Origin: Rhabdophis nuchalis
Lineage: Eukaryota > Chordata > Lepidosauria > Squamata > Natricidae
DNA length: 64,000 nt
Direction of reading: 5' to 3'
NCBI GenBank assembly: GCA_039707465.1
Contig: CM077648.1
Coordinates: 75,513,119 to 75,577,118 of the forward strand
The notes beneath the pieces were generated by a model. The model had not been told where the DNA came from. It saw nothing but the letters and a program-made list of their open reading frames with translations, and did not search any database. Positions 1 to 64,000 of the stretch are shown here, one piece after another; position 1 is the stretch's first letter, and each line of letters starts with the position of its first letter. Made by a program: the position numbers and the translations under genes.

Positions 1-120
1 ATGAGCTGATTCTTGGCTTGCTGTCTAGATGATCTCTGGTGATGAGTCGAAAGGCAGGAAAGGAAACAGTATGTCTGCTCCCTTAATTGGGGCCTAATAA
101 CAGGTTGTTGAGAAACAATT
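1..120 (+). repeat. PLE-associated unit tail, partial
   Basis: This stretch matches the reverse complement of about 26350-26510 and the tails of the ribozyme units further on. Shared blocks include a 'gagatgatctctggtgatgag'-like core and a 'cccttaattggggcc' block. It is in + orientation and runs into a TA-rich microsatellite. It appears to be the tail of a ribozyme-bearing unit or PLE 5' region cut by the window edge. Confidence 0.6.
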
Positions 121-159
121 ACATATATATATATAAATTTATTGATCAGCTCATAAAAC

Positions 160-190
<31 letters not shown>

Positions 191-199
191 CGTATGTAT

Positions 200-231
<32 letters not shown>

Positions 232-277
232 TTGTTTTCGTAGATATATATAGATATAGATATATGTATGTATGTAT

Positions 278-341
<64 letters not shown>

Positions 342-358
342 GTATATATATATATGAA
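121..358. repeat. Compound microsatellite (TA)n/(CATA)n/(TATG)n
   Basis: Alternating TA, CATA and TATG runs with no coding content; open frames across it are low-complexity artefacts. It separates a + oriented unit tail on the left from a minus-oriented ribozyme unit on the right. TA-rich tracts flank most PLE-related insertions in this window. Confidence 0.9.
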
Positions 359-531
359 GAATAATTATCACAGCTCCTGTTCAGAGGTCCCTTTAAGGGG
401 AGGAGACTCAACGTCATCCCTCTCTGCCCTTCGACTCAACTCAGAGATCATCCAGACAGAGAACCAATTAGATTACTGCTGTGTGACATTTTTTAGATAT
501 GTGTTAGATTTTTAAGGGCTGAAAATAAAGA

Positions 532-578
532 GACCAGGATGAATCCATTTCAGGCTTATTAGCCTTCTTCAGCTGGCC
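532..578 (-). ncRNA. Type I hammerhead ribozyme, copy 1
   Basis: On the minus strand the order is stem I 5' strand GGCCAG, core CUGAAGA, stem II AGGCU-AAUA-AGCCU (5 bp), core GAA, stem III AUG-GAUU-CAU, C17, then stem I 3' strand CUGGUC (six pairs, one G-U). All invariant bases C3 U4 G5 A6 G8 A9 G12 A13 A14 and the A15.1-U16.1 pair are present. Predicted cleavage lies between 538 and 537. Self-cleavage is established for this fold; activity of this copy is inferred. Confidence 0.88.
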
Positions 579-589
579 ATACTCCTTCT

Positions 590-660
590 ATTGGGATTTG
601 AACCGGTGCTTTCCAGCATATGAGGCAGGCTTCTCTATGCCTTGAGCTATCCGGTATCCC
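590..660 (-). promoter_or_regulatory. tRNA-like head with pol III A and B boxes
   Basis: On the minus strand a B box GGTTCAAATCC (604-594) matches the consensus GGTTCRANNCC exactly. An A-box-like TAGCTCAAGGCA (649-638) lies about 35 nt upstream. A possible anticodon-loop region CTCATAT sits between them. The T arm is imperfect, so this is a tRNA-derived promoter and not a functional tRNA gene. It lies immediately upstream of the hammerhead, so a pol III transcript would contain the ribozyme. Confidence 0.72.
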
Positions 661-663
661 TGA

Positions 664-690
664 TACGTTAAGTCTCCTCCCCTTAAAGGG
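664..690 (+). repeat. Inverted piece of unit tail at PLE junction
   Basis: This segment is the reverse complement of 390-414, with only one or two differences. It is a short + oriented tail fragment of the ribozyme unit joined directly to the truncated PLE reading frame that follows. The same order, unit tail then PLE, is seen on the minus strand near 26340-26500. Confidence 0.6.
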
Positions 691-2137
691 ATCCTTCATA
701 GAAACAATAAAAAAACAAAATCTACAGCCCAGCGATCTACTCGTGAGTTTTGATGTCATATCCCTCTTCACCCAAGTGCCTATAAAAGAAGCCTTGACAG
801 CCATCCAGAACAAATACAACCCCCCCAAGCACATCCTGGATCTGACCAACCACTGTCTAACCAACACATACTTCATTCACAATGACCAAAGATACAAACA
901 GATAGAAGGAGCACCCATGGGATCACCCCTCTCACCGGTCATCGCAAACTTATACATGGAACACTTTGAAACCAACGCCCTAGAAAAATCTGAACACAAA
1001 CACAAACTCTGGCTCAGATATGTAGATGACACTTTTGTAATTTGGCCACATGGGAAAGAAAAACCGGACAACTTCCTCACACACCTCAACTCCCTACACC
1101 CCAAAATACAATTCACCATGGAAATAGAAGCCAACAACCAACTCCCTTTTCTAGACGTCCTAATCTACAAAAAACCTAATGGCTCCCTAGGACACACCAT
1201 CTACCAGAAAAAAACACACACCAACCGCTACCTAAATGCACAATCCCATCACCACCCTGCACAGATAAACTCTGTAGCCAAAACCCTCATACACAGAACC
1301 AAACGCCTAGCTGACAAAGACCATCTGAAAACCAAAATACACTTCCTCACAAATACATTAATATCCAACGGATTCCGAAGAAAAACAATCACCAAACTAA
1401 TCCAACAAGAGACACCCCCCAGGAACCAAGACAAAGAACAGGAAAATGGCATTGCCCTCATCCCATACATTAAAGGTACCACAGACAAAATCAGCAAAAT
1501 TCTCCACAAGCACAACATCAAGACAGCCTTCAACACCGACCAAAAAATAACCAATATCCTAAGGAACGCAAAAGACAAGATCCAGCTAGAAAACCAAGGA
1601 GTCTACAAAATTCCATGTAAAAGCTGCCCTGCCACTTACATAGGACAAACCAACAGAAGGATTAGTGCACGTATTGCTGAACATAAAAATGCTTTAAAAA
1701 ATCATCTTAATACCTCATCTCTCTATCAACATTTCAAAACTACAGGACATGACATTGACTTTCAAGGAACTAAAATGATCTCCAAGGCGGAACAGCTCAA
1801 CAGGAGAATAATCAGAGAAGCCATTGAAATAGAGAAACAATCTAGCAGCATGAATAAACGTGATGATACCTCCCGCCTACCAGATATCTGGAAGCCAGCA
1901 TTGACCAGCAGACGAGCCCCACCCTCCAGCCAAGCCGTTGAAATTCAAAACAAGGAGAAACATACAAATGAGACCAATCAACATCAATCTACCAGTCATG
2001 ATGCAGCTGCACAGCCAATCAACCCACTCACAACAATAGTCAGCACTCCACCCCCACCCCCCCACCAAGATTTAAAGAGGGGCGATGCCTCCGCAGTCAC
2101 AGTCACAGACAGAAGCCTGCCTGATGATGACAAGTGA
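691..2137 (+). pseudogene. Penelope-like element RT/GIY-YIG, 5'-truncated
   Basis: One uninterrupted frame runs from the junction at 691 to a stop at 2137, about 480 codons. It encodes the catalytic half of a PLE reverse transcriptase (QVPIKEAL, GAPMGSPLSPV, the catalytic YVDDTF box) and then a GIY-YIG endonuclease domain (GVYKIPC...TYIGQTNRR). A low-complexity C-terminal tail follows. The N-terminal part of the RT is missing; compare the minus-strand copy at 25458-26335, which begins earlier. PLE proteins prime reverse transcription from nicked DNA. This copy lacks the start region and is probably inactive, although it has no internal stops. The 3' flank holds hammerhead-like repeats. Confidence 0.9.
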
Positions 2138-2154
2138 GATCTTGTCGAAACGTT
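2121..2154 (+). ncRNA. Hammerhead-like motif, PLE 3' end
   Basis: CUGAUGA (2121-2127), one extra U, then stem II GACAAG-UGAGAU-CUUGUC (6 bp), GAAA, and CGU plus U17. Stem III would be the self-complementary ACGU, as in minimal PLE hammerheads thought to work as dimers. Stem I starts with UGC/GCA. The extra U before stem II departs from the consensus, so activity is uncertain. Confidence 0.6.
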
Positions 2155-2293
2155 GCAATAACATTTCTATGCCTTATACACGGGAAAATCCCCGAAGCCA
2201 GCTATGCCAGCATACCTACACCCGTGAAAAATATATGCTGGCATTGCTGGCTTCGGGGATTTTCCCGTGTATATAGCATGGAGATGTTATTGC

Positions 2294-2327
2294 AACGTTT
2301 CGACAAGATCTCACTTATCATCATCAG
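2294..2327 (-). ncRNA. Hammerhead-like motif, inverted copy
   Basis: The minus-strand copy of the same motif: CTGATGA at 2327-2321, an extra T, stem II GATAAG/CTTGTC (six pairs including one G-U), then GAAACGT and T17 at 2294. The core is intact apart from the extra base. Confidence 0.55.
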
Positions 2328-2362
2328 GCAGGCTTCTGTCAGAGGTTCTGACAGAAGCCTGC

Positions 2363-2396
2363 CTGATGATGACAAGTGAGATCTTGTCGAATCATT
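2363..2396 (+). ncRNA. Hammerhead-like motif, decayed copy
   Basis: CTGATGA at 2363-2369 and stem II GACAAG/CTTGTC are intact. The following GAAACGTT has become GAATCATT, which damages the stem III pairing. Probably inactive. Confidence 0.5.
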
Positions 2397-2479
2397 GCAA
2401 TAACATCTCCATGCTATATACACGGGAAAATCCCCGAAGCCAGCAATGCCAGCATACCTACACCCGTGAAAATCTACGA

Positions 2480-2485
2480 AAACAA

Positions 2486-2524
<39 letters not shown>
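2480..2524. repeat. (TA)n(TG)n microsatellite
   Basis: A TA run followed by a TG run directly after the PLE 3' terminus, as at 21596-21625. Confidence 0.9.
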
Positions 2525-2525
<1 letters not shown>

Positions 2526-2549
2526 TCTGAGGTTTCCGTGGGTGTTTGT

Positions 2550-2785
2550 ATGTAGGTCTTTGGTTGTTCAGGTTTTCTTCCACGTAGAATTGGAAGTATC
2601 TTCACGACGTTTCAATGAAGTCTCATTCATCATCTTCAGGCTGGTGCTTTCGGCTTGGTGCTTCCAGGAGCAATGTGAGATCTCAGCCGTTTCCTCTTTT
2701 TAAAAAAGAGGAGATCAAAACGTCGTGAAGATACTTCCAATTCTACGCGGGAGAAAACCCGAACAACCAAAGACCTACAAACCTA
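2550..2785 (-). repeat. PLE 3' end in inverted duplication
   Basis: About 2552-2612 and 2713-2782 are inverted copies; both carry the 'gaagatacttccaattctac' block and a block matching 'acctacaaacc'/'gtaggtctttgg'. The left, minus-oriented copy carries a hammerhead-like motif at 2606-2639. The right copy keeps only the 3' half of it (AAAACGTC...). A (CATA)n run follows at about 2786-2806. Confidence 0.75.
2591..2666 (-). ncRNA. Hammerhead-like motif with distal stem I
   Basis: On the minus strand: CUGAAGA (2639-2633), an extra U, stem II GAUGAA/UUCAUU around a UGAGAC loop, GAAA, then CGU and C17 at 2606. Stem III would be the self-complementary ACGU. A distal stem I helix is possible between UGGAAG (2666-2661) and CUUCCA (2596-2591), separated from the core by an asymmetric internal loop. 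Confidence 0.55.
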
Positions 2786-2806
2786 CATACATACATACAT
2801 ACATAC

Positions 2807-3235
2807 ATATATTCCACAACAAACTAACACCCACACATACACAAAACCACAAAGTGTGCGTTTTATAAATTAAGTTGCTCTTACTTGTGTACTAATAAAT
2901 CTGAATTCACATTAACTATTAAATGCACGTTATCATTTATACAAACATGCAGCTAGTATCAAGGTATTTCCATTAGTGAAATAATGCTAATGCACGTGTA
3001 CATGATAACATGTAATGTAAGCAAAATAAAACAAATATCCAGATGTTTTAAGTATAAAGCTTGCTAACCACATTATTTATATTTTAGACATGATTCTCAT
3101 GAACAAATGGAAAGCTATAGAAATAGCATATAACTCATGTGCAAAAGATTACAAATTATAGAAATATACACAAGAAAAATAATGCAGTTTAATAATCTCA
3201 TTGGCTAAATCTTTAAACTACCACACCAGCTTTGA
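2807..3235. other. AT-rich DNA, nothing recognised
   Basis: No exon, RNA gene or known repeat seen between the PLE-derived repeat and the CR1. Confidence 0.5.
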
Positions 3236-3250
3236 GTTCAAGATTTTTGG

Positions 3251-4093
3251 TGTTTAGTCTCATGTGGATTCGGAACAACTAAATACCAGCCTCCTCTACC
3301 GCAAAGATCCCACAAAAGAAGAGCAGCCTGGACAACTGTGGGATCTGGCAGGGTGAGAGCTGTGACCCACAAACACAAAACTTTTGCTGTGTCCCAGCAT
3401 AACAGATATAGCGCCCTTGCTGATCTTAATGGGGACACTATAGTGACAGGTCAAGGTAATAATGATGACTCAAATAAGCAGGGGATTGTGGTCCAAAGTG
3501 AAGAACCTACTTCAGAAATGCAAAAGTGTGAACCAGGGATCATGCATCAGTCAAACAACAAGAGCAAGGTACCCAAAAAGAGAAGTCACCTCCTGATTGG
3601 TGACTCAATCGTAAGGGATGTAAACTTAGGTAAGGATATGGAGGTTTTGAAAGAGGTCAGATGTTTGCCGGGTGCTACAGCCAGCAGAGACAAGAGGCGT
3701 ATTCTTAAGATAGTCAAGAATGCAAGTAAGGACTGTGAAGTTGATGCTATTATACATCTTGGCACAAATGATCTGTCCCAAAAAGATGTAGCTTCTGTGC
3801 AGAATGATTTCCAGAGTTTGGGGTACGAACTTAGTAGTACAGGTTGTAGGCTTATCTTCTCAGAGGTTATACCAGTATACAAGGAACAAAAAGGAAAGGG
3901 CCAGCGCATAGCAGAGTTTAATGTGTGGCTAAAGGAGTGGTGTAAAAAGGAAGGCTTTGGTCTTATTAGTCATGATGCCTGCAGCTGGTCCAATGATAAA
4001 CTGTACAAAAGAGATGGTTTGCACCCATCCAAGAAAGGGACTGAGTTACTTGGCACTAAATTCACAGATTTCCTGGCTAAACATTTAAACTGA
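3251..4093 (+). pseudogene. CR1 ORF1, esterase (SGNH hydrolase) domain
   Basis: The frame is open from at least 3251 and ends at a stop at 4091-4093. No ATG is visible at the left end because the element is truncated. The C-terminal domain is an SGNH/GDSL-type hydrolase: the GDS box with the nucleophile Ser is at 3599-3607, GTND starts at 3761, and DGLH with the Asp-His pair is at 4013-4024. CR1 ORF1 proteins of vertebrates often carry this esterase domain, thought to aid membrane or RNP steps. The catalytic residues look intact. Confidence 0.8.
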
Positions 4094-4257
4094 ATAGTGG
4101 GGACAGAGAATCAATAGATAAAGAACATTTCTGTCCCCAGCAAACTAAAATTCATAGGGTTATCAGTGCATGTAACATAGATATTTGTGCGGGTAATATT
4201 ATCAACACTGCTGTCAAGCAAAACCAAACAATTAACAGTGAGTGCCACACCATATAC

Positions 4258-7109
4258 ATGAACCATACAAGTGGCAAAGAAATAGGGGCAAAGAGAACCA
4301 TAGTCAGGCATAACACAGGTTTCGTAGACAGAAAACACAGGGTCAATCAAAATGGACTCAAATGTCTATACACCAATGCACAGAGTATGAGGAATAAACA
4401 GGGTGAATTAGAAATTCAAGTAAATGAGGGCAGATACGATATTGTTGCCATTACAGAAACTTGGTGGGATGAAACCCACAAATGGAACATACAGCTAGAA
4501 GGATTTAAATTATTTAAAAGAAATAGACCAAATAAAAGAGAAGGTGGAGTTGCACTATATATAAGAAATAATTACATCTCTACAGAAATAGAGCACAACA
4601 ATGATGAGAACTATCTTGAATGTATTTGGGTCAATATTAAAGGTTGGGGGGGGAATGATATTGTCATAGGTCTATACTACAGGCCACCCAACCAAGCAAA
4701 GGAAGTGGATGTACTTTTTGCTAACCAGCTAACTAAGGTATGTAGGAAGCACACTACAATAGTAATGGGAGATTTTAACTACCCCGACATCAATTGGGAA
4801 ACAAACTCTGCACCAAGTGGAAGATCCAACAGGTTCCTAACAAACCTAGCAGACAACTTTGTTTCCCAAAAGGTAGAGAAGGGAACAAGGGGATCAGCAA
4901 TATTGGACTTAATTCTCACTAACAGAGAAGAAATGATAGAAGGTGTTGAAGCTACAGGAACTTTGGGGGCAAGCGATCATGAAATACTGGAATTCAACAT
5001 TATGCAAACAAAAGTAGTTGAACAAAGTCAAACTAGAGTCTTAGACTTTAAGAGAGCTAATTTCAATAAACTCAGAGAGAGTTTGGGAAGGATTCCATGG
5101 ATGAGAATCCTCAAGGGGAAAACAACTCAAGAAGCTTGGGAAATTTTGAAAAATGAGATTATAAAAGCCCAGTCCAGCGCAATACCAATGAAGAAGAAAA
5201 ATAACAGTTCCCAAAAGAAACCAGCATGGCTGCATAAAGAACTCTCTGACAAATTGAAAGACAAAAAGGATAAATATAAAAAGTGGAAAAAGGGGGACAT
5301 AACTAAGGCAAAATATCAGCAAATAGCCCAAGCCTGTAAAGATGAAGTGAGGAAAGCTAAGGCTCGCAATGAAGAAAGGCTTGCCAAAAAAGTAAAAAAT
5401 AACAAAAAAAGCTTCTTCCAACATGTTAAAAACAAGAAAAAAGTTAAGGAAACAATTGGTCCACTGCTGGGAGCAAATGGCAAGAAGATGATAAGCAACA
5501 GGGAGAAAGCAGAACTATTTAACTCTTTTTTTGCATCTGTCTTTACACAAAGGGATAAAACAGTCCAACCAATCAAAAACAGCACCACAAAAATCAGATT
5601 AGGAACACAAGTTGAAATAGGGAAGAAAATGGTAAGTGAGCACCTGTCTGCCCTGGACGAGTTCAAATCACCAGGACCGGATGGATTACACCCCAGGGTT
5701 CTGAAGGAACTGGCAGACGAGATCTCAGAACCACTGAACTATATCTTTCAGAGATCCTGGAGCACCGGGGAACTGCCAGAAGACTGGAAAAGAGCTGATG
5801 TGGTTCCCATCTTCAAAAAAGGGAAAAAAACAGATCCAGGAAACTATAGACCCATCAGCCTGACCTCAATACCAGGAAAGATTCTGGAAAAGATAATTAA
5901 ACAACAAATAAGTGAACACCTAGAAGCAAACAAAGTAATAGTCAAAAGCCAACATGGGTTTGTCAAAAACAGATCATGCCAGACGAATCTAATTGCATTC
6001 TTTGACAAAGTGACAAAATCAGTGGACCAGAGGAATGCTGTTGATATAATTTACCTGGACTTCAGTAAGGCATTTGATAAAGTAGACCATAACCTACTAT
6101 TAGATAAAGTAGAAAATTGTGGGTTAGACAGTACCACCAGCAAATGGATTCGCAACTGGCTGACCAACCGCACTCAACGTGTAGTCCTCAATGGAACTGC
6201 ATCTACATGGAAGGAAGTATGCAGTGGAGTCCCCCAAGGCTCTGTTTTAGGCCCAGTACTCTTTAACATCTTCATCAACGATTTGGATGAGGGGATAAAT
6301 GGGGAACTCATCAAATTTGCAGACGACACCAAGCTGGCAGGAATAGCCAGAAGATAGGCTTAAGATACAGAAGGATCTAGACAAACTTGAACATTGGGCA
6401 CTATCTAATAAAATGAAATTCAATTATGAAAAAAGTAAGGTCCTACATATAGGCAAGAAAAACCAGATGCACAAGTACAGTATAGGTGGTACCTTGCTCA
6501 ATAGTAGCAACTGTGAGAGGGATCTAGGAATCCTAGTGGACAACCATTTAAATATGAGCCAGCAGTGTGCAGCAGCTGCCAAAAGAGCCAACACAGTTCT
6601 AGGCTGCATAAACAGAGGGATAGAATCTAGATCACGTGGTGTTAATGCCACTGTAAAGTGCCTTGGTAAGGCCACACTTGGAATACTGCATACAGTTTTG
6701 GTCGCCATGATGTAGAAAAGATGTGGAGACTCTGGAAAGAGTGCAGAGAAGAGCAACCAAGATGATTAGGGAACTGGAGACTAAAACATATGAAGAACGG
6801 CTGCAGGAGCTGGGTATGTCTAGTTTGATGAAGAGAAGGACCAGGGGAGACATGATAGCAGTGTTCCGATATCTCAGAGGGTGCCACAAAGAAGAGGGAG
6901 TCAAACTATTCTCCAAGGCACCTGGGGGCAGGACAAGAAGCAATGGGTGGAAACTAATCAAGGAGAGAAGCAACTTAGAACTAAGGAGAAATTTCCTGAC
7001 AGTTAGAACAATTAACCTCTGGAACAGCTTGCCTCCAGAAGTTGTGAATGCCCCAACCCTGGAAGTCTTTAAAAAGATGTTAGATAGCCATTTGTCTGAA
7101 ATGGTATAA
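4258..7109 (+). pseudogene. CR1 ORF2, endonuclease and reverse transcriptase, frameshifted
   Basis: The first frame (4258-6357) encodes an AP-type endonuclease ([32 protein letters not shown]) and most of the RT ([52 protein letters not shown], catalytic FADDTKL). The frame breaks near 6350, where the expected continuation EDRLKIQ lies one base out. It breaks again between about 6630 and 6670 before LEYCIQFW, and an in-frame TGA follows near 6710. The C-terminal part is open at 6723-7109 and ends with VFKKMLDSHLSEMV. An intact ORF2 would nick target DNA and prime reverse transcription; this copy cannot make the full protein. Confidence 0.88.
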
Positions 7110-7269
7110 GGTTCCTGCCCACGCAGGGGGTTGGACTAGAAGACCTACAAGGTCCCTTCCAACTCTGCTATTGTATTATTGTATTATTGTATTAAATGGT
7201 CAGAACAGTAATACCTTCTCTTCTAATTAGCAAACTTTGTTGTAATAAAACTGATTTTTTAATGTAGAC

Positions 7270-7628
7270 CAGGGGTATCAAATTCATTCATTTCATTAAG
7301 GACCACATCAGAGTTGTGTTTGACCTCAGGGGGCTGGGGTGAGCATAGCCTGGATGGGCATGGCTAGCATGATGTCACTTATCTCGGGGGCTCTGGTGAC
7401 GGCCCAATTACTTTGGCACAAAAATGGGCTTCTATGCCCTATTTTCAGCCATGATGACCTCCTGCTCCTGCAGCCTTCCGCCAGTGAAAACGAAGCTTGG
7501 GACAACCGCATGCAGCCCCGCCTTCCCAAGCTTTGTTTTTGCTGCCAGAGCCATTGCGGGCCAGTCCTTTGCTGTTTCCAGGATGGCCCTGCAGACCCGA
7601 TCTAAGGGCCTTGAGTTTGACACTGTTG
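7270..7628. mobile_element. Non-autonomous hAT element
   Basis: The left end CAGGGGTATCAAATTC pairs with the right end TTGAGTTTGACAC...TG. Flanking 8-bp duplications are ATGTAGAC (7262-7269) and ATATAGAC (7629-7636), with one mismatch. The interior is non-coding. The end sequences and 8-bp duplication place it in the hAT superfamily. Confidence 0.72.
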
Positions 7629-7959
7629 ATATAGACAAACATGAATAGTTGTTTCTTGATATTCAGATGCCAAAATTTAAGTACTATAAAATTGTCTTTT
7701 AATATAGTTGTTATTGCTGAAGTATGAGATTCTGGTCTGTTCCAATGATGGGTAACACTAGTGAATTTTAAATGAGTATAGCGTATTTTGATTCTTAGGA
7801 CATGATATATGCTAAACAATTAATCAAACCTATTATTTCTCAGGAATGTTAATGTTTTGATTCTTGCATTTCAGAATTGTTTTCGTGTCCCATCGTTTTT
7901 AATTAATGGGAGTTTTAAAACCCACCAGCTTGTTAAAGGACATTTCATTCTGTTTCTAG

Positions 7960-8114
7960 ATCTGTTAGCTGTGCCTAAGCATCCTTATGCTGCAATGGAG
8001 AACTGGGGATTAAATGTTTTTGTGGAACAAAGGATACTTCTGGATTCAAGCATTTCTTCCATATCATATTTACTGGATGTCACCATGGTTATTGTGCATG
8101 AGCTATGCCATCAG
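7960..8114 (+). CDS. LVRN: LVRN (laeverin/aminopeptidase Q) exon: AAMEN motif and HELCH zinc site
   Basis: The acceptor tttctag is at 7953-7959 and the donor CAG|gtagga at 8114/8115. The exon starts in phase 1: the first base of the Asp codon lies in the previous exon, which is outside the window or not recognised. It encodes the M1 aminopeptidase substrate loop VPKHPYAAMENWGL and the zinc helix VIVHELCHQ. M1 enzymes use HEXXH-X18-E to bind zinc, and GXMEN to grip the substrate amino terminus. Here the first motif position is Ala. Mammalian laeverin is known for a His at this position, so the departure from Gly is informative. LVRN is a type II membrane peptidase expressed in placental trophoblast in humans. 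ERAP or other M1 members are less likely. Confidence 0.85.
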
Positions 8115-9094
8115 GTAGGAGATAAATAATATCTTGACTATCTTATAAATGAAATAGATTTTAACTATTTCCCAAATTTTTTTAATGTGAACATATAGTG
8201 TTGAACTTAAGCTAAGCCCTTTTAGATCTTGTTTATTTCTTGATGTAAATTTAAGATGTATTTAACTCTTATTGAAATCAGTTGGAAATAAATCTTAACC
8301 TATCTTCAGTTGAATGAGAACTCATAAATAAGCTCGCACATAAACACTTTGTTTTGTACAAATTCTTTAAACCAGATACACAAAATAATAGGGGTATTTT
8401 CCCCTTTAAATAGAGTTAATAGGGTCATATTGTAAAGGATTTGTATTGCTATAGAGATACAAAATGATATTCCAATATTTCTGATTAGTTATTGCCTGCT
8501 CGCTTCCAAATAACTCTACAGAGAGCTTCCATAAACCTGAAATTCCTAACATTGATTTCAGATACTGGAGCTTGCCTTTGTCTCCCAAAATAACCTACCA
8601 ATTTCTCAGATTTGCATCAGGCAAATGATAAAACTGATCATAGCATTGATCACAATATTGAAGCGTATTTAGGTTACTAGACAATGTGGAACAATGGTTA
8701 CTGGTCGACTGTCTTATTGATATCCTCTTGCAAAGTGTCAAAATCCCTATTGTAATTGGAAATTTAGAGAACAGCTTTCTGAAATCTAGTGCTTTGTGAT
8801 GGTTAGTGACCAATGCTTTATACTGTTACTATGAATTATGCCTAAGATATTGCTCATGTTTAGATATCAGGTACATTAATTTGCTGATATTACAACTATT
8901 ACAAATAAAAAGAAGTAGTGCATATTTTTAGAGTTGTAAGACAACCAAAAGAAAATCCTTAAATAGATTTAATAATAGAATATTTCTCACCTCTGATTAA
9001 CTATAATTTTATGTATTACTAGTTTTTCAAAGATTATTAGCAATTTCTGAATAACAATTTGTCTTTAATTTTACACTTTACAGTTAAATAGTTT
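8115..9094 (+). other. LVRN intron, no recognised element
   Basis: AT-rich intron start. I see no repeat or exon here before the L1 fragment. Confidence 0.5.
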
Positions 9095-9845
9095 AATTTC
9101 TTTTTTTATTTTTTTAAAATAAATTTTATTTACAAACATGTAAAATACACTCACACAAAACTTAGACATACACTACATTTACACCATACAATACGAACAG
9201 GAGCTTCCTGTTCTTTCTAATAGCAATTGTCAATCGAAGCCGCTCATCTTATATTATTTCCCCTTCTGTTATATTTCATTTGGATTTCACCATTCTAAAC
9301 CCTCTTATTTTACTCATAACTACTGTTTTTAAGTTTTGCTGTATTCCTTCATTGGTTCTTGTTTCTTTCCTCCATCCACCTATAACATTTATCCCATATC
9401 TGGTAGAATTTTGATTGTTCTTTTCCCTGGATTTCTTTAGTTAATTTGTCCATTTCAGCACAATCCATAACCTTTCTTATTATTTCATCTTCGCTTGGAG
9501 TTAGTTTATTTTTCCATTTCTGGGCCGCCGTAATTATATGTATTATTAAATACTGGATTCCTTTTTTTATATTTTGCAGACACTATTCCTAATAGGAAGA
9601 CTTCAGCTTTCCATTCTATTTTAACTCCTCTTATTGCCTCCAGCCAATTTTTGATCCTTTTCCCAAAAAATTTAGTCTCCTTACAGGTCCACCATAGGTT
9701 CCATATGTTCCATGTATTGATTTCCATTTCCAGCATTTTGGAGAGGTATTTGTTGAAATTTTTGCTAACCTTGTTGGTGCTCCCTCCCTTCCTCTTTCTC
9801 TCCAGCCAGCTAGTTCTCCCTTCAATTTCTCATATATGACATTTA
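9095..9845 (-). mobile_element. L1 LINE 3' end, decayed
   Basis: On the minus strand, broken frames encode the C-terminal region of an L1-type ORF2: a CKETKFFGKRIKNWLEAI block, then EVFLLGIV, then HIITAAQKWKNK, EDEIIRKVMDCAEMDKLT and FYQIWDKCYRWM. A T-rich run at about 9100-9120 is the poly(A) tail of the minus-strand element. 5'-truncated and frameshifted. Confidence 0.75.
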
Positions 9846-10115
9846 TTTTTCATATCACTAAATATTTTCACCATTTTAAAGTTATTCTTTAATCCATTGG
9901 GTAATAACTAGAGCTTTTCATTAGCCATAGAAGTTCACTGATTTGTCTGATTAAGGGTTCTTTGCAATTTGATACCATATATGTTCCCACTCAATACATT
10001 AAATGTAACTCAATAAAACTACTACTTTATTATTTTGCAGCAATCATTTTCAAAAAATAAAAAGTTATAATTTTTCTATAGTTTAGCTTTCTGCTTAACA
10101 ATCATTATTGTAGGC

Positions 10116-10252
10116 CAGGGGTCTGCAAAGTTGGCTCTTTTAAGACTGGTGGACTTCAACTCCCAGAGTTCTGGGGGAATTCTGGGAGTTCTGGGGAATT
10201 CTGGGGAGTTGAAGTCCACCAGTCTTAAACGAGCCAACTTTGCAGACCCCTG
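10116..10252. mobile_element. Palindromic hAT MITE
   Basis: Ends CAGGGGTCTGCAAAGTTGG and its inverted copy; the whole element is close to one hairpin. The 8-bp duplication TTGTAGGC is perfect (10108-10115 and 10253-10260). Confidence 0.85.
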
Positions 10253-10260
10253 TTGTAGGC

Positions 10261-12158
10261 CAATGGCAACAAGGATATCTTAATCTAATTTCTGATATTC
10301 TAACACAGAAAATCTTATGCAGTAATTTGTTCATCAGAAATAGACTTTTTATCAAACATTTATAATTACATATATGCATATGAGGTTTTTTTTTTCATTA
10401 AAAGCATTTCTAAAATAAGTATCTACCAAATATATCTTAATAGAATAAATGTTACAAATATATTACTAAGAAACTTTATTTTAATAATTCAAAATGTATT
10501 TAAGTCTTTATAGGAGTGATATATAAGAAAACATAAAACAATCTCTCAAATTGTTACTTTCCCCGGGTGTTCTAATTTGTTTTTACATTAACTACATTTA
10601 ATTCATATGTACCGGTATATTTAAATGAAACATCAATAGTTTCTTTGGTTCAATTGCAAAATAGGCTGAAAGACAGTTTTATTAATCATGTATAATTTAT
10701 TCATTGCTTGTGCATATATACATATGAGTTAAATTGTTTTTCTAAAGAAAACACCATTACTTGCACATCTACCGTAAAGATATTTGCCCTTCAGAATGAG
10801 TGCCCCATTGCTTTTATTCAAAGTATTCACTGGAATAGAATGAAATTGCTTAGCTCTCCCCTACTGAAAGATCAGTTGCTTTCCTTTTACAGTCCTTGTG
10901 AGTCTTCAGATTATCCTGCAGAGAATTGGGAAACAGTTTACAATGATCAAAGCTATATGACTAGTCAAAGTTATTTTACTGATTTAAATGATTTACTGTG
11001 TATGGCTGCTGATTTCACAGCAGTGACTTTGGGCTGTGTACAAGGATTTAAAAAAAGCAACAACTACAGCCAATAATTCATGATGCTTGACGTAAGCAAC
11101 ATATCATAATCACAAAGAGCACATCATCATCAGAGCTTGCTTAATCTCCTGACCCAAGTGCCTGGCTCAACAGACAGATCTTCATTGAAAGGCTAATGAT
11201 CAGGGGCATCCCAATCTCCAGGAGGAGGATTGTATTTTAGAATTATGGAAGGATGAAGCTGTTTTAGAATTATAGAAAATATCCCTAGATTATTTAAGTG
11301 GCATAAAAGAGCTCTGTCAAGCCCCAAAGTCACCAAGTCCATAACTATTTAGCAAGAATAGCATGAATTTTATTGCAATCAAAATGAAATTTAAATTTGA
11401 ATAATTATTTGATAATAAATTGAATCTTGTCTCAGATGAAGTAGATCCCATAATATCAGTGAATAAATTAGTCATGATTAATCAATGGCTGTAAGCATGT
11501 ATGTCAGATCCCAGTATATTAAGTAAGTTTCCAATATGATATTCATTTTCTTTTGATATGCTGTGCTTTGATTAATGCAGTACTTTGTACATATGAAACA
11601 TGAACATGGTCCTTTCTTTCCAATGATTTAAATATTTACAGAACATGTTTTGGTTGAACGATCATTTCATTCCCTTCTTTTATTTAGGAAGTATGTAGTC
11701 TGTTATTTCAGAAATTGTGCTTTAGTATTTACTGCATATCTTTCCTATTTGCCTCTGCTCCCATTCTCATTCTTAGCTATCTCCCAAACCTGCCCAAAAA
11801 TGAATCATACAATTTCCAATATAAGTATTCTGTTATTATCATTGTATTACCAGATGGCCTCCTATGATTCTTCATAAAGTTCAGATATGATTTCAATCCC
11901 TCATAAAGGAAATCAATTAAAAGTTGTATAGGATGCAGTTATCCTGATAACCTTTCATGGGGACAGCTTGCGTTGAACCCTTCATTAACATTTATGAGGT
12001 AAATCAAGATAAGAAAAAATTAAGCATTCATAATTTGTACAATCACTCTTCAGTGCTGTTGCAATGAATTCATTCCACTTGATTATAGAAATAGAATGTA
12101 CAGAAATAAAAACTATAAACAAAAACAATAATTTAATCAAGCTGGATTTATTTTTCAG
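10261..12158 (+). other. LVRN intron, one unrecognised ORF
   Basis: Intron sequence ending at the ttttcag acceptor at 12158. It contains a 122-codon + frame at 10708-11076 that I cannot match to any family; its composition does not look strongly coding. No repeat recognised otherwise. Confidence 0.4.
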
Positions 12159-12272
12159 TGGTTTGGTGATCTTGTAACTCCAGTATGGTGGGAAGATGTA
12201 TGGCTAAAAGAAGGCTTTGCTCACTATTTTGAATTTGTTGGAACTGACTATCTTTATCCAGGCTGGAATTTG
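12159..12272 (+). CDS. LVRN: LVRN exon: third zinc ligand
   Basis: Acceptor tttttcag ends at 12158 and the donor TTG|gtaagt starts at 12273. The exon is 114 bp, 38 codons, phase 0 at both ends. It begins [19 protein letters not shown] and so directly continues HELCHQ of the previous exon. The Glu of WLKEG is the third zinc ligand, exactly 18 residues after the HELCH motif. It continues with [19 protein letters not shown]. The [10 protein letters not shown] block, where many M1 enzymes have NEGFA, fits laeverin. Confidence 0.9.
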
Positions 12273-12691
12273 GTAAGTTTATTAAGGTTTATAATGTAAA
12301 ATCTGCTAAAAAGATACTTCCCTTTCATACTCTAGGTTTGGACCACAGTTCAGGGAGTTTTTAATTCAAGCATATAACACACATATGTCTGCAGCAGCAT
12401 ATACTGTGATTATTTTCTAGGTTAATATACTTCAACCTGGTATTACATGGATGCTGAGACTTCAGCTTTCACTGTTTCTAGAGCATTGGTTATGCTTCCT
12501 ACAAGTTCTGGGAAGCCTAATCTAAATAAAATTGGAGAAACACTGGAGCTAGTATAGAAAAATATAGTAAAAAAAATAAGATCTACTTCAAGCCAGTCAT
12601 TGCTCATGGTGACTGATGGCTATGTCATTGTAGTTTTCAGTATATGTATATGTTTATGTGTCTTTATGGATGTGTGTATATGGAGTGCATA

Positions 12692-12780
12692 TCATCCATC
12701 CATCCTCCCTCCCTCCCTCCCTCCCTCCCTCCCTCCCTCCCTCCCTCCCTCCCTCCCTTCCTCTCTCTCTCCCTCTCTCC
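12692..12780. repeat. (CATC)n/(CTCC)n microsatellite
   Basis: Pyrimidine-rich tetranucleotide run grading into CT repeats; an open frame across it is low-complexity. Confidence 0.9.
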
Positions 12781-12865
12781 ATGGATCAAATATCTGGTAC
12801 TGTAGAAGTCTGATTTATGTCACGTTATTTTAGAGCACTGGAAAAATTCCAAATGATAAGTGTCT

Positions 12866-13012
12866 CAAAGGTGCTTTTTCCAGAGGCAATTGGACTTTCT
12901 GGGTTTTCTTGGAAAAGAAAAGAGCTGAAGAAGCTTATTGGATGAGAAGTGAAATGTCTTCAAAGAAAAACCAGAAAGTCCAGTTACTTCTTGAAAAAGC
13001 ACCTTTGGGACA
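12866..13012 (+). ncRNA. PLE-derived hammerhead-like relic with long stem I
   Basis: CUGAAGA (12925-12931), then a stem II region of GCUUAU and AGAAGU, then GAAA and UGU with C17 at 12958. GAAACGUC appears changed to GAAAUGUC by CpG decay. Long helices flank the core: CUUUCUGGGUUUUC (about 12895-12908) with GAAAAACCAGAAAG (about 12965-12978), and AAAGGUGCUUUUUC (12868-12881) with GAAAAAGCACCUUU (about 12993-13006). These act as an extended stem I. Stem II is damaged, so activity is doubtful. Confidence 0.6.
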
Positions 13013-13044
13013 ACCTTGACCTGGATGACTGAGAATCTCCATAG

Positions 13045-14109
13045 ACAAATCATAAGTGAAATTTTCCATTTATTGTAAAAGAAATAAATCTATTTTTATT
13101 TAAATTGTAATTTAGATTATTTTATAATTTATTATTAACCACTTCTACACTCAATACCATGTTTCCTATAAACAATAACGTAAAGCAAAGGACCTACTAA
13201 CGTACTATATTTCTGTGATTCTTAAGATTATCAATAAATAAAATAGATACAATAGAACATCTCATTGTATTCTCTAAAAATACTTGTGCGTAGAGATTAT
13301 TTTGTTTGAAGGATACTATTGTTTATTCTTCAAATGCAATTTTCTGCACTTTGTTGTCTGGTCTTTATATATTTTTATAGATATGCTTTTATATATAAAA
13401 ATACAAATTAAGCCTCTATCATACCTGACAACTGTTTTACCAACGTATATTTATTTGAACTGCTAACCCCCCTCTCCCGGTGAAAGTAAGTATTCTCCTG
13501 TCCCCCAACAGAAAAAAAGGCACTTCTTAAATTTTGGTCACATTCTTCTAAGTGTAATGCAATGGAATCTAATAGATTGTAATGATTGTATTACAGGGAA
13601 ATATTACAGAATAATGTGTGTGACCTTTTATAACTGACATATGGAAATTTTGTCAATGTGTATTTTCTAAGTGCCATCCCAGATTTTATTATTGGCACCC
13701 TATACATTGGTATAGTGATCATCTTATTCAGTTTATGCCATCAACTTTCCATTTTAATTTTTAGATCTTTACACTTTATTTGTTTTGAATCTTTTCCAAT
13801 TCTTTGTCTTCTATTCTTCTATCCCCAGGTGTTGTCACATCAATTAATCACACTTTTTTTCCAACCACAGTTATATTTGGTATTTTAAGGGCCAAAGCTC
13901 TGTCAATGAGCATTCTGAAATCCTGCTCATTTTTTACTAATTTTTCAACTCTATATTCCTACATATTTTTCATTACTGGCGCCTATTAATTCCTACAGAT
14001 GTTTTAATGAACCATTTTAGCAACTAGTACTACTACTATTATCAATTTGTTAGACATCAAATACCAATGGACTCTGGGTAGCATACAGTAGTAGAAAAAG
14101 ACATAAAAA
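13045..14109 (+). other. LVRN intron, nothing recognised
   Basis: AT-rich sequence with short open frames only; no homology recognised. Confidence 0.5.
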
Positions 14110-14405
14110 CAGTTAAAACATTAAATGAGATTGATAACCCAGATTAAAATGACAAAATCCACAAACAAAACAAGAGTTGTAGTTAAAACAAACATCAACT
14201 TGAGGCTAAAGCCAGAAAGAGCCCTACTTTTATCTCTTCCACAGGGTGGGAACTGCAATAGAGAAGCACATTTCCTTGGTCCCACAAGATGACAATATTT
14301 AATGGAGGGGAGATGGAACACACCTCTTCTGCTGGAACATGGGGGGGACGGGGGGACGGACACACAAATTTTTGCAGACAAGTGGTCCTTCAGATATCCA
14401 GGTTA
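14110..14405 (-). repeat. Unclassified interspersed repeat relic
   Basis: A stretch of different composition with a G-run (14341-14357). Phrases such as 'tggtcccacaagatgacaat' look like the 3' region of an old retroelement, but I cannot assign a family. Confidence 0.3.
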
Positions 14406-14724
14406 ATAGAGTTTGGCCATGGGATTGTTTTGCCCACTATGAACATGAGTGTAGTAAGAGTAATATATGATTAATAAAGCATTTCTTTCTTACACTGTTA
14501 AGAAAAATAGTTAAGGAGTGACTAGTTCACATTTCAGAACTGAGCATGAAAAACAAAAGCAATAAAAAGTTAACGGATTCTGAAATGTATCCAATACAAA
14601 AGAAGGATATGTTGAGAGGAAGTCAAAAAATTGAGCACTTTTAATTGGATGAAAATGAACAGAAGTTTAAAGAAGTCAGGAAGATTAAAGAACAAAAGTC
14701 AGTGTATGAACTGGTTTGTACAAA

Positions 14725-14975
14725 AAATGTACAAAAATGGCCCCAACGGGCCAACTGGAAGTTCAACTTCTGGTTGGGCCGTTGCGGCCATTTTTTGCCC
14801 TCCCCAGCCTCTGGAGGCTTTACTGAAGCCTGGAGAGAGCAAAAAACAGCTTCCCCTGGCCCTCTGAAAGGGCAAAAAATCAGCTGGCATGCCGGAGCTG
14901 ATGGCTGGTGTGCTACCAAATATGGCTCCACGTGCCACCTGTGGCACACGTGCCATAGGTTTGCCATCATGGCCT
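14725..14975 (-). mobile_element. hAT fragment related to the element at 36094
   Basis: The right end 'cacgtgccataggtttgccatcat' is the reverse complement of the left end of the element at 36094-36629. The interior shares 'ggccattttttgccctccc' and a paired 'gcctctggaggc' block with it. The left boundary and a target duplication are not clear. Confidence 0.55.
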
Positions 14976-15339
14976 TAGGTGAATCAAATTTGATTGAAGT
15001 TTTCCAAACACGCAGTGTGGGCCAGCTTGTAAAGAGCTTTTATTCCACATTAAGATTAACACAGCTTCAAATAGTTAATTTGTTTACACACCCTCTTAAG
15101 TTTAAAGGTGATTCTTTCTATTGTCTTTCACATAGCATAACAAACTGTTTTGCATTTTTCTTGCCTAGCCTTGGCTCAACTGATTATTGAGGCTTTCAGC
15201 ATGCACTAGAAAACTAACACATTTTCCTCACGTATGATTGTCTGAAATGATTTATTTGTAGACTAGCCGTTCCCGGCCACGCGTTGCTGTGGCCCAGTCT
15301 GGTTAAATGGCCAACCAATCTGTGTGTAGATCTACACTT

Positions 15340-15775
15340 CTGTGTGTAGATCTACATCCCTCAGACCGATACGCTCCCACAGAGAGGGCCTCCTCAGGGT
15401 GCCGTCGGCTGGACAATGCCGACTGGCGACACCCAGGGGGAGAGCCTTCTCTGTGGCGGGCCCAGCCCTCTGGAACGACTTACCCCCTGAACTCCGCACC
15501 ATCTCCGACCTCCGCCTCTTCCGCAAGTGTCTGAAGACACACCTATTTCATCTAGCCGGCCTAGCGTAACCTCCATACTGACTATTAGATAGTTTTTAAA
15601 CTTGGGATTTTAATTCGGTTTTTAGCGCAGGGTTTATTTATTAGAATAAGTATTTTAAATTTTATATATTTTATATAATTTGTATGTATTTTAACATCCC
15701 TGTGCGCCGCCCTGGGTCCTAACGAGAAGGGTGGGGTATAAATTTAATTAAATAAATAAATAAAAAATACACCTG
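15340..15775 (+). pseudogene. L2 LINE 3' end fragment
   Basis: Encodes the last part of an L2-clade ORF2 (HREGLLRVPSAG, AFSVAGPALWNDLPPELR, LKTHLFHLAGLA), then a 3' UTR with the 'gcgccgccctgggtcc' block and an AAATA-rich tail. The frame is broken near 15415 relative to the intact copy at 55583. It is embedded in a different repeat whose parts flank it at about 15262-15340 and 15780-16240. Confidence 0.85.
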
Positions 15776-16240
15776 CACACACAAACACGTACACACAACC
15801 ACCGTATAACCCCCAACCTACCTACCTACCAACTGTATTTCTTCCTCTCTCCACCTACCTACCTACCTACCTACCTACCTACCTACCTACCTACCTACCT
15901 ACCGTATTTCTCCCTCTCTCTCTTTATCCCTCTACCTACCTACCTACCTACCTACCTACTGTATTTTTCCCTCTCTCTCTCTATCCCTCTATGGGCCACC
16001 TGGGAGTGTGCTATCTTCTGCGCCTTGCTTTGGGCCTAGTAGGCCTCCATACAGTGTGGAACTTTGGAGTCTTATTCGGTTGCTGAGGAAACAACTGTTG
16101 GAAATGTGAGGGGCATGTGCATGAAGCATCATAAGAAGCAGCCGGGTGGGAGGAGCTACAGGGAGGTGCAGTACTTTCCGAGATTAGTGATTTTGCACAA
16201 ACTGTTTTATATTTTTATTTATATAGATAGGTGAATCAAA
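15776..16240. repeat. Interrupted interspersed repeat with (CTAC)n
   Basis: Contains (CTAC)n runs at about 15818-15962 and a GC-richer block at 16000-16200. With 15262-15340 ('gactagccgttcccggccacg') it seems to be one older repeat split by the L2 insertion. Family unknown. Confidence 0.4.
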
Positions 16241-18100
16241 ATCACAACACGCCTGTGATAACTTTTCCTTTGTGTTTGTTCAATGTACTAATCCTGGCAA
16301 TGTTAGCTTTAGATGCAAATTTAGATGTATGTTATCCTTAATTACTAAGTGGAGAGTTGTTCTAAACAGTTCTTAGTGTATACATAAACATGGTTGTATG
16401 CACTAATGCACTAATAATTTTAGGAGATATGCATAATGTTTCAATAAACCACTGTTTTGCACTTCTAAATTTAAACTACTGGTGCTTCTAATAAATTGTG
16501 GTATTTTTTTCTCAATCTGAAAAATAATAAAGATTTTCCTTCTTTTCATCTTTTTAATCAAAGCATTTTGTTTTAGAGTTCTTTAAATTGCTTTAATAGA
16601 AGTATAGGATGTAGTCTTATCTAGATAGTATCCGAAGCTCTTTATTTTTTCTGCTTCCACTTAGAGGGAGGTGACATTATTTTTGTCCTTGAATGTCTGT
16701 GTTAGTCGAATGCAGTGGAGAAGACTATGACAAAGGGAGTTGCTAGTGAGTGATTTCCCTTTTTATCCATAAAATACCAAGTGTCAAATGCTTTAGTAAG
16801 CACTACCACACTCAGTGCTGATAAAGCATTTAAAAGGACTCAATGGCCTTCTCCCTTTCGCTCATAAAAGTTTTGCTTTGTTAACAACTTTATTGGATGA
16901 GTCAAGACAGAATACATCAGTGATGACAGTTGCATTGAATTCTCCTGTTGCTCCCTTAATCTTCTTTTTTTAAGAAGGCTACTGTGATTTTTCCCTTAAC
17001 TGTGTCATGTTAAAAATATTCATAGTTTATGGAGGTAATATATTTTAATAAAATGTGTCTAACATGTTTACGTCCAAAAATTATCAATATGGCTTGACAG
17101 TGTATTCTTCTCTCAGAAAAAAAGGGGGGGGGGGCAGGGAGTGAACCAAGAGGAAAGATTTCAGCATAACAAGCACCTTGATTTATCCAATAAAGTTGCT
17201 GGAAAAGCCAAACTTTTAATCAAAGATTAAGTTCTGAATTCCAGCAATTATACAATCTCTTTCATCTTCCCTGGAATGAATTGAAGCAACCCATCACTGA
17301 ATATTACTCCATTCTCTGGTTGATTCTATCATTTCTCCTGGAAAACTACTTTAAAATTGAAATAACTTCATATAATCAATCATTCTCTTTTTATAAAGTC
17401 AAAGATGACTGATTTAATAAACACAAAAATAAATATTAATTGAGCATCATAAAGGTAAGATTGTTTCAGCTAGCTCCTTTAAAGTACCTCATCATAAACA
17501 TCGCAGAACCCTAGAGGATGGTCTTATTTGTTGATCTCTTTCCTGAGTAGGATTTTAAACAAAGATGAATAAAACTATAAGTAAATTTTACTTGCCTTAA
17601 ACTATCTTCTGAAATATTTATCATCTTCATTAAAATGCTATAACATTTTGTGAGAGAATTACAGTTCAAATCATAAAAGGGCATGAAAGTTTGCAACTAA
17701 TACTGAAGAGTGTCTCAACTCATTTCATTATTTCAATGAATTATTTTGGATATATTTATTTTACTTCAACATAAATATCATGCTTTCAAGTAATATAGAG
17801 ACTTTATTTTCAATCTTTTAAAGGAAATATTCCTTTTGTAATTATTCTTGCTTAAGGATCTAGATAAAGAGCTTTTAATTAATAACACAAAATAACATGA
17901 AAATTCTGGTACTATTTTTCTTTCATTTTCCACTGATCATTCTATATGAGTTTCTTGGAAAGAATAGGCAGTAGGTAAATACATACTTTAGCATAGTAGG
18001 CAGAACATGATATTTAGTAACCTGTTCTCAACATGTAATACATATAGTGCTTCATTGTTCATAGAGGGAAATTTTTTTAGATTTCATCAAGCGCAGAACC
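16241..18100 (+). other. LVRN intron, nothing recognised
   Basis: AT-rich; one G-run at 17125-17136. No exon, RNA gene or known repeat seen. Confidence 0.5.
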
Positions 18101-18108
18101 CTCTAGAG

Positions 18109-18293
18109 CAGAGGTCTCATTCTCGCGGCCCGTGGGCAAATTGCGGCCCGCAGGACGGTATCTTGTGGCCCCCACTGTGATATGAAAGTATAATATTAGT
18201 ATTAATATTAATATAAGGAATCCCTTATGCAGCCCAGCCTCACCCAGACTCTGCCTCCAGCGGCCCCCAGGTAAATTGAGTTTGAGACCCCTG
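18109..18293. mobile_element. Non-autonomous hAT element
   Basis: Ends CAGAGGTCTCATTC and GTTTGAGACCCCTG with a perfect 8-bp duplication CTCTAGAG (18101-18108 and 18294-18301). The interior has 'gcggcccg' blocks. A second copy lies at 62843-63039. Confidence 0.85.
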
Positions 18294-18501
18294 CTCTAGA
18301 GTGTCGTTATCCAGCCTATTGACCATCCAGCCTCTGATCAAAGACCTCCAGGGAAAAACTCACCACTTCATATGGCAACTGCTCTACTGATTAAGAGCCT
18401 ATACAATCAGGGTCATTTATGACATCTAATTTGACCACTGTCCTTCTTTCTGCAGCAGTAGAGATTAACTACAAGAACTTTTATGTGTCATCATTTAAGA
18501 G

Positions 18502-18851
18502 ACAGGTCGTCCTTGACTTATAACTGTTGGTTTAGTGACGATTGAAAGTTACAGGGGCACTGAAAAAAGTGATTTATGACTATTTTCACACTTACGACCA
18601 TTGCAAAATTCAGGCACTTGGCAAAATGACTCACATAATGATGGTTGCAGTGCCCCGGGGTCATGTGATCTCGTTTTGCAACCTTCTGGCAAGCAAAGTC
18701 AATGGAGAAGCCAGATTCACTAACTTAACAACTTCAGTAATTCATTTAACAACTGTGTCAAGAAAGGCTGTAAAATGGGGCAAAACAAATGTCTCATTTA
18801 ACAAAATAAATTTTGGACTCAATTGTGGTCTGTAAGTCGAGGATTACCTGT
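18502..18851. mobile_element. Non-autonomous DNA transposon
   Basis: Inverted ends ACAGGTCGTCCTTGACTTA and TAAGTCGAGGATTACCTGT enclose about 350 bp of non-coding sequence. The family is not assigned and I see no clear target duplication. Confidence 0.6.
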
Positions 18852-19745
18852 ATTTGGAAAAGTGCTATCAAGTGTCCTCTCAGTTTTTTGACAATTCCTC
18901 AAAATAACTTCAACTGACAGTGAGAAAATATAATAGCTAATTGCCGATTGGTTGGGTAGTGAAAAAAAAAGGAAAAAAACAGGGGGAGGCATCCTTAGGA
19001 TTCTGTGGGCTGCACCAAGAGTAGCTGAGACCACATGCAGAGCTGGTAGATTGCTTATGTTTGATAGTATTAGACTTTGAAACAATTATTTTTTATATCT
19101 GCCTCAACATTGTATTATTGTCATACTAATTATCTTAAGTGGTTGTTTTTATGTCAACCAGTATGATAAACCCAGGAGAAGTGACTTCATTTTCATCAAA
19201 TGTATATAATAAACTTATGAACTATCAGAAGGAAGAATAGATAATTTATATATTTTTGAAAACAGGAACATAAGTTGAGCGAACTCTTCAGTTGTACATT
19301 TTATTCATATATAGCTCCTTTAATTTAATTGCTAGTTATAAATGACCATCTCATGCCCACATAAATTTTAATTGCTCCTGTTTTACTTTCAAGCCTTAAA
19401 TAGAATAGCTTATACATAATTCTTGAAAATATTATGAGTGCATCATTGTTAACAAGTTATTAGTATGCTTTATCTGAATTTATATCAAAACTACAAGACT
19501 AAAAACTACAAAAACTAAAATAATAAGTGTGTGTGTAGAATACATGTAACTACCAAATAATATCTGCAAATAGCTGGGCTCACCAGAAGTTAGGTAGTTA
19601 AAAATGTAATGAATGGATAGTAAATCTCAGTATATCATTATTGTATGGGCTCCATGAGTTAGTTTTTCAAACAGAACGAATGTGGCTCACTGTCTTGTTC
19701 TGCTATGAAACTTTAATATATGGCTACAATTTTCATTCAGGATAC
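18852..19745 (+). other. LVRN intron, nothing recognised
   Basis: AT-rich; no feature supported. Confidence 0.5.
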
Positions 19746-19753
19746 TTCTAAAC

Positions 19754-19888
19754 CAGAGGTTCCCAAACTTGGCAACTTTAAGACTTGTGGACTTTAACTC
19801 CCAGAATTCTCCAGCCAGCTATGCTGGCTGGAGAATTCTGGGAATTGAAGTCCACAAGTCTTAAAGTTGCCAAGTTTGGGAACCTCTG
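19754..19888. mobile_element. Palindromic hAT MITE
   Basis: Nearly perfect hairpin: CAGAGGTTCCCAAACTTGGC at one end and its inverted copy at the other, with a 'ccagccagctatgctggctgg' centre. The 8-bp duplication TTCTAAAC is perfect (19746-19753 and 19889-19896). Confidence 0.87.
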
Positions 19889-19896
19889 TTCTAAAC

Positions 19897-20404
19897 CAAG
19901 AACATATTACTCTCTATTGATATTCTCACCCCAGAATAGGTAATAAGAATGAAACCTCCCTTTTAAGATGCCTAAATGTGAGTTTTGTATTGATCTTTCA
20001 TTAGTGTCTTCTCCTAGCACATTTTTTTCTTTCTTTTTATTAAAATCCAATTACTTTGAATAATTGACAGCTATGTTAAGTTCATAATTAAGCTGGCTTC
20101 TTTCTGCTTTCCCCAAGAAATAAAACACTTCAATGTAAAACACTTTCTTTTGCATGTAATCTTTTTTGAAGAACAACAAAATACTCTCTGCTTCTTTATC
20201 GTTATTTTTTTTACTGTTCTCCAGTATTCTCCAGTATTAATGGTGGATAAGCAGTAGAAGCTCCCTGCATGACTATGAGTTCTTGAATATTTTGTTTCTT
20301 GTGACAAAATTTGACTACATTTATGAAAGGGAGAAAGTGCTGATGTCAGATTCTTTTACCAAAAAGTGTCTTCATAATCTAACCATATTAAAATGCTACT
20401 AAAA
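19897..20404 (+). other. LVRN intron, nothing recognised
   Basis: No feature supported. Confidence 0.5.
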
Positions 20405-20672
20405 TAGGAAAGGACTGGCCCAGGGCCCCATACCTTGTTTTCACCCTCCATGGCCTCCCGCAGCACACTGCTGGCCATTTTTGGGTCCATTTTTCAGGCT
20501 ATTTTCAGGCTATATTTGGGCTTGTTTTCGACTGGCAGAGTGGTGCAAGAGGAAAATGGGGCATGGGGAGCGTCGAACGCAGTCCATTTTAGCCACCAGA
20601 GGCATCGTAGGCTGGATTTAAGCACCTCACGGGCCAGATTCGGCCCGCGGGCCTTGAGTTTGACTCCCCTAC
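20405..20672. mobile_element. hAT fragment
   Basis: The right end 'cgggccttgagtttgactcccc' matches the right end of the element at 7270-7628. GC-rich interior; left end and duplication not found. Confidence 0.45.
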
Positions 20673-21164
20673 ATTACACCATTATCCAGCCTATGTTTGA
20701 AAATTTCCAGTAAATGGAAGACACCACTGTAAACCATAACAGATTTGAACCTTTCACCTTCAGTAGACTTTTAGGAGTTCTATTGTTTGGAAAAATGGAC
20801 CAAGACATTCATAATTAAATAGCTTATTTATATCTGTTTAGCCTGTGCTAATTTTCAGTTTAAAATCTTAATTAATAGCCATCATTATATAATTTTGGAA
20901 TGAACATAAAGTAACACGTTTCACCATCATGAAACTTCACTATGTCCACGTAACTGTCCCAATAACTGTCCATAACTCAAAGGCCTCTTTACCATAACAT
21001 GATGGGAAAGGTAATTTTTACCTAAAACCTGAATTTCCAAATGTATCACAAATGAAACAGCATTTTATTTTGCAGAGAACAATTTGTATCCGCACATACA
21101 TAAATATTACTTTCCATGTAATGTACAAAGCCATGAAACATTTAACTATTATAATATATATAGC
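20673..21164 (+). other. LVRN intron, nothing recognised
   Basis: No feature supported. Confidence 0.45.
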
Positions 21165-21462
21165 TGCCGTCTTTCTATAAATCTTGGGGGGGAAGTGGAG
21201 TGCTGGCTTTGTTGCTGTGAGTGGGTTGATTGGCTGTATAGTTGTATCAGGATTGGTAGATTGGTGCTGATTGGTGCAATCTGTGTGTTCGTTGTTCTTT
21301 GGTATTGTAACAGCCTGGGTGGTGGGTAGGGCTCGTCTGTTGGCCAGTGCTGGTTTCCAGATGTCTGGTAGGTGGGAGGTATCGTCACGTTTGTTCATGT
21401 TGTGTGGATGTTTCTCTATTTCGATGGCTTCCCTGATTATTCTCTTGTTGACCTGTTCATTT
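21165..21462 (-). pseudogene. PLE ORF 3' part, inverted relative to its own 3' end
   Basis: On the minus strand this encodes the post-endonuclease tail of a PLE: RIIREAIEIEK, MNKRDDTSHLPDIWKPAL and then a Thr/Gln/Pro-rich stretch. The element's 3' terminus (21470-21596) lies on the other strand, so the copy is 5'-inverted. Confidence 0.75.
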
Positions 21463-21469
21463 GAATATG

Positions 21470-21592
21470 AAGATGAATATTAAGATGGCGAGTGAGACCT
21501 CGCCGAAACGTTGGGAAGACAATCTCAATCTTACACAGGAAAAGACCCAAATACAACAAGACCAGCATACCTACACCCGTGAAAATCTACGA

Positions 21593-21625
<33 letters not shown>
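21470..21625 (+). repeat. PLE 3' terminus and (GT)n tail
   Basis: Ends in 'acacccgtgaaaatctacgaa', the same terminus as at 2478. A (GT)n run follows. It contains a hammerhead-like motif at 21479-21512. Confidence 0.75.
21479..21512 (+). ncRNA. Hammerhead-like motif, degraded core
   Basis: Stem II GGCGAG-UGAGAC-CUCGCC (21487-21504) and GAAACGUU (21505-21512) are perfect. The upstream core reads AUUAAGA where CUGAAGA is expected, so the ribozyme is dead in this copy. Confidence 0.5.
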
Positions 21626-21627
<2 letters not shown>

Positions 21628-21910
21628 GTTTTTGAGCTGATCAATAAATAGGTTTTTATTAAATAGGTTCTTGAATTATTATTAATCATCCCTTAAAGAA
21701 ATTTAACATATATATATATATATATATGAAGTGGATATATTGTTACAGCTTCCTGTTAGGCCTATTCAAGGGAGGAGACAAACTTGTCATCCTTCTCTGT
21801 CCTTCGACTCAACCTAGAGACCATCCAGACAGAGACCTATTAAATTGCTGCTGTCTTTTTAGATATGTGTTAAATTTCTTTAAGGGATGATTAATAATAA
21901 TTAATTAAGA

Positions 21911-21957
21911 GACCAGGATGGATCCATTTCGGGCTCCTTAGCCCTCGTCAGCTGGCC
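21911..21957 (-). ncRNA. Type I hammerhead ribozyme, copy 2
   Basis: Minus strand: GGCCAG, CUGACGA, stem II GGGCU-AAGG-AGCCC, GAA, stem III AUG-GAUC-CAU, C17 at 21917, CUGGUC. All invariant core bases are present. Against copy 1 the closing pair of stem II changes from A-U to G-C on both sides, a compensatory change. Confidence 0.9.
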
Positions 21958-21968
21958 ATACTTTCCCT

Positions 21969-22045
21969 ACAGGGATTTGAACTGGTGCTCTCCAGCATTC
22001 GAAGCAGGCTTCTCTATGCCTTGAGCTAACCAGTTTCCCTGATTA
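21969..22045 (-). promoter_or_regulatory. tRNA-like head, first array unit
   Basis: Minus strand B box AGTTCAAATCC (one mismatch to consensus) near 21984-21974, and an A-box-like TAGCTCAAGGCA near 22029-22018, about 34 nt apart. It lies directly upstream of the ribozyme at 21957-21911. The second unit carries the same sequence 347 bp further on. Confidence 0.65.
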
Positions 22046-22257
22046 CATCATCCTTTCTACAGGACTTTATTGATGAAGTGGATATATTGTTACAGCTTCC
22101 TGTTAGGCCTATTCAAGGGAGGAGACAAACTTGTCATCCTTCTCTGTCCTTCGACTCAACCTAGAGACCATCCAGACAGAGACCTATTAAATTGCTGCTG
22201 TCTTTTTAGATATGTGTTAAATTTCTTTAAGGGATGATTAATAATAATTAATTAAGA

Positions 22258-22304
22258 GACCAGGATGGATCCATTTCGGGCTCCTTAGCCCTCGTCAGCT
22301 GGCC
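22258..22304 (-). ncRNA. Type I hammerhead ribozyme, copy 3
   Basis: Identical by eye to copy 2, exactly 347 bp away. Core CUGACGA, GAA, C17 at 22264. Confidence 0.9.
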
Positions 22305-22487
22305 ATACTTTCCCTACAGGGATTTGAACTGGTGCTCTCCAGCATTCGAAGCAGGCTTCTCTATGCCTTGAGCTAACCAGTTTCCCTGATTACATCATCC
22401 TTTCTACAGGACTTTATTGATGAAGTGGATATATTGTTACAGCTTCCTGTTAGGCCTATTCATATATAAAATTATATATATATATAT

Positions 22488-22517
22488 GTTAGATTTTTAA
22501 GGGATGTTTTAATAATA
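22488..22517 (-). repeat. Fragment of ribozyme unit left of the nested L2
   Basis: 'gttagatttttaaggga' is unit tail sequence that continues after the L2 insertion, near 23787. Confidence 0.6.
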
Positions 22518-23786
22518 CCATCGACCATGGTATCCTATTGCGCCGACTGGGGGGGTTGGGGCTGGGAGGCATCGTTTTGCGGTGGTTCTCGTCCTACCTC
22601 TCTGGTCGGTCACAATATGTGTTGACAGGGGGGCAGAGGTCGGCCTTGAGGCCCCTCATATGTGGGGTTCCTCAGGGGTCGGTCCTCTCGCCCCTACTGT
22701 TCAACACATATATGAAGCCGCTGGGTGAGATCATCTGTGGTTTTGGGGTGGGATATCATCTGTACGCTGATACTCAGTTGTACATATCCACCCCAGACCA
22801 CCCCAACGATGCCGTCGAGGTTATGTCCCGGTGCTTGGAGGCCGTACGGATCTGGATGGGTAACAAACTCAAGCTAAACCTGTCCAAGACTGAGTGGCTG
22901 TGGCTTCCGGCGCCCCGGTTCAGACAGATTGTTCCAACACTGGCCATTGGGGGCGTAACACCGGCCCCCGTGGAGAGGGCGCGCAATTTGGGTGTCCTCC
23001 TGGATTCCCGGCTGTCTATGGAAGATCACGTGGCAGCCGTGGCCAGGGGGGCGTTCCATCAGGTACGCCTAATGCGCCAATTGCGCCCCTTACTGGACCG
23101 GGGTGCCTTACGCACAGTCACTCAAGCACTCGTCACCTCTCGACTCGACTACTGTAATGCTCTCTACATGGGGCTTCCCTTGAGGTGCACCCGAAAGCTG
23201 CAGCTAGTCCAGAACGCAGCCGCGCGGGTGATTACGGGAGTGCCTAGACACTCCCACATAACACCTATCCTGCGCGAGCTGCACTGGCTTCCTGTGGTCT
23301 TTCGGGTGCACTTCAAGGTCTTGACGACCATCTTTAAAGCGCTCCATGGCTCGGGGCCTAGTTATATGCAAGACCGCCTCCTGCCCCATACATCCCTCAG
23401 ACCGATATGCTCCCACAGAGAGGGCCTCCTCAGGGTGCCGTCAGCCGACTGGCGACACCCAGGGGAAGAGCCTTCTCTGTGGCGGGGCCAGCCCTTTGGA
23501 ACGACTTACCCCCTGAACTCCGCATCATCTCCGACCTCCGCCTCTTCCGCAAGTGTCTGAAGACACATTTATTCCATCTAGCCGGCCTAGCGTAACTTCC
23601 TTTGACTATTAGACAGTTTTAAATTTGGGAATTTTAATTCGGTTTTTAGCACAGGGTTTACTAGAATAAGTTTTTTAAATTTGTATATGTTTTGTATGTA
23701 TTTTAACATTCCTGTGCGCCGCCCTGGGTCCGCTTGGAGAAGGGCGGGATATAAATTTAATAAAATAAAAAATAAAAAATAAAAAA
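22518..23786 (+). mobile_element. L2 LINE, 5'-truncated, nested in a ribozyme unit
   Basis: Starts inside the RT at 'accatcgaccatgg' and ends with the L2 3' UTR ('gcgccgccctgggtccgc') and an AAATAAA-rich tail. Ribozyme-unit sequence lies on both sides (22488-22517 and 23787 onward). Confidence 0.85.
22538..23595 (+). pseudogene. L2 RT C-terminal half, catalytic Asp lost
   Basis: Encodes RT motifs from RRLGGLGLGG through [14 protein letters not shown] to the C-terminal block ending LKTHLFHLAGLA. At 22763-22774 the YADDT box reads YADT: one Asp codon has been deleted in frame, which removes a catalytic residue. A deletion of about 8 bp near 23445 then shifts the frame, so the C-terminus continues in another frame (23407-23595). 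Non-functional. Confidence 0.88.
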
Positions 23787-24037
23787 ATTAATTAAGAGAC
23801 CAGGATGGATCCATTTCGGGCTTCTTAGCCCTCTTCAGCTGGCCATACTTCTTCTACTGGGATTTGAACCGGCGCTTTCCAGCACTTGAGGCAAGCCTCT
23901 CTATGCCTTGAGCTAACCAGTTTCCCTGATTACATCATCCTTTTACAGGACTCTTATTGATGAGCGAATATTTTACAATATATATATATGTTAGATTTTT
24001 TTTAAGGGCTGAAAATAAAGGGACCCTGAACAGGAGC
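23787..24037 (-). mobile_element. Ribozyme unit, copy 4 (interrupted)
   Basis: Contains the hammerhead at 23798-23844 and a tRNA-like head (B-box region 'ggatttgaacc' at about 23860-23870, A-box region near 23910). Tail-like sequence at about 23985-24050 follows a TA tract. The unit was split by the L2 at 22518-23786. Confidence 0.7.
23798..23844 (-). ncRNA. Type I hammerhead ribozyme, copy 4
   Basis: Minus strand: GGCCAG, CUGAAGA, stem II GGGCU-AAGA-AGCCC, GAA, AUG-GAUC-CAU, C17 at 23804, CUGGUC. The core is complete. N7 is A, as in copy 1, while stem II has the G-C pair of copies 2 and 3. Confidence 0.9.
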
Positions 24038-24049
24038 TGTGATAATTAT

Positions 24050-24056
<7 letters not shown>

Positions 24057-24090
<34 letters not shown>

Positions 24091-24119
24091 TTCTCTCATA
24101 TATATATATATATAATTAT

Positions 24120-24168
<49 letters not shown>
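24057..24168. repeat. (TA)n microsatellite with 'attattctctc' repeats
   Basis: Three TA runs separated by 'attattctctca'. It borders the PLE 3' end. Confidence 0.9.
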
Positions 24169-24170
<2 letters not shown>

Positions 24171-24179
24171 TATCTTCAC

Positions 24180-24213
24180 GACGTTTCGATGAAGTCTCAT
24201 TTATCATCTTCAG
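24180..24213 (-). ncRNA. Hammerhead-like motif at PLE 3' end
   Basis: Minus strand: CUGAAGA (24213-24207), an extra U, stem II GAUAAA-UGAGAC-UUCAUC with one A-C mismatch, then GAAACGU and C17 at 24180. Stem III would be ACGU. Similar to the motif at 2606-2639. Confidence 0.55.
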
Positions 24214-25430
24214 GCTGGTGCTTCCGGCTTGGTGCTTCCAGGAGCAATGTGAGATCTCAGCCGGTTCCTCTTTTTAACTGCCAGTGGGGGGGTGTCCTGA
24301 TTGGTTGGGAGCTTGGCTGCATTCTGATTGGGTGGAGGTGTGTTCTGATTGGTAGGGGGTTTGGCTGTGCTCTGATTGGATGGGAGTTTGGCTGTGCTCT
24401 GATTGGATGGGGGCGTGTTCTGTTTGGGAGGGGGCCTGGTTGTGCTTGTGTTAGTCCGAGTTGCAGAGGGATTTGACCTGGTGAGCTGCACTACTGTTGT
24501 TTGGCTTCGTGTTTGTGGTCGTGCCACATCTCCGTGGTGGGCATCAGTTTGCTTCATGTATGGATTGGAGGGGTTTAAAGTGGCTAATAATGCAGCTGTG
24601 GTCTGGCTTCTGGTTTGTGGTTGGGCTTCTGGTTTGTGGTCATCATCGGTGTGGGTTTGGGCTTGCTTTTTGCGTGGATGTGTGATAGTGACATCCTGTG
24701 TGGTTTTCGTGAGTGTGGGTCTAGTATCGTTCTTTGTGTTAGGGACTCGTTTGTCAGTGAGGGCGGGTTTCCAAATGGCTGGTAGGCGGGAGGTATCATC
24801 TCGTTTATTCATGCTGTGTGGCCGTTTTTCTATCTCAATAGCTTCTCTGATTATTCTGTTGTTAAAGTGTTCAATTTTGGCAATAGTTCTGGTCTTTTTG
24901 AAGTCTATATCATGTCCTGTGGCTTTGAGGTGTTGGACCAGGGAAGAAGTTGGTTCCTCCTTTCTGACTGAGTTTTTGTGTTCTTCAATGCGTGCCTTTA
25001 TTCTTCTGTTGGTTTGTCCGATGTATGTGGTGGGGCAGGTGGTGCATGGGATTTCATATACTCCTTGATTTTCTAACTCTATTTTGTCTTTGGGGTTTCT
25101 TAGGATGGTGGATATTTTTTGGTTTGTGTAGAATGCTGTCTTGATGTTGTGTTTGTGGAGGATCTTGCTGATTCTATCTGTGGTGCCTTTTATGTATGGG
25201 AGGAGAGCTTTGCCGTTTTCTTGTTCACTGTCTTGGATTTTAGTGGGGTTTTCTTTTTGGATTAGGTTAGTGATCTTGTTTCTTTGGAATCCGTTGGATG
25301 TTAGTACGTTGGTGAGAGTGTGTAGTTCGGTTTTTAGGTGTTGTTCGTCAGCTAAGCGTTTTGTTCTGGAGATGAGTGTCTTGGCTACAGAGTTGATCTG
25401 TGCTGGGTGGTGGTGTGAGAGTGCATGCAA
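24210..25430 (-). pseudogene. PLE C-terminal part: linker, GIY-YIG endonuclease, repetitive tail
   Basis: Open for 406 codons. It continues the upstream RT frame after a frameshift (25430-25458). The endonuclease region has GVYEIPC, TYIGQTNRRIKARIEEHK and downstream RIIREAIEIEK. The C-terminal 180 or so residues are Thr/Gln/Pro/Asn-rich. They include near-repeats such as NQSTAKLPS, NQSTAKPPT and NQNAAKLPT, plus recurrent PQTRSQTT blocks. GIY-YIG nucleases nick DNA to prime PLE reverse transcription. The repetitive tail differs from the copy at 691-2137 and seems to have expanded. Confidence 0.85.
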
Positions 25431-25457
25431 ATAGCGGTTTGTGTGTGTTTTCTTCTG

Positions 25458-26335
25458 TTAGATGGTGTGTCCTAGGGATCCATTGGATTTCTTATAGACT
25501 AAGACATCCAGGAAGGGGAGTTGGTTATTGGCTTCTGTTTCCATGGTGAACTGTATTTTGGGGTGTAGGCTGTTGAGGTGTGTGAGGAAGTTGTCTAGTT
25601 TATCTTTCCCGTGTGGCCAGATTATGAAGGTGTCGTCTACATATCTGAGCCAGAGTTTGGGTTTGTGATCTGATTTTTCTAGAGCTTGGGTTTCAAAGTG
25701 TTCCATGTAGAGGTTAGCAATGACAGGTGAGAGGGGTGATCCCATGGGTGCTCCTTCTATTTGTTTGTATTTTTGTCCGTTATAGATGAAGTAAGTGTTG
25801 GATTGGCAGTGGTTGGTCAGATCTAGGATATGTTTGGGGGGGCTATATTTGTTTTGGATAGCTGTCAAGGCTTCTTTGATTGGTACTTGGGTGAAGAGGG
25901 ATATGACATCGAAGCTCACGAGTAGGTCGCTGGGCTGTAAGTTTTGTTTCTTTATGATCTCTATGAACTGGAATGAGTTTTTTACGTGTGAGGTGATGGA
26001 TTCTGCATAGGGCTGTAGTTGTTTGGCGAGAAATTTGGCTAGGTTTTGTAGAGGTGAGCCTATGGAGCTGACTATGGGTCTGAGTGGCGTTCCTTCTTTG
26101 TGTATCTTGGGGAGACCATAGAGCTTAGGGCATCTGGATGATTTTTCTCTGGGAATGATTCTTTGCTGGATTTCTTCGCTGATGGGGGAGGCTTTTATTT
26201 TGGATCTAGTGGTTTTTTCTAAGTAGGTGGTGGGATCTGTGCTTAGGGGTTTGTAAGTGGAGTCTTGGAGTAGGTTGGTTAATTTGGTTTGGTAGTCAGA
26301 TGTGTTCATAACCACCGTGGCGTTCCCCTCATATA
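25458..26335 (-). pseudogene. PLE reverse transcriptase domain
   Basis: From NATVVMNTSDY it contains RCPKLYGLPKIHKEG, PLRPIVSSIGSPL, SDLLVSFDVISLFTQ, GAPMGSPLSPVIANLYME and the catalytic YVDDTFIIW, then QLPFLDVLVYKK. It ends at SLGHTI with a stop, then continues in another frame near 25430. One frameshift therefore separates it from the endonuclease. The RT active site looks intact. Confidence 0.87.
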
Positions 26336-26488
26336 TATATATATATATATATATGATTATTCCACAACACCCTGTTAGGGCCCCAATTAAGGGAGGAGAC
26401 ATACTATTTCCTTTTCTGCCTTTCGGCTCATCACCAGAGACCATCTAGACAGAAAGCCAAGAGTTCCGTTGTGTAAATTTTTTAGATA
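26336..26488 (-). repeat. PLE-linked unit tail
   Basis: Homologous to 1-120 and to the tails of the ribozyme units ('aattaagggaggagaca' block, 'agaccatctagacaga' block). It lies upstream of the PLE on the same strand, separated by a TA tract. Confidence 0.65.
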
Positions 26489-26570
26489 TGTGTGTTAGTT
26501 TTTATGAGCTGATCAATAAATCCTAGTCTCTCTGATTTATTTATTGATCAGCTCATAAAAACTAACACAC

Positions 26571-26571
<1 letters not shown>
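26489..26571. repeat. Inverted repeat (hairpin) at PLE 5' flank
   Basis: 26489-26521 and 26535-26571 are near-perfect inverted copies containing 'gagctgatcaataaat'. The same block occurs at about 141-160 and 21636-21650. A (TG)n run follows at 26572-26606. Confidence 0.8.
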
Positions 26572-26611
<40 letters not shown>

Positions 26612-26705
26612 AAACATGTGAAGTTCTCAGAATATTTAGCTATACATCAATTCAAAAGTACAGGCAACATAGGTAAATATAATCTAAAAGTGATCTCCAA
26701 AAAGT

Positions 26706-28205
26706 GATCTCAATTTTTGGCGAAGGTTGTAGAGAGTGTGGTGGCACAGCAGTTCTCTCGGCACCTGGAGGAAACTGCTTATCTAGATGCGCGCCAGTCC
26801 GGCTTCCGACCTGGGCACAGCACCGAGATGGCATTGGTCACATTGGTGGATGATCTCTGGAGGGCCAGAGATAGGGGTTTTTCCTCTATCCTGGTCCTAT
26901 TAGATCTCTCTGCGGCTTTCGATACCATCGACCATGGTATCCTATTGCACCGACTGGAGAGGTTGGGATTGGGGGGCACTGTTTTACAGTAGTTCTCCTC
27001 CTACCTCTCCGGTCGGTCGCAATTTGTACTGACAGGAGGGCAGAGGTCGACCTCGAGACCACTCATTTATGGGGTGCCTCAGGGGTCGGTCCTCTCACCC
27101 CTCCTGTTTAACATCTACATCAAGCCGCTGGGTGAGATCATCCGTGGTTGTGGGGTAGAGTACCATCTGTACGCTGATGATACTCAGCTGTACATATCTA
27201 CCCCCAACCACCCCAATGATGCCGTCGAAGTAATGTCCCGGTGTTTGGAAGCCGTGCGGCTTTGGATGGGAAGTAACAAACTTCGGCGTCTCGGCATAGC
27301 CACCTCATTCCATCACTGGTTATCGGGGGCGAGTCATTGGCCCCCGTGGAAAGGGCTCGCAACTTGGGCGTCCTCCTGGATTCGCAGCTGTCCCTGGACG
27401 ACCATGTGACGGCCGTGACCAGGGGGGCATTCTACCAGGTTCGCCTGGTACACCAGTTGCATCCCTTTCTGGACCGAGACGCCCTCCGCACTGTCACTCA
27501 AGCACTCGTGACGTCTCGCTTAGACTATTGTAACGCTCTCTACATGGGGCTCCCCTTGAGGTGCACCCGGAGGCTCCAGTTGGTTCAGAATGCGGCCGCG
27601 CGGGGGATTCTGTGAGCTTCTCGTTACTCACACGTAACACCTCTCCTGCGTGAGCTGCACTGGCTACCGGTGGCCTTCCGGGTGCGCTTCAAGATGCTTG
27701 TTACCATCTTCAAATCGCTCCATGGCTCGGGGCCTAGCTACTTGCGGGACCGTCTCCTGCCACATACCTCCCTGCGTCCGATACGCTCCCACGGAGAGGG
27801 CCTACTGAGGGTACCAACCGCCGGTCAATGCCGGCTAGCGGTGCCCAGGGGTAGGGCCTTCTCTGTGGCAGGGCCGGCCCTCTGGAATGACCTACCCCCC
27901 CGAACTTCACACTATCACGGACCTTCCCCTCTTTCGCCGTTCACTTAAAACATATTTTTTTCAACAAGCTGGTCTTGCGTAATAGTTTAGACTTTTATAA
28001 TCTAGCTTCTGCCAAACACGTAAATGGATGTTAGATTTTTAGGGGAAATTTTAGCACAGGCTGTGATTTAATTCTTTTTTACCTATTTATTGTATTTATT
28101 GTATTTTTATTATTGTTCATTTTAAATTCCTGTGCACTGCCCTGGGTCCATTTCGGTGGAGAAGGCGCGGTATATAAATTGAAATAAATTAAAATTAAAT
28201 TAAAT
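26706..28205 (+). pseudogene. L2 LINE, 5'-truncated, heavily mutated
   Basis: Starts in the RT (LAKVVESVVAQQF) and runs to the L2 3' UTR and tail. A Trp codon has become TAG at about 26990. Frame shifts and a deletion occur near 27285-27335, where the LNPSKTEWLWFP block is mostly missing. A TGA lies near 27615. The catalytic YADD (27172-27183) is intact. Non-functional. Confidence 0.87.
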
Positions 28206-28441
28206 TAATAAAATATCCTTTAATTTTTTTCTAAATGAGAGTACTTTGTTTGAAGCCATGAGGTATTGACATTCATCTTTCTGATTATGATAATGTACAA
28301 CTCAATGGGAAAAAAAATCTCACAAATCCAATGGATATCTCTGTAAAATGATCTTGTAAAAGGAATGTATAAATAATGACCTAACACTCTTGATCCCACT
28401 GCAAATGTATGAGTGTATGAACATGTTTTGTTGCATTTCAG
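28206..28441 (+). other. LVRN intron end
   Basis: AT-rich with acceptor tgcatttcag ending at 28441. Confidence 0.6.
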
Positions 28442-28579
28442 GAGAAGCAGAGGTTTCTGACTGATGTCTTACATGAAGTCATGTTACTTGATGGCTTGAC
28501 AAGTTCACATCCGGTGTCACAAGAGGTGCAGCAGGCCACAGATATTGATCGAGTCTTTGACTGGATCGCCTATAAAAAG
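28442..28579 (+). CDS. LVRN: LVRN exon
   Basis: 138 bp, 46 codons, phase 0 at both ends; the donor AAG|gtggga starts at 28580. It begins EKQRFLTDVLHEVMLLDG and ends DIDRVFDWIAYKK. It continues the previous exon, which ends GWNL, exactly as expected for laeverin, where this region follows the zinc site and leads into the conserved YKKGA start of the next exon. The block HPVSQEVQQATDID corresponds to the HPV motif of M1 aminopeptidases. No stops or frameshifts are visible, so purifying selection is likely; that is inference. Confidence 0.9.
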
Positions 28580-29415
28580 GTGGGAGCAGAAGAAAGGACA
28601 CAAGCTGTTCGTTTATGGAATTTTTCTGGCATTTATTTTAATGTTTCTTTACCTTCATGTTCTGCTGTCAGTTAATTATTTCCTCTTTCTCCTCTATGTT
28701 CTACTAACATCCCATTCTACTTTGATCAGAATTGCAGTGAAAGAAATTCCAGGCAGAGATTACAGATAGTTTCCTCTGAGGCTCTTGAAAATAACATTAT
28801 ATTACAAAGCAATTCAGTTGAAAATAGTCATGAAAACTGAAATGACCTGAATAAAATAATAATCATTCCAGGTTTAATTAGAGAACCATTTGCTTTTAGT
28901 ATTCAGATTAATATGCATTTGTAGCTACAGTTAGTTATGAGTGCAACATACTTTACAGTAATTACAGCTAGTCAAATTAAGAATTGTCATTCCTAACCGA
29001 AAGCTCATGCACAATCTTTCTGAGGCCTATGAAAAAATTCATTTCTACTTCAAGGTCAGAAACTTTCTATTCTTTATACTCTTATTTAAAATCTTTCAAC
29101 CAATTAATAAGTATAGTTTTATTTAGGAAAAATATCCCTACTTTGGCTTTATCAGAAACCATTCAAAAGCACCCAGACTGCAAAAGTGATTAAAGTGACA
29201 GGTGGCTACAAAAATGTATTGCAAATAAAACATAAACATACACACACATAAATACACACAAACAATACAATACATTAGTATAGGATTAAATATACCATAT
29301 ATTTTAAAAAGAAACCATTTCTTTAGTGCAAATTCCAATAATGCATAGTAAAAGGGACAATTTATTTTATGGCCCATTATTGTTAAAACTAAATTTAGCA
29401 TTCATGACTTGGATG
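28580..29415 (+). other. LVRN intron start, nothing recognised
   Basis: No repeat recognised before the MITE at 29424. Confidence 0.5.
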
Positions 29416-29423
29416 TCCCAGGA

Positions 29424-29517
29424 CAGGGGTCTGCAAAGTTGGCTCTTTTAAGACTGGTGGACTTCAACTCCCAGAATTCCCCAGCCAGCATAAAAGAGCC
29501 AACTTTGCAGACCCCTG
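29424..29517. mobile_element. Palindromic hAT MITE, internally shortened
   Basis: CAGGGGTCTGCAAAGTTGGC ends in inverted orientation; duplication TCCCAGGA (29416-29423 and 29518-29525). Same family as 10116-10252 but with a shorter interior. Confidence 0.85.
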
Positions 29518-29572
29518 TCCCAGGAGAATCTGGTAGTGGCTCCCCATTTCCTGAGATAAGAATGATGTAAAC

Positions 29573-30073
<501 letters not shown>

Positions 30074-30081
30074 GTGTAAAC

Positions 30082-31199
30082 TCATAAGTTCAAGTTTCCT
30101 ATTGGAATGCCTATGCTATGAAATAGCCTTTCCTGAGAAAGCTGTGTTTCTATGAACATTTAAAAGCTAAATTGTTTTTGAGAATTTTTGGGAACCCGAG
30201 CAGATATTGTCTTATTGGTAATTGCAGGATTTGATTTTGGCAGTTTACCTTTTTTCTACTGTGGATATTTTATTGTTCTTCTTTAGATGTATGTGAACTG
30301 CTGGGACACTTGTGTGATTGTATGAATATAATAAATAGCAATGTGAATAGTTAATTTAATAAAGAATGGAATGGAAGAATAGAATAGAATAGAATTGAAT
30401 AGAATTTGATTCTTTATTGACCTTATCAATAAAGAAAATTAAAATACATAATAAAATAAAATACATAATATGATTCCAGGATAAAATGATAAAATACAGA
30501 TGTATTTAATATGAGGAGTCAGCAATCAGATGAGTGAACCATCTTTGTAGGGTACCTCAGTTTGTTTGATGTATCAGATTCTTAGCTCAACAGTCTTAAT
30601 TAAAAACTTAGCAATAAGTTTACAATAGATACATTAGAGCAATTTGTAATTTGGTTCCCAGTAGGCTGTTCTTCCCATAATGTATGGTAAGTATCTAAGC
30701 TTAAAGGGGTATATAATTGATAGTTGAACAAAACATGAGAAATGCTTTCAGTGGCTGAGGTACTGCTTATGCAAGTTCTCTCATGATATGGAGAGAGCTA
30801 TCTGGGTCGCCAGGCTTCGAATTTTTGGTGTTATCAGGCCCGAATGTTTGACCTTAGATTGAACACTGACTGTGTGGCGTCCCTCTGGCCACACGGGTAT
30901 ACCATCTACCGGACAATTTGCCTGTTTAATTCCATCAGTTCGGAGGAGGATATTCCATCAACTAGAACATTCCCCTCACCAGTCTTGGACCTTTATCTCC
31001 ATTTTTATCGTCCCCACCCACCCTAATCCCATCCCCCCCTCTCCTATTTTATATTCTATATTTATATAATATCTTTGTTCAGCATAACATCTTTTATTTT
31101 TGTATAACATCTTTTAATATCAGCACCCATGACGTTAATATTTATATTTTAACATCCATATATTTATTTATATCTTGACACCTATTGATTACGTAAGTC
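30082..31199 (+). other. LVRN intron with unclassified repeat-like DNA
   Basis: Contains an (AATAG)-rich stretch near 30373-30400 and a GC-richer block at 30800-31020 of repeat-like character directly upstream of an L2. It may be that element's 5' region or an older repeat. Confidence 0.35.
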
Positions 31200-34100
31200 T
31201 TGCTGGATAACATCTGATAATTGGCCGATATGGCCCCCTGAAATCGATTTTTCCGCAATGTACACTAGGGCAGACCTCATCGCTCTGCGGGAGTCCCCCC
31301 TCTCGCAGGGCTGGCCCTCTATGTTATCGAGGGCCCACTTCAAGGAGGGACTGATTAGTCATGAGAAGTGGGCAAAACGCAGATTGAGGGGTTTCTTAAC
31401 AAATCATTTAATTCGGCTTTTAGGGGGTTCCAGGGAGGTGGGAAGGATTAGGCAACATACGGTTAGGAATATGGACAGGCCAGCTGGCGGAGACGAGAAG
31501 GGAGCAAGTGGGTCCTGCATGGGGAGGAATACAGGTTGATCCCACAGAGGGTCTTCCAATCAGAACGGCCGTGGGGAGGGGGAGGGGCGATGGAAGACAG
31601 GAACATGGTCATCGAAGGGAGGCACGTGACCGCTGTTTACAGGTGGTACCGCACCCCAGTCTCCTGTTCTCCCCCCGCGATCTAGGTGGTCAGGGCTCAC
31701 AGAGCCGGGGCCCTAGGCTGATGTTATGTAACGCCAGGTCTGTGGTTAACAAAGCCCCCCTCATTAACGACTTGGTGTCGGAGGGGGACCCGGACCTGGT
31801 GGGAATCACGGAAACCTGGTTGGGCTGCGAGGGGGGGTTACCCCTCGTGGAAATGTGCCCACCAGGATACCGTGCATTTCATCAGCTGCGGGCCCGAGGC
31901 AGGGGTGGGGGGGTAGCGGTTATTGTTAAGGAAGGTCTTGAGCCGAGAGAAACCACTGTACCACAGACCACCGGCTGTGAGTTCCTCTGCGTGAGGTGGG
32001 GCCTAGGGAGGCACTTGGGCGTGCTGATTGTGTACCTGGCTCCTCGCTACGTAACAGCAGCCCTGCCCGAGCTCCTCGAGGTGGTGGCCGGGGTAGCGGT
32101 GGAGACTCCCAGACTTGTAGTCTTGGGGGACTTCAACCTGCCATCAGCGGGCGAATCATCTGAGGCAGCTCGGGAGTTCATGGCCTCCATGGCGGCCATG
32201 GACCTGACCCAGGTAATTCAGGGCCCCACACACGTGGGAGGACACACGCTGGATTTAATTTTTGTCTCTGGTCAGTGGACGAGTGATCTGGGTATAGGGG
32301 ATTTAGTCATCATGCCCTTGTCATGGACAGATCACTCACTTCTCAGGCTCGACTTTCCCACTGCTGCACCTCATTGCGGGGAGGCGGAACCAGAAGCTAG
32401 ATGGTTCCGCCCCAGGCACGTGATGGAACCTGATAGGTTCCAGACGGAGCTTGGGCCATTACCTGTGGCTCTGACCCACGCTCCGATGGAGGACCTAGTG
32501 GCCGCATGGAATACTGCGGCCACGGGTGCCTTGGATCGGGTCGCGCCCATGCGGCCTCTCATACGGCGCCGAGTCACCCAGGCCCCCTGGTTCACTGAGG
32601 GACTGAGGGAGATGAAACGCTGTAAGGGACGCCTAGAGAGTAGGTGGAGATCCACTCGGTCTGAATCTGACCGAACACAGGTAAGAGCCCATTTGAAGAC
32701 TTACCTTGTGGCGATAAGGGTGGCCAAACGTCATTATTGTGCCACTCTTATAGCTTCCACAGATAACCGCTCTGCCGCCCTGTTTGGGGTGACCCACTCC
32801 CTCCTTCAACAGAGGCTGCGGAAAGCCCCTCTGCAGGGCAGAGCAGAGGAATTTGGAGAGTATCTGCTGGATAAAATCGCTCAGATTCGGAACGAGATGG
32901 TCTCCATTTAAAGTGGTGTAGAGGGAATGCCGGAGGCAGGTCTTGAGATACATCCATGGGAGGAGTTTGACTCTGTTACTTCCGAAGATATGGACAGGTT
33001 ACGTAGGCGACTGAGAGCCACCACATGTTTATTGGACCCGTGTCCCTCCTGGCTTGTACTGGCATCCTGGGAGGTGTCACGAGGCTGGCTCCAGGAAATA
33101 GTGAAGGCTTCTTTGAGTGAGGGGTTCTTGCCTGCCGTCTTGAAAGAGGCGGTGGTGAGACCTCTCCTCAAGAAGCCTTCCCTGGACCCAGCATTATTGG
33201 TAAATTATCGTCCGGTCTCCAACCTTCACTTTCTAGCGAAGGTTGTAGAGAGTGTGGTGGCACAACAGTTTCCCTGTCACCTGGAGGAAGTTGATTATCT
33301 GGACCCGCGCCAGTCCGGCTTCCGGCCCGGTCACAGCACGGAGACGGCATTGGTTGCGTTGGTTGATGATCTCTGAAGGGCCAGAGATGGGGGGTCTTCC
33401 TCCATCCTGGTCCTATTAGATCTCTCGGTGGCTTTTGATACCATCGACCATGGTATCCTATTGCATCGGCTGGAGGGGCTCCGGTCGATCACAATTTGTG
33501 TTGACAGGAGGGCAGAGGTCGACCTCGAGGCCACTCACTTGTGGGGTGCCACAGGGGTCGGTCCTCTCGCCGCTCCTGTTCAACACATATATGAAGCCGC
33601 TGGGCGAGATCATCCATGGTTTTGGGGTAGAGTACCATCTGTACGCTGACGACACCCAGCTGTACGTATCTACCCCAAACCACCCCAACGATGCCATCGA
33701 AGTGATGTCCCAGTGTCTGGAAGCCGTGTGGATCTGGATGGGAAGGAACAGACTCAAGCTCAACCCGTCCAAAACCGAGTGGCTGTGGTTTCCGGCGCCC
33801 CGGTTCAACCAGTTGATTCCATCACTGGCCATAGGGGGTGAACATCCAGTCCCGTGGATCGGGCACGCAACTTGGGCGTCCTCCTGGATACCCGGCTGTC
33901 TTTAGAAGACCATGTGACAGCCGTGGCCAGGGGGGCATTCTACCAGGTTTGCCTGGTACGCCAGTTGCGTCCCCTATTGGACCGGGACGCCCTTCACACA
34001 GTCACTCATGCCCTCGTGATATCCCGTCTAGACTACTGTAATGGTCTCTACATGGGGTTCCCCTTGAGGTGCACCCGAAGACTACAGCTAGTTCAGAATG

Positions 34101-34710
34101 CAGCCGCGCGGGCAATATTGGGTACCTCTAGGTATTCCCACGTAACACCGCTCCTGCGCGAGCTGCACTGGCTGCCTGTGGTCTTTCGGGTGCGCTTCAA
34201 GGTGCTGGTCACCATCTTCAAAGCGCTCCATGGCATGGGACCTAGTTATCTGTGGGATCGCATCCTACCCCATACATCCCTTTGGCCAATTCGCTCCCAC
34301 AGAGAGGGGCTTCTCCAGGTGCCATCTACTAGGCAATGCCAGCGGGTGACGCCCAGGGGAAGGACCTTCTCTGTGGCGGGCCCGACCCTCTGGAACGACC
34401 TACCCCCCGAACTTAGATCTATCTCGGACCTCCGCTCCTTCCGCCAGCAACTAAAAACCTACTTTTTCCAACAGGCCGGCCTGGCCTAACCTACCGTTTT
34501 CAGCCTCAGTTGTTTAGTAGAGAAATTTTAAATTGGGCTTTAGGGATTTTAATGGGGTAGTTTTTAGCACAGGGTGTAATTTAATATAGTTTTAATGTAT
34601 TTATGTATTTATTGTGATGTATTGTATTTTTTATATTTTCCTGTGCACCGCCCCGAGTCCCTTCGGGGAGAGGGGGTGGTTAATAAGTCGAATAAATGAA
34701 ATGAAATGGC
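31200..34710 (+). mobile_element. L2 LINE, nearly full-length ORF2
   Basis: Extends from the ORF2 start region to the 3' UTR ('gcaccgccccgagtccc') and a GAAAT tail. Its 3' end is of the same subtype as the copy at 45247-49735 and differs from the 22518 and 55593 copies. Confidence 0.87.
31258..34489 (+). pseudogene. L2 ORF2, broken by frameshifts, a stop and a deletion
   Basis: Begins MYTRADLIALRESPLSQGWPS, as in the 46259 copy. It then shows the endonuclease (NARSVVNK, TETWL, GDFNLPS, SWTDHSLL), the RT ([27 protein letters not shown], catalytic YADDTQLYV) and the C-terminal domain ending LKTYFFQQAGLA. Breaks: a frameshift near 31520, a stop at about 32909, TGG to TGA at about 33374, a deletion of about 60 bp near 33478 that removes the WFSSYLSG region, and a frameshift near 33850. 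Inactive. Confidence 0.88.
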
Positions 34711-35141
34711 AAATGGAGGAAAGCCCATATTTGGCCATAGAATCCAACAACTCAAATCTTCTGTAAAATAGGCCCTTCTTAAAAATTGTGACAAACTCAT
34801 TGACAAATATTTTCAGATTGGAAAATAGTTTTGTTCCTAGCCAACTAACTACAAGTTTTATTTTTAGTCAATAACTTCATATCAGTTTGAGCAGTGGCAT
34901 CTAGGACTCTAAAAATTTCTCTTGCCTGGGAGGCTGTTGGGAGTAAATACTGTGTAGAAAACCCATGTTGTAAAAGAACTTTGGAAATTGGCTTACCTAG
35001 GAATTGGACTGAGCTATACTTAACTGTTCTGCTAAACATCTTTGGGGAAATCTTTCAGGGTCCATAAAATGGATCCTCTGCTAGTATGTGAAAACTTGAA
35101 CTATTAAATGACTATTTATGGAATAGATATCTTGTTTCTGC
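34711..35141 (+). other. LVRN intron, nothing recognised
   Basis: No feature supported. Confidence 0.45.
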
Positions 35142-35297
35142 TCTGACTGCAGAGGGAGATATTTTCTTATCAGTTCCCAATATGCATTTAAATATCTGAA
35201 AATTGAAAATTGATCAATAGGCTCCCCATTTATCTGCCAGTTATATTTCACAGGTTTTTTTACTACTTTAGATTTGGTTTCATTGATGTTTAGTGTC
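35142..35297 (-). pseudogene. LINE RT relic, C-terminal to the active site
   Basis: The minus strand reads through NINETKSKVVKK, YNWQINGEPIDQF and FRYLNAYWE, a pattern typical of the region after the RT active site in non-LTR elements (SKTKVMVF, then W.I.G..IEQ, then F.YLG). An R4- or L1-like origin is possible. It is separated from its active-site part at 35770-35925 by other DNA. Confidence 0.5.
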
Positions 35298-35765
35298 AGG
35301 ATTATCTCTGCTCAATCCCTAGGAAAGAAAAACCCTTGACTCCATAAATCAGAGAAAAGGTACTTTTGTTTGAAACAAGTTGAATACAGCAAGGTCAGGC
35401 AAGATCTGAAGCAAAAATGTGAGAAGCACCAAATTGAAACAAACCTTAGAGCGCACCCACCCCCTTGTAGCCAGGCAACCAGAGTTCAATCATTGGTCAA
35501 GAAGATGTTTTGCAAAAGTTTCTGACTCAGGTGCAAAGTTCCTCCCTTCTACCTACTAAAGCTAGGACAGTAGGCTTTGAGGATGGTAAACAAAATCCAA
35601 GCTGACAGTCTCAATGCTTCTCAAAAATTTATACTTTATATTTATAAATATATTTATACTTTTACCTCCTGCATGCTTCTCCCCCAAGTGCCAATTACTT
35701 CCCCTCCCACTGTTTCCATGGCAGCCGGCAGCAAGCTGGCAAAAAAGCAAAGATTCAGACTGATT
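35298..35765 (-). repeat. Possible solo LTR or other insertion
   Basis: DNA of different character splits the RT relic. It starts near TGTCAGGATT and contains a TATA-like run (35637-35655). No primer site, terminal repeat pair or coding sequence was identified, so the solo-LTR reading is weak. Confidence 0.25.
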
Positions 35766-35769
35766 TATC

Positions 35770-35925
35770 TTTTGCAACAATCTTCCATTAGGACCATGTC
35801 ATCAGCATATATAATAAGATATTAATAAATTTGTCATTGGTCTTTTGTCTGCAGCATATAGGAATCCGTGTATATCATTGTCATAAAGATTAAAAAGCAT
35901 TGGGACTAGATATAAGAATGATGTG
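35770..35925 (-). pseudogene. LINE RT relic with YADD box
   Basis: The minus strand encodes YADDMVLMEDCC after a degraded NVLNLYDNDIHGF region. The YADD box identifies a reverse transcriptase. Probably the same element as 35142-35297. Confidence 0.55.
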
Positions 35926-36093
35926 TTGATTTCTATGGAACAGAAATTTTCAAATTTGGGGTTGAAAGTGATTTACTTTCTTCGTCCATTCTTCTTCAGG
36001 GGTAAGATGTACTGTGAAAATAGCATATACCATTGAGGTAGCTACATAGTTTCCGAAGAATACATTTATGGCCAACATTGAGATGATATAGAC

Positions 36094-36629
36094 CCATGAT
36101 GGCGAACCTATGGCACGTGTGCCACAGGTGGCATGCAAAGCCATTTCTGAGGGCACGCGAGGCGTTGCCCTGTCAGCTCCAGCACACATGAGCGTGCTGG
36201 CCAGCTGATTTTCGGCCTTGATTTTTAGCCATTTTTTGCCCTCCTGAAGCCTCCAGAGGGAGAAAAATGACCCAACGGGCAACCTGGAAGTCCATTCCTG
36301 AACTTCTGGTTTTGTGTATTGGGCCTTTTTCCGCCCTCCCAAGACTCCTAGGAGCCTTGGGAGAGCGAAAAATGGACCTACCAGGCCCACCAGAAGTCAG
36401 AAAACGGGCCGTTTCAAGCCCCCAGGAGTGTGGGGGGAGGCCATTTTTGTCCTCCTGGGCTCCAAAAAGGCCATGCACACATGCGCAGGGCAGCAGGGGG
36501 TGCCAAGCGTGCATGATTAGGGGGCATGGCATGAGAGGCATTAAATTATGGGGTGGGCACATGAGCGCACACACTAGCGCGAGTGTGTGTGCTTTAGGCA
36601 CCCAAGGCAAAAAAGGTTCGCCATCACTG
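36094..36629. mobile_element. Non-autonomous hAT element
   Basis: Left end C(C/A)(A/G)TGATGGCGAACC-like and right end GGTTCGCCATCACTG. Perfect 8-bp duplication ATATAGAC (36086-36093 and 36630-36637). Long overlapping frames on both strands are not protein-like. Confidence 0.8.
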
Positions 36630-36637
36630 ATATAGAC

Positions 36638-37454
36638 TGAAAAACAGTTTTAGGCTTGTTTTGTTTTATTCTGTTCCCTGTACTACTTGTACCAGAAGGG
36701 AGATAGATCGTGGATATTTTCACGGAGTGGCAGAAAAAGCTGAAAACTGATATATCATACCACTTCCTAGAAATGTTACTTTTTTAATATTCCTGTTTTT
36801 GGAAGAAAAGTTAGTGAAGAGCACTAGAAAAATTAGTAATTTAATACTTAAATATTTCCCAAATAATATGATAAGGCGCTCTAACAAAACTACTTACTGT
36901 GATTAAAGGTTAGAGTAGTCAATAACAAAAGAATATATCCCCCCCCTATTTCATGTTTTTCTTATATGGCAACTTAAAAAGAAGTATATTAATTCTTTCT
37001 TTCTAAATATCCCATTCACTAAATATGGATGGAGTCACTTCAGATAAACTCTCTTGGTTTGGTTATAAAGCTTTCTAGCTCATCCCATTTTGGTTGTAGG
37101 TTGGATTAATATGAGACAAATAATTTTCTAATAAAAAGTCACAAGAAGAATATTGTTAAGAATATATTCCGCTTTGGAATTGTCTTTAATGACGCAAAAA
37201 GAGTCATTTAAATTTCATAAAAAATCATATTTAGATGAAATATTCTTCCAGCATTGTTTTTCCATGCTCCATTTATGGCTAATGATAGTAAATGGAATAA
37301 TGTAATTTACCTCAGGTCAAAATCACATGTTTTCTTGAATCATTTTAAAGTTCAGGTACATTAAAGAGTCCCATGATTAGGGCTACCAGATATTTGAAAA
37401 GGCAAAGGAGGACATGGACAACTGGAAATGAAGACAGATAGGAAAAGGAGGACA
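36638..37454 (+). other. LVRN intron, nothing firm recognised
   Basis: A short repeat-like fragment ('gctaccagatatttgaaaagg') occurs at 37382-37445; no family assigned. Confidence 0.4.
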
Positions 37455-37462
37455 CACTAACT

Positions 37463-37602
37463 CAGGGGTGGGCAAACTTTGCAACTTTAAGTCTGAAGGA
37501 CTTCAGCTCCCAGACTTCTCCAGCCAGCTTTGCTTTGCTGGCTGGAGAATTCTGGGAGCTGAAGTCCTTCAGACTTAAAGTTGCAAAGTTTGCCCACCCC
37601 TG
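37463..37602. mobile_element. Palindromic hAT MITE
   Basis: CAGGGGTGGGCAAACTTTGC and its inverted copy; duplication CACTAACT perfect (37455-37462 and 37603-37610). Same subfamily as 62086-62220. Confidence 0.87.
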
Positions 37603-37610
37603 CACTAACT

Positions 37611-38344
37611 GTTACATTTTCTTGGCATCTGTGACAATTACCATGAAACACCCCCACCCCCCACCCCCCCAAAAAGTACTTGGACCAATATGTGTATGAA
37701 ATTACTTTTTTCAAGCATCAAAAAGACTGGTAGCAATATTTGCAATTGCATTATTTTTCCAACAAATCAAGAACACATGTTAGCAATAAAATAGAATTGA
37801 TGACACACTTTTCAAATTTCAGTATAGAAATGTACAACATGTCATGTGTGCTTTGAAGGCGATGAATTGAAACCAGTGGTTGGACTCAGGAAATAAATTT
37901 AATAATGGAAATCTAGGCTCTTGAGTCTGTTGATGTCTAAAAAGAAAGAAGCAGTTTACAAGGTCACACAGTACATGAAGGTTTGAGTGACTACTGTTGT
38001 GAAAACTGTCCAAAATAACAACAACAAAAGACACAAAAAATGCTCAAAAAGAAGGGCAATATTTGATTTTAAGGCTATGCCTGCCAGAGAAGCATCTAGT
38101 AACACTACCTATGACCCTTCTCCAGTTATTTTTTTTATAGCTGTCTTTGCTCTTGTTCTTCATGTTTACTCTTTTGATTCTTTCTGCAAAGCTCTTTGAG
38201 ATATTTTAGGGCAATGCTTTAAAACTACATGAAAGCTTCAGTTGATCAGCCTGTGCGTTATCTAGCATTTACAAGTCAGAGCCCATTATTCCTCTACTAA
38301 GGGACTCTGGCTTTCTGTACACTTCTGGATGCAATCTAAAGTGC
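37611..38344 (+). other. LVRN intron, nothing recognised
   Basis: One C/A run at 37650-37674. No feature supported. Confidence 0.45.
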
Positions 38345-38347
38345 TAG

Positions 38348-38535
38348 TAATACAATACAATTGCAGAGTTGGAAGGGACCTTGGAGGTCATCTAGTCCAA
38401 CTCCCTGCCTAGGCAGGAAACCCTATACCATTTCAGACAAATGGCTATCCAACATCTTCTTGAAGACTTGCAGTGTTGGGGTATTCACAACTTCTGGAGA
38501 CAAGCTGTTCCACTGATTAATTGATCTTATTTTGT
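38348..38535 (-). mobile_element. CR1 3' end fragment
   Basis: Reverse complement of the CR1 3' terminus: the 'ggaagggaccttggaggtca' block, the 'tatccaacatcttcttgaag' block (LKKMLDSHL coding end) and the 'agctgttccactgattaa' block. The tail is an (AATAC)-like repeat on the left. Confidence 0.85.
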
Positions 38536-38540
38536 TGAAA

Positions 38541-41500
38541 GCTTCCCGGTTTCCCCACCTAGTTGAAAGTTCAAGATCTTGCCCCCATACCCACAATCAC
38601 ATGGTCCATGCTGGCAGCCTTCACCCATCCAATTCTGGTCAGGTGCAGAGGCGCAGATGACCTTGGCTCTCTAGAAATAATTTTGTTACGGCTACATAGT
38701 ATGTAACTCCTTAAAAAAAAACCTCCCATTTTCCTACAATGGAAAATGCATAGTAGAATAATAGAAAGTGTGGAAGGCCAAAGATCCAAAAGAAAAGATG
38801 GCTGCATGCCTGACAGAAGCCCTGAGTCAGATAATCTTCCATGAATCGAAGAGTTCATTGCAATTGACGCTGAAGAGCAAAAGGTGTTGGATACTTGTGA
38901 AATCTCGTGGAGGAAAGGGTGCTCTGTTCTTTTCAAATGTCTGTAAATTATGAAAGTAGTAACCAGTATGACCTCTTTGAGAAGTTTAAGATCATTGCTG
39001 AATATAAGGCACTTTAATTTTTTTAACCTGTTTATAATTATAAGCATATTTATAATACCATAAATGTCAGTGGAAAATAAACTCCTATAATTCTGTTTCT
39101 TTTATTTTTATATGACTCTTTTATAGTTGTAGTTCTTTTAATCTAATATTCATTTTACTTATTTTTATAAAATACATGCTGTTTATCATGAATGTTAGTC
39201 TTGGGCACACAAAATATTCTGAATAAAACAGTCCATTATTGCTGATTTAGCATATTCTTTTGATTTTCAATTTTTCCATGTATTTTGAGATGAGAAAGGA
39301 ATATTCTTAGTCCAAAGTATCAGTGAGAATAGATGTTCATTTTATGCTCTCCATGGCTATTCGTGTAGAAAAACATCATGATGCTAAGCTCAGAGGGAGC
39401 ACTTTATCTTAGGTTTAATAGCAGAGTACATCAGTCTGAAACTTCATTTGAATGTGTATGTTTAAACCAATTTAGAAGTAGCATTATATACTTCTGGTTT
39501 ATGTTACTATTATCTGTATAAAACTCATGTAAATGTACAAGAATAAGTTATGTTAATAAACTATATATATTTGTAAGTGGATCATCATGAAAAAAAGTTG
39601 TAAGAATGCTACTAATTGAGTCTTCTTTAAATTAAACTTAATATCTGATGACTTCATGAGTTTCATAAATCTTTCTTGGCACAAGCATGGAAATAGTTTA
39701 CATTTTCTATTTCTCAACTGCTTTTTTTGACTCCTTGGAGAAATCCATGCACAATGTAGTGGCAAGAGTTCCCTTTTGCAAAGACCTTTGTATATCTCAG
39801 ATAAAAATGTTGATGATGATTTTGATGAGAAAATTAGTTTATAATAATAACTGTCAGGTCCTATTTAAGTTTTTTTATATTCTTTTAGATGGCTTATCAA
39901 AGATCCATGAAAGACCTGTTAAGTCTGATTGTAGGTACCATTGGCCCTCCAACAAATTATATGGTCAAATATCTTGCTGCATTTTTATAACCTTACATTA
40001 AATTTATGTCAACATATATTATGGACTCAATCCATTTAACCTGTCCTATATGAAGGCATATGATTAAATTTACAGAGATATAAATATTAGCATACATGTA
40101 AAATCATATTTACATGACTATTAAGATTTATAAACATCCCAGCAACTTTAACAAGAAAGAAGAGATTTTAAAAGTTTAAAAAACCTGGCTTTCAGCTTTA
40201 GATCACCCTGGCATGAAATAGCTCCTAACTAACTAACATAATATAGAATCTTCAGCAGTCTCACCTGTAGAAATAAGAAGCGGCATGCATTTTAACGACA
40301 GTTCAGTAAAGAATTAGCTCCTTTGGACCATGTTCAATCAGACCAATTACAAATTCGCCTAGACTAAGAACCAAACAGAAACTAGTTTTACAGAATTTGG
40401 TGATAAATCAGAGTTCAATTTTGTTACAAATAACAAGAGCTCTGTCAGTTCCTCCTCAGTTGCCTATGAGCACTGAGAAGTGCTCTACAGATCAAATTAG
40501 TTTGCTTTTGATGATGCCAGCCACAGTTGCCTATGAAATGTAAAGATACCACATAATTAAATGACTATCAGACTAATCACTAGTGGATTTTTTAAATCGG
40601 GTTTTTACAATATTACCACCAAATATCCTACCTGATTCTTACGTTTCCAATGTTTTTTAGAAAATGAATTATTAGTTTTAATAATCAATATTGGAGTAAT
40701 ATTCCATTGATAAGTATTTTTCTCTAAGTGTAATAGCCACTATTATAAATCGCCTTCAAATAAATCTCTGGTACTTATATGAATCTCTTCTGCTTTTGTC
40801 CACATAAAATTATGTGGAGATACAGGATATGTATATTTCTCTCATTCTTCGATTTTTTTTCTTTCACAACTTTAGTAATTAAGGATGAAGGAGGAAATAC
40901 CTGAGGGAACATTTATCTTTATAATGTCATGGTATCTCCCATCACAAATTTTATTATTGTAGATAATACAATTAATGCTAATAATATTAAAATATAGTTA
41001 AAGATATGTTAATGTGTAATTTGTCACCTTTGAAAATAGCATTTGACATATGAAATATTTTATGCCCTGCAGTTTTCAGATTTTTATGCTCTCTATGCAT
41101 GGCATTTGCACTATTTCAGCATTGGTGCTACATTACTGTGTTCACAGATAGTCATTCTCCTGGACAATTGAGCCAATTGGATGCAGCACAACTCACTTTG
41201 CAAAAATGTTCAATTTTGCAATCTGCAGTGCTAGAGCTCAACAAGACTTAGGAATGAGTTAGTTTCTTATTCTAATTTTTTTCCCCTCACTCTACCTCCC
41301 ATCTTCTACCTCAGATTCTGAGGTAAAATTACTTATATAAGTAACGTGTACCAAACATGTATAACTCCTACCCTGGACTCAAATGAGTCATTTTTCTCCC
41401 TCTGACCCCCACACATAGTGGCTCTCATTTTCCCATTGCAGCATTGCTTGGGGAAAATGCCTGGAAATGGCTGGAAATTTATTGAGTCATGCTATCCATG

Positions 41501-41813
41501 GCTTTCAGTGGGAATTTATCAGCAGGATGAATTATGCTTTGATAACTAGGTAGTTTTCCCTCATACCAACACATTTGTTATAAAATAGCTAGAGAAATGC
41601 ACATTGAATGAAATGAAAACATGGTGGGGAGGGAGAAGTGGGGGAGAATGGCGCTACATATTTTACCCTTTTTGTATTGCACTGGTGCAAAGGAATTTTA
41701 TTACTAAGGAAGGTACTATAATTCATGGGTGAGGAATTGACAGTTTTTGTATTTTCCTATTGGTTGGCTACAATGCAGCACTGATGGGTTCATGCCCTTC
41801 TGCAGCCTCATTA
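38541..41813 (+). other. LVRN intron, 3.3 kb without recognised elements
   Basis: AT-rich; many stops in all frames. No exon-like frame flanked by splice sites that continues laeverin was found. Confidence 0.45.
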
Positions 41814-41821
41814 TTCTGAAG

Positions 41822-41955
41822 GAGGGGTATCAAACTCTCATCCCACAGTCCGGATGTGTCATGTGCTGGTCATGCCCACCCCCATTTTAGCGAAGAGGAA
41901 AAAGTCACAATACATCATGTGATGACAACGTGACACTGTGAGTTTGACACCCCTG
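41822..41955. mobile_element. Short non-autonomous hAT element
   Basis: Ends GAGGGGTATCAAACTC and GAGTTTGACACCCCTG; perfect duplication TTCTGAAG (41814-41821 and 41956-41963). The first base differs from the usual C. Confidence 0.8.
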
Positions 41956-41963
41956 TTCTGAAG

Positions 41964-44441
41964 TAAATAATCATTCTTATGATCTCACAGTCAGTTCCTT
42001 AGAGTTTTGGCAGGATTGTATAACAGCAATTATCCATGAAGAAATTATAAATTGAATCAATCCCATTCTCCGTCACAACATATAGAAATTATCTAATGTT
42101 AATAGATAACATGTACAGGTCTAGAAAAAGGGCAATTAGTAGTGATGACTATATAGACTGTATTCACCATAAGCTTAAAAGAGAAGATATTTTCCTGATA
42201 CGGTCAACTTAAGTAAGTCCATATTACAACTGAAAACTATGACATTTTGAATTGCCTAAGGCCTTACAAAATATATATATTGCTGAACTCATTGCTTGTA
42301 TCTTTAATAATTGTACTGTCCTAGAGGAGTTTATCTTTTACAAGCATGATATATAAATCTAAAATATGGACTTGTTTCCTCCAGATATACTGTCAAATTG
42401 TATTCATGAAGTTTCCTCATCTGATCATTTCCTCAAAGATTTATTCTCTTTTTAGCATGTCAACATCTATCCCAGAGAAAAATTGTTTAGTACTGTAAAC
42501 TGTACCAGGAGGCAAAGTTGCATTTTTTCATTCTCTATATGATGGATTTCTCAACATTTTCTCAGATAAATCACAAACCATTCTTTTTAACTATTCCAGC
42601 AAAGGAAGCTTCTATCATTTTGTGAAATATTGGCAGAGTTCCTAGTGTCGTAAGTATACATTTCAGGAAAACCATGCAAACATTTTATTTACTGTAATAA
42701 TAAATTCATCAGTGCACTCTGTTGTGAGGATATGATCCTTTTTGTTAGCAGTAAACATACCTGGAAGACCACAAACTCAAGTTATCTTTGTAAATGCCTA
42801 CTTCAGATTAGGAGACTGTATCGACAAGCATTTCCATTCTCCCCAGAGTCAGAAGAGGCTGCATGATATTCTTCAAATTCTTCATTTCTGGCTTGTGCTT
42901 AAAATTTCATTCTGACATATGCGTAATTCAGATTTATGGCATGTGCCTAAGGAATAATTTTTTACAGTCTTCTTTTAAACTCCTTAAAGTCTTTAGCATG
43001 TGGCTAAGGCAAGATAAGAGATCAAATCAATGAGTTTGCAACTCAACTCCCACGTTACAATAAAGTATGATTATTAAAGAGCTAGTATACATTAAGTGCC
43101 GATAGGAAATCACTGTATAAACTTAAAACTAAAATATTTTAGTTAATAAGCACAGTGCTCTTGATAAAGGAATCTTACAAAAAGCTATTATCGTTCTATG
43201 TAATGAAATATTCTACTGGCACTTGAGATACTCTCCCCTTTTTTGTTTTCAATGCTTGCCCAAATTTCCATTTGTTAAAAAGGAAGTAAACATAAAATAC
43301 TGCTTTAAAAGAAAAACTATCTGCTTGCTAATGCTTTCTTAGCCAGGAATGTACCACAGGTGTTTATTGTAAAGTCACAAAACTAATAGGTAAAGCCTAA
43401 GGTTTTTCTTCTTCTTCAATCATACTATTTTAGTTGGATACTGGGGCTGTGCAAAGATTAGAATTAAGAAGGCAAAATCAGTTTTCAGAGACATTATAAA
43501 ACCATTTCCTACCATTGTACAATAATTGTACAAGCCCAGGAAAAGATATTAGTACTTTAAGATGTTTGTAATGTGCTGCATGAATATCAGCACGTGTTCT
43601 TAATCTAATTTTCCCTGCTAATTTGTATCTATACAAGTTATATTTGAAACTTACAGCATTTTCCATCTTTTCCTAATTATTTTTCCTAATTACTATCTGA
43701 GATAAACTGGGAGTATAATTCTCAGAGATTCTTTCTATTATAGTTAGCGCTCATACAGGCTGAGAATTCTAGCAGGCAGTCTAGCATTTTTAGAGAACAC
43801 TAGTTTATGGGAGTTTGCTTTAGCGGAATGTTTCTCAGCCTGGGCAGCTTTAATATATGTGGATGCTAACTTGGGAATTCTGGGAGTTGAAGTTCACACT
43901 TCAGTAAGAAATATTGTATTTAGTATTGTAGCTTTAAACTGCTGTCACTTTAAACATCAAAATTCAAACGTGGAATTACATGGAATTCGCATTGACACTA
44001 TTGAAGCTTTTTGGTGTATTTGTTTAAAATTAAAAGAAGCCAGAATACATCTTAAGGCAATTCACAAGAGCACTTCAAATTTATTTTCCTTAATTTATGA
44101 GAGTATTTTAAGTGTCATTTTATGATCGAAGCTTGGTATAGTTTGTTCTCTACGTTAATTCATGCTGTGAATTTCCTTATAAGCTAAATTTCATATTGGC
44201 ATCCAGCTGTGTCTGCCTATGTCAACAAAATGATTGCTTTGTAAAAGAGATTTGAGTATTGTTTGTTGCTTGTTATTTGAAGGGCAAACATAACATAAAA
44301 GGTTCTTGTAAGTATGTTTTGCAAGTATTGTCCCTTTTTAAAAATGGGGGTCAAACATAGGACAGTACGAGTTTCCAATAGTTAAATTATTTTTATTCCA
44401 AACTATAAAATTATACAATTTTACTTAACAGTTTACTAATA
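41964..44441 (+). other. LVRN intron, mostly unrecognised
   Basis: A short MITE relic ('gggaattctgggagttgaag') lies at about 43874-43893. Nothing else supported. Confidence 0.4.
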
Positions 44442-44877
44442 CAATTGTAGTACAAATGAAAGAATAGTCACAAATAATTTTTCGGTGTTGCTTTGCTCTA
44501 GTTTGAAAAATACTGTAAGAGAATGCTATGATTATTTATTTATTTTTTTTTATTAAATTTATACCCCGCCCTTCTCCAAATGGACCCAGGGCGGCGCACA
44601 GGGATGTTAAAATAGATACAAAATATATAAAATATATCAAAATTTAAAATACTTATTCTAATAAATAAACCCTGCGCTAAAAACCGAATTAAAATCCCAA
44701 ATTTAAAACTATCTAATAATCAGTATGGAGGTTACGCTAGGCCGGCTAGGTGGAATAGGTGTGTCTTAGAGTAAGAAAGAGAAAACTATAGTTCTTTTAC
44801 AGTTTGTATTTTTCAAATTAGAGCAAAGCAACACCGAAAAATTATTTGTGACTATTCTTTCATTTGTACTACAACTG
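44442..44877. repeat. 85-bp inverted duplication around an L2 tail
   Basis: 44442-44526 and 44791-44877 are inverted copies (about 90% or more identical by eye), both containing 'caaataatttttcggtgttg' or its complement. The spacer of about 265 bp contains a minus-strand L2 3' end. Confidence 0.8.
44533..44767 (-). mobile_element. L2 LINE 3' end fragment
   Basis: Minus strand: a few codons of the ORF2 end, the 3' UTR with the 'cgccgccctgggtcc' block, and a T-rich run on the left (the A-rich tail). Confidence 0.82.
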
Positions 44878-45246
44878 ACATACTGTATCTATGGCTCAGC
44901 AGCTCCAGGCTGTATTATCCTGTGATCCATAGAATGGTAGCCTGAGTGTCTATTGTGACTTCACCAAATTTTATGGTAGAGAATATTAGTAATTACAAAA
45001 CCAACCCATCTTCAGCATTTGGGGGATGCTTTGTGAAATGAAATAAGGCAGATATTATTTTAATGTGATAAAACATATTGGATATTTATAGGATATTAAG
45101 TTTATAAATTTATTTGGTTTGATATGGAAATAATCTTCAGAATTTCAACATATTTGATATATAATACATTCATTGTGCTATTCCCTTTGGGAGTAAAGCA
45201 TTGAAATACAGACTGCAGAAGAGTAGGAAATAGTAAGATAAATTTT
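44878..45246 (+). other. LVRN intron, nothing recognised
   Basis: No feature supported. Confidence 0.45.
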
Positions 45247-45250
45247 TTTT

Positions 45251-46258
45251 GCGCCTGCGCGAGGAAGATGGCGGTCTAGCTCAGAGCTCCGCTGGGCCAT
45301 GGAGCTCGTTAGCCGCTTTTGGTAGTGCCCCAGCCCTCTAGTTACTATTTTGAGGGCTGGGATCGGAGAGGGACCCACCTGGACGCAGGGTGAGGTCTTC
45401 GCTGAGGCGGCTGGGTGGACGGCGGTGGCGGCGGTGGCGGCGACGACGGCGGCGGCGGTGTGAGCGTCGGGCCGGAAGTTGGCTTCCCCGGCGTCCCGGC
45501 GTCCTGGGATGGCGTTTCCCGACGCTCCCCTGGCGTCCTTGGGATGGTGTTTCCCTGGTGCTCCCTTGGTGTTCCCCTGACGTCCCTGGCATTCCCCAGC
45601 GTCCCTGGGATGGCGCTGGAAGTCGGCCATGCGCCTGGAGGTTGGAGAGCCCGGAGGGCCGGAAGAACAAACCCAGGTGCGGGGGCGGCGGTGAGAGAGC
45701 CGCCGTGAAGATCAGCGGCTTGAGGGCGGAGATGGCTGTGAGAGAGCCTGGAAAAAGCCCTGATGTCGGAGAGCCAGAGGGCCTGGAGGGCCTGGAGGGC
45801 CAGGAGGATGGGCTTAGGTGCGGAGGCGGCGGTGAGAGGGCCGCCATGAAGACCAGCGGAGACCAGTGGCACGTCAGAGGTGGAGATGGCTGTGAGAGAG
45901 CCAAAACGGAGGTTGGTGCCCTGGGGATGGTTGCTCAATTGAAAGCAACCACTAAGATCTTCCGACCATGGACATCTTTCTAAGATCTTTTTAACCCTCC
46001 CAAGGGAAAGAAGACTCTGAACGCTTTAGCTGAACTGAACCCCTACCGATGCACTTTAACCTACTAATGGAACTGATATTTTAACATCTATTTATCTTTT
46101 TTAACATCATCTATCATCATCTAAATGCGGCTAACGATGCACTTTTAAAACCCTCATGACCCATGCTTTCATGCTTTTATGCTTTTATGTATTTGAACTG
46201 CTCTACATTACATTCATTTATAATTATTTATGTATTTATTTAATTATCTATTTATGTC
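45251..46258 (+). promoter_or_regulatory. L2 5' UTR with YY1-like site
   Basis: GC-rich start containing AAGATGGCGG (45265-45274), the core of the YY1 site that sets the start of transcription in mammalian L1. It is followed by imperfect tandem blocks ('ggcgtccctgggatgg' type, 45490-45615) and 'ctggagggcctggag' repeats. Its CpG and G/C content contrasts sharply with the surrounding intron. Long frames on both strands are composition artefacts. Promoter activity is inferred. Confidence 0.6.
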
Positions 46259-49200
46259 ATGTATGATAGGCTAGACTTGTTACGACTGCGGGAATCCCCG
46301 CTCTCGCAGGTTTGGCCCTCCGTTCTAACGAGGGCCCACCTTGATGAAGGATTCATTAATCTGGAGAGGTGGAAAAAGCGTAGGCTTAGGGGTTTTTTAA
46401 TTTTTAAATTAATGACTATTTTAGGGGGTATCAGGGAGGAGGGAGGGTGTAGTCAGGTTGAGGCGGGTGAGGGAAGAGAGGGCCAGGCCAGCGGGCGACG
46501 GAGGGAAGCGGAAGGTTCCGTTAGGAGGGGAGAGATTCAAGTCGTTCCGACAGAGGGCATTTCCATCCAGAAGGTCGTGGGGAGAGGCAGGTCCGAGGGG
46601 AGACAAGTGTCATCCTCCCGGTTGGGGACACGAGGCCGTTGGCTACAGACGGTCAAGTGCCTCAACCCCTGCAGGCTAGGTGGCCAGGGTGTACAGAGTC
46701 AGGGCCTGCGGCTGATGTTCTGCAACGCCAGGTCCGTTGCCAACAAAGCCCCCCTCATTCACGACCTCGTGTCGGAGGGGGAGCCGGACCTGGTGGGAAT
46801 TGCAGAGACCTGGTTGGGCCACGAGGGTGGACTCCCCCTCGTTGAAATGTGCCCGCCAGGTTACCACGCTTTTCATCAGCCTCGGGCCCTGGGTAGGGGT
46901 GGTGGGGTAGCGGTCATTGTAAAGGAAGGTCTTGAGCCGAGAGAGACCATTGTGCCACAGACTACCGGTTGTGAGTCCCTTTGTGTGAAGTGGGGCCTAG
47001 GGAGGCAGTTGGGCTTGCTGGTTGTATACCTGGCTCCCCGCTATGTAGCAGCAGCCCTGCCCGAGCTCCTCGAGGTGATCGCTACGGTGGCAGTGGAGAC
47101 CCCCAGACTTTTAGTCATGGGGGACTTTAATCTGCCATCGTTGGGCGAATCATCCGAGGTAGCTCGGGAGTTCATGGCTTCCATGACGGCCATGGACCTG
47201 ACCCAACTAATTCAAGGCCCCACTCACGAGGGTGGACATACACCGGATCTCATCTTCGTCTCAGGCCAATGGACGAGTGATCTGGGTATAGGGGACATAG
47301 TCATTACACCCTTGTCATGGACAGACCACTCACTTCTCCGGCTCGACTTTCCGACCGCTGCTCCCCTCCGCGGGGAGGCGGGACCTGAGTTACCAATCTG
47401 GTTCCGCCCCAGGCACCTGATGGACCCGGATGGGTTCCAAACGGCGCTTGGGCCAGTTCCTGTACCCCTGACCCGCGCCCAGATGGAGGACCTCGTGGCC
47501 GCATGGAATAGTGCGACCACGGGAGCCTTGGATCGGGTCGCGCCCTTGCGGCCTCTCTTGCGGCGGCGGAACACCCTGGCTCCTTGGTTTACCGAGGAGC
47601 TGGGGGTGATGAAACGCCGCAAGAGATGCCTAGAGAGTAGATGGAGGTCTTCTCGTTCTGAATCTGACCGGACACAGGTAAGAGCCCATTTACGGACTTA
47701 CATTGTGGCGCTGAGAGTAGCCAAACGTCATCATTGCGCTACTCTCATAGCATCCGCAGAAAACCGCCCTGCCGCCCTGTTTAGGGTGACCCGCTCCCTC
47801 CTTCAACAGAGGGTGCGGGAAGCCCCGCTACAGGGTAGAGCAGAGGAATTTGTGACTTTTCTGCAGGAGAAAATCGCTCAGATACAGAACGAGTTACCCC
47901 CCATTCATGGCCCAGTGGGATGCCACGAGAGAGATCTTGTTTGGGAGGAATTTGACTCCGTCACTTCCGAGGATATGGATAGGTTACGTGGGCGACTGCG
48001 AGCCACCACATGTTTATTGGACCCGTGTTCCTCCTGGCTTGTACTGGCATCCTGGGAGGTGACACGAGGCTGGCTCCAGGAGGTGGCCAACGCTTCCTTG
48101 AGTGAGGGTGCCTTGCCTGCTCCCCTAAAAGAAGCGATGGTGAGGCCCCTCCTTAAGAAGCCCTCCTTGGATCCAGCTACTTTGAACAACTATCGTCCCG
48201 TCTCCAACCTTCCCTTTTTGGCGAAGGTTGTCGAGAGTGTGGTGGCACAACAGTTTCCCCGTCACCTGGAGGAAGTAGACTATCTAGATCCGCGCCAGTC
48301 CGGCTTCCGGCCCGGGCATAGCACCGAGACGGTATTGGTCGCGTTGGTTGATGATCTCTGGAGGGCCAGAGATGGGGGTTGTTCCTCCATCCTGGTCCTA
48401 TTAGACCTCTCGGCGGCTTTCGATACCATCGACCATGGTATCCTATTGCATCGGCTGGGGGGGTTGGGGGTGGGAGGCACCGTTTTACAGTGGTTCTCCT
48501 CCTACCTCTCTGGCCGATCGCAATTTGTGTTGACAGGGGGGCAGAGGTCGACCGCGAGACCCCTCACATGTGGGGTGCCTCAGGGGTCGGTCCTCTCGCC
48601 CCTCCTGTTCAACACATACATGAAGCCGCTGGGTGAGATCATCCGTGGTTTTGGGGTAGAATACCATCTGTACGCTGACGACATCCAGCTGTACATTTCT
48701 ACCCCAAACCACCCCAACGATGCCGTAGCGGTGATGTGCCAGTGCCTGGAAGCTGTACGGATCTGGATGGGAAGTAACGGACTTAGGCTCAACCCGACCA
48801 AGACCGAGTGGCTGTGGTTTCCGGCTGCCCGATTCAACCAGCTTACTCCATCGCTGGCCATAGGGGCGAACATCTTGCCACTGTGGATGGGGCGCGCAAC
48901 TTGGGTGTCCTCCTGGATGCCCGGCTGTCCATGGACGATCAAGTGACAGCCGTGGCCAGGAGGACGTTTTACCAGGTTCGCCTGGTTCGCCAATTGCGCC
49001 CCCTATTGGATCGAGACGCCCTTTGCACAGTCACTCATGCTCTCGTGACATCCCGACTGGACTATTGTAACTCTCTCTACATGGGGCTGCCCTTGAGGTG
49101 CACCCGGAGGCTTCAGCTAGTCCAGAATGCAGCCGCGCGAGCAATTATGGGGACCGCTAGGTCTACCCATGTAACACCGCTCTTACGCGAGCTGCACTGG

Positions 49201-49518
49201 CTGCCTGTCGTCTTCCGGGTGCGCTTCAAGGTGCTAATCATCATCTTTAAAGCGCTCCATGGCTCGGGACCTAGCTATCTGCAGGATCGGATCCTGCCTC
49301 ATACATCCTCACGGCCGATTCGCTCCCACAGAGAGGGGCTTCTCCGGGTGCCGTCCACTAGACTGTGTCAGCGGGCGACACCCAGGGGAAGGGCGCTCTC
49401 TGTGGCGGGCCCGGCCCTCTGGAACGACCTTCCCCCCGACATCAGGACAACTACGGACCTCCGCTCCTTCCGTCTTAAATTAAAAACTTACTTTTTCCGT
49501 CTGGCCGGCCTGGGATAG
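46259..49518 (+). pseudogene. L2 ORF2, one frameshift in a G/C run
   Basis: The first frame (46259-48946) has a basic Gly/Arg-rich N-terminal region (residues 1-150). Endonuclease, residues 151-365: NARSV at 156-160, ETWL with Glu 183, GDFNLP at 288-293, SWTDH with Asp 356 and His 357. [48 protein letters not shown], catalytic YADD at 805-808. The frame is lost at about 48870, where the 'gggggcga' seen in other copies is 'ggggcga'. The C-terminal domain continues in a second frame (48808-49518) and ends LKTYFFRLAGLG. Restored by a single base this would be intact, so the copy is young. L2 encodes endonuclease and RT for target-primed reverse transcription. Confidence 0.9.
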
Positions 49519-49735
49519 CCTCCTTGCCTTGGGATTTTATAGAATAGGTTTTAGTTTAATTGGGATTTTAGCACAGGGTTTATTTAATTGGTTCTTAAAT
49601 TTTGTTGGTATATTTATTGTTGTTTGTTATTTATTGCTTTTATGCTACCTGTGCACCGCCCCGAGTCCCCATGGGGAGAGGGGGCGGTCTAGAAATAATA
49701 AATTTCATTTCATTTCATTTCAAATAAATTAAAGG

Positions 49736-50329
49736 TGCAAGAAAAAAGGAAAAGGAAACATGGCTGAAACATTTCTCATAACTAAAGAGAAAGGGCCTGT
49801 GTATTTCATCCCCAGCATAATACCGCATTGCATTTCTCAGATTTTGATTTTTATAACCTCTTGTATACTTTCAGTTAATATTGTGGCACTATCACACCCT
49901 ATGAATTCCTACTGTCAAATGAGCTCCTAATAACTTAGATGACACCAATTTATAGTTCTTGATACACATTTGAGCTCTTTAATTAAACAATTAAGCATAA
50001 ATATTCAATTCATAAATATTCTGTTAATCAACATTACTTCACAAGATTAGACCAGTCTTCTTCAGATATGATATATTCTTACCTCCTCATATTTTTACAT
50101 GCACATATTCATTTCATTCATTACTTCATATTCTTTCTTATTTGAGTCTTTCTCATTCTGACCTAGAATCTACTATATATATCATTGGAAGGGTCCATAA
50201 ACCATGATCTCTATTGCATATTGCAAGTCAATCTTAAGGGATAGTCTAATCATCTGAGAGCTATCGGGCCTCTAAAAAATGTAGATGTATAAACATGCCA
50301 ATTAAAATGACAGCATGGAGGTAAATGTC
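49736..50329 (+). other. LVRN intron, nothing recognised
   Basis: No feature supported. Confidence 0.45.
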
Positions 50330-50337
50330 CTTTAGAA

Positions 50338-50472
50338 CAGGGGTCTCCAACCTTTGCAACTTTAAGTCTGAAAGACTTTAGCTCCCAGACTTCTCCAGCC
50401 AGCTTTGCTGGCTGGAGAAGTTTGGGAGCTAAAGTCCTTCAGACTTAAAGTTGCAAAGGCTGGAGACCCCTG
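50338..50472. mobile_element. Palindromic hAT MITE
   Basis: CAGGGGTCTCCAACCTTTGC and inverted copy; duplication CTTTAGAA perfect (50330-50337 and 50473-50480). Confidence 0.87.
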
Positions 50473-50480
50473 CTTTAGAA

Positions 50481-51522
50481 TAAAATTATGTAATATAGGT
50501 ACAAAAATCTAAAACATTTTGAATATTCCTGGTTACCTATGCATTGATCCATTCTGAAGTTTCAATAACATTCTTACTATATTCCTCTTCAAATACTGAT
50601 CTTAAAATTGCAGCCTTGGATGTATATTGACATTTATAGGAATATATTAAATATGGAGAGTAAATGCCAAATGCAGTATTTATCAACATGGTAAAATGTT
50701 ATAGTGCAAAAACATGAAAACTGTAATATAAGCCATAAAATAGACGTAGCATGTTTTTTTGTTTAAGAATCTTATCTTAAAATCCAGAGAAAATGACTTG
50801 ACACAGACCTTATCTGAAATTGCTTCACCCATTCTGAAACTTCATTCTACCCAGAACAAAGGTTATTCACCCATATCTTTAACCATAACTCCAACTAAGC
50901 TGTAGGTATGTATCTGTCCTGTTAAATTAGAATCGCTGGCAATCTTGAGGATGCACTAAAAGAGGACATATATTTTGCCAAACACATATCTGAATGTCTA
51001 TAAATTAAATTTCTGGGTGCTTGTTGTTCAACCATAAAAAACACCCTGGGCTTACGGTGTTTTAAATCTGAACAGCTAGTCAATAGTATTTCATTTATAC
51101 TGATTACTCTTGTAGAACTAGTTGCCTTTATTATGCATTAAATCTCAATGTGTTATACTTTAATTATTTCATTCAAAGAAATGCTTGTGAACAATCAATA
51201 GTGGGGAAGAGAAATATTGTGCTTTGATAACATACAGTTTCATGTTGAGGTATAAGTTTAGTAGCTCTGTTTGAAAATAGCCCCATTTCTGTATGTTCCT
51301 AACTTCATTTTTGTTTCTGTTTTTTTTTCTCCAACAAAACTTATAATGAATCATGTAGCTTCTAAAATGTTTAAATCAAATACTTTTGGGAGATAAATCT
51401 ATGTGTAATTAATAATAAACCTATAATTATTCTGAAATAAATACTGGGATAATTGTAAATTTCATATATTACCATTAAACTGCTTGGATAACAACTCAAT
51501 TTTATAAAAATTGTGTTTGCAG
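50481..51522 (+). other. LVRN intron, nothing recognised
   Basis: Ends in the acceptor tttgcag at 51522. Confidence 0.5.
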
Positions 51523-51588
51523 GGTGCAGCTTTAATTCGAATGCTGGCTAATTTTATGGGTCACTCAGTGTTTCAGATGGGCCTACAA
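51523..51588 (+). CDS. LVRN: LVRN exon: YKK|GA junction
   Basis: 66 bp, 22 codons, phase 0; donor CAA|gtacgt at 51589. It encodes GAALIRMLANFMGHSVFQ and then MGLQ. It follows DWIAYKK of the previous exon, so the conserved M1 block Y-x-K-G-A is rebuilt across the 22.9-kb intron. The next laeverin exon (expected to start with a D-Y-L block) is not found before 64000 and must lie further downstream. Confidence 0.9.
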
Positions 51589-52519
51589 GTACGTAGAAAC
51601 ATTTATTTTTTCATTCCTTACTTGCTTATCTTTGCATTTATGCCAATGTGTTTTTGTTGTCTGTGTTATTGTCAATTTTAAATACTAGATTGATGGGGGG
51701 AAATAAAGTTGTGTTACATAAATGTTGTATCATTGCAGAAAATGAAGGTTTATATGTAATTTCCAAGTTTCAAATGGGCATATTTTTTTCCATCCTTTAA
51801 GCACATTTTGTGACATCTAATTTGTATGAGTATTTAATTTACATGAGCATTTTTACAGAATGTCAGTTTAAGGGAATGGATAAACATAAAAGATTTGTTC
51901 AGTGACATTTCTATCTTAACAGAAGAACATATATAAAAATGCAGAATTTCCTATTAGTAATTGCAATCTCACATACAATTATTAAGCAAAGATCAGCTAT
52001 ATGATTTTAGCATAACTGAAGAGATCCCAAAAATTGATTTACCATTAAAAAGAAATTATTATTCAAATGATACTGTTTAATTCTGAATATTATTACAAGA
52101 GTAGGAAGAAAACACAAAAGCACAAAATAAAAGAAAGAAATAGATAAAACACTAGAGAAGGTCTGTGGAATCTTTTGTCCTTTAAAACGTTCTGTGTTCT
52201 GCAGTGCAGAAATCATCTTATTAGGAAAGTGGGTATCCCCAAATCAAATCTTCCTGACAGGGAAAGTAAAATGTTAAGATTAGAAATCATAATATATTTC
52301 ATTTAAATATTTTTAAATATAAAATTGGTAAGCATTGGTAAAGTGCAGAATTTTGTGATAGTAAATAAAAAAATATTGTGCATTCCTAGAACTTTTGCTG
52401 TAGGTCCACAACTGAATAAATAATAATAGATCTTAAACTAATTTACTCATCTAAAGTGATTCCTATTGGGCCGTGCAAGGCCAAATAGGTGCATTTCAGA
52501 CTCTGAAGTCTGCATGTAG
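51589..52519 (+). other. LVRN intron, nothing recognised
   Basis: No feature supported. Confidence 0.45.
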
Positions 52520-53550
52520 GTACCGTATTTTTCGGAGTATAAGATGCACCAGAGTATAAGATGTACCCAGGTTTTGAAGAGGCATTTTTTTTTAAAAAAG
52601 TAGGTAGGTAGATAGAGGGATAGAGAGGGAGAGAAAGAGAGAGAAATACAGTGGGTAGGTAGCGAGAAAGAGAGAGAGTAGTTAGGTAGGTAGATAAAGG
52701 GATAGAGAGAGAGAGAAATAGAGAGAGAGAAATAGAGAGAGAGAGAAATACAGTAGGTAGGTGGGAGAGAAAGGGTAGGTAGGTAGGTAGGTAGGTAGGT
52801 AGGTAGGTAGGTAGGTAGAGGGATAGAGAGCGAAAAATAGAGAGAGAAATACAGTAGATAGGTAGGGGGAGAGAGAGAGAGTAGGTAGGTAGGTAGGTAT
52901 ATAGGTTGATAGAGGGGGAGAGAGAAATACAGTAGGTAGGTAGGGCGAGAGAGAGAGTAGGTAGGTAGGTAGATGTTTCTAGGTGTATTTACCCATGTGC
53001 TGGAGAAGGAAATCACTGATAACCTGTAGCACCTAAATCTTTGTTTCTGCAGGCACAGCACTTGACCAATGTAATTCTCATCAATCCCTCTAACTAAACA
53101 GCTTTCTGAAAGGGGGAGAAAAAGTTTTTGTACTCTGCAAACCTCCCTAAAAACGGCACATTTTTCGTGAAAATGGGCCCATTTTTTTCCAAATAAAAGG
53201 CATGAATAACCTTGGGGGGGCTTGCAGAGTGCTCCGAGGGGGGGGGGTGAACAAAAAATGGCCCATTTTTCGTGAAAACGGGCCATTTTTAGTCAAAAAA
53301 ATTGAATGCATAGCCTTATAGAGTGCTGCTGGGGGGGGGGCAAAAATGGTCCATTTTTTGCTCATTTCTGCCCTCCCCAGCTCCCAGGAGCTCTCTGAAA
53401 GTTTCCATAAGGGTATGCATGACCATTTTTGTGAAGGGGCGGGTTTTCAGGAGGCAAAAATGCTGTATTCGATGTATAAGATGCACCCAGATTTTCAGCC
53501 TCTTTTTAGAGGAAAAAAGGTACATCTTTTACTCTGAAAAGTATAGTATA
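52520..53550. mobile_element. Non-autonomous DNA transposon with internal microsatellites
   Basis: The left end 'taccgtatttttcggagta' pairs with 'tactctgaaaagtatagta' at 53530-53549, and 'taagatgcacc' recurs inverted and direct. Inside are (GGTA)n/(GAGA)n runs (52595-52975) and repeated 'aatggcccatttttcgtgaaaa' blocks with G-runs. The superfamily is not assigned. Confidence 0.55.
52595..52975. repeat. (GGTA)n and (GAGA)n microsatellites
   Basis: Alternating tetranucleotide and dinucleotide tracts; a long minus-strand frame of Ser/Thr/Tyr/Leu/Pro repeats across it is an artefact. Confidence 0.9.
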
Positions 53551-55384
53551 TTTTTGTAAAATAATGTAAAGCAAATAATAATAACAACACCTATATTCTT
53601 AGACACTACCGTAATAATTCTTAGGTTACGTCTTGAATTATTCTTAGGTTAGGTCTTGAATTATTAAGTTCCTATCTACATTACTCACAAATCTTACAGT
53701 AAAAACGTCTTTTTAAAAAATTCTGGAAGCAGAGTTTGAATGTGAACTTTTATTTTCCAAAATAAAGCAAAAATAGAATACGTTACTGCAAAAAAAAAAA
53801 CACAAAAAAACAACCTTCTAAAAAAAGTCAATACAGAACTCACACTTTGGAAAGTGTCATAGAATTGATACAATAGTACTTAATGCTTTATTTATACTTT
53901 TATTAATATGATTCATTTGTATTAATTATATTTGATTAATTAATAACCAGCATAACTGGCACACCTGTTGAAAAGTAAAAAAATGTGAATGGAGAATAAT
54001 TTATTTTTTTATATGTCAAGATAAACACTTCAGCAATAATTCCAAATAAATTAATGTTTCTAAAACAATTTAAAAGCAAACAAGCCAAGCAAAATAAAAA
54101 AAGAAAAACAATGCAACTCTGTCCCTTTGAAATGTGTTTAAGTAAATCATATAACAGACAGCTGTGATTGATGAATTATGCATGATGCACTCTGTTACTT
54201 AGAGGTGTCCTTTAAAATAAATTGATGTTCACCTGAAATACAATTATGGTTAGATGGAAAGGGCAATCAATCTTATCTGTTCTTAGTAAGCTTTCAATCT
54301 GAAATTTAAATAAACTCCATCTGGGATCAGGGCATATATTAATATGGTTAGTCTATTTTTACCCAATAAACTGAGAGCTAAAACATAAAGCAAAAGTTAA
54401 ATAAGCATATTAGGCATACTATATAAAGATGCATTTAGTATAGCAATGACAGATATCATCTCCAGGAACCATATTCCACCCAGATATTTAGGAATGGTGA
54501 TTGATTCAGTTTTGAAACAGTTGAATCTGAAATAATTAAAAACACTATTTCTTTAACTTTCTGCAATACATCTATATCTTAACATGATTTCTAGGGAGGT
54601 TAATGTAGAAAGTAAAGTAAATGAGTCACTAGATAGGCTACTCAGAAGTGTGCATCTTTCATTTAACCCAATGCCTAGTTTAAGATGTAAAGTGTAATTA
54701 AAAATTACTAAAGAATATAGAAAACTAAGGATTACCTGACTGTATTCCAAAGAAATGAATATAGACAAATATAAAGCAGAAACTAAAACTTTCCCTTAGC
54801 TACAAATGTCTTATTATAGAGCAATCAATTATATTCGTTAATATAGACAAATAGAGGCTAAAACTGTTTTTATGGTATCACTGAATAATGACATTTTGAA
54901 TTATTTAAGAGAAAATAAGATGCAATTATGAATAATAAATGTGCACATGCCTTACGGCATGCTCAAAGAAAAGATGACATCACGTTGGAAGATCTGCTTC
55001 TCTCATTGCACTTTTTAAACCACTGGTCTCTAAGGACAATAGAAATATAGATTAATGTAGATTCTCTTTTTGACCTCTTTATATTTTCTGTTTAACATGA
55101 GCTAATTGCCTCAAATTCCTCTTAGTGCTATTCACAGAGACTTTTTTTAATCACTTAGGACTCCTGTTCCTTATTCCAACAGTTCATTTCTTTCTGTCTA
55201 CTAATAAGGGTACAGATACCATTCAAGCTACATGTATTCTATCACATTGTTTGGTCTTTCTTTTTTTTAAAATATATATGCTATAGCTAGATAGGTGTAT
55301 AGACTTTCTGTCAAAATGTAATTATCATGGTAAAGTTTTCTTAGTTTTATAAAATGATAAGCAGACTTATAAATCTAACTAATA
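53551..55384 (+). other. LVRN intron, 1.8 kb without recognised elements
   Basis: AT-rich; no feature supported. Confidence 0.45.
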
Positions 55385-55531
<147 letters not shown>

Positions 55532-55592
55532 CCAGTCAGTTTGAACTAGTGGTTAAGGCACCAGGCTAGAAAGCAAGCAACCATGAGTTCAT
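55532..55592 (+). mobile_element. tRNA-derived SINE, 5' part
   Basis: 'gtggttaaggcaccaggct' and 'accatgagttc' are typical of a squamate tRNA-derived SINE head. The rest of the SINE lies at 57663-57830, after the L2. Confidence 0.7.
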
Positions 55593-57662
55593 GTCGAACA
55601 CTAGTGAGAACCCATATTAGGGCTTACTTAGTGGCGATAAGGGTGGCCAAACGTGAGTATTGTGCCACCCTAATTGCATCCGCAGATAACCGCCCTGCCG
55701 CCCTGTTTGGGGTGACCCGCTCCCTCCTTCACCAGAGGCCGCGGGAAGCCCCTCTACAAGGGCGAGCAGAGGAATTTGGGATTTATCTGCAGGAGAAAAT
55801 CACTCGGATTCGGAATGAGCTACCCTCCATCGACAGTGATCCTGTGGGACTGTCCGAGACTAGTCTTGAGGTTCCTGCTTGGGAGGAGTTTGACTTTGTT
55901 ACCACCGAGGATATGGACAGGCTGTCAAGGAAACTTAGAGCGACCACATGTTTATTGGACCCGTGTCCCTCCTGGCTTGTACTGGCATCCTGGGAGACGA
56001 CACGAGGCTGGCTCCAGGGCATTGTCAACGCATCTTTGAGTGAGGGGTCCTTGCCTGCCGTCTTGAAAGAGGCGGTAGTGAGGCCCCTCCTCAAGAAGCC
56101 GTCCCTGGACCCAGCTTTACTAGAGAACTATCGTCCAGTCTCCAACCTTCACTTTCTGGTGAAGGTTGTTGAGAGTGTGGTAGCCCAACAGTTTCCACAA
56201 CACCTGGAGGAAGTTGATTATCTAGACCCGCGCCAGTCCGGCTTCCGACCCGGTCACAGTACCGAGACGGCATTGGTCGCGTTGGTTGATGATCTCTGGA
56301 GGGCGCGGGATAGAGGGTATTCCTCTATCCTAGTCCTATTAGACCTCTCGGCGGCTTTTGATACCATCGACCATGGTATCCTATTGCACCGACTGGGGGG
56401 GTTGGGGCTGGGAGGCACCGTTTTGCGGTGGTTCTCATCCTACCTCTCTGGTCGGTCGCAATATGTGTTGACGGGAGGGCAGAGGTCGACCTCGAGACCC
56501 CTCTTATGTGGGGTTCCTCAGGGGTCGGTCCTCTCGCCCCTCCTGTTTAACACATATATGAAGCCGCTGGGTGAGATCATCCGTGGTTTTGGGGTGGAGT
56601 ACCATCTGTACGCTGACGACACCCAGCTGTACATATCCACCCCAGACCACCCCAACGATGCCGCCGAAGTGCTGTCCCGGTGTTTGGAAGCCGTACGGAT
56701 CTGGATGGGTGGTAACAAACTCAAGCTCAACCCTGCCAAGACTGAGTGGCTGTGGTTTCCGGCACCCCGGTTCAGCCAGATTACTCCAACTCTGGCCATT
56801 GGGGGCGAAACACTGGCCCCCGTGGAGAGGGCGCGCAATTTGGGTGTCCTCCTGGATTCCCGGCTGTCCTTGGAGGACCATGTGACGGCCGTGGCCAGGG
56901 GGGCGTTTCATCAGGTACGCCTGATGCGCCAATTGCGCCCCTTACTGGACCGGGCTGCCCTTTGCACAGTCACTCAAGCTCTCGTGACGTCCCGTCTCGA
57001 CTACTGTAATGCTCTCTACATGGGGCTTCCCTTGAGGTGCACTCGAAAGCTACAGCTAGTCCAAAACGCAGCCGCGCGGGTAATTACGGGAGCCACCAGA
57101 AGCTCCCATATAACACCAATCCTGCGCGAGCTGCATTGGCTTCCTGTGGTCTTTCGGGTGCGCTTCAAGGTTCTGACGACCATCTTTAAAGCGCTCCATG
57201 GCTCGGGGCCTAGTTATATGCGAGACCGTCTCCTGCCCCATACATCCCTTAGACCGATCCGCTCCCACAGAGAGGGCCTTCTCAGGGTGCCGTCGGCCGG
57301 ACAATGCCGACTGGCGACACCCAGGGGAAGAGCCTTCTCTGTGGCGGGCCCTGCCCTTTGGAACGACCTACCCCCTGAACTCCGGACCATCACCGACCTC
57401 CGCCTCTTCCGCAAATGTTTAAAGACATATTTTTTCCATCAAGCCGGCCTAGCCTAACCTCCCATGGGGACTTTTAGAAAAGTTTTAAATTGGGTTTTTA
57501 ATAATTGGTTTTTAGCACAGGATTGGGGATTATTTAATATATATTTTAAATTATTTGTCTATCTTCTATTGTGTATGTTTTTTAAATTTCCTGTGCGCCG
57601 CCCTGGGTCCTCTGTGGAGAAGGGCGGGATATAAATGTAATAAAATGAAAAATGAAATGAAA
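55593..57662 (+). mobile_element. L2 LINE, 5'-truncated, nested in a SINE
   Basis: Starts within the endonuclease-RT linker and ends in the L2 3' UTR ('gcgccgccctgggtcct') and a GAAAT tail. SINE halves flank it. Confidence 0.88.
55595..57457 (+). CDS. L2 ORF2 C-terminal two-thirds, uninterrupted
   Basis: About 620 codons stay open to a stop at 57457. Contents: the linker (LIASADNRPAALFGV), RT ([46 protein letters not shown], catalytic YADDTQLYI at 56609 onward) and the C-terminal region (RSHREGLLRVPSAG, WNDLPPELR, KTYFFHQAGLA). The endonuclease is absent because of 5' truncation, and the ATG at 55583 lies in SINE or flanking sequence. It cannot transpose itself but is a good reference for the L2 frame in the window. 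Confidence 0.88.
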   Translation, partial: RTLVRTHIRAYLVAIRVAKREYCATLIASADNRPAALFGVTRSLLHQRPREAPLQGRAEEFGIYLQEKITRIRNELPSIDSDPVGLSETSLEVPAWEEFDFVTTEDMDRLSRKLRATTCLLDPCPSWLVLASWETTRGWLQGIVNASLSEGSLPAVLKEAVVRPLLKKPSLDPALLENYRPVSNLHFLVKVVESVVAQQFPQHLEEVDYLDPRQSGFRPGHSTETALVALVDDLWRARDRGYSSILVLLDLSAAFDTIDHGILLHRLGGLGLGGTVLRWFSSYLSGRSQYVLTGGQRSTSRPLLCGVPQGSVLSPLLFNTYMKPLGEIIRGFGVEYHLYADDTQLYISTPDHPNDAAEVLSRCLEAVRIWMGGNKLKLNPAKTEWLWFPAPRFSQITPTLAIGGETLAPVERARNLGVLLDSRLSLEDHVTAVARGAFHQVRLMRQLRPLLDRAALCTVTQALVTSRLDYCNALYMGLPLRCTRKLQLVQNAAARVITGATRSSHITPILRELHWLPVVFRVRFKVLTTIFKALHGSGPSYMRDRLLPHTSLRPIRSHREGLLRVPSAGQCRLATPRGRAFSVAGPALWNDLPPELRTITDLRLFRKCLKTYFFHQAGLA

Positions 57663-57830
57663 TGAAAATGTCCCTTCTTAGCCATGAAAGCCAGCTGGAT
57701 AACTTTTGAGCAAGTCATTCTCTGTTAGTCCAACTCAGCTTACAGGGTTGCTGTGGGGAAAATAGGAGAAGAAAATTGTATTGGATATGTTTGCCATCAA
57801 GTTATTTGTAAAAATAATAAAGGTGAGATA
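57663..57830 (+). mobile_element. tRNA-derived SINE, 3' part
   Basis: 'atgaaagccagctggataac' and 'aactcagcttacagggttg' are the body, and 'ttatttgtaaaaataataaa' the tail, of the SINE whose head is at 55532. Confidence 0.72.
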
Positions 57831-57980
57831 CTAATCAATAACATAGATTTAGATTTCCTTTAAAAACAAGGAAGGAACAAAGTTGCTTTTATAGTTAGAA
57901 AGGAAGTAGCAAAAACAGTATTTGACTATAAAACGATCAATGAATAATGTTAATTAGACTTCATAGACAGTCCTTTATAT

Positions 57981-58110
57981 CAGGGGTCTCCAACCTTTGC
58001 AACTTTAAGTCTGAAGGACTTCAGCTCCCAGAATTCCCAGCAAAGCTGGCTGGAGAAGTCTGGGAGTTGAAGTCCTTCAGACTTAAAGTTGCAAAGGTTG
58101 GAGACCCCTG
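57981..58110. mobile_element. Palindromic hAT MITE
   Basis: CAGGGGTCTCCAACCTTTGC and inverted copy; duplication CTTTATAT perfect (57973-57980 and 58111-58118). Confidence 0.87.
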
Positions 58111-58118
58111 CTTTATAT

Positions 58119-58847
58119 GACGGTCATTCAGATGTATGCTGCAGCTACTGATTTAGAATAAGAGGAGGTGATGAATGTTATGACTAGCTAGAATTTAAAA
58201 TTGATAGCATACAAGTGAGATTTACTGCTTATGATTGGAAATTGGAATACAAAGTTGGAAGTAAGAAAGAGGAAAATGTAGTTGAACTGTGTGGTTTAGG
58301 GAAAAAAATGAAGCAGGAACCAGTTTATCAATTCTTGCAACTCCAATGATGTTTCAGAGCAGACAATGTCATCAAACAATCAAACCAATGCCACTAAACA
58401 TGGATATAGCAATAGTTGGAGTGGAAGCAAGGAAAGCCAACCCCTCCCTCTCCAAAAGTTGAATTCTGTTAGAAGGGATAAGATTACAACATCTGTGAAG
58501 ACATTCAAGATGGAGACAGATATAGAAAAGCAAGTTTTTCAAAAGACCTCTGAATTTAGAAGGGAAGTTCCAGCCTTAAATTCATATGTTAAAGGTTTCC
58601 AATGGAGAGATTGAAGATCAAAGGAAGATAGAAGGCATATACTGAACACTGTACACTAAGAGGTCAACATTCAAGATGCCTTAGAGGCTATTTTCTACTT
58701 ACAAGAATATCTAATATAAGAGAATGAAGTTAGAATAGTTTTTTTGTCATTAATCAGAAGGCTACAAGAATATCCACTGAAATATGATATGCAACAGAAG
58801 AAGAATCAGTTATGGTTCTGACAAGCTATGTTAGCAAAGTCTGGAAA
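58119..58847 (+). other. LVRN intron, an unrecognised 82-codon frame
   Basis: A frame at 58366-58614 continues for a while with stops in the same register. It could be an old retroelement relic; no family assigned. Confidence 0.35.
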
Positions 58848-59275
58848 ATAAATGTTGTTGTTGTTAGTTGTGAAATTGTGTCTGACCCATTGTGACCACA
58901 TGGACAACGTTCCTCCAGGTCTTCCTGTACTCTGGAGTCCATTTAAGCCCATGCCTACTGCTTCGGTGACTCCATCCAGCCACCTCATTCTCTGTCGTCC
59001 CTTTCTTCTTTTGCCCTCAATCTTTCCAAGCATTAGGCTCTTCTCCAGTGAGTGCTTCCTTCTCATTAGGTGACCTAAGTATTTCAGTTTCATGTTCAGG
59101 ATCTGGCCTTCTAAAGAGCAGTCAGGGTTGATTTCCTGTAGGACTGACTGGTTGACCATCTTGCAGTCCACGGGACTTGCAGGAGTCTTCTCCAGCACCA
59201 TAGTTCAAAAGCCTCAATTCTTTGGCGTGTCTAATTTTCACAGCCATACATTGCAACTGGGAATAAATAAATAGT
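58848..59275 (-). mobile_element. BovB-like (RTE) LINE 3' part
   Basis: On the minus strand: DCSLEGQILNMKLKYLGHLMRR, SLEKSLMLGKIEGKRRKGRQRMRWLDG, as in the C-terminal end of RTE/BovB ORF2. A (GTT)n run at 58855-58868 is the tail. Frames are broken. Confidence 0.82.
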
Positions 59276-59279
59276 GGCC

Positions 59280-60130
59280 AACTAATTGGAAGAGATCAAT
59301 ATATAGTACATTCCAAAATCAAAAAAGGAGGCTTAACAGGATGTGAAAACTATCATACAATATCCTTAAGTTCCCATGCTAGCAAAATAATACTTAGGGA
59401 TTAGAGACCTACATGGAAAAAGAAATACCAGATGTTCAAGTGGCCATTAGAAAAGCTTGAGGAACAATAGACATTATTGCTGATGCAGGCTGGGTAATTG
59501 AGAAAGCCAAAAAATTTTTTTTTAAAAAAAATCATGATGGACTTCATTGATTATAAAAAGATTTTTAATTGTGTTGATCGTGTCAACACAAAGTGCCCAA
59601 GATAATAGGAATCCCAAATTATCTCATGGTCCTCATGAGAAACTTATATAAAGGTCAGGAAACCACAGTATAGTGAAACAGACTGGCTCTAGGTTGGCAA
59701 AGCAGTGAAACAACACTATACTCTCCCCTGATTTATTCAACCTACAGGATAAATATATACTAAGGGAAGCTGTATTAGAACAGGCAGTCCTAGAAGTAGA
59801 AGTGAAGATAGTATTAGGGTGGATAACTTCTGTGTTTTAGGCTCAACCACCAACAATAAAGGAACAAGCAGTCAAGAAATGTGCTGGAGACAAGTACTTG
59901 GTAGGGCAGCCATGGAAAAGATATTTAAATACCATGATCTGTCTATACCTACAAAGATCAGAAACAAGAAAGCCATAGTATTTCCTCTAATACTCTATGC
60001 AAAATGCAAGATAGACTTTAAGCAAGCAGGACAGTATTGATGCTTTTGAATCTTGGTGTTAGAGAAGATTCTCAGAATACCATGGACAGGCAAGAAAACA
60101 AAACAAAACTTGAAACAGCAGGTTGGGGAC
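59280..60130 (+). mobile_element. BovB-like (RTE) LINE, RT region, decayed
   Basis: Degraded + strand frames resemble the RTE/BovB RT: the 'NLYKGQETTV' region, FLGSTTNNKG, LGRAAMEKI, SIPTKIRNKKAIVFPLILY and RRFSEYHGQ. Many stops. It is head to head with the minus-strand fragment before it. Confidence 0.7.
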
Positions 60131-60194
60131 ATATCATCATGGAGAAAAATCTATCTATGTGTCCACTGCAAATCAATGACAACTTGCATTTATT

Positions 60195-60413
60195 CCGTGC
60201 GGCCGGCCTGGTATAGTTTTTAATCGATTTTAATCGATTTTATTTAGTAATTTTATTTGGTTTTAGAACAGGCCCCTAATTTAATTGACATTTTAATTGA
60301 CATTTTAAAGTATTTTATATATTCATGTCTTTGTTGTTTTTATTATGCCTGTTCACCGCCCTGAGTCCCACAAGGGAGAAGGGCGGTATACAAATTCAAT
60401 AAACATAAACATA
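60195..60413 (+). mobile_element. L2-like LINE 3' UTR
   Basis: 'gccggcctggtatag', 'caccgccctgagtccca' and 'agggcggtatacaaattcaa' followed by an (AAACAT)-like tail. Confidence 0.78.
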
Positions 60414-61389
60414 AACTTGATGGAACATAATCAGTCAATCAATTGCTTAATATGCTTTCCTTAAAAACACTCATGTCATTATCAAGGAAAATAGGAAACA
60501 AAAAATCATTAAGAATTCTTTGCAATTGTTCTCTCTGCTTATGTTCACAAATGTAAACATTTATTACACTTTTTTAAAACAAAAAGTACTCGTGGTCCAC
60601 TTGAAATGAAATATTTTAATATAAATGTTTCATGTAAACTACTCAGAATTGTGTTAAAAAAATAATGCTAGCAGGATTAAGTCCAAGTATATATTAAAGA
60701 GGTAACTTATGTTATATTTGCTTCTTTTGCAATGTTCTTTATACCTGTTTGCTTTTAACTTTTATATGGTTTGATTATTTTTAAGCCAATGTATATTTCT
60801 GTGAGCTTCTCGGTATTATATTTCATTTGCCATTTAGCAGCTCATTGATCATATATATGTGTATCATTTTGAATTGCAAGTGCTGCTATATTTGTGTTCA
60901 TCACTCATTTTGATTTAGTGCCTCATCAGCAGTTTACATTCGTTTACTGGGGACCTCTTGTCTCTTTGATAAATTTACAACTTTTGTATTTTAGGTTACC
61001 AATTGTATATTATCCCAAGCACTTTATATCTCTGGAATTACTCAGACATTTAAAGTTCCAGCAATAAAATAACTCAACAAAATATTCCCTGTTAGCATAA
61101 CTGTTTGGGATTTGTTTTTTAGTTATCCTAGTAGCTGGGGAAATATTTAATTTATGCAAACTAATGAACAGAAGCCTTTTCAGATGGATTTCCCCCCACA
61201 AGAAGTGCCTGGAATCCTTAAGATACATTTTTGTACAGTTGGATCAGTTGAGGTTCCTAAATAGTTTTACTCTTCATAGCTTCAAATTAAATTAACACAC
61301 AGTAACCAACAATAAAAATGATAAAAGCATCAGAAAAACACCTAATACACATATGCACATAATTTTAAAAAGAAAAAGATAAAAAGAAG
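60414..61389 (+). other. LVRN intron, nothing recognised
   Basis: No feature supported. Confidence 0.45.
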
Positions 61390-61394
61390 CTGCC

Positions 61395-61790
61395 AATAAC
61401 GGTTGCATGAACTGGGTATGTCTAATTTAATGAAAAGAAGGACTAGGGGAGACAGGATAGCAGCCTTCCAATATCTCAGGAGTTGCCACAAAGAGAAGAG
61501 AGTCAACCTATTCTTCAAAGCACCTGAGTGTAGAACAAGAAGCAATGGGTGGAAACTAATCAAGGAGAGAAGCAACTTAGAACTGAGGAGAAATTTCCTG
61601 ACAGTTAGGACAATTAATCAGTGGAACAGCTTGCCTCCAGAAGTTGTGAATGCCCCAACACTGCAAGTCTTCAAGAAGATGTTGGATAGCCATTTGTCTG
61701 AAATGGTATAGAGTTTCCTGCCTAGGCAGGGAGTTGGACTAGATGACCTCCAAGGTCCCTTCCAACTCTGCTATTTTATTTTATTATTTA
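61395..61790 (+). mobile_element. CR1 3' end fragment
   Basis: Encodes the last ORF2 block (ELGMSNLMKRRTRGD, LRRNFLTVRTINQWNSLPPEVV, VFKKMLDSHLSEMV) and the CR1 3' UTR with a TTTTA/TTATT tail. Confidence 0.88.
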
Positions 61791-61804
61791 TTAAATCCAG
61801 AAAT

Positions 61805-62645
61805 AAAACAAGCATCTAAAGCCATTCAGAGCAAGGCACCTGGAAACATTTTAAATGAAAGATATCTTAAGATGTCCGTGTTCTATATCTTGATAGTGAC
61901 AGGTATACATCTGCCTCCTTTGTGCTGGAAAAAGCAGAAAATTGCCTAAACACGAATAGAGCCCTAGGCTCCATAGCAGAGGTATAAAATCAAGATCACA
62001 TTCATAATTCCTTGGTAAGACCACACTTGGAATGCTGCATCCAGGTTTGGTCCCGCAGTACAAAAAGGATGTTGAGACTCTAGAGCAGGGGTGGGCAAAC
62101 TTTGCAACTTTAAGTCTGAAGGACTTCAGCTCCCAGACTTCTCCAGCCAGCTTTGCTGGCTGGAGAATTCTGGGAGCTGAAGTCCTTCAGACTTAAAGTT
62201 GCAAAGTTTGCCCACCCCTGCTCTAGAGTGCAGAGAAAAGCAAAAAAAGAACGGGAGGCTAACACTTATGAAGAATGGTTGCAAGAATAGTGTATGTCTA
62301 GTTTACGAAAGGAAAGGAAAACTGGGGTGACATGATAACAGTGTTGCAATATCTAAGGTGCTGCCACAGGAAGAGGGGGGCAATTCTCCAAAGCACTTGA
62401 AGCAGAACAAGGAGCAAATGGATGGAAACTAATAAGGAGCGCACCAACCTAGAAAGAAGAGAAATTTAGTGACAGAATAATTAATCCCTGGAATGGCTTG
62501 TCTTTTGAAGTTGTGGGTGCTCCATCACTGAAGGTTTTTAAAGAAGAGATTGGACAACCACTCGTCTAAAATGGTGGGGTATCCTGCTTGAGCTCAGAGT
62601 TGGACTAAAAGACTTTCAAGGACCCTTCCGACTCTGCTATTCTGT
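61805..62645 (+). mobile_element. CR1 3' region, older, split by a MITE
   Basis: 'aagaccacacttggaatgct' and 'gaaatttagtgacagaataatt'-type blocks of CR1 lie on both sides of the MITE at 62086-62220. The frame is heavily broken. The 3' end 'cttccgactctgctattc' is at 62625-62642. Confidence 0.75.
62086..62220. mobile_element. Palindromic hAT MITE inside CR1
   Basis: CAGGGGTGGGCAAACTTTGC and inverted copy; duplication CTCTAGAG perfect (62078-62085 and 62221-62228), the same 8 bp as at 18101. Confidence 0.9.
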
Positions 62646-62842
62646 TATTCTTAGAGCAGATTGTATACTGTTACTCGTTACAGAATTCCAATAAGGCCCA
62701 CTGAGTTCTTTTAAGACTTAGTTGTGTAAATGAAGTAATTACTGCAACTTCAGCATAAATAATATTGACGAATGCTCACTACAAAGTTTCAGAGGATAGA
62801 ATTTCTTATGGTTAAGGCAGCAACCATTGAATTCTTATAGAT

Positions 62843-63039
62843 CAGAGGTCTCATTCTCGCGGCCCGCAGGCCAATTGCGGCCCGCAGGACGGTATCTTGT
62901 GGCCCCCACCGTGATATGAAAGTATAATATTAGTGCAGCCCGCAGGGGGAGTGGACCTCTGTGGAATCCCTTATGCGGCCGAGCCTCACCCAGCCTCTGC
63001 CTCCAGCGACCCCCAGGTAAATTGAGTTTGAGACCCCTG
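62843..63039. mobile_element. Non-autonomous hAT element, second copy
   Basis: Same family as 18109-18293; ends CAGAGGTCTCATTC and GTTTGAGACCCCTG; duplication TTATAGAT perfect (62835-62842 and 63040-63047). Confidence 0.86.
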
Positions 63040-63189
63040 TTATAGATACTAAATGACAAGGGAGCTACAACTCACTTTCATACACTGGGTTGAAATGTCT
63101 GCATTAAGGTAAATAATTCTGTCATATGTAACCTAAGTGCTAAGTGACTGTACCTTAATGCAGCATTGTAATTAAAAAGAGCCCATTGT

Positions 63190-63535
63190 TATATCTGAGG
63201 GACACCTTTGACCAGAATCTGTCCCTTGGAATAGAATCAGAGGCTGTTTTAAAGCCAATACAGGCAACATATATGGCTTGGTTTTGCCTATATACGTTTA
63301 TCAAAATTTGTAAGCCTCAACAGAGGGCTGCTGCATTGGGGGTGGCTGGCGGAGTAAGAAGATTCCCACTCTCAGACAACCTATTGTTTTGGTTTTTATC
63401 TTTTCTATTTAATTCTCCTAATTTTAATTGTCTTGTGAGACTTTTTTTTACTATTTATCATTGTAAGCTCCCCCTAATCGCTGTATCAGTGAGATGGGCA
63501 TAATAAAAATTAAATAAATAAGTAATAAAAGTTGT
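63190..63535 (+). repeat. Unclassified LINE-like 3' tail
   Basis: Contains a 'gtaagctccccctaatcgctgtatcagtgagatgggc'-type stretch (63464-63500) that ends in an AAATAAATAA tail, as a non-LTR element's 3' UTR would. Family unknown. Confidence 0.4.
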
Positions 63536-64000
63536 GATTCAAGAAGTTGGCATATTATTTGCTAGGCATAATGAATTATACAGGCTAAATGTATCAGGTA
63601 AGGTGTCTTTGCTGTTCTTATGCTTAGAAATGGGAACAATTGTAGATTGGATCCAGTCACCTGAAATTTGAAATTATTGTGAATATGTATAAAGAAAGAG
63701 GTCAAGACAGGAACTCATCAATCAGCTTTTTCCTTTCAGTAGGAAAGGAAAGTGACTATTGGTCACTTTCCAACTTTTCAGTTGATTAATTAATTGAAGA
63801 ATCTCTAAATAGAAGACCTGAGTCCAGGTGGGAATATTATGAGAATACATGTGTTAAATAGAAAGGGGAGAGCTAAAAAGTGTGCTATGGAACTGTCTGG
63901 TAGCTGAAGTTCTAATCTTCAAGCATTGTTTTCCTTCACAAAGAGCAATAAGTAGCTTCCAAAATAGAAGGTTTTCTTATCTTTGTTTTATTTGTTCTCA
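63536..64000 (+). other. LVRN intron, nothing recognised
   Basis: No feature supported up to the window edge. Confidence 0.45.

Follow-up and report, generated by a model that had tools for sequence, protein, structure and literature searches.

A probable non-coding hammerhead retrozyme with two preferred insertion ends and its likely mobilization by Penelope-like machinery

The array and its surroundings

The window analysed here, a stretch of 64,000 nt (G000:C6:75513119-75577118), carries a head-to-tail array of a 347-bp repeat, designated family 1 (Table 1). With unit position 1 set at the first base past the predicted hammerhead cut on the minus strand, the array reads along that strand as a 5'-partial unit (149-347), a full unit (1-347) and a 3'-partial unit (1-191). 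It ends at the putative reverse-transcription (RT) start S2 on its 21726 side and in a 5' truncation at 22462. The tandem period of 347 bp had been recognized in an earlier, sequence-only reading and stands, while the bounds given there (21728-22461) are replaced by those in Table 1. Each unit contains 113 A and 88 T, its GC content of 42% being below the 45% limit of retrozymes, and none of the listed stop-free stretches of at least 75 aa lies inside the array, indicating that the unit is non-coding. Since neither RT nor GIY-YIG coding is found in it, the unit itself is no Penelope-like element (PLE). A collection scan returned no matches in viral contigs.

The 3' end of the array faces that of an older family-1 arm across one shared (TA)n. 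On the other side lies the older copy B, the body of which seems, from its sequence, to continue at 22479-22517, so that a LINE would split this copy in two. Long frames of CR1/L2 type, classed by eye, occur at 22518-23782, 46244-48943 and 55550-57454. Members of two sister families are also present (copy C for family 2, copies D and E for family 3), as are PLE sequences. Finally, an open frame on the plus strand at 7824-8126 contains AAMENWG and HELCHQ, which we take to be motifs from an exon encoding an M1 aminopeptidase, so that the window may be crossed by a host gene at this point.

Table 1. Repeat-related features of the window (window positions; a dot marks features without a single strand)
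Feature	Position	Strand	Remarks
Family-3 arms E	9-170	+	9-135 ends at S2, 136-170 ends at S1
Copy C, family 2 (337-nt type)	351-664	minus	hammerhead at 572; ends at S2
PLE reading frame, C-terminal part	683-2134	+	RT: Pfam RVT_1, 4e-13
PLE tail	2101-2222	+	long end
PLE tail	2234-2340	minus	short end
PLE tail	2350-2464	+	long end
PLE tail	21461-21596	+	hammerhead-like core and ORF start, long end, then (TG)n; beside the array
Older family-1 arm	21674-21716	+	unit 15-57, 95%; S1 end against the (TA)n at 21708-21727
Target microsatellite (TA)n	21708-21727	.	RT-start side of the family-1 array
Family-1 retrozyme array	21726-22462	minus	exact 347-bp period, 737 bp, 2.12 units, 100% identical
Type I hammerhead 2	21957-21911	minus	predicted cut 21917/21916; sequence and covariation over 28 copies
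B-box-like GTTCAAATCC	21973-21982; second copy 22320-22329	minus	unit position 282
A-box-like TAGCTCAAGGC	22018-22028; second copy 22365-22375	minus	motif search
Type I hammerhead 1	22304-22258	minus	predicted cut 22264/22263; sequence and covariation over 28 copies
5'-truncated CR1/L2-type LINE	22518-23782	+	inside copy B; class named by eye
Older copy B	23783-23963	minus	90%; hammerhead CUGAAGA..GAAA at 23838
Family-2 head-to-head pair	23981-24060	.	minus arm with S1 end, plus arm with S2 end
Family-3 head-to-head pair	26340-26574	.	26340-26521 minus, S2; 26523-26574 plus, S1

The hammerhead and the promoter-like boxes

Two minus-strand type I hammerheads place the predicted cuts exactly where the sequence-only reading had put them (Table 1). 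The family-1 motif combines the core CUGACGA..GAAA with stem I (GGCCAG/CUGGUC), stem II (GGGCU/AGCCC) and stem III (AUG/CAU), the latter carrying a GAUC loop. A full descriptor comprising the core and the three stems matched the window four times (hammerheads 1 and 2, copy B at 23838 and copy C at 572, the last with a compensatory A-U in stem II), as compared with a single match across 60 dinucleotide-shuffled windows.

For covariation, 28 rows were used out of the 56 distinct hammerheads retrieved by sequence resemblance from the window and the fetched loci described below. A standard pair is formed in 97.4% of the 392 pair cells, a percentage somewhat favoured by the selection of rows, which leaned on likeness to the typed motif; when partners were slid by 1-3 columns, 25.5-45.7% of the cells did so. 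Changes on both sides of a pair affect 42 cells (shuffled mean 15.0) and 6 of the 14 pairs (shuffled mean 4.1), spread over all three helices. Further standard pair types show no increase over the shuffles (9 versus 12.2). Judged from this alignment, the type I hammerhead with its conserved core and three stems is real and maintained by compensatory change.

The hammerhead had been called complete, which holds for the core and the three stems. It does not hold for strength as a single copy, as helix III consists of three pairs, closed by the palindromic GAUC loop (AUGGAUCCAU, or AUAGAUCUAU in family 3). Two copies are predicted by folding to pair through a 10-nt palindromic helix III, which recalls the axolotl hammerheads, reported in part of PMC7229834 to cleave better as dimers. 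Rfam models gave nothing at the gathering threshold for the family-1 unit (best HH9, 26.4 bits against 52) or for its relatives (HH9, 33.7 against 52; type I, 29.9 against 34). Folding of the linear monomer yielded stems I and II with probabilities of 0.86-0.95, and the monomer fold is only modestly better than that of shuffles (z -1.67). Moreover, the hammerhead is absent from the predicted lowest-energy circular fold of the 347-nt unit, and in isolation a misfold is predicted to be more stable (-18.7 versus -14.5 kcal/mol). The misfold, the circular fold and the modest z are counted against a retrozyme cycle.

The A-box-like and B-box-like motifs of family 1 lie 46 nt apart, start to start. 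Family 2 possesses both boxes and family 3 a clear B box, its A box being recognized by eye. Neither ARAGORN nor the Rfam models detected a tRNA; the tRNA-like promoter proposed earlier comprises these two boxes only. A Pol III promoter is possible on the basis of these motifs. Sm-alpha elements of Schistosoma have a Pol III promoter. Sense-strand TTTT is absent from all three family units; this was discarded as evidence for Pol III, as one third of the mononucleotide shuffles of family 1 also lack TTTT and the absence is not significant for that family.

Insertion ends, head-to-head pairs and sister families

A search of the genome (1.92 Gb) with the family-1 unit yielded at least 208 matches from the best 40 of 392 candidates scored, and those listed lie on at least 10 contigs. 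Thirty-seven further loci were fetched with their flanks; together with the window they contain 94 full units, 47 of which are identical to the unit of the window. Arms with at least one piece of 98% identity or more were considered young, older arms being left out, which resulted in 63 arms at 38 places. Forty-seven of them exceed one unit in length, the longest reaching 15.8 units (L034). Tandem copies with the 347-bp period are therefore found at many places, and the possibility that the genome holds single units only fails. Judged from sequence, the insertion in the window is recent and the element recently active. An assembly error or collapsed repeat, which might be suspected from the identity of the units in assembled sequence, is hardly credible given the 37 other places, which vary in length and 5' end and carry private variants of their own.

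Most 3' ends of the young arms (54/63) fall at two sites: 31 at S1 (after ..UUUAACA, unit position ~49) and 23 at S2 (after ..CCACUUCA, position 191), these classes tolerating a few nucleotides of AT microhomology, with 9 elsewhere. Beside the S1 and S2 ends lies AT-rich sequence of the (TA)n or (CA)n kind; in 49 of the 54 cases a dinucleotide run, usually (TA)n, follows within 3 nt, against a baseline of 1.4%. By contrast, 5' ends are scattered over the unit. Fixed 3' ends combined with variable 5' ends are the signature of RT with fixed internal starting points and variable stopping points. Six arms seemed to have their 5' ends at the hammerhead cut (unit position 1); this proved to be an artefact of the query ends, as exact extension on the circular unit moved them to 335-345.

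At L031, L046 and L052, the flanks show retrozyme arms inside a (TA)n that also terminates an older PLE tail, suggesting that the insertions nest in one another's microsatellites. Behind the S1-side arm of L080 (24-72) stand two additional short direct repeats of unit 10-40, which look as if they arose by slippage or a jump at the start.

At many loci two family-1 arms lie head to head, with touching or close 5' ends and both 3' ends pointing outward. Allowing up to 250 nt between the 5' ends, we found 21 such pairings, in 14 of which both ends could be classified and in 7 of which one end could not. All 14 classified pairs combine S1 with S2 (~4e-5 under random pairing). The gap is at most 33 nt, or the arms overlap, in 13 of these; the remaining pair (L042) is separated by 222 nt of AT-rich sequence. 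Overlaps of 1-10 nt, seen in 11 of the 21 pairings, are as would be expected from microhomology joining. In L1 twin priming, two cDNAs from both sides of a break are joined 5' to 5'; the retrozyme pairs differ from it in that both starts are fixed and the cDNAs can be several unit lengths long.

Family 2 (337 nt) and family 3 (343-348 nt) use the same two ends as family 1, at matching places. A genome search with family 3 gave 2023 first-look candidates, the best 39 of which were scored; the listed matches cluster into at least 39 loci, including 16 with matches on both strands. Pairs were read at 13 of these 16, the three longest being left out, and amounted to 14 pairings, of which five were unclassifiable and nine classified. 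As judged by eye, eight of the nine are mixed, L081 being S1/S1. L080 is among the unclassified on account of the extra short repeats on its S1 arm; if it were counted as mixed, the tally would be 9/10. Long family-3 arrays with units on both strands lie at G000 C4:55088919-55095977 (L038, partly read), C13:4643728-4648238 and C3:26076454-26081087.

Might the family-1 element be an ordinary satellite that owes its spread to segmental duplication and unequal crossing-over? The tandem period and a satellite-like, four-unit higher-order pattern at L034 would agree with this. The dispersed places, the same two 3' ends beside microsatellites, the variable 5' ends and the mixed head-to-head pairs make it very improbable. 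Equally remote, in our view, is a tRNA-type SINE that depends on a LINE (CR1/L2) for its movement and carries the hammerhead as a passenger: the A and B boxes stand at tRNA-like spacing (by eye for the family-3 A box) and LINE frames are present in the window (by eye), whereas the two internal starts, the cDNA of several units and its priming at either side are features of the PLE kind, and the covariation of the hammerhead also speaks against this explanation.

The template, the Penelope-like machinery and known systems

The full units hold information on the template. Two or more full units are present at 21 loci, and at 5 of these a private variant occurs in every full unit, as compared with 0.15 expected; in 5000 shuffles, restricted to the 94 full units, the maximum was 4. 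The locus-fixed variant occurs in both arms at L053 and L061. Variants common to at least two units of a locus number 11 (shuffled mean 2.5), which is not above the shuffled maximum of 12. The 347/1 junction of the cut is crossed by 54 of the 63 arms (149 crossings) and only one of the 63 has its 5' end within 3 nt of the cut, suggesting that cut ends are not the usual ends of the template. A circular template would fit the junction and 5'-end data best.

A single monomeric circle is inadequate for arrays of mixed units (L034, L049, L054 and L032), some of which need multi-unit templates; they could stem from circles of several units, from a linear multimer or from recombination at a later stage. 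The sixteen-unit array at L034 (1444-6942) shows a variant period of four units (C333T; T7G; G80C+T88A+T90C; none), the phase of which is lost near the 5' end. Either a tetramer circle or unequal crossing-over may account for it.

Besides the RVT_1 domain, the PLE frame of the window has a GIY-YIG match (0.0078) that is weak and below the Pfam cut-off. A genome search for PLEs returned 9591 first-look candidates, and among the best 88, which were scored, some have open frames of more than 800 aa. Many PLE tails from the window and the fetched loci have their ends near microsatellites, at either of two points separated by some 30 nt (..GCCAGCATA or ..GAAAATCTACGAA), and AAAATCTA is common, by eye, to the S1 region of family 2 and the long PLE end. 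Tails also form head-to-head pairs, such as the one at 2234-2340 and 2350-2464. Nine pairs with gaps of up to 100 nt were read by eye, eight of them classified; seven of the eight use one of each end, and at L039 the short end is used twice.

The Poseidon PLE PAc of Anolis (PMC11167929) is the closest experimental counterpart in this respect. Its RT starts at two adjacent internal sites, which define the genomic tail, and in vitro it cuts and extends both strands of AT-rich DNA; this tail signature is matched by like-formed PLE tails in the window. The retrozyme insertions display the same PLE-type hallmarks, i.e. internal RT start, priming on both strands and an AT-rich or microsatellite target. 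They differ in that the retrozyme codes for nothing and its sites are 142 nt apart (~30 in the PLE). Their regularity of one site per arm is absent from the main text of PMC11167929, which found no difference in start sites between the strands. Given the two-site architecture shared by retrozymes and PLE tails, PLE machinery is the likely mover of the family-1 retrozyme, as far as the insertion sequences tell. This is consistent with part of the Discussion of PMC7229834, where PLEs are a strong candidate mover of retrozymes, not a demonstrated one.

The Anolis study also speaks for another template, namely a linear multimer that is transcribed off an older array and stays uncleaved; PLE machinery would start on it at S1 and S2, and the hammerhead would be irrelevant to mobility. 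In vitro, the unprocessed RNA was the dominant substrate and hammerhead mutants were without effect on insertion (PMC11167929); along with the likeness of the strands, these results are counted against a circle-based reading, and the mixed arrays named above likewise fit a multi-unit template. Conversely, private variants fill every full unit at five loci, in both arms at two, there is no clear pile-up of 5' ends at the candidate Pol III transcript start (5/63 in 214-232 versus 3.4 expected, little excess), and the pairing of the hammerhead is preserved by compensatory change. On balance, we regard the uncleaved multimer as unlikely.

Instead, family 1 is probably a non-autonomous, non-coding metazoan (non-LTR) retrozyme, which PLE machinery would copy for the most part from small circular RNAs. 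The retrozyme reading suggested from the sequence alone thus gains support from the hammerhead covariation, dispersed arrays, fixed 3' starts, variable 5' ends and template-specific variants, and family 1 has the short tandem organization (170-400 bp), lack of coding capacity, GC content under 45% and dispersal of the metazoan non-LTR class. The two-site, two-arm structure and the connection to PLEs had gone unnoticed in that earlier reading. In the cycle that we propose, transcription from the tRNA-like A and B boxes would run through tandem units and the type I hammerheads would cut each unit, probably as dimers via the palindromic helix III, releasing a 347-nt RNA that would then be ligated into circles. 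A PLE-type RT/endonuclease would break a (TA)n or (CA)n microsatellite and cDNA would be primed from both DNA ends, one starting at S1 (after ~49) and the other at S2 (191). Each cDNA would travel round the circle, from a fraction of a turn up to many turns, and stop at no fixed place; the 5' ends of the two would then be joined, in many cases through microhomology. We incline slightly towards the further view that a single PLE ribonucleoprotein, perhaps a dimer on one circle, provides the two fixed starts, one per side of the break, that a complete insertion consists of two joined rolling-circle cDNAs, and that the same rule builds PLE insertions. Exceptions to the two-site rule are the 9 of 63 family-1 arms ending elsewhere and the same-site pairs at L081 and L039.

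Family 1 resembles the non-LTR retrozymes of axolotl (Rtz331/353), corals and mussels, which, according to the portions of PMC7229834 drawn on here, also have a type I hammerhead with a very short helix III and a palindromic loop, form dispersed arrays of non-coding tandem repeats of 330-350 bp with low GC, and coexist with hammerhead-bearing PLEs. It differs from the elements of those portions by the A and B boxes in its unit and by its host, thought to be an amniote, while two fixed RT starts with mixed pairing go unreported in the search and opening passages of that paper. The metazoan class is marked by linear and circular monomer RNA and by self-cleavage in vitro, as a dimer in vertebrates; for family 1, circles and cleavage are predicted from the DNA. 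As far as part of PMC8490949 describes them, the SINE-like Sm-alpha elements of Schistosoma are also repeats of ~335 bp with a type I hammerhead, for which no two-site insertion pattern is given. Plant LTR retrozymes share the hammerhead and the circular RNA intermediate; in the parts of PMC7761336 and PMC7229834 used, they differ by a type III hammerhead, LTRs, PBS and PPT, a length of ~700 nt and Gypsy machinery. Intronic hammerheads are known in reptiles, birds and mammals (from part of PMC6155905). A literature survey covering titles and abstract openings, with most subscription journals outside its scope, returned no report of reptile retrozymes or of the two-site pattern. Family 1 appears to be a known kind of element, a metazoan retrozyme, probably in a host group for which we found no report, and the two-site, two-arm rule common to retrozymes and PLEs appears to be new.

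These dozens of young insertions record the starts, direction, template variants and target of the return of an animal retrozyme to DNA, and this record speaks for PLE-type priming at two sites. As a natural and recent system, probably in an amniote, they lend themselves to tests of how RNA circles made by a ribozyme are turned into DNA, and they suggest one site per DNA end as a rule for PLE insertion itself. If true, this would represent a general bidirectional, target-primed, rolling-circle mode of DNA insertion, explaining both retrozyme arrays and the tandem or inverted pLTRs of PLEs.

Among individual insertions, the two arms of L037 differ from each other by a homopolymer deletion and an insertion. 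In the window, three PLE tails alternate in orientation at 2101-2464, with 3'-3' and 5'-5' junctions, forming a compact nested bidirectional insertion.
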